From Puniceicoccaceae bacterium K14 (GTDB taxonomy: Bacteria > Verrucomicrobiota > Verrucomicrobiia > Opitutales > Opitutaceae), in the NCBI GenBank assembly GCA_022538095.1, contig JAKYXN010000057.1:1-34439 (forward strand): a stretch of DNA of 34,439 bases, in the 5' to 3' direction. A program made the translations under genes and the position numbers. Positions 1 to 34,439 of this stretch are shown here, piece by piece; position 1 is the stretch's first letter; each line of letters starts with the position of its first letter. The notes beneath the pieces were generated by a model. The model saw only the letters and a list, made by a program, of their open reading frames with translations. It ran no database searches and was not told where the DNA came from.

Positions 1-87
1 TATTATGGCTCTGTGAAGCGAAAGCTTGATAACCCACGAAAGCCATGGGGGCAAACACTCCTCCTAGCAGAGGCTCGAGACCATTAA
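1..87 (+). CDS. C-terminal end of an unknown protein (partial)
   Basis: Frame 1 is open from the first base to a TAA at 85-87 and gives 28 residues, ending LLLAEARDH. The frame is rich in Lys, Arg and Pro (KRKLDNPRKPWG) and reads like the tail of a real protein, but the piece is too short to assign to a family. It ends 8 bases before the first possible start of the integrase, so the two may be co-transcribed. Confidence 0.4.
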   Translation, partial: YYGSVKRKLDNPRKPWGQTLLLAEARDH

Positions 88-95
88 GATTCTAA

Positions 96-1390
96 ATGGC
101 ACGTTATATCATTAATGTCTTTTGCATCATGTTTACCGTTCCAACTGAGCTAAAAACTAAATATTCCGAAGAGCTGAATCTTCGCAAACTGAGTGCAGCT
201 AAACGTTCCGCGTACATGAAATGGCTCAGGTATTACTTAGACTACTGCCACAAATACCACCACCGCTTTAAAGATCCAGATAGCTTGGCAGCCTTTACCC
301 TTAAATTATCGGAGAAGGGTCAATCTAAAGCGCAACAGTTCGAGGCGGCAGTGGCCTTGAAAATTTATTTCGAGCTGGTTAAAAAAAAGGAGGGCTTACT
401 CACAGGCAAAGCTCAAAAAGCATTGGGAGACGACTGGGACCTAATCTTAGAAAAATTGAAGAAGAGCATTCAAACGCTCCACTACTCCCCGAGCACTCTC
501 AATACCTATAGCATGTGGGCTATCCGCTTCCGGGACTTCCTCATCTCGGAGGGGAAAACGGCGAGCACGTGCGCTCAGGACGCAGCCGACTTTTTCACTT
601 ATCTGGCTAACAAACGAAAAGTAGCTGCCAGTACGCAAAACCAAGCGTCGCCCTGTTGTTCTTGTTTACCAAAGTGCTGAAGCGCGAATACGAAGGCTTT
701 GAGGGCGTACAACGGGCCAAAACATCAAACTTCATACCGACGGTCTTGTCTCGCGAAGAAATCGATGCTGTTATCCGCAAGTTAAAGCATCCCTTTAGCC
801 TTATCGTAAAAATGCAATTCGGGTGCGGGCTCAGGCTAGCGGAATCGGTTAACATCCGTTTGAATTGTTTAGATTTCGAGAACGGGATTTTGACCATCCA
901 TGATGGCAAAGGAAAAAAGGATCGAACAGTCCCCCTTCCCAAATGCTTGGAATTTGAACTCAAGCAACAAATCGAGAGGGCAAAGAACCTACACAGAGAG
1001 GATGTAGCAGCTGAGTTCGCTGGAGTCTTTATGCCCAGCGCCGTATCCGGCACGTATAAGCAAGCTGCCAAAGACTTGCCATGGCAGTGGCTGTTTTCCG
1101 CTTCTACCTTGACGTATCTGCCCGAAGAAAATGAATACAAACGCTATCACACTCACGAAAAGCATGTATCCAACGCTATTCGAACCGCTGCTCGCGAAAT
1201 TGAAATGATGAAGCGTGTGACCGCGCACACCTTTCGCCACAGCTTCGCCAGTCACCTCCTGCAGAATAATTTCGACATTCGTACGATTCAACAACTAATG
1301 AGGCATGGCAGTATCAAGACAACAATGCGTTACTTGCATACCGTGCCCGTGGCCTCAATCAAAGAGCCGATGAGCCCCCTGGACCTTTGA
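96..1390 (+). pseudogene. intI: integron-type tyrosine recombinase, broken by a one-base frameshift
   Basis: Two overlapping frames together make one tyrosine recombinase. The first (96-680) holds the SAM-like N-terminal DNA-binding domain; the second (656-1390) holds the catalytic domain. The frame breaks near 647/648: adding one C after GCG would restore QALALLFLFTKVLKREY, the usual family sequence. The catalytic set is intact: Arg in CGLRLAES, Lys in DGKGKKDRTVPL, HTFRHSFASHLL, the His of LMRHGS and Tyr in TTMRYLHTV. The stretch GVFMPSAV...WQWLFSAS...KRYHTHEKHV between the KDR and HTFRH motifs matches the extra domain of integron integrases (IntI) rather than phage or XerC/D enzymes. The C-terminal SPLDL is also typical. 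ATG at 129 (MFTVPTEL) may be the true start. No attC-like array is visible nearby. It could be a real pseudogene or a sequencing error. Confidence 0.85.
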
Positions 1391-1414
1391 GTTCATTTAA
1401 CCTTTGCGGTAAGC

Positions 1415-1437
1415 GTCTGATCGACGATCAGACCTAC
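1415..1437 (-). repeat. GTAG-headed palindrome (REP-like), single
   Basis: On the minus strand a GTAG tetranucleotide (CTAC at 1434-1437) precedes a perfect palindrome, GTCTGATCG-A-CGATCAGAC (1415-1433, 9-bp arms, one-base centre). GTAG followed by a hairpin is the known layout of REP sequences mobilised by RAYT transposases. It lies between the convergent integrase and glycosyltransferase genes. No T-tract follows, so it is not a standard terminator. Confidence 0.55.
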
Positions 1438-1505
1438 ACTCAAATCAAGCGTAGTCAAATAAAACCTACAGCTCAAAAAGCTAAACGACTAAAAGCCTCT
1501 CTCAA

Positions 1506-2699
1506 TCACTTCTTCCCGTGGGCGTTGATTGCGCCTTGATAGATACCTTCTAGCAAATCTCCGATCTCTTGGATGTCGTGCGTCTGCGCCAAGCGGGTTG
1601 CAGCAGCACTCTGCCTTGCAAGCACTTCCTTATCCGTCATGAATTGATGCATTGCATCGGCCATTCCCTTAACATCGTCTGGCTCAAATAGCAGGCCGTT
1701 GTCGCCGTGGTCGATGAGTTCCGGGATTCCCTTCGCTCTTGGAGCAACCATTGGCAAACCAAAGGCCATAGCTTCCAACATACTCACCGGCTGATTCTCC
1801 GTCTTGCTCGCAGTTACGAATACGTCGCCAAGCAACGGATAGTTCTCCGCCATCAGTCGACTGCGCTCAACCCGTCCGGTTCGAATAACCGCCGATTGGA
1901 TACCCAGCTCGGCGACCTTTTGGTCAATCGCTTCGTCATCAGGGCCATTGCCTACAATAACGAATTTCACGCTCGAATCAGTAGCGAGCACACGCTTAAA
2001 CGCTTCCAGAGCAACTGGGATAGATTTCTCCGGCGAAATCCGACCGATGTAGATAAAAGCAAACCCATCGATGCCCATCGACTTGCGAAACTCGGCGATT
2101 TCCTCGGCAGGACGGATCTTCACCCGCTCGATTCCATTGGAGAGAACAGTTGCTTCCGTCGAAAGCCCACGCTCAACCAAATGGTCGCGCACCGACTTCG
2201 ACGGGCTGACAATATGGCTACAGCGGTTAAAAAAAGTAACTGACCACTTCCACATCGCTGTCCGCGTAAATGACCAATTGGGAATATTGAGCTGTTTCAG
2301 ATAATCTGGCTCTGCAAAAAACGTGTGGAATGTCCCGATCACAGGCACTTTTTTCCAACGCCCGAGAAGCATGCCTTCGAGACCGCAGCCAAATTCCGTA
2401 TGTACATGAATCAAGTCTGGCGGCTGCTTGCGCAGGCGACGGTAAGTATAAATGAAAAGCGGCAAGGCAAAGCGAAGCTTGGGGATCTTTCGAATGGGAA
2501 TCGAAACCGGCAGACTCAGTACGCTCACCGAACTATCGAGCCCCGGAACATTATCATTTGCCGTACGATCCTTGGGCCTAGGATGAAAAATGCTTACCTC
2601 ATGCCCACGACGAGCCAGCTCGTTTGCTTGGTTAAGCACCGCCGAGCTAACGCCAGAAATATAGGGCAAGAAACTATCGGTAAAAAGGCAGATCCTCAT
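1506..2699 (-). CDS. GT4-family glycosyltransferase
   Basis: This 397-residue cytoplasmic or membrane-associated retaining glycosyltransferase has the GT-B fold of family GT4. The N-terminal half opens with MRICLFTDSFLPYISGVS and the glycine-rich acceptor loop, and holds HVHTEFGCG and GTFHT. The C-terminal nucleotide-sugar domain has GRISPEKSI (219-227, basic Arg/Lys pair) and the EX7E motif, E301 to E309, in TENQPVSMLEAMAFGLP. The closest known types are bacterial mannosyl- or glucosyltransferases acting on lipids (diacylglycerol or phosphatidylinositol), but acceptor and sugar cannot be read from sequence. ATG at 2699 was preferred over an in-frame TTG at 2729 because it gives the classic N-terminus. 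It follows holA on the same strand after about 80 bases. Confidence 0.85.
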   Translation of the reverse strand: MRICLFTDSFLPYISGVSSAVLNQANELARRGHEVSIFHPRPKDRTANDNVPGLDSSVSVLSLPVSIPIRKIPKLRFALPLFIYTYRRLRKQPPDLIHVHTEFGCGLEGMLLGRWKKVPVIGTFHTFFAEPDYLKQLNIPNWSFTRTAMWKWSVTFFNRCSHIVSPSKSVRDHLVERGLSTEATVLSNGIERVKIRPAEEIAEFRKSMGIDGFAFIYIGRISPEKSIPVALEAFKRVLATDSSVKFVIVGNGPDDEAIDQKVAELGIQSAVIRTGRVERSRLMAENYPLLGDVFVTASKTENQPVSMLEAMAFGLPMVAPRAKGIPELIDHGDNGLLFEPDDVKGMADAMHQFMTDKEVLARQSAAATRLAQTHDIQEIGDLLEGIYQGAINAHGKK

Positions 2700-2782
2700 C
2701 TCAAAACGCCAACATATGCGGTTTGCCAATTAATGGGGCAACGAAAAACCTCTCACTCTAGACTAACTTTCCGGGCAATACA

Positions 2783-3889
2783 CTAGCTCAGGCACCGAAT
2801 AGCCATAGTTCTCAATGCATCTTCCTGCTCATTCGGACGTTCCACGATTTCCTCAAACGCTCGAATAAACTCCTGCTGATGATCAATCAAACGCTTCAAG
2901 CTTGGTAACTTGGATTCGCCCGCCAGTTTGCCCATATACCACAGGTTTTGTGTGAACACGTTGAAATTACTCTTCTTATTTAGACCATCATAGAACGACG
3001 CGTATTTAGCAGCCGCTTTTTCAAAACCGGGTTTTGCAATACCGCGAGGCCCAACCTGTATTTCACCGCCATCGACTAGCGAACGGATTTGAATCAACAA
3101 ACGATTTCGATTCTGCAAGGACGCTATCACCGGACGTGCATCGTTGCCTGCAAAGAAGTGCCGACGAAGCGCATCCAAGGTCCATGTGAGGTTTCGAGAA
3201 AAGAAGGCTTCAGTCGACTCAAAGAAATCACCCTCGCCGAAATTGGGTGTAAGCTGCTCGATCAATTTAGAAGTAATCGTCGCACCCTCTTCCCCAAGAT
3301 AAGTCGCAAGCTTGCGTATTTCCTCCAACAATAAACGCGAATTACCGTTTACCTTACTGATAAGGACCTCCACTGCTTGGCGGTCGATCGAGACCTTCAT
3401 GCTCGCGCATTCATCCTTCATGACCTCAATAAGAGCCTCGGCCCCCTTGCCTTTGGAGTCCATCCCGCCCGTTGCAAGATAAGTGCCCCCTTTTTCAAGC
3501 CATTTGGCAAAACGTTTACGACGATCAACCGGCGAGGCTGTTATCAAAACGCCCACTTCATCGGGATTAATTCCTTCGAGAATCTCACGTAAATCATCAC
3601 AGGCCTTTTGCGTCGTTTCCGAACGACCCAGAACATTATCAGCCATAAACGAAACAGACTTTAGCCAGACCACCCGACGGCCACCAAAGAGCCCCATTGT
3701 TTGAACCGCATCTCGAAACGAGTTTACTGCCTGTTCCACTTCATCTACCTTACCCACGTACCCATTGATAACTTCCTGTGAGAAATCATCGCTCACGCCG
3801 GAGCAAAGCTCTGCCCAGGTTTCCTTAGCAACACGGCTCACTAAGAAATCATCAGGTCCGGCAACAAATGTATAACGAGGCAAAGACAT
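2783..3889 (-). CDS. holA: DNA polymerase III delta subunit
   Basis: At 368 residues this has the usual HolA length. The delta subunit is the clamp-loader part that opens the beta clamp. It begins MSLPRYTFVAGPDDFLVSRV, where the delta family normally has its Gly-x-(D/E)-x-(F/Y)-L motif. The middle part carries the AAA+-like lid (MKVSIDRQAVEVLISKVNGN, then LLLEEIRKLATYLG). The C-terminal collar follows (ALRRHFFAGNDARPVIASLQ). Delta lacks a working Walker A, and none is seen here. The sequence is diverged but the domain order fits. Nothing marks it as unusual. It is transcribed on the minus strand ahead of the glycosyltransferase. Confidence 0.85.
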   Translation of the reverse strand: MSLPRYTFVAGPDDFLVSRVAKETWAELCSGVSDDFSQEVINGYVGKVDEVEQAVNSFRDAVQTMGLFGGRRVVWLKSVSFMADNVLGRSETTQKACDDLREILEGINPDEVGVLITASPVDRRKRFAKWLEKGGTYLATGGMDSKGKGAEALIEVMKDECASMKVSIDRQAVEVLISKVNGNSRLLLEEIRKLATYLGEEGATITSKLIEQLTPNFGEGDFFESTEAFFSRNLTWTLDALRRHFFAGNDARPVIASLQNRNRLLIQIRSLVDGGEIQVGPRGIAKPGFEKAAAKYASFYDGLNKKSNFNVFTQNLWYMGKLAGESKLPSLKRLIDHQQEFIRAFEEIVERPNEQEDALRTMAIRCLS

Positions 3890-3984
3890 AAGCGACTTAT
3901 CAAAACGATCCCAAAATAAGTTTAAAGAGATTTATACCACAACACCTCAAATGACCCCTTTTTTATTGAAACTAACTCAAATTC

Positions 3985-4037
3985 GTAGGGCCTCAGCTTG
4001 CTGAGAGCCAAGTAGCCAATCAACTCCCCCTCCCTAC
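3985..4037 (+). repeat. GTAG-headed palindrome with a decayed partner (REPIN remnant)
   Basis: This is the only clear structure in the 334-base gap between holA and the next gene. GTAG at 3985 leads into GGCCTCAGC-TT-GCTGAGAGCC (to 4009), a hairpin with one bulge. The same 25-base unit, one base different, recurs at 22339-22363. A CTAC at 4034-4037 in the opposite sense suggests an inverted partner, but the partner's hairpin is not preserved. The rest of the gap is AT-rich; I see no convincing promoter, RNA or ORF in it, although the divergent promoters for holA and the 4224 gene must lie there. Confidence 0.6.
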
Positions 4038-4223
4038 AGCGCCCAGTAAACCGTTCGTTCATGAGAACTTAGCTAAGATTGGAAAATAAATATAAAATCT
4101 GATCGATCCGGCCTATTTGTAAAACAATCAGTTTGCAATCCCCTCCTCACTGAAGAAAACCATTATTCCTCCAAAACACTGTATTCACGCCCTGGATAAA
4201 CAATTGTCCACGAATCTGAATAA

Positions 4224-4844
4224 ATGACTCAACAAGAACTACCTGGACTTTCTACCTTCTTTTCTGGGCCTGACCTGCTTTCCAAGCAGTCCGGCAAGAA
4301 TCGTCGCGTACTCGGGAGCTCCTTGAACTACTTGGTCGATCTTCTTGAGTCCAACAACCTGCCCTTTGGCGACCTCGAGCTATTTCGACGCCAACACGCC
4401 CGCTACCTCGACTTGGAAAAAAGTAGCTCTATTGACTGCTTGACCGCCGTCAAAGAATGGGCTGCCACGCGCTTCAAACCGGAGTGGCTTTCCTGGAATA
4501 TAGAATCCAACAAAAAAGAGCTCTCAAAGCTTCGCGACACCGAGCTCACCCCGGAGCTAATCGCATCCATCGACGACGTCATGCTCATAATCCGCATGTG
4601 CCGCAAATTGGAAAAAATCGAGATCACCGTATCCACTGCCAGTAATGGCATCTGCTTCGCTATCGCCTTTCTCGGAAAATTCCGACAAGAAGAATTACGC
4701 CTGATCGAAGACGCTGGCCTCAACTTTTCGCTTACTTCGTGCTCTGACTCGAAAAACATAAAAACTCGCATCAACTGCGAACTGGAAAAGACCGAGCTCC
4801 GAGCCACCGCACTCTACAAAACGCATTCCCTTACTCCCGTCTAA
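4224..4844 (+). CDS. hypothetical protein, 206 residues
   Basis: I do not recognise this protein. It starts MTQQELPGLSTFFSGPDLLS and has no signal peptide or membrane segment. It is mostly charged and helical, with a run of acidic/basic heptad-like helices in the middle (SNKKELSKLRDTELTPELIASI). The C-terminal part looks like a small alpha/beta module (ITVSTASNGICFAIAFLGKF). It ends 57 bases before moeA on the same strand, so it may share a transcript with the molybdenum cofactor genes, but nothing in it shows a role there. Codon use resembles its neighbours, so the reading frame is probably real. Confidence 0.6.
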   Translation: MTQQELPGLSTFFSGPDLLSKQSGKNRRVLGSSLNYLVDLLESNNLPFGDLELFRRQHARYLDLEKSSSIDCLTAVKEWAATRFKPEWLSWNIESNKKELSKLRDTELTPELIASIDDVMLIIRMCRKLEKIEITVSTASNGICFAIAFLGKFRQEELRLIEDAGLNFSLTSCSDSKNIKTRINCELEKTELRATALYKTHSLTPV

Positions 4845-4901
4845 GGCCTCGCGCAAAACTGCGCTTGCCCCCAAGCAGTAGGTCCTCTATCGACTCGCTT
4901 C

Positions 4902-6113
4902 GTGATTTCAGTCGAAGAAGCAGAAAAACTGATTAGCGATAATCTCGATTCCCTCCCAACGGAAACCCTCCTACTCGAACAATCTTTGGGGCGCACCTTA
5001 CGTGAGCCTCTCTTGGCCGACCGAGAGCTACCTCCTTTCAATCGAGCCACGCTCGACGGTATCGCTATAGATTCCTCAGCATTCTCGCTCGGCAAGCATT
5101 CTTTCCCCATCGTCGGCATCGCAGCCGCAGGAACTGCCCCAAAAACGCTACACGACTCCAATACCTGTTTCGAAATAATGACCGGAGCTCCGCTGCCCGG
5201 TGGAACCGACGCCGTCATCCGCGTCGAAGATATTTCAATACAAGACGGCACTGCAACAGTGAGCACAACCACCGAAGTAAAACCTGGACTGGGCGTCCAC
5301 CCAGCTGGGTCCGATTGTCGCCAGGGACAAATACTTCTCAAACCAGGACGCACGATCACTGCCAAGGAAACAGCTATAGCAGCCTCTATCGGAAAAACAA
5401 AAGTAGTTGTTTCTAAACTACCTACAATCAACATCGTCTCCACCGGCAACGAACTAGTCGAAATCAGCGACACCCCGCTACCTCATCAAATTCGAAGATC
5501 CAACGACTCCACCCTAGCAGCAGCCCTCATATCCTCAGGCTTCTCAAACACAAGCAAGCACCACCTACCCGATGACAAAGCAATCGTCGAAAATTCGGTA
5601 GCCACCCTCCTACAAAATTCCGACGTTTTGGTGATCGCTGGCGGGATTTCAAAAGGGAAATACGACTACCTTCCCAATGCTCTCAAAGAAAATGGAGCGG
5701 AGATGGTTTTTCAATGGGTCAGTCAACGCCCCGGAAAACCGTTATGGTTTGGCATCTACGAACGCGGTGGAAAACGCATTCCCATCTTCGCCTTACCTGG
5801 AAACCCCGTATCCTCTTTTACCTGCCTCCATCGCTATGTGATTCCTGCATTGGCGAAAATGGCACAGACTCACGAAGCTCCGCAGACACATATCAAGCTC
5901 AAGCAATCATATAGCTTTAAAGCTCTGCTGTCTCTATTTCTTCCCGTATCAGTGGCAACCGACAACGACGGAACGCTTTGGGCGACGCCATTGCCTTTTA
6001 ACACATCCGGTGACTTCATTTCCGTCGCTCAAACGTCTGGCTTTATACAATTGCCAAAAGATCAAGTCGACTTCGAGGTGGGTAGTGTTCATCGCTATTT
6101 TCCCTGGTCCTGA
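4902..6113 (+). CDS. moeA: molybdopterin molybdenumtransferase MoeA
   Basis: MoeA inserts molybdate into adenylated molybdopterin, the last step of molybdenum cofactor synthesis, in the cytoplasm. The 403 residues match the family length. Seen in order: the N-terminal helix (MISVEEAEKLISDNLDSLPTE), the conserved block PFNRATLDGIAID, then GAPLPGGTDAVIRVED, and GLGVHPAGSDCRQGQ. The MoCF-type domain follows with STGNELVEI, IRRSNDSTL and VIAGGISKGKYDYLPNAL, then QRPGKPLWFG and the substrate-site sequence LPGNPVSSF. The final beta-barrel domain ends the protein. The start is a GTG. It is first in a compact group: moaC begins 3 bases after its stop, moaD overlaps moaC, and moaE follows. The group is probably co-transcribed. 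Confidence 0.95.
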   Translation: MISVEEAEKLISDNLDSLPTETLLLEQSLGRTLREPLLADRELPPFNRATLDGIAIDSSAFSLGKHSFPIVGIAAAGTAPKTLHDSNTCFEIMTGAPLPGGTDAVIRVEDISIQDGTATVSTTTEVKPGLGVHPAGSDCRQGQILLKPGRTITAKETAIAASIGKTKVVVSKLPTINIVSTGNELVEISDTPLPHQIRRSNDSTLAAALISSGFSNTSKHHLPDDKAIVENSVATLLQNSDVLVIAGGISKGKYDYLPNALKENGAEMVFQWVSQRPGKPLWFGIYERGGKRIPIFALPGNPVSSFTCLHRYVIPALAKMAQTHEAPQTHIKLKQSYSFKALLSLFLPVSVATDNDGTLWATPLPFNTSGDFISVAQTSGFIQLPKDQVDFEVGSVHRYFPWS

Positions 6114-6116
6114 ATT

Positions 6117-6596
6117 ATGAATTCGTTCACACACTTAGATGGAAAACAGCAACCACACATGGTGGATGTTTCCGAAAAACAAATCACTCGCCGCACCGCG
6201 AAAGCTCAGGCCATCGTCAAATTGGGCAAAGAGGTCATGGCGGCCTTTGATGGCAATGACATCCAAAGCAAGAAAGGCCCCGTCTTCCACACCGCAATTC
6301 TAGCCGGTATTCAAGGAGCCAAAAAAACAAGTGATCTCATCCCCCTTTGTCATCCACTTCCCCTCACGAAGTGTCACATAACCATTGATAAAATGGACAA
6401 CGAACGCATAAGAATCGAAGCCGAAGCTATCACCGATGGCAAGACAGGCGTTGAGATGGAAGCTCTTTCCGCCGCGAGCGTAGCTGCCCTAACGCTCTAC
6501 GATATGTGCAAAGCAATCAGCAAAGCCATTGTAATAGAAAACATCGCCCTCCAAGAAAAAACGGGGGGCAAAAGCGGAGACTACAAAGCCCAATGA
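6117..6596 (+). CDS. moaC: cyclic pyranopterin monophosphate synthase MoaC
   Basis: MoaC converts the MoaA product (3',8-cyclo-GTP) to cyclic pyranopterin monophosphate, as a hexamer in the cytoplasm. All 159 residues follow the family. The pyrophosphate-binding and active-site regions are SKKGPVFHTA (Lys52/53), LIPLCHPLPL (His79) and TGVEMEALSAAS followed by LYDMCKA (Asp129, Lys132). These correspond to the catalytic Lys51, His77, Asp128 and Lys131 of the E. coli enzyme. Its stop overlaps the moaD start as ATGA. MoaA, the partner that acts just before it, is not in this window. Confidence 0.96.
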   Translation: MNSFTHLDGKQQPHMVDVSEKQITRRTAKAQAIVKLGKEVMAAFDGNDIQSKKGPVFHTAILAGIQGAKKTSDLIPLCHPLPLTKCHITIDKMDNERIRIEAEAITDGKTGVEMEALSAASVAALTLYDMCKAISKAIVIENIALQEKTGGKSGDYKAQ

Positions 6597-6832
6597 GCAT
6601 AGACATCCAATACTTCGCCATTTTGAAAGATCAAAGCGGACTCTCAAGCGAGACCTTGACAGAACCCTACAAAGATCCAGCTGCTGCCTACCAAGCCCTA
6701 CGCGAGAAGCATAATTTCACGCTCAGACAAGAGAACCTAAAGGTGGCCATCAACGATGAATTCGCCAACTGGGATACCCCTCTCAAAGAAGGCGATTCTC
6801 TGGTTTTCATTCCACCGGTTGCTGGAGGCTAA
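6593..6832 (+). CDS. moaD: molybdopterin synthase sulfur-carrier subunit MoaD
   Basis: MoaD is the small ubiquitin-like subunit of molybdopterin synthase. It carries sulfur as a thiocarboxylate on its C-terminal glycine and docks into MoaE. The 79-residue product starts MSIDIQYFAILKDQSGLSSE and ends VFIPPVAGG, the required Gly-Gly tail. An upstream in-frame start exists, but ATG at 6593 gives the standard N-terminus and overlaps the moaC stop by four bases (ATGA), pointing to translational coupling. moaE starts 7 bases after its stop. Confidence 0.93.
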   Translation: MSIDIQYFAILKDQSGLSSETLTEPYKDPAAAYQALREKHNFTLRQENLKVAINDEFANWDTPLKEGDSLVFIPPVAGG

Positions 6833-6839
6833 CAACCTT

Positions 6840-7262
6840 ATGAGTTTTCGCATAACTGAAACGCCAATCGACACAGACGCACTCAAATCTAAGCTGGAGC
6901 ATCCAAAATCCGGAGCTTGCTTAGTTTTCGAAGGATGGGTGCGCGACCACAATGATGGCAAAAGCGTCGATCGCTTAGAATACTCCGCCTACAAAGCCCT
7001 GGCCAATAAGGAAGGACAGCGTATCATAGAAGAGGCCAAACAGAAGTTTGATATCGAGCTCGCATTCTGCGAACACCGAATTGGAACCCTGGAAATCGGA
7101 GATATGGCTGTTTGGGCTGGCGTGAGTTCTGGGCACCGTGGCTCGAGCTTCGATGCTTGCCGCTATATCATAGATGAAGTTAAGGCCCGAGTCCCCATTT
7201 GGAAGAAGGAGCACTACGCCGAGGGAACGACCGATTGGATAAATTGCGCCTCCACCCCTTAA
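6840..7262 (+). CDS. moaE: molybdopterin synthase catalytic subunit MoaE
   Basis: MoaE is the large subunit of molybdopterin synthase, which transfers two sulfurs from MoaD to the pterin. The 140-residue product has the family blocks GACLVFEGWVRDHNDGKSV, LEYSAYKALA, CEHRIGTLEIGD and VWAGVSSGHRGSSF (the anion-binding His99-Arg100 pair). VPIWKKEHYAEG carries the active-site lysine region. ATG at 6840 was chosen over an in-frame upstream start inside moaD because MSFRITETPID is the usual family start. The gene closes the Moco cluster. Confidence 0.95.
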   Translation: MSFRITETPIDTDALKSKLEHPKSGACLVFEGWVRDHNDGKSVDRLEYSAYKALANKEGQRIIEEAKQKFDIELAFCEHRIGTLEIGDMAVWAGVSSGHRGSSFDACRYIIDEVKARVPIWKKEHYAEGTTDWINCASTP

Positions 7263-7305
7263 GCTTACACTGCTTTCACCGATTCGTTCTATTAGAGTCA
7301 ATAGA

Positions 7306-7572
7306 ATGGAATACCTCGAAAAACTTTATCTATCAATAGAACCTCTCTTTGAGAAGGAATGGTTCCCCTATCTCAAAACGTTCTTGATAGTTGTCTTGAT
7401 TATTTCCGTTTACCAAACAGTTAAACGACTGCCAAAGCTCGCAATGTACCCCATCCTATTTGCAGGGTCTATAATCTTGTTGATGACTTGGGTTTATAAC
7501 CGAAACGAACCCGCTCTAATAAGCCCTCTAATCGACTTCTTATCCTACTGGTTTCCATCAAAACTCGTATAG
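7306..7572 (+). CDS. small membrane protein, 88 residues
   Basis: This is not a family I recognise. It has two predicted membrane helices, roughly residues 26-40 (FLIVVLIISVYQTV) and 46-64 (MYPILFAGSIILLMTWVY), joined by a short basic turn (KRLPKL). An amphipathic N-terminus comes before them. It starts 43 bases after moaE on the same strand and could be on that transcript, but membrane placement does not suggest a Moco step. A real gene is likely from its hydrophobic pattern and position, though short. Confidence 0.5.
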   Translation: MEYLEKLYLSIEPLFEKEWFPYLKTFLIVVLIISVYQTVKRLPKLAMYPILFAGSIILLMTWVYNRNEPALISPLIDFLSYWFPSKLV

Positions 7573-7658
7573 TCGCAAAGCCGCAGGATCATTTACGCAA
7601 AAGACTGTAAATCCTATCAAAATCAAGCAGATTTGTGGCTGATTTATTGTATTAGCGC

Positions 7659-7688
7659 TTGATGAGGCTCTCTCCCATTCATTATATC
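7659..7688 (+). promoter_or_regulatory. possible sigma-70-type promoter for gnd
   Basis: TTGATG (7659-7664) and TATATC (7683-7688) are 18 bases apart and lie 22 bases upstream of the gnd start. Both hexamers are imperfect, so this is a by-eye candidate only. Confidence 0.25.
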
Positions 7689-7710
7689 CCTCTCTCTAAT
7701 CCGAAAAGAC

Positions 7711-9213
7711 ATGGAAAACTCCGAATCAGACATCGGACTCGTAGGCCTCGCGGTCATGGGTCAAAATCTTGCATTGAACATAGCCGACCACGGCTTTCGC
7801 ATTTCAGTGTATAATCGTACGGCTGCTAAAACAGAAGCATTCGTAGCGAAAAATCCAGACACGCCCGGCGGACTCGTTGGCTGCGAAACACTGGAAGATT
7901 TCGTAAAATCAATCAAACGCCCTCGCAAGATCATCATTCTTGTACAAGCAGGTCGCGCAACGGACGCCGTAATCGAAGGCCTCCTTCCACTTCTCGATCC
8001 AGACGATATCATCATCGACGGTGGTAACGCTCTTTGGACCGATACAATTCGTCGCGAAAAGGACCTAAACGGAAAAGGTTTCCGCTTCATTGGCTCCGGT
8101 GTTTCCGGCGGTGAAGAAGGCGCTCGCTTCGGCCCCTCCCTCATGCCGGGCGGTAAAGAGTCTGCTTGGAACGAGCTTAAGCCAATCTGGGAAGCAATCG
8201 CTGCCAAGGTTGACGCAGAAACAGGTAAGCCAATCGATGGAGCAACTCCAGGCAACCCAGTTGAAGGCGGCGTAACTTGCACAACTTACATCGGTGAAAA
8301 TGGCGCTGGTCACTACGTGAAGATGGTTCACAACGGTATCGAGTACGGCGACATGCAAATGATCTGTGAAGCCTACGCTCTTATGGGCGGCCTACTCGGA
8401 ATGGAACCTGCGGAAATGAGCAAGGTATTCGGCGAGTGGAACAAGGGCGTTCTCGACTCTTTCCTCATCGAAATCACAACTGATATTCTTCAGCAAACTG
8501 ACCCTGTTACAGGCAAGCCTTTCGTAGACGTAGTTCTCGATACTGCAGGTCAAAAAGGAACAGGTAAATGGACTTCCGTTAACGCTCTCGACATGGGCAT
8601 TCCTGCTCCATCAATCGCAGAAGCGGTATTCGCTCGCTGCTTGAGCGCAGTTAAGGAAGAACGCGTTGCGGCTTCCAAGATCCTTTCTCCTATTTTGGAA
8701 AAATTCGACGGCGACAAGGATGAATTCGTACAAGCTATCCACGACGCCCTCTACTGCTCTAAGATCGTTTCCTACGCTCAAGGATTCCAGCTAATGCGCG
8801 CTGCTCAAGAAGAGTACGACTGGAAGCTTAACTTCGGCGAGATCTCTATGATTTTCCGCGGTGGTTGCATCATCCGCGCTGCATTCTTGCAGAAGATCTA
8901 CGAAGCGTACCAACGCAACGCAGACTTGGCTAACCTCCTCCTCGACCCTTATTTCAAGAGCGAGATCGATCGTTGCCAAGCAAACTGGCGTAAGGTTGTG
9001 GCTGCAGCGGCTGCAAGCGGTATCGCAATTCCAACCTTCATGTCGTCACTGGCTTACTACGATAGCTACCGCAGCGAACGCCTGCCAGCAAACTTGCTAC
9101 AAGCTCAGCGCGACTACTTCGGAGCTCACACATACGAGCGCGTGGACCAAGAACGTGGTAATTTCTACCACATCGACTGGCCTGATCCCACTCGTCCACA
9201 GTTCGAAGCATAG
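7711..9213 (+). CDS. gnd: 6-phosphogluconate dehydrogenase (decarboxylating)
   Basis: This enzyme oxidises and decarboxylates 6-phosphogluconate to ribulose 5-phosphate with NADP in the oxidative pentose phosphate pathway. The Rossmann fold starts with [20 protein letters not shown], and NRT (35-37) after the second strand is the NADP-type phosphate site. Substrate and catalytic blocks are all present: [20 protein letters not shown], then [17 protein letters not shown] (Lys204, Asn208, Glu211), [11 protein letters not shown] and the C-terminal [13 protein letters not shown]. At 500 residues it is about 30 longer than most bacterial forms. Part of the extra length is an insert near residues 168-188 ([19 protein letters not shown]). 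Codon use is biased towards C-ending codons, as in a well-expressed gene. A strong terminator follows. Confidence 0.96.
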
Positions 9214-9241
9214 GCTCGCAATCACTTAAAAATTGCTTTTC

Positions 9242-9274
9242 AAAAGGCTGACTCAAATGAGTCGGCCTTTTTTT
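9242..9274 (+). terminator. rho-independent terminator of gnd
   Basis: GGCTGACTC (9246-9254), a four-base loop AAAT, then GAGTCGGCC (9259-9267) form a nine-pair stem with one G-T pair, followed by seven Ts. A-rich bases before the stem pair with the T-tract. It sits 29 bases after the gnd stop. Confidence 0.88.
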
Positions 9275-9420
9275 GTGCCTATAAGTTTAGTCAAAACATC
9301 GTCTTTAAAGCAATTTTGCCTATTTTTATTAACATTAAGAAAATATTATTAATAATACTTTTGCACAAAAATATTTGCAAATAAGTCATTTATTGATTTT
9401 TTGACTAAAATTATAGGCAC
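9275..9420. promoter_or_regulatory. long inverted repeat framing the hipB leader (candidate operator pair or small element)
   Basis: GTGCCTATAAGTTTAGTC begins a 22-base arm at 9275-9296. Its reverse complement recurs at 9399-9420 with a single mismatch (G/T at the eleventh base). The left arm starts directly after the gnd terminator T-tract; the right arm ends one base before the hipB ATG. The 102 bases between are very AT-rich and include ATTATTAATAAT, a perfect palindrome. HipB-type antitoxins are known to repress their own promoter through inverted sites, so these could be operators set for looping. A miniature transposable element is the alternative, but no target duplication is seen. Confidence 0.5.
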
Positions 9421-9421
9421 T

Positions 9422-9772
9422 ATGGATGTATATGGGAAAAGTGATAAAGCCTTACAGCGGGAAATCGGAGAGCGCCTACAAATGGCGAGGCTCAACGCCA
9501 ACATGAGCCAGCAAGAGCTAGCCGACACCAGCGGGGTCTCCCGCAACACGATCGTAAATGCCGAAAGTGGCCAAAGTTGCACTCTTGGGACGCTCATCGC
9601 TTTGTTGCGAGGTCTCAAGATGCTGGACCAACTGGACTTACTCCTTCCCCCTCAAACAATCAGCCCGATCCAATTATTTAAACTTCAAGGCAAGCAACGC
9701 CGACGAGCTACCGGGAAACGCCAAACGAAAGAAGTCGCAGAAGATCCAGGGCCATGGAATTGGAAGGAATAG
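9422..9772 (+). CDS. hipB: XRE-family antitoxin/repressor, HipB-like
   Basis: This 116-residue protein has a classic helix-turn-helix at about residues 15-70 (GERLQMARLNANMSQQELAD, then TSGVSRNTIVNAESGQ). A basic, probably disordered tail (KQRRRATGKRQTKE) ends PWNWKE, a Trp-rich end often seen in HipB-type proteins encoded beside HipA. In the known systems the dimer binds operator DNA, recruits HipA and neutralises it. ATG at 9422 was preferred to a TTG at 9401 because the TTG lies inside the inverted repeat and adds only seven unconserved residues. hipA starts 25 bases downstream. The inverted repeat ending at 9420 is the likely control site. Confidence 0.85.
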   Translation: MDVYGKSDKALQREIGERLQMARLNANMSQQELADTSGVSRNTIVNAESGQSCTLGTLIALLRGLKMLDQLDLLLPPQTISPIQLFKLQGKQRRRATGKRQTKEVAEDPGPWNWKE

Positions 9773-9797
9773 TCGAATTCTGATTTAATAAACAATC

Positions 9798-11102
9798 ATG
9801 AGTATCGCGGCCGAAATTCATCTATGGGGAACCCAAGTGGGGGTCGTTTCATGGGACGATCGTAGCCAAATCGGATCTTTCCAATACGATCACGATTTCC
9901 TGAGAAGCGGCATCCAAATATCTCCTATCCATATGCCCTTGCGACAGCGACCCTACAGCTTTCCCAACCTTAAAAGGGATAGTTTCAGCGGCTTGCCAGG
10001 GACCCTCGCAGACTCCCTTCCAGATAAGTTTGGCCACTTGCTCATCGATCAATGGCTCGCCAAACAAGGGCGGCTTCCAGACTCCTTTACGCCGATCGAA
10101 CGCCTCTGCTACGTTGGCTCACGGGCAATGGGAGCACTCGAATTTCTCCCTGAAACACGTATTGCGAAAAGTAAATCACAGGAAATCCAAATCGATGCGC
10201 TCGTTGGACTCGCAAACGAAGCCCTATCTCAAAAAGAACAGCTACAAACCGAACTCGACACGGTTGACGCTCGGGAAGCGATGAACGACATCATTCGAGT
10301 CGGTACCTCCGCAGGCGGCGCACGAGCAAAAGCGGTCATCGCTTGGAACCCTGAAACAAATCAAGTGCACTCTGGGCAGCTCGACGCCCCGGAAGGCTTC
10401 ACTCATTGGCTCCTAAAACTCGACGGCGTAAGCGGCAATCGTGACAAAGAAGTTGCCGACCCAATGGGGTACGGTAAAATCGAATACGCTTATCATTTAA
10501 TGGCGGTAAATGCTGGCATTTTCATGATGGACTGCCGCCTCTTCGAAGAAGGAGGACGTAGCCACTTCATGACACGCCGCTTTGACCGTGGGCCTGAGAA
10601 TCAAAAAATTCACATGCAAACGCTCTGCGGAATGGCGCATTATGATTTCAATCAAGCCGGAGCGTATAGCTACGAACAAGCGATCCTAGTCATGCGTCAA
10701 CTCGGACTCCCGCACAACGACATAGAAGAACAATATCGCAGAGCCATCTTCAACATACTTGCTCGTAACCAAGACGATCATACAAAAAACATTGCTTTTC
10801 TGATGAACAAGAAAGGACAATGGAGACTTTCCCCCGCCTACGACATCAACTATAGTTACAATCCCCAAGGGGCCTGGACAAGTAGCCACCAAATGAGCCT
10901 TAATGGCAAACGAGATAATTTTCTCTACGAAGATTTCCTGGAAATGGCGAAAAATATCGATATCAAAACGCGTAAGGCCAAAACCATCCTCACCGAAGTC
11001 CTCAGCTCCGTATACAAGTGGAAAGAATTCGCAGACAAGGCGAACGTAGAGCCTTCAACAAGTAAAAGTATTTCAAATACATTTAGAATGCTCCATCCCT
11101 GA
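9798..11102 (+). CDS. hipA: HipA-type Ser/Thr kinase toxin
   Basis: HipA kinases phosphorylate a cellular target (glutamyl-tRNA synthetase in E. coli) and cause growth arrest or persistence. The 434 residues carry the N-terminal subdomain (GTLADSLPDKFGHLLIDQWL), the phosphate-loop region GTSAGGARAKA (169-179) with Ser171 where the regulatory autophosphorylated serine lies, and the lysine-bearing strand FTHWLLKLDG. The catalytic motif RNQDDHTKN (323-331) and the metal-binding PAYDI (346-350) are also present. All key residues look intact, so it should be active. The longer N-terminus and the SAGGARAKA loop resemble the Shewanella-type HipA more than the E. coli one. It pairs with the HTH gene upstream; the target is unknown. 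Confidence 0.92.
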   Translation: MSIAAEIHLWGTQVGVVSWDDRSQIGSFQYDHDFLRSGIQISPIHMPLRQRPYSFPNLKRDSFSGLPGTLADSLPDKFGHLLIDQWLAKQGRLPDSFTPIERLCYVGSRAMGALEFLPETRIAKSKSQEIQIDALVGLANEALSQKEQLQTELDTVDAREAMNDIIRVGTSAGGARAKAVIAWNPETNQVHSGQLDAPEGFTHWLLKLDGVSGNRDKEVADPMGYGKIEYAYHLMAVNAGIFMMDCRLFEEGGRSHFMTRRFDRGPENQKIHMQTLCGMAHYDFNQAGAYSYEQAILVMRQLGLPHNDIEEQYRRAIFNILARNQDDHTKNIAFLMNKKGQWRLSPAYDINYSYNPQGAWTSSHQMSLNGKRDNFLYEDFLEMAKNIDIKTRKAKTILTEVLSSVYKWKEFADKANVEPSTSKSISNTFRMLHP

Positions 11103-11113
11103 ACAACAAAAAG

Positions 11114-12106
11114 ATGACAGACGAAGTTTTCATAGAACGGATTTTCCAAAGAGTCTTGAGACGCAAGGCCGATCCACAAGGCAAGGCAGCCTATATTCAA
11201 GCCTTAAAAGAGAAGCATACGACACGCGAACAAGTAGTCGCATCGCTCGTCGAGAGCGAAGAATATGATCAAATTCTAGAAAGCTCGGAATTCGTTCCCT
11301 CTGGTCACTTCTACTCCGCAGTAACAAGCACAGAAGAGCGAGAACGTTTCGTTGCCGAACAACCATCATTAACTCGACCTACAGAAATAGACTTCAACGA
11401 TTCTCGCCAATGGGACCTTATCGAAAGCTTTAAGCCGTTCATTGAAGAATTGCCTTTCCCAGAAAAACCAAACGAAGCCAGCTTGTACCATTTGGACAAT
11501 CCAGCTTTTGGATATGCTGATGGAATATGGCTACATAGTATACTGCGAACATTTCACCCGAAGAATATCATAGAAGTCGGCTGTGGCTACTCCTCATGCA
11601 TGACGATCGAGACTGTCGACAAGTTTTTACCCAAGGAAACTACGCTCAAATTCATTGAGCCTTATCCGCAATTTTTAGAAAACTTGACCGGCGAACGCTT
11701 CAAGGAGCTCAACGTCGTAGAGCAAAAACTACAAGATGTCCCATTGGACACATTCGATATCCTCGAACATGATGATATCCTTTTTATAGATTCCTCTCAC
11801 GTATCAAAAACGGGAAGCGACGTAAATCACGCCGTGTTCAACGTTCTTCCACGGCTAAAACCAGGCGTCATCATTCATTTCCACGATATCCTCTGGCCAT
11901 TTGACTATGACCCAGCATGGGTAGAGGAGGGACGTTGTTGGAACGAGGCGTACTTACTAAGAGCATTCTTGGCCCACAACGATTCCTACGAAATCCTTCT
12001 TTATCCCAATAGCCTCTATCCAGAAAACCTTACGTGGTTTGAAGAGAATATCCCACTTGCTTTAAAAGTAAAAGGAGGCAGCCTCTGGCTAAGAAAAGTT
12101 AAATAG
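11114..12106 (+). CDS. DUF4214-like domain fused to a class I methyltransferase
   Basis: The first ~58 residues (VFIERIFQRVLRRKADPQG, then SLVESEEYDQIL) match the DUF4214 pattern, a short helical module seen in glycan- and surface-related proteins. From about residue 130 there is a SAM-dependent methyltransferase of the Methyltransf_24 type. It has motif I NIIEVGCGYSS (151-161), an acidic strand end KFIEPYP, the DILFIDSSHV block (221-230) and PGVIIHFHDIL (250-260). The 330-residue product has no signal peptide. It starts 12 bases after the hipA stop, so it may be co-transcribed with the toxin pair. Its substrate is unknown; a sugar or small molecule seems likelier than DNA, but that is inference. 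Confidence 0.75.
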   Translation: MTDEVFIERIFQRVLRRKADPQGKAAYIQALKEKHTTREQVVASLVESEEYDQILESSEFVPSGHFYSAVTSTEERERFVAEQPSLTRPTEIDFNDSRQWDLIESFKPFIEELPFPEKPNEASLYHLDNPAFGYADGIWLHSILRTFHPKNIIEVGCGYSSCMTIETVDKFLPKETTLKFIEPYPQFLENLTGERFKELNVVEQKLQDVPLDTFDILEHDDILFIDSSHVSKTGSDVNHAVFNVLPRLKPGVIIHFHDILWPFDYDPAWVEEGRCWNEAYLLRAFLAHNDSYEILLYPNSLYPENLTWFEENIPLALKVKGGSLWLRKVK

Positions 12107-12160
12107 AGCCATAACTCAATTTAATCATTCCAAAAACACCAACTTACCAAACCGCATACT

Positions 12161-12706
12161 ATGAAAAAAGTTATCCTTCTTCAAACCCTCCTAGCCTCCC
12201 TCCTGGCAGCAACTGCGAAAGCAGGCGACGCCTACATCGGAGGCGGTCTGTACGCTGCAGATTCAGATATAGTCATCGCTGCTGCAGAAGATCTTGACCT
12301 CGAAGACGATGATACCGTCCAGGCATTATTTCTAGGCTATGAATTCGCAAACGGCATCGGAGTAGAGCTCGGGTATTATGACCTCGGTAGCTACTCTTCC
12401 CAAATCGGCGAGAACTCATCTTTCGTCGACTCCGACGCAATATCCGCAAGCATCGTAGCCTCTATCGACATCATTCCAATGCTTAGAGTTTACGGCAAAG
12501 CAGGTTACGCTTACGTAGAAAACAAAATCGAGCTAGAAAGCGAATTAATAGACATCGTTCGAGACGACTCAAATACCGATGTCCTATTTGGCTTGGGAGC
12601 CGAGCTTAAGTTTGCTGATAGAATTTCACTCTACGCTGAATACATTCGTTTTGATGCGGAAGTTGAAGTCGACCTCATTGGGGCGGGCGTTCGACTCAAT
12701 TTCTAA
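12161..12706 (+). CDS. small outer-membrane beta-barrel protein
   Basis: A signal peptide of about 21 residues (MKKVILLQTLLASLLAATAKA) is followed by alternating strands typical of the OmpA-like or OMP_b-brl eight-stranded barrel: AYIGGGLYAAD, ANGIGVELGYYDLG, MLRVYGKAGYAYVE, VLFGLGAELKF and ISLYAEYIRF. It ends GAGVRLNF, with the terminal Phe recognised by the Bam machinery. The 181-residue length fits a small barrel. The loops are acidic (EDLDLEDDDT). It stands alone, with its own terminator downstream. Confidence 0.8.
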   Translation: MKKVILLQTLLASLLAATAKAGDAYIGGGLYAADSDIVIAAAEDLDLEDDDTVQALFLGYEFANGIGVELGYYDLGSYSSQIGENSSFVDSDAISASIVASIDIIPMLRVYGKAGYAYVENKIELESELIDIVRDDSNTDVLFGLGAELKFADRISLYAEYIRFDAEVEVDLIGAGVRLNF

Positions 12707-12734
12707 AGAAGCTTCGTACCCTAAAAATTTTCAA

Positions 12735-12767
12735 AGTCAGCTACACTTCCGTGTGCTGGCTTTTTTT
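12735..12767 (+). terminator. rho-independent terminator after the outer-membrane protein gene
   Basis: AGTCAGC-T-ACAC (12735-12746) pairs with GTGTGCTGGCT (12751-12761) around a TTCC loop, with one bulged T, and runs into seven Ts. It lies between two convergent genes. Confidence 0.82.
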
Positions 12768-12778
12768 GTAGCTAACTC

Positions 12779-14524
12779 CTAGCGAGCGCCCTCAGGAATA
12801 ACATCCATCTGAACTGTCCAAAGCTTCGCGTAATGCCCATCACGCTTGAGCAATTCTTCATGACTGCCCTTCTCTGCAATTCTTCCCTTGTCCAACACTA
12901 CAATCTGATCTGCTCGACTCACTGTAGATAGGCGGTGAGCGATCACCAGCGTTGTACGCTCCTCAACAAGGTTATCTACCGCCTCCTGAATCTTAGCCTC
13001 AGTCAGCGTGTCTACGCTAGACGTGGCTTCATCGAGTATCACTAGCGGAGGGTTACGCAAAATAACACGAGCAATTGTCAATCGCTGCTTTTCGCCCATA
13101 CTCAAACGAATTCCACGCTCGCCGATTAACGTATCCATTTTTCCTGGCAATGCTTCAACGAATTCCCAAGCACTCGCTCCAATAAGTGCATCAATCATCT
13201 CCTCCTCGGAAGCGTCTGGTTTCGCAAGTTGTAGGTTGTCTCTCACAGTTCCGTCAAAGAGAAATGGATCCTGTGCAACTACCCCTATATTTTTCCTGAG
13301 ATCCTCTAAAGCAAGGTCTCTCACATCCACCCCATTGATACTAACAGAGCCAGACGTCACATCATAGTAACGCTGCAATAAACTCGCCACAGTAGACTTC
13401 CCTGCGCCTGTGTGCCCGACAAGAGCAGTAACCTTACCCGACGGAAGCTCCAGGCTAAAATCCGTCAACAATTGCTTCCGTCCTTGGTAGCAAAAATCTA
13501 CGTTCTTGTACTCCACCTTGAGCAAGCCGTTTGGGTGCGCTTTCGGGCTTTCCGGATTTTCGATATCGATTGGATAATCCAACAGTTCAAAAACGCGCTC
13601 TCCCGAAGCCTTTCCAGCGGCAAACATATGCACCAACCCATTCAACTGACTCAAGGGGATGTAAAGCATGCTGCAGTATCCATAGAACATGATAAAGTCA
13701 CCCACATCAAATCGCTCCGGATCCACCGCATATAAATAGCCTCCATATCCCACGACAGCAACCATTCCCAGACTTACCACAAAATTGGTGCTTGGCCCAT
13801 GAATCGACCAACGAAACATCGCCTTCAGCGTTCTCTTTTTTAACTCCTCAGATTTTTCGCCGAATCGCTTTTGCTCACGAGATTGCAACCCAAATGAATT
13901 TATTAAGCGGTTTCCCTGGATGTCCTCAATCAAGAGAGCATTTAAATCCCCCGAGCTCTCCCGAACCTTCGACCAATTCTTCTTTGTAATTATAAAATGG
14001 ATTCGAGACATCACAAGCATTATTGGAATTGGCAAAATCATTAAGGCCGCGAGTATCGGTTCATAATAAAACAAGATGGATGTAATCCCCACCACGGTTA
14101 GCAACGACTTACTCCCTTGCTCCGTGCCATCCAAAAGCACACGTTCCAATTGCTGAACATCTTCGATAACCCTCGAGGCTATATCACCAGACTTCCGATT
14201 GTCGAAAAAACCTATTGGCAATTTCAAAAGCTTGTCATGCAACTCCGTACGCAAATCGATCAAAACTTTTTGCTCCACCACATTGTTAACTCTGATTCTG
14301 AACACATTTAGCACTTCTCCCAAGAAGTATAAAAAGACCAAAGCACCCACCCCGTAGATGAGCAGATCGATCTTTTTCGCGGTGATTATTTCATCGAAAA
14401 TATAATTCACCGTCCTCGGAATAAGCATAAAGCAAACTGTGCTGCTCAATGCCAAAACTAGGGTTAGCCCAAACAACCCTTTATACCGAAACAAATACCC
14501 TGAAACTCTCCAAATCGTGTTCAT
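12779..14524 (-). CDS. ABC exporter, fused permease and ATPase (MsbA/MDR type)
   Basis: This is a half-transporter of 581 residues. The N-terminal exporter domain has six membrane helices (about residues 15-290; for example GLTLVLALSSTVCFMLIP and FVVSLGMVAVVGYGGYLYAV). The C-terminal ATPase has Walker A GHTGAGKST, Q-loop VVAQDPFLFDGT, signature LSMGEKQRLTIAR (LSxGE rather than the common LSGGQ), Walker B LVILDEATSS and the H-loop VIAHRLST. Such proteins dimerise and export lipids or drugs; the substrate is not readable here. ATG at 14524 was chosen over a GTG at 14557 because MNTIWRVSGYLFRYKG is the usual start. It ends 12 bases beyond the terminator of the convergent gene. Confidence 0.92.
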   Translation of the reverse strand: MNTIWRVSGYLFRYKGLFGLTLVLALSSTVCFMLIPRTVNYIFDEIITAKKIDLLIYGVGALVFLYFLGEVLNVFRIRVNNVVEQKVLIDLRTELHDKLLKLPIGFFDNRKSGDIASRVIEDVQQLERVLLDGTEQGSKSLLTVVGITSILFYYEPILAALMILPIPIMLVMSRIHFIITKKNWSKVRESSGDLNALLIEDIQGNRLINSFGLQSREQKRFGEKSEELKKRTLKAMFRWSIHGPSTNFVVSLGMVAVVGYGGYLYAVDPERFDVGDFIMFYGYCSMLYIPLSQLNGLVHMFAAGKASGERVFELLDYPIDIENPESPKAHPNGLLKVEYKNVDFCYQGRKQLLTDFSLELPSGKVTALVGHTGAGKSTVASLLQRYYDVTSGSVSINGVDVRDLALEDLRKNIGVVAQDPFLFDGTVRDNLQLAKPDASEEEMIDALIGASAWEFVEALPGKMDTLIGERGIRLSMGEKQRLTIARVILRNPPLVILDEATSSVDTLTEAKIQEAVDNLVEERTTLVIAHRLSTVSRADQIVVLDKGRIAEKGSHEELLKRDGHYAKLWTVQMDVIPEGAR

Positions 14525-14713
14525 CTTATCTCGCAAATCCAACGCCCTATTCCACACAACACAAGTTCACATTAGCTTAAAGTCATGCGACCTGGCCCAG
14601 TAGGAGAAATTACAGGACCTAATTCAGCCAAACAGGAAACAAAATTAACTGAATCGAGGTCGAAATTATTCATTGGCTTTCTTCGAGAATCCAAATACTA
14701 ATTAACCTTACCT

Positions 14714-15415
14714 ATGCGTTTTCTTAACAACCCTTTATCTGCCCTCTTCGCTGTAGGAATTTCAACCGCCAGCGCCTCTTCGCTTCCGGAGATCGGAGAA
14801 ACCAAAAAGGAAGTCATTCAAAGATTTGGCGAACCTCAAAGCGAGCTAGGTAACAACGAAATTAGAATCCTAAATTTCGAAAGCTGTTCCATCCAGCTGC
14901 GAGATGGCACTGTCGTTTCGGTCAATCCAAAACAAAGCCCTCGCCAGACACCCGAACAAATTCAGGCAAAACGCCTCGAATTCGCTACCCGCCAGTATAA
15001 GCGCTATAGCAACAACGAACACGTCATCAGGCTAAGTCCACAAGCGCGTTTGGATTTTTGGAAAAGATTTCAACACCAACATCCGGCAATTGACGTATCA
15101 GAAGAAATCCTCACTGCCAAAAAGCAATGGCAGCAAGAGCTCTCTCTAGCCCGCACTCATGAATTTGCTCAATTCAACCAGCAGCATCAAGCCCAAGAGT
15201 CGATCAAAGAGGAGAGAAAATCTTACAAAAGACGCTCTTACACCCGCCGCTATGTGGTAAACAAAAGCAGCTCCAAAAAATCAAAGAAATCTCACGGGAA
15301 GAAAGAGCGAACAAGCAAGACACCAACAGTTGTAAGATTTTTCCCAACAAGAGGAATCCCTGCAATAACGGGCGTAAAACCAATTGTTACGCAAGAGTTC
15401 AACCGGACTCCATAA
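14714..15415 (+). CDS. secreted protein with an SmpA/BamE-like start and a very basic tail
   Basis: A signal peptide of about 22 residues (MRFLNNPLSALFAVGISTAS) leads into IGETKKEVIQRFGEPQSE and ILNFESCSIQLRDGTVVSV. This is the pattern of small SmpA/OmlA (BamE-like) modules, where a Gly-x-x-(K/R)-xx-(V/L)-xxx-(F/L)-G-x-P turn recurs. A charged helical middle follows (residues ~75-155). The tail is strongly basic: KSYKRRSYTRRY and SSSKKSKKSHGKKERTSK. The tail could bind nucleic acid, cell wall or polyanionic glycan outside the cytoplasm. I do not know the family of the whole 233-residue protein. It stands alone. Confidence 0.6.
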   Translation: MRFLNNPLSALFAVGISTASASSLPEIGETKKEVIQRFGEPQSELGNNEIRILNFESCSIQLRDGTVVSVNPKQSPRQTPEQIQAKRLEFATRQYKRYSNNEHVIRLSPQARLDFWKRFQHQHPAIDVSEEILTAKKQWQQELSLARTHEFAQFNQQHQAQESIKEERKSYKRRSYTRRYVVNKSSSKKSKKSHGKKERTSKTPTVVRFFPTRGIPAITGVKPIVTQEFNRTP

Positions 15416-15497
15416 GCAGAAGGAACAATTTGCTAGAATACGTTTTGACTGATGGGTTCATAATACCCACTCTCTAAATCAAACTCGATTCGTATCC

Positions 15498-16388
15498 ATG
15501 ATATCGTTCCTAAAAAATATTTTCTCACCCAAAAACGAAGAATTTCACTTCACTGCAGAAGATGCAGAATTCTACAAATCGGAAGGCTATCTCACTCTGA
15601 AAAACGTTTTTGATGAAACCGCTTTGCAGAAACTGGAAGCGGAAATCGATTCCATTTGGGAAAATCGAAAGTCAACCGAAAGCCCCTACATCCTAGATTT
15701 CTGCGAAGGGCCTTACAATGACCAACGAATGAAATTAAGCGATGCGCCTGATGACGCCCGCCAATATTCCCACAAACTGAACGATTATTTTCTCGAGTCC
15801 GAACAATGCAGAAACATCTGCCTGTATCCACCACTCGCCGACGCATTAGAAAAGCTACTCGGAGAAGCTCCGGCAATTATCAATAGTCTCAATTTCAAAA
15901 AAGGCAGCCAGCAAGACGACCATTTCGACACCTACTTTATGCCACCCCCTACACCTGGTAGAATGGTCGTTACCTCAATTTGTCTAGAGGACATAAAGCC
16001 AGATTCTGGTCCTGTAAGATACTTTCCAAAAAGTCACCTCATAGAACCCTGTCGACTAGCCCACGGAGGTATCCACGTTACCAATCCAGAAGAACGTGAG
16101 CAAGTACGAGAGTATATAGACCAAAAGCTAGAGGAAGCAGGAATCGGATCAGAAATCTACCTTGGGAAACGAGGAGACGTACTCGTTTGGCACGGACAAC
16201 TGTACCATGGAGGTACTCCGATAACGAACCCGAATTCAACAAGAAAAACGCTCGTTACCCACTACTGGGGAGCCTCCGATGTTCCTGAAGCCCAGCGAAT
16301 CAACCACGCTCCAAATTCATATTATTTCAAGCGACCCCATCCGCCGCTTCCAGAAGGCTACTCAAGCGACATCAAACCGGACGCATAA
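15498..16388 (+). CDS. phytanoyl-CoA dioxygenase (PhyH) family protein
   Basis: This is a 296-residue Fe(II)/2-oxoglutarate-type oxygenase. The metal triad is visible: HFD (His142, Asp144) in QQDDHFDTYF and the distal His237 in VLVWHGQLYHGGT, with Arg249 in NSTRKT placed to bind 2-oxoglutarate. The double-stranded beta-helix strands VVTSICLEDIKPDSGPVRYF and GKRGDVLVW surround them, followed by KSHL. PhyH relatives in bacteria hydroxylate many small molecules, so the substrate is open. There is no signal peptide. It ends three bases from the convergent response regulator gene. Confidence 0.85.
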   Translation: MISFLKNIFSPKNEEFHFTAEDAEFYKSEGYLTLKNVFDETALQKLEAEIDSIWENRKSTESPYILDFCEGPYNDQRMKLSDAPDDARQYSHKLNDYFLESEQCRNICLYPPLADALEKLLGEAPAIINSLNFKKGSQQDDHFDTYFMPPPTPGRMVVTSICLEDIKPDSGPVRYFPKSHLIEPCRLAHGGIHVTNPEEREQVREYIDQKLEEAGIGSEIYLGKRGDVLVWHGQLYHGGTPITNPNSTRKTLVTHYWGASDVPEAQRINHAPNSYYFKRPHPPLPEGYSSDIKPDA

Positions 16389-16391
16389 CCA

Positions 16392-17069
16392 CTACTCTTT
16401 CTCAAAGCGATAGCCGACATCTCGGATCGTTTTAATATGCACAGGCTTTGACGGCTCTTCTTCTATTTTCGCCCTCAATGTCGTAACACAGCGATCGACG
16501 CTGCGCTGTGTCACCAAAATACTGCTACCCCATACTTGATTCATAATACTCTTTCGAGTGAGGGCTTTCCCTTCGCGACGTAAGAAAAACTCAAGTAGCT
16601 TGTACTCTTTCTGAGTCAGCTTAACCTCCTCTCCACCCTTTCTCAATACCTGCGAAGCCAGATCTATCTCGCATTCGCCAAATGAAATTAGTCCTTCTCC
16701 TCTAGATCCGTGTCGCCTCATCAACACACGTACACGTGCGATTAATTCACGTATCGAGAAGGGCTTAGTGAGGTAATCATCAGCACCCATCTCTAAGCCG
16801 CGTACAATATCCGATTCCTGCCCCTTTGCAGTAAGCATTACAACGGGATATTCCAAGCCTTCAGCCCGGATCGCTTGACAAATCTCCAAGCCATTAACCT
16901 CCGGAAGCATTATATCCAATAACGCAATACTTGGACCATCATCGAGTGCCAGCTCTAAACCAATCGATCCACTATCGGTAGAAACAACATCAAATCCTTC
17001 TGCCTTAAAATTGTCAACTAGCCCACGAGACAGAGCCACATCATCTTCTACTATCAATATTTTATGCAT
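16392..17069 (-). CDS. OmpR/PhoB-type response regulator
   Basis: A 225-residue two-domain regulator. The receiver domain (1-118) has Asp9-Asp10 in VEDD, the phosphoacceptor Asp52 in LLDIMLPEVNG, Thr80 in MLTAKG and Lys102 in YLTKPFS. The winged-helix output domain (~128-222) has LTQKEYKLLEFFLRREGKAL and the recognition region VDRCVTTLRAKIEEE and IRDVGYRF. ATG at 17069 (MHKILIVEDD) was chosen over an upstream in-frame start because it gives the standard receiver N-terminus and overlaps the kinase stop by eight bases, indicating translational coupling. It is the third gene of the operon and should bind direct-repeat DNA sites. Confidence 0.95.
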   Translation of the reverse strand: MHKILIVEDDVALSRGLVDNFKAEGFDVVSTDSGSIGLELALDDGPSIALLDIMLPEVNGLEICQAIRAEGLEYPVVMLTAKGQESDIVRGLEMGADDYLTKPFSIRELIARVRVLMRRHGSRGEGLISFGECEIDLASQVLRKGGEEVKLTQKEYKLLEFFLRREGKALTRKSIMNQVWGSSILVTQRSVDRCVTTLRAKIEEEPSKPVHIKTIRDVGYRFEKE

Positions 17070-18825
17070 ATGGAATCGTAATGGTAAAACAGCTACCTTC
17101 TCCAACTTCAGATTGAACACCAACACTTCCGCCATGCTTGGAAACAATAAACGACACGATACTTAACCCCAAGCCGACACCTCCCGAATGATCCGACAGT
17201 CTGCGTTTACTTTGATAGAACTTCCGAAATATCTTCTTTTGCTCGCTACGCGGAATCCCCGCCCCCTTATCAATCACGGAGAACTCCACCCCATTATCAC
17301 CATTGGTTACGCGAAGGGTTATCTCAGGCTCTTTACCTCCATATTTCAAAGCATTTTCTAACAAATTGCCTACAGCGGTGGATAGAATTTCCACATTCCC
17401 CAGAGCGTCAGGCAAATCGTCCGAAAAGTCAGTCGCCAAAGAATAACGTTTCCCCTTAAAGCGTTCTGTGAATATTTCTTTTGCAGATTGCGCGACCTCG
17501 ACAGCATCAATCGGCCCGATGTCAAAACTGCTCTTATTCCTCTCCATACGCGAATACGATAAAAAATTATCGATTAGGTAACCTAGCCTCTTATTCTCCT
17601 TATCGATTAATTCGAGGTACTCGCCCGTATCCACAAACCCCTTTCGACTTTCATCTAACATTGTATCGACCAACAAGCGAATCGATGCCACTGGTGTTTT
17701 GAGCTCATGTGTGACAGTTGCCACCAAGTCATTCTTTAATTGAGCAGCATCCCTTTGCTTTCGAATTAAAAGCAAAACCGCACTTCCTGAAACAATTGAC
17801 AAAACAAGAACCAATCCACCGATAAATAAAAACAACCGCGTGCGATTAGCCGTTTCGGGAGCGAATCCATCGAGTATGGCGATCGTAAATCGTTCTAAAG
17901 GAACAAACATGACACGCTTACGAGCATACTCCTTGGCAGACTCATCTTTCGAAAACGACAGCTCAATACGCTCATCCAATTTCCCAGCCATCTCAAGAAT
18001 GGACGATTCTTTATACAAAAGAATTAATTCATCATCTTTATAGCATACTATATCGCCTGACGTAAAAACACCGTTCTCTACTTGTTCAACATTCGCGGCA
18101 TTTTCCTGCCAACGTCGCAACAAACTCATTGCCTCGACATTTTTCTTAGCCAGTTCACTTGTAGCCAAATCTCCATATTTATCATAGAAATATGAATACT
18201 GGTTATAGGGAACATCCATTCGAATGGTCCCATCGAGAACTGAATCTACAAGCGCAAGAATATCAGAGGTTATTCCATTTTCAGAATCGATTTCCTCAAA
18301 CGCCATTACGCAAACCATTAAAGCAGCATTTCTTCCGCTCTTTAGACGCAACTTGCGAACTTCCGAGTCCTCCAACAAGTTCATAAGTTGGGTAAATTTT
18401 TCTTTCGCACCCAACGTAGCCCGTCTAACCCCTCTCGCCCGCTCTAACAAAGCCCGTCCTTCGAATTCGCGATCTCTGGGTGTTACTAACTCACCTGGAA
18501 CTAAAACCCAAACAGCATCCGCTAGATCCTTGGCAATAACTTCATTCAGTAATCGAACATTGTATACTCGCTCGGAATTCAAAGATTTCTTGGTTTCTTC
18601 AAGCCGCTGAGCAAACAAATTAATAATCGATTTTTCAAAATCCTGCAAGGCACGCTCTTGAGCTTCATCAATTAGGCTATTAACGGCCTCCTCTTCACTC
18701 TTGAGAGCTTCTCGCAAAAACCAAACAACGCAAACAGCAGGCAGAGCGATTGCTGTCACAATAAGCGGATACAGCCAACTAAACTTGTGACCGCTCAAGA
18801 ACCTGCTATTTGAACTCTTTAACAT
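17062..18825 (-). CDS. membrane sensor histidine kinase with a large extracytoplasmic domain
   Basis: This 587-residue protein has one membrane helix near 17-37 and another near 331-354. The ~290-residue extracytoplasmic region between them begins with a long charged helix (SEEEAVNSLIDEAQERAL) and matches no sensor fold I recognise. The cytoplasmic part has the H-box LVATVTHELKTPVASIRL (His373), N-box NLLENALKYGG, G1 DKGAGIP and G2 GGVGLGLSIV; all are intact. There is no HAMP domain, only a short linker after the second helix. The phosphate partner is the overlapping regulator. The TPR protein gene lies just upstream (5-base gap), suggesting that the kinase senses something through that periplasmic protein. 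Confidence 0.93.
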   Translation of the reverse strand: MLKSSNSRFLSGHKFSWLYPLIVTAIALPAVCVVWFLREALKSEEEAVNSLIDEAQERALQDFEKSIINLFAQRLEETKKSLNSERVYNVRLLNEVIAKDLADAVWVLVPGELVTPRDREFEGRALLERARGVRRATLGAKEKFTQLMNLLEDSEVRKLRLKSGRNAALMVCVMAFEEIDSENGITSDILALVDSVLDGTIRMDVPYNQYSYFYDKYGDLATSELAKKNVEAMSLLRRWQENAANVEQVENGVFTSGDIVCYKDDELILLYKESSILEMAGKLDERIELSFSKDESAKEYARKRVMFVPLERFTIAILDGFAPETANRTRLFLFIGGLVLVLSIVSGSAVLLLIRKQRDAAQLKNDLVATVTHELKTPVASIRLLVDTMLDESRKGFVDTGEYLELIDKENKRLGYLIDNFLSYSRMERNKSSFDIGPIDAVEVAQSAKEIFTERFKGKRYSLATDFSDDLPDALGNVEILSTAVGNLLENALKYGGKEPEITLRVTNGDNGVEFSVIDKGAGIPRSEQKKIFRKFYQSKRRLSDHSGGVGLGLSIVSFIVSKHGGSVGVQSEVGEGSCFTITIPYA

Positions 18826-18830
18826 GCTAT

Positions 18831-20303
18831 CTATTCAGAGATAGACTCAGCGATATTTAGGAATTCGCTATGCGACTCTGACCAATCCCTTGGCTCTCCT
18901 TTGAGGGTTAATGAATAGTGCATTGTGTCGCTCAAAATAAAACAAGCTGAAAACTTTTCAACAATTTCACCTTCGCTTTCTCTTGTCGCATCGAAAAATG
19001 CAGCGTCCATTCCATTAACTTTTCTTAGCTGATAAGGCTCGTCTCCAAAATCAAAATCTTTCCATTTTTTCATCTCACGCTCGCTCAAAGCTTTGATCGT
19101 CGCTTCAAAGTCTCCGGGAACGATGAGACCTAGCTCCTCATTAAGATTAGCTTGAGCTTCGAGCCGTGTCGGAAACGTTGGAGCCAAGAAATTTATTCTC
19201 TCTAATGTTTCACTTTTCCCTGCCCCCCTTTCGACCAAAGTCAAATTATCACTATAATCAAAACTATAGTCGTATTTATCACTCGTATACGTCCTAACTT
19301 TATCTTCATCGAAAATATCCGATTTCATCAACTCAACAGAAATACCCCCAACCTTCATGAGCACAGGAATTCTACGGTCATTAGTAGTGATAAAAATAGA
19401 TTGCTTCATATTTCCAACGTTGGCTTCGACATGATAGCATTCGACGACTCCTAATACCGTATCCATTTCTAAAATGTCTACTATCTCGAAAGTCACAGAA
19501 ATCTGCATAGTCGTGTAATGCACAAATAGATTCATTTCAGTAGAATATCCTATTTCGACAGGAAACTGCCTTACCAACGACTGAGCATGGTCATTCTCAT
19601 ATGTCTTCCCTTGAAAAAAGAGTTCTTTGATTTCGTCGACTTCAGGATACTCGACAGTGGCTAATTTACCGCCATTTGAAAAATCTGTATTTATTACTCC
19701 AAGGTTTTCAGAGACCAATCCACAATAAACCGTATCGAAACTTTCAGTATCGAATTCGATCGTCGCAATTCGTTGCTCGCCCGCCAAAACTCGATGCTCA
19801 AGATGCCACAGGCTTTGCCCGTCTCTTTCGACGAGACTCAATGTACTAACACTGTAGCCCGCCGGCTTCCCAGTTGGCAGGGTGTATTTATACTTGAAAC
19901 GCTCCCCCTCGACGAAAGGGTCAAACGCCGGCTCGAAAACTTCGGGTAAGCGCTCCTTAGCTGCCAAAACCCAACGCTCTTCCTCAGGGTATAAACCTTC
20001 AAGCTTACCAAATTCTAAAAACGCTTGTGATTTATTCCCTTGTTCCCAGTAACATTCCGCCAATCGGTATTGCGCTTCTGCAGCTATGGTTCTTACAAGA
20101 CTTTCAGCCTCCAAGATCGCCTGATATTTCTTAATCGCCTCTTCCAGATTTGACTCTGCTTCCTGCAAAAAAATTGCCTCTTCTAACTGGTCTGCTACAT
20201 TGCCCGCAGGCTCCAAAGGAGATTCTGCCACTAAAGCAGACACGCCTATGGCGCCTGCCGCTACTATCGATAAAACGCTTTTGGATATGTGATTAATTTT
20301 CAT
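18831..20303 (-). CDS. secreted TPR protein with a DUF3108-like middle and PsbP/DcrB-like end
   Basis: A signal peptide is present (about 1-26, ending GVSALVAES). Residues ~38-115 form tetratricopeptide-like helices (EEAIKKYQAILEAE, then AQYRLAECYWEQGNKSQAF and EFGKLEGLYPEE). Residues ~130-340 are beta-rich (GERFKYKYTLPTGKPAGYSV, WHLEHRV) and resemble DUF3108-type domains. The last ~100 residues (AFFDATRESEGEIVEKFSAC, LNIAESI) look like the PsbP/DcrB fold. These fold assignments are by pattern only. The 490-residue product should be periplasmic or outer-membrane associated. It is the first gene of the operon with the kinase and regulator, and is divergent from the TonB-dependent receptor. Confidence 0.75.
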   Translation of the reverse strand: MKINHISKSVLSIVAAGAIGVSALVAESPLEPAGNVADQLEEAIFLQEAESNLEEAIKKYQAILEAESLVRTIAAEAQYRLAECYWEQGNKSQAFLEFGKLEGLYPEEERWVLAAKERLPEVFEPAFDPFVEGERFKYKYTLPTGKPAGYSVSTLSLVERDGQSLWHLEHRVLAGEQRIATIEFDTESFDTVYCGLVSENLGVINTDFSNGGKLATVEYPEVDEIKELFFQGKTYENDHAQSLVRQFPVEIGYSTEMNLFVHYTTMQISVTFEIVDILEMDTVLGVVECYHVEANVGNMKQSIFITTNDRRIPVLMKVGGISVELMKSDIFDEDKVRTYTSDKYDYSFDYSDNLTLVERGAGKSETLERINFLAPTFPTRLEAQANLNEELGLIVPGDFEATIKALSEREMKKWKDFDFGDEPYQLRKVNGMDAAFFDATRESEGEIVEKFSACFILSDTMHYSLTLKGEPRDWSESHSEFLNIAESISE

Positions 20304-20338
20304 AAGGGCCCCATCTTATCCTCAAAAGATTACCTTCG

Positions 20339-20378
20339 TATTACCTACCAAGTAATAAATGAGGATCGCCCCTCATTT
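20339..20378. promoter_or_regulatory. two adjacent hairpins in the divergent TPR / receptor promoter region
   Basis: TATTAC-CTACCAA-GTAATA (20339-20357) abuts AAATGAGG-ATCGCC-CCTCATTT (20357-20378). Both arms are perfect. They lie 36-75 bases upstream of the TPR gene start (in its likely leader) and about 110-150 bases upstream of the receptor. They could be operators, a leader hairpin or a weak terminator. I see no cobalamin-riboswitch box. Confidence 0.3.
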
Positions 20379-20486
20379 TGCCAATTCGTTATTAGGATAT
20401 CTCAAATCCCTTTGTTAATGCATTTTGTTTTTTAGTTTACAAAGAGCCGCCGGAAGAGATTGTACTCCCATCTACTTATCAATTAA

Positions 20487-22319
20487 ATGCAAAGATCAAC
20501 TAAACTTACTCTCTTGGGAACTCTCGTTTGCTCAGCCGCAATCGCAGAAACCGACTCGGTTTTCACACTTCCTGAACTGAATATCGAAGCCCAACACACG
20601 GCCATCATTGAACCAATTTCGACCTACGCCGCTCCGGTATCTCGTCTCGAGCTGAATCCACAAGTAGACCTCCAAGTTCGTAATCTCGCTGAAGCTCAGG
20701 GAGATATAACTATTCGAGGCGGAATTTTCGAAAACACCGGCTTCCGCCTAGGAGCGAGCAATATTCTAGACCCCCAAACAGGTCACTACTCAGCTGAGCT
20801 CCCTATTGCGCCTGAAATGATGCAAGGTCCTGGCATATTCGTAGGTGCAGAAAATGCGCTCTTCGGTGCCAATAGCTCAGTTGGAACCATCAATTACTCA
20901 TTCTCCGAAATTATCGACGGCGGCAAAGCGAGTATCGGATTCGGAAACAATGACCTGAACTTCCAACGGGCTTACACCGCGTGGACTTTCAACTCTGAGT
21001 CGGATTGGTCATGGGGAGCAGAAGCAGAAGCTTCTCGGTCCGAAAGCGCAGGATCAATCGAAAACGGCGACCACAATTTTAACCGTTACAGCGGTCGCCT
21101 TCAGCTCCTTGGACCGAAATCTCAAACCGACCTTATCGCAGGCTATCAAGCTAAATTTCTTGCTTGGCCAGAGCTTTATGCAGCTCCATTCGGTTCCAAT
21201 GAGTCCGACAATGTTAAGACCACACTCATCATGCTTAATCACCAGCAGACTTACGATGAGAACACAAATTGGGAAGCCACTGCTTACTACCGACGTCACG
21301 CGGATCACTACCTCTTCAACCGATTTTCAGATAGTAGAGCATTTGTGCATGAAACAAAAGTATACGGCCTCGGCCTCTCAGGGGCGCATCGTTTTAGCGA
21401 CAGTTATTCCCTCAATTTCAGTAGCCAATTTACGGCAGACGAAATCGAATCGACCAACCTTGAAAACAGCTTCACCAGTCGCAACTATCTCAAACTTGCC
21501 GTTCTTCCAGAGTATCGCTTGGACTTAAACAACGAGTCTTCACTCTCCATACGAACAGGACTTTCCTTCGACGATACTAACCGCAACGAATCGGAATTTT
21601 CCCCAATCGCTGACATCACCTACACCAAGCAACGCAATTCTGGTTACGACAAGTTTTACCTAGCCTTTACTCAAGCGACTCAAGTTTCTGGATACACTGC
21701 CATAGGTGGGGGAACGAGTGGACTCTTTGCGAGCAATCCCAATCTCGAGCGAGAAATTAGCCAAAACCTAGAACTCGGAGCCACTTGGCAACGCAACCAA
21801 TCGAGCCTGAGTGCCGCCCTCTTTGTTCGTCAGGACGACGATCTCGTGGACTGGACCTATTCCACAGCATCCTCAAACGCTCGCTCTGCAAACAATGTCG
21901 ATATCGAAACGTTCGGTTTCGAAGCCATCGCCTCTCACAGTTTCGGCAATTTTGAGATACTCGGAAGCTACACATATCTTGACAAAGATGAAGACTACGG
22001 CCTTGCAGATGTCGATGCGAGCTTCTATGCCCTAAACTTCGCCGAACATCGCGTTACCGCCGCGGCTATCTTGAGTTTGGGGGAAATTGCTCAAATCCGC
22101 TTAGACAATGAATGGCGTCATCAAAAAGAAAATACAGTTAGAAACGACGATAACAGGGCATTTTTCACTCACTTTGGAATGTCTTTCTTCATCCCTGAGT
22201 ACGAAAACTTGGAACTCTTCATTGCAATCGAGAACCTCTGGGACGAAGACTTCGAAGAAGTCCCCGGCACCCCAGGTCGCGGCCGCCAATATAGCGCCGG
22301 AGCCAACTGGTCCTGGTAA
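20487..22319 (+). CDS. TonB-dependent outer-membrane receptor (BtuB-like plug)
   Basis: A signal peptide (to about AAIAETDS) is followed by LPELNIEAQ, a TonB-box-like stretch. The plug domain (~45-150) has VRNLAEAQGDITIRGGIFE, DPQTGHYSAELPIAPEMM, then GPGIFVGAENALFGANSS. The rest is a barrel of alternating strands ending GRGRQYSAGANWSW, with an aromatic C-terminus. At 610 residues it is at the short end for the superfamily, close to BtuB-like receptors. These proteins take up scarce ligands such as vitamins, iron complexes or glycans with TonB energy. The ligand cannot be read; no riboswitch is seen upstream. It is divergent from the sensor operon, which might regulate it. Confidence 0.88.
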   Translation: MQRSTKLTLLGTLVCSAAIAETDSVFTLPELNIEAQHTAIIEPISTYAAPVSRLELNPQVDLQVRNLAEAQGDITIRGGIFENTGFRLGASNILDPQTGHYSAELPIAPEMMQGPGIFVGAENALFGANSSVGTINYSFSEIIDGGKASIGFGNNDLNFQRAYTAWTFNSESDWSWGAEAEASRSESAGSIENGDHNFNRYSGRLQLLGPKSQTDLIAGYQAKFLAWPELYAAPFGSNESDNVKTTLIMLNHQQTYDENTNWEATAYYRRHADHYLFNRFSDSRAFVHETKVYGLGLSGAHRFSDSYSLNFSSQFTADEIESTNLENSFTSRNYLKLAVLPEYRLDLNNESSLSIRTGLSFDDTNRNESEFSPIADITYTKQRNSGYDKFYLAFTQATQVSGYTAIGGGTSGLFASNPNLEREISQNLELGATWQRNQSSLSAALFVRQDDDLVDWTYSTASSNARSANNVDIETFGFEAIASHSFGNFEILGSYTYLDKDEDYGLADVDASFYALNFAEHRVTAAAILSLGEIAQIRLDNEWRHQKENTVRNDDNRAFFTHFGMSFFIPEYENLELFIAIENLWDEDFEEVPGTPGRGRQYSAGANWSW

Positions 22320-22338
22320 ACTACAAATCAAAAAAAAC

Positions 22339-22403
22339 GTAGGGCCTCAGCTCGCTGAGAGCCGCAAATACTAAACTCGGCATCCAGTAAACTGGAGCCC
22401 TAC
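22339..22403. repeat. complete REPIN-like pair of inverted GTAG palindromes
   Basis: GTAG (22339) plus GGCCTCAGC-TC-GCTGAGAGCC forms the first unit to 22363. After 15 bases, an inverted second unit (22379-22403) reads on the minus strand GTAG, then GGCTCCAGT-TTA-CTGGATGCC. Each is a hairpin headed by GTAG, and the whole can fold into a larger structure. This is the layout called REPIN, a doublet of REP sequences. The first unit matches 3985-4009 with a single difference. It lies between the receptor and the convergent EamA gene. No RAYT transposase gene is in the window. Confidence 0.75.
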
Positions 22404-22407
22404 GAAA

Positions 22408-23265
22408 TCAAGAAGCTGTCTTTCTTCCCCAAATAATCGCTACAAATATTAAGCTTCCTCCAGAAGTCAGCTTTATAAGATCATCCCTACTCACCTCAGC
22501 AATTTCGCCAAAGACAAATAGCGAGGTCGCCATTGCAAGAGGAACCACTGCATTATTGAAAGCAGCTAATGTCCCCGCGTTAACGATCGCTGCTCCCTTA
22601 TTCCATAAGAAAAAACCGATTCCCGCAGCTACGACACCTAGATAGACGAGCACCCAAATTTGTTCTCCCGTTGGTTGAAAATGCCCCCAATTCCCCAATA
22701 CAATCGCCGAAGCTCCGGAGAAAAGGAACGCGCCAAAGTACATGAGTGCAAACACAGACGAATCCCCCACATCCGGATGCGCTTGCTTCCAGCGCTTGTA
22801 AAGCACCTGCCCAAGCCCGAAAGCTACATTCGCTATCTGCATCAAAAAGAATCCAACCCAAATCGCCCCCTCTGGTTGAGCATATTTAATGACCCCCGCT
22901 CCAAGAATCGAAAGTGCAGAGCAAGCCAACAGCTGCCACCGAAAAGTCCTTTCGAATATCGAATGCGACACCGCAACGTATAACGGCGTCATCACTGAAA
23001 ACAACGCCACCAAATACGACGGCAAGTAACTATATGCACGAATATACGCCACATACATCACTCCAAACTGCAACGCCCCTAAAGCAATCAACTTGCAAGC
23101 ATTCGGCCAACTAATCCTCATCAACCGCAAAAACGGGACAAAGCAAACACAAGCCAAACCGAGACGAACTGCTGCCACAATCGTCGAATCAAGGCCACTT
23201 AAACGACTGCCTATAAGGCCAAAAGAAAATGCCCATAGGCACGAGACTATTATCAGATAAACCAT
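22408..23265 (-). CDS. EamA/DMT-superfamily transporter
   Basis: This 285-residue membrane protein has about ten helices in two homologous halves, the layout of EamA (DMT) permeases. The first half starts MVYLIIVSCLWAFSFGLIGS, the usual EamA opening, with SYLPSYLVALFSVMTPLYVA at its end. The second half has AIWVGFFLMQIANVAFGLGQ and LVYLGVVAAGIGFFLWNKGA, ending NNAVVPLAMATSLFVFGEI. Members export or import amino acids and other metabolites; the substrate is not assignable. It is a single gene with its 3' end against the REPIN. Confidence 0.88.
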   Translation of the reverse strand: MVYLIIVSCLWAFSFGLIGSRLSGLDSTIVAAVRLGLACVCFVPFLRLMRISWPNACKLIALGALQFGVMYVAYIRAYSYLPSYLVALFSVMTPLYVAVSHSIFERTFRWQLLACSALSILGAGVIKYAQPEGAIWVGFFLMQIANVAFGLGQVLYKRWKQAHPDVGDSSVFALMYFGAFLFSGASAIVLGNWGHFQPTGEQIWVLVYLGVVAAGIGFFLWNKGAAIVNAGTLAAFNNAVVPLAMATSLFVFGEIAEVSRDDLIKLTSGGSLIFVAIIWGRKTAS

Positions 23266-23435
23266 AAATAGATAGTTGTTAATCTAAAACACAATCCACA
23301 TAACAATGGCAATAGGGAACGCGCAAGGTTCGCTCGCTCATACGAAGACCTCACTCACTAAAATTCTTTTAGAATTAATAGGAGCAGCGAAAACACCGCC
23401 CCTACTTAGCAATCGAATCGTACAAACAACCTCTT

Positions 23436-25466
23436 CTAAGGCAGTACTCGCAAAATTCCAGTCATGGAAAAAACGTGACCAGGAAAAGTACAAACGTATT
23501 CATAATCTCCCGGTTCTAACGGAGCCTTAAAGTATATCGTCTCGGTCGTTTCAGGAGACACCAGTGCAGTATGAGCAATGACATCATCCGACTCGGGAAT
23601 AAAATTCATTTCCAAACCTTGCACACCGAGCTGCAACGCTTCCGCCCCCACAATTTGCCCGGTTCCAGGCTTACAAATAACGACGTTGTGCAGCATATCA
23701 TCTTCATTATTGAATATAAGCTCAACACGATCTCCAGCACTTACTTCTAAAAGCGTTTTATCAAATTTCATTCCGGGAACTGTTCCCAACGAAAAACTCG
23801 TTTGAGCATTCGCGCCATCCCAGCTAGCAGGCTTCTCAGAATTCAACTTGGCAAAAGACGATTCTTCACTCGACGAAGCAGGAGAAACCGCTGTTACACA
23901 TAGATCTGAATCAAACGGAATAATCCGATCTCCATAAGGAAACTGGTTTAACGTATAATAGGCGGTGTCATGCAATAAATTATCGCTCTTCTCCTTGGAA
24001 AGAACGCCCTGAGCCTTTATCTCGTGAACGTATCCTTCTCTCAAACACACAGCTGCTAAGCGAACACTCATACCGTCTTCAGCCACTTCGACCTTTAAAA
24101 TCGGACACTTCATGAAATCAACAGCCGGACTGCCATATTTAGAATGGTACTTATATGTAAAGTTGCTAATGCTATAATTCTCTGGATCCGCGGCAGTTGT
24201 ACGGTCAACAGGCTTTGTGAACTTCAACAAAAACCCATCTGGACGTGCCTTTACCTCGTAAATTTCAAAAGGTACTTTTCCAGTCCAATCTAGTCGTTCC
24301 AAGCCCTGCTCTTTCGTACCAACACTTCCCCATCCCCGAGCAGTTTCACCAGCAAAAAGCGACCCGCCTTCCCCCATAGTAAGCCTTATTATACCACATT
24401 CAAAGCCTTCTCTAAATGGATAGCTAGCTCCTTGCCAAACGCCCTTTACTTCCTCAAGAGTCATGCGTAATATTTTGCTCTGCCCTTGGTCAGCCACAAA
24501 AAATTGGCCTGTAAATGGACCAAATTCACCTTCTGTAAGATCTTCTTCAATACCTGCTGTAGAGATTCCTAGTATAGTATGGGGAAACCAAACAGTCGGT
24601 GACTTAATCCCCGGTATTCGTTTGGAAACTTCATAGATTGGATCGCCGCTATCGGGGATATCTTCAAAGCGAAGGCTCACAGTAGAACCAGGCTCTCGTG
24701 ACCACCGCAATGATTCTCTATGACCAACGAAATCACCTTTATCTATTTGGGTCACGTGCCCCGACCCCATCCATTCGCCTTGATTCTCCCCGTACAACCA
24801 AAGACCATCAGACGTAACAGTAAAACCTGCAGGAGAGCGTAATCCCGCTGCAATGGGTATGATCTGACCATCCGGAGTGATTTCAACCATCCAGCCTCTC
24901 CAAGGTACTGGTGCCTGATTCGGCGCTCCAAACGCCACATTAAGAGTTACTCGCATATTCCCATTAGGAGCCATCACAGGCCCATACGCATATTCATGGT
25001 AACTTCCAGAAATAGGCAAACGAGCAACTGTCTTAAATGAGTCCGCCAAACCATCGTCATTTGTATCCTCGATATGGGTAACCTCCTGGCGCTGCGCAAC
25101 ATAGTACCCTCCCTGCGGAGCGCTCACAATTCCAAGGGGCGTATGCAAGCCAGAGGCAAACAAACTAAACTTGGGCTTCGGTTTTTTGTCATACGCTCCT
25201 TCTATCATCCAAATCTCTCCGCGACGCGTAGTGACGAGCAAACGCTTGCCAGGCAAGGGAAGAATTCCGCTAGTCTCCAATACTATGTCGTCGGGGACGG
25301 GAATTGGCGTGCGCTTCCAATACTTTCCTTCTTGCGCCACCAGTTCATCGGAAGCCGCAACAAAACGCTCCTTTTTGGAGGGGTTCTGCCCAAACGCTTG
25401 TCCAGAAATTAAAACAGCCACAGCAATGGCAAACAGCTTGATGAAATTTTGTCGTATCATTTCCAT
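23436..25466 (-). CDS. secreted beta-propeller protein with a C-terminal azurin-type copper domain
   Basis: A signal peptide (about 1-28, MEMIRQNFIKLFAIAVAVLI) leads into a propeller-like region resembling the PVC-type membrane-bound dehydrogenase/sugar dehydrogenase family (TSGILPLPGKRLLVTTRRGE, AAGLRSPAGFTVTSDGLWLY). It has no CxxCH haem site. The last ~115 residues are a cupredoxin. His593 (MLHNVV), Cys659, His664 and Met668 (YVCTFPGHVFSMTG) form a full type 1 copper site, with the same spacing as azurin (66, 5 and 4 residues). So it probably passes electrons outside the inner membrane. ATG at 25466 shares its A with the stop of the preceding gene (TAATG), so translation is coupled. 676 residues. 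Confidence 0.88.
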   Translation of the reverse strand: MEMIRQNFIKLFAIAVAVLISGQAFGQNPSKKERFVAASDELVAQEGKYWKRTPIPVPDDIVLETSGILPLPGKRLLVTTRRGEIWMIEGAYDKKPKPKFSLFASGLHTPLGIVSAPQGGYYVAQRQEVTHIEDTNDDGLADSFKTVARLPISGSYHEYAYGPVMAPNGNMRVTLNVAFGAPNQAPVPWRGWMVEITPDGQIIPIAAGLRSPAGFTVTSDGLWLYGENQGEWMGSGHVTQIDKGDFVGHRESLRWSREPGSTVSLRFEDIPDSGDPIYEVSKRIPGIKSPTVWFPHTILGISTAGIEEDLTEGEFGPFTGQFFVADQGQSKILRMTLEEVKGVWQGASYPFREGFECGIIRLTMGEGGSLFAGETARGWGSVGTKEQGLERLDWTGKVPFEIYEVKARPDGFLLKFTKPVDRTTAADPENYSISNFTYKYHSKYGSPAVDFMKCPILKVEVAEDGMSVRLAAVCLREGYVHEIKAQGVLSKEKSDNLLHDTAYYTLNQFPYGDRIIPFDSDLCVTAVSPASSSEESSFAKLNSEKPASWDGANAQTSFSLGTVPGMKFDKTLLEVSAGDRVELIFNNEDDMLHNVVICKPGTGQIVGAEALQLGVQGLEMNFIPESDDVIAHTALVSPETTETIYFKAPLEPGDYEYVCTFPGHVFSMTGILRVLP

Positions 25467-27310
25467 TACCAAATAATGTTATAGCTGATTGCGGATTCTG
25501 GATTGGAACTCGGAACCCACACCATCAATTGATCACGGCCATTTACGCGCCTTACAAAAGGCGGCAGCTCATTGTCAGGCGGCACATCTACATAAAACGT
25601 CCGATCGTCAACGATGTAGCGCCCATTGCCTTGATTTTCGATCACATTGGCTTCAACGAGCAATACTCCTGTCTGCCATCGGCTATGACCACCCGAAATT
25701 TTCAAGCTACGGTGCAGATTTCGAGGACCGTTTGATGCAATAATTTTGTCGGTTATTTTAAGCTCCGCTAACTGCGCATAAAATTCCGGCTGCCCCTTCT
25801 CGTCTAACGTATATCCTTTGGGTGACCATACTGGGTCGGGCACGTTTGGCCAATCATCGTCCGTCTTTTTGAAGAACGCTACAGTTGGTTTCAAAGAAAA
25901 GGTTAACAGAGGCCCCACAGGCTTGGCGATCTGTTCAACACCACGACCATCCCATATTTCAAATGTATCCAAAAAATCGCCATTCCACGCATGCAAGATA
26001 GACCCTGTATCAAAATCATAAGCATAGTGCACTTTTTCTGGCGACCCTACGGCAACCGCATATAGGCGCTTGCGTGGTTCATAGGGAATAAAAGCTCTTT
26101 GGAGTCGAACGCGCTCTTCGAATGGCTGAATTACTAGACTATTCGGCTCCTCTTCTTCCTCCTCTTCACCAATTTTCTCAGGAGTCAACAAGCGCATCCC
26201 AAAGTCAGGACCTTCTACCTGCAGATTCAATTTAGCCTCGCCCCATTTAGCGTGTAGATAGTCGAGCCTAAATGCATGCTTACCCGCTTCCAAATATATC
26301 GGCACTGTTCGTCCACCACCGCTAAGAGGATCAAGAGCGACCGCTTCGCCTACGACAAGTTTCGTAGTGCCTCTACCTGAAACCGTGAAGGCATAAGTAC
26401 CTGTAGTCGATATCTGAAGCGTTCCTGTGTAAGTCGCAGCAAAATTTTTCTTTGGCTCTAGATCTTCCAAATCCAAATGCGTCACTTCAGGAGTATAGTC
26501 CGGCTCAATATCATCGTAGTCCCCTATTTCGAGTTCCTTCCCCAAGCGAACAACACATGAAAGTTCGTCGATGCTCACCCCTTCGCCTCCCAATGGCTTG
26601 AAGGCGATATTTCGAAAAGCGACGGGACCATGGTCACCCTGTATCATAACGGGTGCAATAGCGACTTCATCCTCCGCCGCAGCAGAACGAGTGGGTCCAG
26701 TAACTTCAACATTCTCGTGCAATGTGAACCCGTTGAGCACTACTTTAACAAAGCGAGCATTTTCTATCTTGTTTCCTGTTTCATCAAAACGTGGAGCCCT
26801 AAATTCTATGCGCAATCGCTGCCACAATCCAGGAGCTCGACAAGCGTTTAACTTGGGATCGACCCCCTCGTATCCATATTTTTCGTCTTCTATATAACGT
26901 TCGTAAATTCCACCGCAGTCGCTAAACTTTGGATTCTCAACTCCCCAACTATCGAACAGTTGCACCTCATAACGACTCTGCAAATAGACCCCTGAATTCG
27001 AGCCTTTTGGCATTAGAAACTCCAACTCCAACTCGATGTCTCCATGCTCCCATGCTGTAAACAAATGCGAACCACTCCTCCGCGGAGCAATGTTAGCAAT
27101 CACCCCAACCCCGGGTTTAGTCGAAAAACTCGCTTCGTGGCGCGGATCACCGGTGACATTAGAAATAAGTTGCCAATTCGATTCAGGAGTTTCGAACGCG
27201 AGAAAACTATCCAAACGAACTGCATTTAGAGGCAATTCAGATTGGGCAGATGATAAGGATAGAGCAAAGCATGTCGCAGCGATGCAGAAAGTAAGAGGCG
27301 ATAATTTCAA
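25466..27310 (-). CDS. secreted DUF1080 (3-keto-disaccharide hydrolase-like) / PA14-like protein
   Basis: The 614-residue product has a signal peptide (CIAATCFALSLSSAQS). Its DUF1080 jelly-roll domain (~30-235) has FTAWEHGDIELELEFLMPKG and SNSGVYLQSRYEVQLFDSW, CGGIYER, and LWQRLRIEFRAPRFDETGN. A PA14-like carbohydrate module follows (~285-375, TGTLQISTTGTYAFTVSGRG, KHAFRLDYLHA). The C-terminal region of unknown fold (~390-614) resembles sequences in PVC oxidoreductases. DUF1080 proteins include 3-keto-glycoside hydrolases, which fits a neighbouring redox protein. The start is TTG at 27310, the only start that gives the signal peptide; a TAA is in frame 15 bases upstream. Its stop overlaps the next gene. 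Confidence 0.85.
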   Translation of the reverse strand: MKLSPLTFCIAATCFALSLSSAQSELPLNAVRLDSFLAFETPESNWQLISNVTGDPRHEASFSTKPGVGVIANIAPRRSGSHLFTAWEHGDIELELEFLMPKGSNSGVYLQSRYEVQLFDSWGVENPKFSDCGGIYERYIEDEKYGYEGVDPKLNACRAPGLWQRLRIEFRAPRFDETGNKIENARFVKVVLNGFTLHENVEVTGPTRSAAAEDEVAIAPVMIQGDHGPVAFRNIAFKPLGGEGVSIDELSCVVRLGKELEIGDYDDIEPDYTPEVTHLDLEDLEPKKNFAATYTGTLQISTTGTYAFTVSGRGTTKLVVGEAVALDPLSGGGRTVPIYLEAGKHAFRLDYLHAKWGEAKLNLQVEGPDFGMRLLTPEKIGEEEEEEEPNSLVIQPFEERVRLQRAFIPYEPRKRLYAVAVGSPEKVHYAYDFDTGSILHAWNGDFLDTFEIWDGRGVEQIAKPVGPLLTFSLKPTVAFFKKTDDDWPNVPDPVWSPKGYTLDEKGQPEFYAQLAELKITDKIIASNGPRNLHRSLKISGGHSRWQTGVLLVEANVIENQGNGRYIVDDRTFYVDVPPDNELPPFVRRVNGRDQLMVWVPSSNPESAISYNIIW

Positions 27311-27385
27311 ATCAGGCGATTTTTAGTGTTTCCAGGGTGAGGTAAAATGAAGGCGACTCTTCGTCCAAAAAAAGATACGACCGGA

Positions 27386-27620
27386 ATGCTTCAAACCATT
27401 CCATTTTTAGACTTATTTCGTCATTTAAGAGAAATGATAGGAAACGATAAAATCGATTAGAACAATAACTAAGTTAAGAAAAACTTGGAGAAGGAAGTAT
27501 TTCCCCTTAGCCAACGATTAAATACAATTAACTTGTTCAATCCTATACCGATAGACTCGTACTTCCTTAAAGAATGCCCCCGTTCTTTCAATTTTGAGCG
27601 TTTCAAGCTATTGCAAATTT
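27386..27620 (-). pseudogene. decayed tandem copy of the pectate lyase gene 3' end
   Basis: This fills most of the 400-base gap between the DUF1080 and pectate lyase genes. CTTATTTCGTCATTTA at 27412 recurs at 27625, and similarity continues for about 200 bases at an offset near 213. On the minus strand the copy reads LKERGHSLRKYES, then IGIGLNKLIVFNRWLRGN. This lines up with LKEWDTLLAG and ITGLNGMTVFYRWVAGN at the end of the intact tail, 12 bases shorter and without the same stop. The left edge (27386-27411) also resembles 27596-27621, hinting at a third remnant. It is probably the fossil of a lost tandem paralogue. I see nothing else in this gap except a 30-codon ORF (27312-27404). Confidence 0.65.
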
Positions 27621-27710
27621 TTGGCTTATTTCGTCATTTATCAGAAACTGTAGGCTTCGAAAAAATCGATTAAAACACTAACGAAATCAGGGGGGAATTT
27701 GGAGAAGGAT

Positions 27711-29368
27711 TCAATTTCCAGCTACCCAACGATAAAATACAGTCATCCCGTTCAATCCTGTAATCCTTCGAAGTCCCGATATGCTAGGCCCCGCCAAAAG
27801 AGTATCCCATTCTTTCAAATTCGTGGAGCTCTCTATCCAACCTCCGCTCGGCATATTTTCCCATCGAAGAACAAAATCATCCTCAGCAATCTCAATAACT
27901 AAACTAGCCTCATCACCAACCCGCAACGAACTCAATTCATGAAGATACACTTCCAAATTAGTATACCCATCGCCCCTTAACCCTCTTTCCAATGAATCCG
28001 CCAAAGTTACGTCCAAACCTTTGAGACGCTCCCATTCATCAGGCAGACCATCCTTGTCACTGTCCCACAGATCGCCTCGCTTCGTAGGTTCGAATTCAGG
28101 AAACCCACCTACATCTGTTTCAAAGTTCACTAGCGCCCCCGACAAATTCAACCAATCCAGCAAAATGCGGTTGTCTACTGGGTCCGACTCCCAGGGTCGA
28201 GCGCCGGCATTCCCAACGATGTAACTCGGCAAGTCCCTGCTGGATATAACATCAAGCGAATCATGCCAGATTGGTTTGGACTCGGTAACATATTGAGAAA
28301 CGGACCGACCCTGTTCATTTGTTAGAAGGGGAATCAGAGAGTTTAGAGCACCAAAGTGATCGAACCTACGATTGTCCTCAAAATAGACACTCAATGCGTG
28401 CCAATCTTCTAAGCTTGGAACCCCTGCGAATTCATCCAATGCAACAAAGAGAGGAATTGGATTTCCAAAAAAGCTATTGAGAGGCCCCCAGTGTAAGCTA
28501 TTACCCACTACAGAGATTAGAGCTTCTTCTGGCAAACCATCCCCGGAGCTTGCAAGCTCTTCCGACCATTCATCGTAAACAGTCGAAAACTGCATTCCAA
28601 TCCGTCCTGGATTGTAAATAACATTGTTCATCATTACCCCCCTAGCCCCTGCTTTAAAAACAGGATTGCGGGCCATATTATTGGCATAGAGGTTTTTAAT
28701 AACTGCGATCTCTGTCACATTATCATGAATCAAAGAGCCCTTCGAATGCTCACCCTCAGCATGGGTGGCCACGCTTAATCCTTCCGCCACGATGTTATTG
28801 CTCAACGTAATTCGATGCGAGGTATTGGCCCTCCACTCATCTGGATTTTCCCCATCAAAGCGCGGTCCAGTAACAGTCAAATTCTCATCCACCGCCCAGC
28901 TAATCTACGATAACATCATGCGACGAATTAATCGTAATTCCATCCGGCTCCCAAACCTCACCGACGTGCCCCGCAGCTCCAGGCCTAACTCGTAAGTGCT
29001 GGATAATGACATCATGCGTCTTTTCCACAGCGAATCCCCCGTCGATAATCGTAATTCCAGGATAAGGAGTCGATTGCCCAGCCACCGTTATGGTATGGAT
29101 TGGAAATAACAAGCGAGCTCCCTTCGAGGTCGATAAGGCCACCCACATTAAACAATACAGTCCGAGGTCCTTCTGCTTCCAATGCTTCCCGAAGCGAGCC
29201 CTCACCTTCCGCATTTAAGTTATTAACGATATAAACTTCGCCACCACGGCCACCCACTGTTTCCGAAGCCCAACCTTCTGCGCCGGGAAATGCCAGAGGT
29301 TCGGAACGGGCTAAAAACGATGTCAAAAAAAAGGCCGCGAGAAAGACGATTCTGCGAGGAGTCAACAT
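27711..29368 (-). pseudogene. secreted pectate-lyase-like protein, broken by two lesions
   Basis: Three reading frames make one protein. Frame one (from 29368) has a signal peptide and LAFPGAEGWASETVGGRGGE, then GSLREALEAEGPRTVLFNVG. The frame shifts near 29090-29096; removing one base would read NPYITVAGQST. Frame two has ITVAGQSTPYPGITI and EPDGITINSSHDVIVD, then a stop. Frame three resumes with WAVDENLTVTGPRF after a loss of about 11 bases at 28902, which removes the expected His-Cys-Ser-Val of the conserved VDHCS-SW motif. This is a PL1-like right-handed beta-helix, with a DSDKDGLPDEWE spacer and a C-terminal sandwich domain (ESSTNLKEWD). Two independent lesions make a true pseudogene likely. 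Residual coding bias suggests recent loss. Confidence 0.85.
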
Positions 29369-29448
29369 TCACTCACAAAATGCCATTTCGCCTTAAGAGT
29401 CAACGACTCTTCTTTAAGTGCATATAGTAAGCTGAATTAGCAATTCAA

Positions 29449-29808
29449 CTACATCCCTTTATCCGACCAAACCGCGAATTCGTTTCCGCTTGGTTCTGCA
29501 AAATGAAAGCGACGGCCGCCTGGAAACGAAAAAGTTTCTTTTACAACCATGCCTCCGGCCTCCAAGATCTTCTCACGGGTAGATTCTAAATCTTCACTGT
29601 AAAAAACAACCAAAGCGCTTCCGTCCTCGCTAGAGGACGCTTTCGGAGCTTGAAAAAATCCCCCATCGATTCCTGCATTCTTAAAGGCTGCGTATTCTTT
29701 GCCAAAATCTTGAAATACCCAATCAAAGACCTCGGCAAAAAAACGCTTAGTCCCAGTCAAATCCCAGGACGGGAATTCCACATAGTTGATTTTCTCGTGC
29801 GTATTCAT
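29449..29808 (-). CDS. VOC (glyoxalase/bleomycin-resistance) family protein 1
   Basis: A 119-residue single-repeat pair of the vicinal oxygen chelate fold: INYVEFPSWDLTGTKRFFAE, the FDWVFQDFG strand-turn, and FHFAEPSGNEFAVWSDKG at the end. PSGNEFAVW is the usual C-terminal strand with the metal-type Glu. The first His/Glu ligand position is Glu11 in VEFPSWD. VOC proteins act as dimers on diverse small substrates or bind antibiotics; the substrate is not assignable. It is the last of three VOC genes on this strand. Confidence 0.85.
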   Translation of the reverse strand: MNTHEKINYVEFPSWDLTGTKRFFAEVFDWVFQDFGKEYAAFKNAGIDGGFFQAPKASSSEDGSALVVFYSEDLESTREKILEAGGMVVKETFSFPGGRRFHFAEPSGNEFAVWSDKGM

Positions 29809-29841
29809 AAATTATGGATTTTTCCTAGATCAATATCAAAC

Positions 29842-30213
29842 CTAGCCATGACCTTCTTTTCGTTTATGAACTCCAACAGCATTACCGTCGGGATCTCGAA
29901 CATAGGCCATATGGCAAACAGGAGTTTCCATCGGCCCAAAACTAAACTCTACATTCGCCTCTTTCAGTTCCGCGATCGCGCTATCAAAATCATCAACTTC
30001 CAGCCCCACATTGCAACCCTCTGAGCTTGGAGTCATTCCTTCGCCAAAACCGAGAGCCAACGTAGCCGCACCTATATCATACTCAACCCAATGGAATCCT
30101 TCACCTTCATGATCCATCGTAGGCATTAAGCCGAGAATTCCTTCGTAAAACTCACGAGCCTTACCCATGTCCGTAACAGGATAACACGTATAAGCAATCT
30201 CTCTTATCTTCAT
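29842..30213 (-). CDS. VOC family protein 2
   Basis: A 123-residue VOC protein: IREIAYTCYPVTDMGKAREF, YEGILGLMPTMDHEGEG, CNVGLEVDDFDSAIAELKEA and VRDPDGNAVGVHKRK. The family's DPxGN signature is exact. The metal-ligand pattern is incomplete: Tyr stands where the first His often is (YTCYPV). The function may therefore be binding rather than catalysis, but this is inference. It is 33 bases from VOC 1 and is likely on the same transcript. Confidence 0.87.
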   Translation of the reverse strand: MKIREIAYTCYPVTDMGKAREFYEGILGLMPTMDHEGEGFHWVEYDIGAATLALGFGEGMTPSSEGCNVGLEVDDFDSAIAELKEANVEFSFGPMETPVCHMAYVRDPDGNAVGVHKRKEGHG

Positions 30214-30255
30214 ATTTTCGATATTTATAATTTATTAAATTTTTGGATATAATTC

Positions 30256-30294
30256 GTAGAGGGCCAGCTAATCGAGTGACGAGCCGACGCCCCA
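30256..30294. repeat. possible second type of GTAG-headed element
   Basis: GTAG at 30256 is followed by AGGGC and, 24 bases on, GCCCCAC, so the ends are roughly inverted (GTAGAGGGC against GTGGGGC). A TCG-AGTGA-CGA core (30272-30282) can pair, but the arms between are poor. It lies in the gap between VOC genes 2 and 3. Only the ends and centre support it as a repeat. Confidence 0.3.
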
Positions 30295-30326
30295 CAAAAC
30301 CTCGATTGAGTTTAGCTCTCAGAAGA

Positions 30327-30725
30327 TCAGCCTTCTTCACCGTATTGCCAAAAAGCAAATACCGCCCCCTCAGGCCCAGCCACTACGGCAAAACTCCCCA
30401 TGGGTATATCCACACGACCTTTAAACACCTTCCCACCCAAAGCTTCAAGTTTAGCGATAGAAGCATCGATGTCTTCAACCGTAACATAGCTCAACCACAT
30501 AGGCATCGCCCCTTCTTCCGTTGGAGGTACAACACATCCAGCTACTGGACGATCACCTTTTTTGAACACAGTGTATTCCTGCCCATTTGGCATTGGCATA
30601 ACATCGGTCGACCACCCAAACAGTTCAGTATAAAACTTAACGCTGCTTTCTTTGTCGTTTGTTACAATTTCAGTCCAAGGCAATAGACCAGGAGACTTAT
30701 CTTCTTTGTTGGATTCTTCACTCAT
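30327..30725 (-). CDS. VOC family protein 3
   Basis: A 132-residue VOC protein with an acidic N-terminal extension (MSEESNKEDKSPG). Family blocks are LLPWTEIVTNDKESSVKFYT, ELFGWSTDVMPMPNGQEYTV, YVTVEDIDASIAKLEALGG, and GSFAVVAGPEGAVFAFWQYG. It resembles the two-strand YdcH/YyaH-like VOC proteins common near stress genes. It shares no close sequence with VOC 1 or 2 beyond the fold, so the three are old paralogues. The WYL regulator gene lies upstream on the same strand. Confidence 0.87.
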   Translation of the reverse strand: MSEESNKEDKSPGLLPWTEIVTNDKESSVKFYTELFGWSTDVMPMPNGQEYTVFKKGDRPVAGCVVPPTEEGAMPMWLSYVTVEDIDASIAKLEALGGKVFKGRVDIPMGSFAVVAGPEGAVFAFWQYGEEG

Positions 30726-30839
30726 AATTCTAGGTTGTTAGTTGGGATTAATAGATACTGACAAAGGACGAATTCCTTCGCGCTCATTCTTTCTACCATT
30801 ACCCACTGACAACCCTATGTCAGGAGCCTTTAAACTTTG

Positions 30840-31790
30840 TTAAACAAATTGCCGATAATGCTCGAGAACCTTCTCCGCCTCTTGAGAAATTAGCACCTGC
30901 AACTCTTCCGGTTCCCTCACAATGACCGAGCGCCCCAGCCCAATAAGCCATCGCGCCATCCACTCCAACGAATACGTTTCACTATTCAGCAAAAGCCAAC
31001 CACTGGACAGGTTTTCCTGATATACGATTCGACACGGACTGTGTTGCGAAATCCGCTCCAACGCCCACGGTTCGCATTCAATGGTTATAGCATACTGTCG
31101 ACTCTCCTCTGAGATGCAGTTCACAAAGTCATCCAAGGAGAAATCGTCATGACCGGAGAATGTTTCCTGTAAGACCTCACAACTATTTATCCGATCCAGT
31201 CGAAAATCGCGCATCGCCTTACGCATGCGACACCAAGCGATCAAATGCCACTGCTGCCCATAGAAGGTTAAGCCCAAAGCCTCAACTGTCCTCTCAGAAA
31301 CTTCTCCCCGACTGCCCTTATCGTATAGAATCGTCACACACCTACGCTCGACCACAGCTTCTTGAATCGCCATCAAGGCTCCACTGCTTTGTCGCATATT
31401 CGGGCGACTCCAAACTTCCAACCGAGCACCCAGCTGCCGCAAGTAATCCTTGTGCCCATCTGGCAATGCAGAGCGCACTTTCAACAAGGCTCCCGACAAA
31501 CTTTTCTTCAACGATTCATCGCCAAATTTTTCCGTAAGCTCGCCACTCATAAATAGAGCTGCGACCTCCTCTTGAGTGAACATGATAGGCGGGACATTAT
31601 AGCCTTTAACCAAACTGTAGCCGACACCCGCCTCCGCGACGATCGGCACTCCCGCTTCACCCAAAGCTGCGATATCTCGATAGACTGTCCGTACGCTGAT
31701 CTCGAAATACTCCGAAATTTTCTCCGCAGTCACGACACGATGACTTTGCAACATCAGTATCATTGAAGTGAGACGGTCAATTCTATTCAT
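30840..31790 (-). CDS. YafY-type HTH/WYL-domain transcriptional regulator
   Basis: A 316-residue regulator. The N-terminal winged helix (1-60) has LTSMILMLQSHRVVTAEKIS and ISVRTVYRDIAALGEAGVPI, the HTH_11 pattern, then VGYSLVKGYNVPPIMFTQEE. A WYL domain follows (~145-230: CVTILYDKGSRGEVSERTVE, PLG-like ALGLTFYGQQWHLIAWCR, FRLDRINSCEVL). WYL domains bind ligands, including nucleic acids, and switch the regulator. YafY-type regulators often lie beside VOC or DinB-like genes and control them, as the arrangement here suggests. The gap to the divergent gene at 32090 is 299 bases in which I see no clear structure. Confidence 0.92.
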   Translation of the reverse strand: MNRIDRLTSMILMLQSHRVVTAEKISEYFEISVRTVYRDIAALGEAGVPIVAEAGVGYSLVKGYNVPPIMFTQEEVAALFMSGELTEKFGDESLKKSLSGALLKVRSALPDGHKDYLRQLGARLEVWSRPNMRQSSGALMAIQEAVVERRCVTILYDKGSRGEVSERTVEALGLTFYGQQWHLIAWCRMRKAMRDFRLDRINSCEVLQETFSGHDDFSLDDFVNCISEESRQYAITIECEPWALERISQHSPCRIVYQENLSSGWLLLNSETYSLEWMARWLIGLGRSVIVREPEELQVLISQEAEKVLEHYRQFV

Positions 31791-32089
31791 CGGGCAACAA
31801 AAGAGGGATAAACAACGTTCGACTTCATTGATAAGCTCGATGCCGCTTCGAAATCAAACAAAAGATAAAGCAGCATCCACAAAATCACATTTTCACATGA
31901 GGTAGTTCAAAACACCCATCCAATAACAGGTTTGCATCGCAAAAAAGCCACACTCAACGAAATCCAAATAAATCATCGCCATACTTCCAACGTAAAGGTA
32001 GTTAATCCACCACCAACAGACCAGAAAAGAAAAAATCTGAACCAAAGGCTACACGCCAAACAAAACAGATTCCAACCATTTTTTGTATC

Positions 32090-33310
32090 ATGAAAACCTG
32101 TTACGCATTCTTGATTGCTTTCTTCATTCTCTACACTGCCCAGACGGCAGAGTATTACGCTGATCCAACAGTTGAAGATGGAGGACAAGGCACCAGAGAG
32201 TCTCCTTGGCCATCTCTACAAAAGAGCATCGCAGAAGGCAATCTATCAAAGCTAAAACCTAGCGACACATTGTACTTAAAAGACGGTTACCATGGGTCCG
32301 CAACGATATCCGGCATAAATGAAGATTTCATAACGATCACATCCGCGCCCGATCAGCAAGCAACTCTATCCCGCTTAACGCTAACAAAAGCCGCTAGATG
32401 GAACATTACGAATCTACGCATTAGCCCCACCTTTGGAGGACAGCCCTACAAAGGAGATATTGTCACTCTCACCAACAAACACCCTGAAAGCGGAAAAAAC
32501 ATCCTCGAAAACTGCGAAATTTTTGCGGAGGATTCTCACTTAGACTTCGAATTCGAAGACTGGATAAACGTAAACAAAGGCGTTTTAATTGGCCAATACG
32601 GAACAGGAACCATCGTGCGAAACTGCTACATACGGAACACACGATTCGCTCTGACTATGACTGCCTTCGACTGCTTGGCCGAAGGTAACGTTATCGAACA
32701 CTATTCAGGTGATGGCATTCGAATGACACGCGACGGCCAAACTGCTCAGTACAATATTATCAAAAAAGCCTTCGCTCCAACCTGGAAGGGCGACAAAAAT
32801 CACGACGACGCCATCCAGTGCTTTTTACATGAAAAAGGAAGTGGAACAATGCGCAATCTAACTATTTCTCACAACATAATCATTGGACACGATCCCAAAG
32901 CAGAACCCTTCGCAGCTATCAACCAAGGTATCGGGCTCTTTGATGGACCACTTGTCAATTTCACGATCGAGGGAAACGTAGTAATGGTTAATCACTGGCA
33001 CGGTATTTCAGTGTATGACGGCCAAGATTGCACAATTGCTAGCAATGTTGTGTGGAGCAAATTCAAAGGCAAAATGCAACCTTCGATCCGACTCGGCCAA
33101 AAATTGAACAAAGCGAGAGACAACATCGTCACAGGAAATTTCTCTCCAAGTTACGGCATTGCTCAACCCGGCACTAAAAGCCGCAAGAACAAATACTCAA
33201 CACGCAAAGTATATCGCATGTCACTTCAGAACCTTCTTGCAGAGCATAACGCTCTATTTGGTTTCTATCACCCTATAGCCAACCGAGAGCGCATACTCGA
33301 AGATCTTTAA
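32090..33310 (+). CDS. secreted right-handed beta-helix protein, polysaccharide-lyase-like
   Basis: A signal peptide of about 19 residues (MKTCYAFLIAFFILYTAQT) is followed by AEYYADPTVEDGGQGTRESP and a LKPSDTLYLKDGYHG strand, typical of secreted beta-helix enzymes. Repeating coils follow: GTGTIVRNCYIRNTRFAL, AEGNVIEHYSGDGIRMTRDG, RNLTISHNIIIGH, FTIEGNVVMVNHWHGISVYD and CTIASNVVWSKF. The helix is formed by these parallel repeats. The sequence KGDKNHDDAIQCF may hold active-site residues (His-Asp-Asp), but this is a guess. The family could be a pectate or alginate lyase or a glycoside hydrolase. It differs from the broken pectate lyase and is intact at 406 residues. Confidence 0.75.
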   Translation: MKTCYAFLIAFFILYTAQTAEYYADPTVEDGGQGTRESPWPSLQKSIAEGNLSKLKPSDTLYLKDGYHGSATISGINEDFITITSAPDQQATLSRLTLTKAARWNITNLRISPTFGGQPYKGDIVTLTNKHPESGKNILENCEIFAEDSHLDFEFEDWINVNKGVLIGQYGTGTIVRNCYIRNTRFALTMTAFDCLAEGNVIEHYSGDGIRMTRDGQTAQYNIIKKAFAPTWKGDKNHDDAIQCFLHEKGSGTMRNLTISHNIIIGHDPKAEPFAAINQGIGLFDGPLVNFTIEGNVVMVNHWHGISVYDGQDCTIASNVVWSKFKGKMQPSIRLGQKLNKARDNIVTGNFSPSYGIAQPGTKSRKNKYSTRKVYRMSLQNLLAEHNALFGFYHPIANRERILEDL

Positions 33311-33381
33311 AGTCTATGACGAACTATGACGCCTCCAGCACTTGATAATTCAACAAAATGTATTCGAATTTTTGACTCAGT

Positions 33382-34158
33382 ATGAAACTTCCAATCTACC
33401 AAGTCGACGCATTCGCAGAAAAACCATTCTCTGGCAACCCAGCAGCAGTTTGCCCTCTCGAAGAGTGGCTGCCCGATCATACACTTCAAGCTATCGCCGA
33501 AGAAAACAACCTTTCGGAAACTGCCTACTACGTTAAGGAAGGTGACTCCTATCGTATCCGCTGGTTTACGCCAAACAAGGAAGTGGATCTTTGCGGACAC
33601 GCGACCTTAGCTGCTGCTTATGTCCTTTTCATGCTGAGCAACGATCAAAACGATTTGTCATTCAAATCGCGCAGCGGCCCACTAAGCGTATCCAAGTTTG
33701 AAGATACCTTGACACTCAACTTTCCACAACAACCTGGAACGCTCTGCGATGCGCCGCAAAATTTAAGCGAAGCACTCGGCAAAGCACCAAGCGAATGCTA
33801 CGCAGCGGACGATTACATGGCAGTATTTGAGTCGGAAGCAGACATCCTGTCCCTCGAACCCGACTTCAGCCTCCTACAATCGCTACAGCTGCGCGGAGTC
33901 ATTGCTACCGCTCCAGGAGAAAGCTGTGATTTCGTCAGTCGCTTCTTCGCTCCAAAATACGGTATCGATGAAGATCCTGTCACAGGTTCGGCCCACTGCA
34001 CGCTTACACCCTACTGGTCCGCTCGACTCAGAAAAGAAAAGCTCAACGCACAACAACTTTCGAAAAGAAGAGGACACCTCACTTGCGAGCAGCACGATGA
34101 TCGCATTCTTATATCTGGTAAGGCTATCCTGTACCTAGAAGGCTCCATCTTTATTTAG
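33382..34158 (+). CDS. PhzF-family isomerase
   Basis: A 258-residue PhzF/diaminopimelate epimerase-fold protein. Both halves are present. The first half has YQVDAFAEKPFSGNPAAVC, the catalytic Glu46 in ENNLSETAYY and RWFTPNKEVDLCGHATLAAA. The second half has SRFFAPKYGIDEDPVTGSAH, then CTLTPYW and a RGHLTCEQHDDRILISGKA end. PhzF acts in phenazine synthesis, but most homologues sit outside phenazine operons and have unknown substrates; no phz genes are here. The equivalent of PhzF Glu45 is kept. It starts 71 bases after the beta-helix gene. Confidence 0.93.
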   Translation: MKLPIYQVDAFAEKPFSGNPAAVCPLEEWLPDHTLQAIAEENNLSETAYYVKEGDSYRIRWFTPNKEVDLCGHATLAAAYVLFMLSNDQNDLSFKSRSGPLSVSKFEDTLTLNFPQQPGTLCDAPQNLSEALGKAPSECYAADDYMAVFESEADILSLEPDFSLLQSLQLRGVIATAPGESCDFVSRFFAPKYGIDEDPVTGSAHCTLTPYWSARLRKEKLNAQQLSKRRGHLTCEQHDDRILISGKAILYLEGSIFI

Positions 34159-34350
34159 ACAAGACTTAGCTGAAGCAAAAGTTGCCTGCTCTTCACGCAT
34201 AGCTGGGAATTATCTTCCTGATTGCAGATGATTGAAAGTCAGCGATCTGAGAAAAGCCTAAATTTTAACTTACAAAATTCTCTATTAGAGCATCTTTCAT
34301 TCATTCAGTCGCATAATTGGCATGCTTGAAGAATGCCTCGCAATCCGAGC

Positions 34351-34439
34351 CTGTAAGAATTTTTGTGTAACTGGCGTCTGATGTGCTTTAAAAAAGAAAG
34401 CATATCATATGAAAGAAAAGATTAGAGAAGAGCTTCTGG
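34351..34439 (+). mobile_element. possible left end of an IS256-family insertion sequence (cut by the window end)
   Basis: CTGTAAGAATTTTTGTGTAA begins at 34351 and resembles the TTTGTGTAAC-type ends common in IS256-family elements. The ORF starting about 38 bases inside it begins MKEKIREELL, which fits an IS256 transposase N-terminus. Both cues are short and the other end is outside the window, so this is a guess. Nothing else is evident in 34159-34350. Confidence 0.4.
34409..34439 (+). CDS. start of a putative transposase (partial)
   Basis: ATG at 34409 is followed by 9 codons (KEKIREELL) to the end of the window. The frame is open, Lys/Glu-rich and helical. Family assignment rests only on the preceding IS256-like end. 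Confidence 0.35.
   Translation, partial: MKEKIREELL

Follow-up and report, generated by a model that had tools for sequence, protein, structure and literature searches.

A REPIN in Puniceicoccaceae bacterium K14 from a REP-RAYT system whose transposase gene is very probably broken

The REPIN between two convergent genes and its relatives in the window

The window, i.e. the whole stretch of 34,439 nucleotides analysed here, is contig C311 of the Puniceicoccaceae bacterium K14 assembly (5.72 Mb in 358 contigs, 97% completeness). Between the convergent genes of a TonB-dependent receptor and an EamA-family transporter lies the intergenic stretch 22339-22403 (Table 1). It consists of two hairpins headed by GTAG, each having a stem of eight pairs and a single bulged base. 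Folded as single-stranded DNA, the 65-mer reaches -14.7 kcal/mol, compared with a mean of -6.35 kcal/mol for its shuffled versions (z -4.37), and none of 200 shuffles folded as well. The preliminary description had read the stretch as two GTAG-headed hairpins placed head-to-head in REPIN layout; sequence and fold against shuffles agree on this, and the doublet is a genuine REPIN. An Rfam scan of the window gave no match at the gathering threshold. On the minus strand eight T are located at 22325-22338, after the REPIN as read from the EamA gene.

Table 1. Coordinates, in the window, of the REPIN, its neighbours and the other GTAG palindromes.
Feature	Position	Strand	Sequence	Remarks
TonB-dependent receptor gene	20487-22319	+		left neighbour of the REPIN; convergent; context only
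Left REP unit	22339-22363	+	GTAGGGCCTCAGCTCGCTGAGAGCC	GTAGGG-headed; one bulged base
REPIN spacer	22364-22378			15 bases between left and right units
Right REP unit	22379-22403	-	GTAGGGCTCCAGTTTACTGGATGCC	head-to-head to left unit; compensated stem; structure-model E 2.6e-5
EamA-family transporter gene	22408-23265	-		right neighbour; stop codon starts 4 bases past the REPIN; context only
Second REP unit of the window family	3985-4009	+		one loop base differs from the left unit
CCCTAC	4032-4037	-		putative remnant of a decayed partner unit
GTAG-headed perfect palindrome	1415-1437	-		8-bp stem, 3-nt loop, no bulge

A recurrence of the element at 3985-4037 had also been claimed. This holds for one unit, which is present with a single base changed and is flanked by two ORFs running apart; it does not hold for the doublet. 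The 53-mer has no better fold than its shuffled versions, 46 of 200 of which did as well, and the partner is reduced to CCCTAC; the site is thus a REP beside a degenerate partner and falls short of a full doublet. The third GTAG palindrome, at 1415-1437, is real and, as had been stated, different. It has one copy in the genome within three mismatches and another shape without bulge; as a member of the window family it was rejected. Its outer shape (GTAG, 8-bp stem, 3-nt loop) is that of a second REP family around a RAYT-like gene on contig C349, from which it differs in the loop.

Three further features of the window were seen. A tyrosine recombinase at 96-1390 is split over two overlapping frames, with a SAM-like N-terminal domain at 96-680 and the catalytic domain at 656-1390; it is probably a frameshifted integrase, integron-integrase-like as judged by eye only. 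A HipA-like kinase gene with a helix-turn-helix partner occupies 9401-11102, and a 26-base inverted repeat (92% complementary, 9275-9300 and 9395-9420) extends with its second arm over the start of the helix-turn-helix partner gene. At 27405-27762 two imperfect direct repeats, 68 and 49 bases long, are spaced by 213-215.

Copy number, placement and fold of the window family

The 25-base unit was counted across the whole genome. At up to three mismatches 32 matches were obtained, two of which come from both strands of a single perfect palindrome on C11; the reversed control gave none. With 150 of the 2994 candidates from a first look scored, a covariance model built from 23 distinct units yielded at least 68 matches at E<=1. 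The family is multicopy, and single-copy occurrence, named beforehand as an outcome that would refute mobility, does not apply. For closer examination 64 units at 50 sites were retained from 69 rows; the five dropped were one with a long insert and four of the weakest, two of these four being weak partners of sites counted here as singlets. Two facing units were present at 14 of the 50 sites, i.e. thirteen doublets of 56-89 bp and one 28-bp perfect palindrome matching on both strands. The other 36 sites were counted as singlets, including the two with a weak partner among the dropped rows. Pairs of units in any orientation other than facing were absent from the 50 sites. The simple doublet pattern GTAGGG...CCCTAC, which misses longer REPINs, occurred at seven places compared with one in the control, and of the seven the one on C303 is no REP. 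In a sample of 400 kb from the genome no full-length match of the window family was present, and none of the listed covariance-model matches fell into those stretches; about three or four sites would be expected there if copies were evenly spread. The family may thus be unevenly distributed over the genome.

Copies in intergenic regions only had been proposed as a further check. By a mechanical ORF test with a minimum length of 100 aa, no site (0/50) had its midpoint deeper than 30 bases within an ORF, whereas this was so for 1940 of 2214 positions drawn at random from the same loci; two midpoints (L026, L105), up to 30 bases inside an ORF end, were counted as outside. Two neighbouring genes could be assigned at 48 sites, 22 of which were convergent and 7 divergent; the remaining two have one neighbour only. 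A GTAG foot with an imperfect palindrome, many dispersed extragenic copies and inverted doublets, by which REPs and REPINs are recognised, are all present.

Stem pairing was examined in alignments of 25-base units only, from this genome and from G032, another genome of the same order. In the alignment of 47 distinct own units, pairing holds in 95.5% of the stem cells and 40 cells carry double changes, figures that lean to structure because units were picked with a structured model or with a filter holding the same structure. None of 500 shuffles reached either value, and slid controls paired in 23-42%. Taken as a covariation measure, further pair types in the 47 units were not above shuffles. 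In 15 distinct units of G032, chosen with the same leaning, pairing is complete (100% of stem cells), and 31 double changes occur. The GTAGGG...GCC cap is invariant in these 15 units, and each of its columns is at least 90% conserved in the 47 own units. The stems of G032, free to vary by compensated changes around a fixed cap, suggest that this clade of RAYTs might read cap and fold, not the stem sequence.

The RAYT genes of this genome and of its relatives

The window holds no RAYT gene, and a dependence on one elsewhere in the genome had been predicted. When the genome was searched for Y1 transposases, a match on C36 proved to lie next to a window-family REPIN. With the G032 homologue as query the gene was recovered in two parts, one near the end of C36 (G032 residues 2-94), with ruvB as gene neighbour, and the other near the start of C295 (residues 89-160). 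Window-family REPINs are located upstream of the part on C36 and downstream of that on C295, and each contains the exact left unit of the window (C36:5717-5741 and C295:416-440). A RAYT gene flanked by GTAG REPs of the right family was thus found as predicted, yet it looks broken. The second half has an in-frame TGA. Compared with NCBIfam NF047646 the pieces scored 63 bits and, for part of the second half, 25.4 bits, lower than the cut-off of 80 as may happen with fragments. The HUH motif and the tyrosine, which we take to be the catalytic residues, were not found intact in one frame: the gene is split between contigs, IS ends lie at the break and the second half has its stop codon. Given the split at IS ends and the in-frame TGA, the RAYT gene is very probably broken in this assembly, with C36 and C295 presumably adjoining.

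The break itself has a recognisable pattern. One 14-base repeat opens both terminal stretches, the final 89 bases of C36 and, in outward reading, the initial 90 of C295. This repeat has 40 exact matches in the genome (control 0), at least 34 of them not more than 160 bases from a contig end and one farther away. TA precedes all of the 21 ends inspected; two kinds of end exist, and C36 has one, C295 the other. Elements of the IS630/Tc1-mariner type are characterised by inverted terminal repeats, a TA target and a transposase. The pattern at C36/C295 appears to be the trace that is expected from an IS630-like insertion in the RAYT gene in a fragmented assembly. A multicopy IS630-like element is probably behind many of the assembly breaks, with the repeat present 40 times and at least 34 of these near contig ends.

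A second RAYT-like gene, on C349 (L090 1402-2217), has one in-frame TGA, and three pairs of palindromes from a different GTAG family, each pair head-to-head, surround it. The own loci and the 400-kb sample contain a few more copies of this second family (in the sample, one perfect GTAG hairpin whose partner has 7 of 8 pairs).

Intact RAYTs are encoded in two related genomes. The RAYTs of G032, G027 and G004 scored 91.2, 87.6 and 95.5 bits against the NCBIfam cut-off of 80, and a protein identical to that of G032 is encoded by Opitutales bacterium OFTM360. In G032 and G027, two other genomes of the same order, REPs matching the covariance model stand on both sides of the intact gene. The same REPs beside a cognate RAYT were therefore found for the own split gene, G032 and G027; for G004 the 4 kb fetched around its RAYT gave no model match, though 20 matches are present elsewhere in that genome. 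In G032 two neighbouring ORFs, one being the RAYT, end inside REP copies (L086 1427-1464 and 2135-2172). Both have the C-terminal stretch RHRASSSPT, and the RAYT shares its final codons with one REP. When the G032 RAYT was compared with PDB sequences at E<=0.01, E. coli TnpA-REP (PDB 4er8) was the sole match (E 3.4e-7); the two are distant in sequence.

Is the association between these REPs and RAYT genes general? Among the top 30 loci matching a RAYT profile, model-matching REPs were present at 15 (E<=1) or 7 (E<=0.01), and all of the 46 REP matches lay outside the matched gene segment, within about 300 bases. At 29 loci of other Y1_Tnp genes, used as controls, no REP match was seen at E<=1. 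These sets are not clean, since the profile was built with three of the 30 loci, and among the 29 controls at least three (L081, L082, L083) match it as well. After removal of these loci the counts were 12/27 and 0/26 at E<=1 (Fisher P 1e-4); at the stricter E<=0.01 they were 4/27 and 0/26, which is not significant (P 0.11). Among 372 genomes of the order, REPs were detected in at least 29 (a lower bound from a stricter filter, from which the matches of G003 and G019 are missing) and the RAYT profile in 138. The profile was matched in 26 of the 29 REP-positive genomes compared with 112 of the 343 others (Fisher P 1.5e-9, indicative only as the genomes are related), which leaves three REP-positive genomes without it. 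In a phylum-wide sample at least 12 of 387 genomes matched with the stricter filter, six of the 12 outside the order. A RAYT search in named genomes (30 loci) gave the G032 record as the only one that clearly carries the window REP family; among the seven closest named RAYT loci it was again the only clear one, a second REP match being weak (E 0.056).

Origin and present state of the family

Family, fold, copy number, intergenic placement and a split RAYT gene with matching REPs can be read from the DNA itself. Taken together, we consider it very likely that the window copy belongs, as its REPIN, to an ordinary REP-RAYT system in which the transposase has been inactivated and the copies are now decaying. 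As a REPIN it would be a non-autonomous element whose two inverted REP units form hairpins in single-stranded DNA. Its arrival at 22339 was most likely by copying or insertion in trans, carried out by a cognate HUH single-tyrosine transposase (RAYT/TnpA-REP). By analogy with established work on TnpA-REP, the enzyme would recognise the GTAG foot and the hairpin in the single strand, and past mobility of the family by its own RAYT is inferred on the same basis. The genomes sampled, all from other genera, showed neither an empty site nor an excision product or insertion polymorphism. The RAYT gene, next to ruvB and with a REPIN beside each half, was then presumably cut when the IS630-like element inserted, and a stop codon is present in its second half. 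Multiplication of the family has probably ceased and its copies drift apart, so that most sites would keep one recognisable unit.

The own units agree with this course in several respects. Of the 64 units 55 are distinct, compared with 18 of 62 in G032, where a single unit occurs 22 times. The G032 units came from 40 short stretches, mostly selected by match strength, and from the RAYT locus; from 71 matches at E<=0.05 nine were dropped (seven with inserts, one partial, one weakest), and genome-wide G032 has 91 model matches at E<=0.1. Since this set leans to strong matches, the contrast in identical copies is indicative. It is restricted to identical copies: the mean pairwise difference between units is alike, 5.2 here and 5.3 in G032, because G032 holds several stem classes. 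Within the own genome singlets differ among themselves by 5.84 and doublet units by 4.33. The full GTAGGG...GCC cap is kept in 40 of 55 own 25-mers, i.e. in 18 of 22 from doublets and in 22 of 33 singlets (raw counts). These figures would suit a family in which doublets used to replicate and singlets are what is left of them. In Pseudomonas, according to the available part of PMC3116915, doublets replicate and singlets are remnants; in what is available of PMC3686654, REPs stop multiplying and degrade once their RAYT has become a pseudogene or is lost.

Because the RAYT looks broken, present mobility of the window family is unlikely, as far as the assembled sequence goes. Might an intact RAYT nevertheless persist in the unassembled part, in other cells, or act from another locus, so that the family is still mobile? 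The assembly in 358 contigs with 97% completeness leaves room for this, and four own units are identical, being the unit that also stands beside the RAYT halves. However, matches of the own genome to the RAYT profile are limited to the two halves and the C349 gene, and the latter has its in-frame TGA and REPs of its own, different kind. The gene on C314 codes for a 328-aa Y1 protein, and no covariance-model match is listed on that contig. With the great majority of own units distinct as well, we regard continued mobility as rather improbable.

Slightly less probable still is that the host keeps the units for a function of its own, such as protection of mRNA 3' ends or supercoiling, and that the link to RAYT is historical. 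The preference of sites for convergent 3' ends and the compensated changes by which stems stay paired would suit such a role; however, paired stems may date from the mobile period, and the larger divergence of singlets compared with doublet units together with the incomplete cap argues for weak selection now.

Ordinary intrinsic terminators, alike through the same job at gene ends, are a highly improbable explanation and were rejected for most copies: convergent sites are over-represented (22/48) and TTTTT on the GTAG side is found in 4 of 64 units, above the background of 1.4%, yet 60 of the 64 lack TTTTT at the tail position, none has it at the other end, and terminators would not be expected to share a GTAGGG cap, to stand in facing pairs or to accompany RAYT genes. 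A terminator family, which had been named as an alternative to the REPIN reading, thus fails for most of the family. The window copy, alone, might double as terminator of the EamA gene: its minus-strand RNA folds with -35.2 kcal/mol just past the EamA stop codon and is followed by eight U. It is absent from a terminator scan, whose loop limit would exclude so long a hairpin anyway.

The presumably inactivated REP-RAYT system with decaying copies has close parallels. REPINs and RAYTs of Pseudomonas fluorescens share with it intergenic inverted REP doublets, hairpins, the RAYT link and more diverged singlets, as described in the available part of PMC3116915; by comparison with that account, copies are fewer here (about 50 sites), spacers are variable and the RAYT is apparently broken. 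The genome also fits the model of decay after loss of RAYT in the accessible portion of PMC3686654, with the differences that inactivation here looks like an IS insertion and that another phylum is concerned. The preliminary description had held REPIN families to be little described in this phylum. This needs correction, as GTAG REPs and REPtrons are abundant in the verrucomicrobium Opitutus terrae according to the available text of PMC3733652. The families and REPtrons there have in common with ours the phylum, the GTAG foot, head-to-head dimers and a RAYT with flanking REPs; consensus sequences of its families GTAG-1 to GTAG-24 are given there in a figure, and ours might be one of these families. 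In the literature on REPs in Verrucomicrobia, searched mostly among papers free of subscription, PMC3733652 alone was relevant.

Possibly this genome offers a natural double knock-out, i.e. the RAYT of the window family cut by an IS and the C349 RAYT, with its three REPINs of the other family, carrying a stop codon, along with a G032 RAYT clade that reads cap and fold; we put this forward tentatively, doubt slightly outweighing belief. If it is true, the decay of REPs could be compared with that in intact sister systems.

GTAG REPs in Verrucomicrobia and decay after RAYT loss are already published, and the known picture is unchanged. A specific REP family and its RAYT clade are now placed in the bacterial order of the window, and an apparently broken transposase beside relatives with an intact one provides a ready comparison for how long REPs outlive their RAYT.
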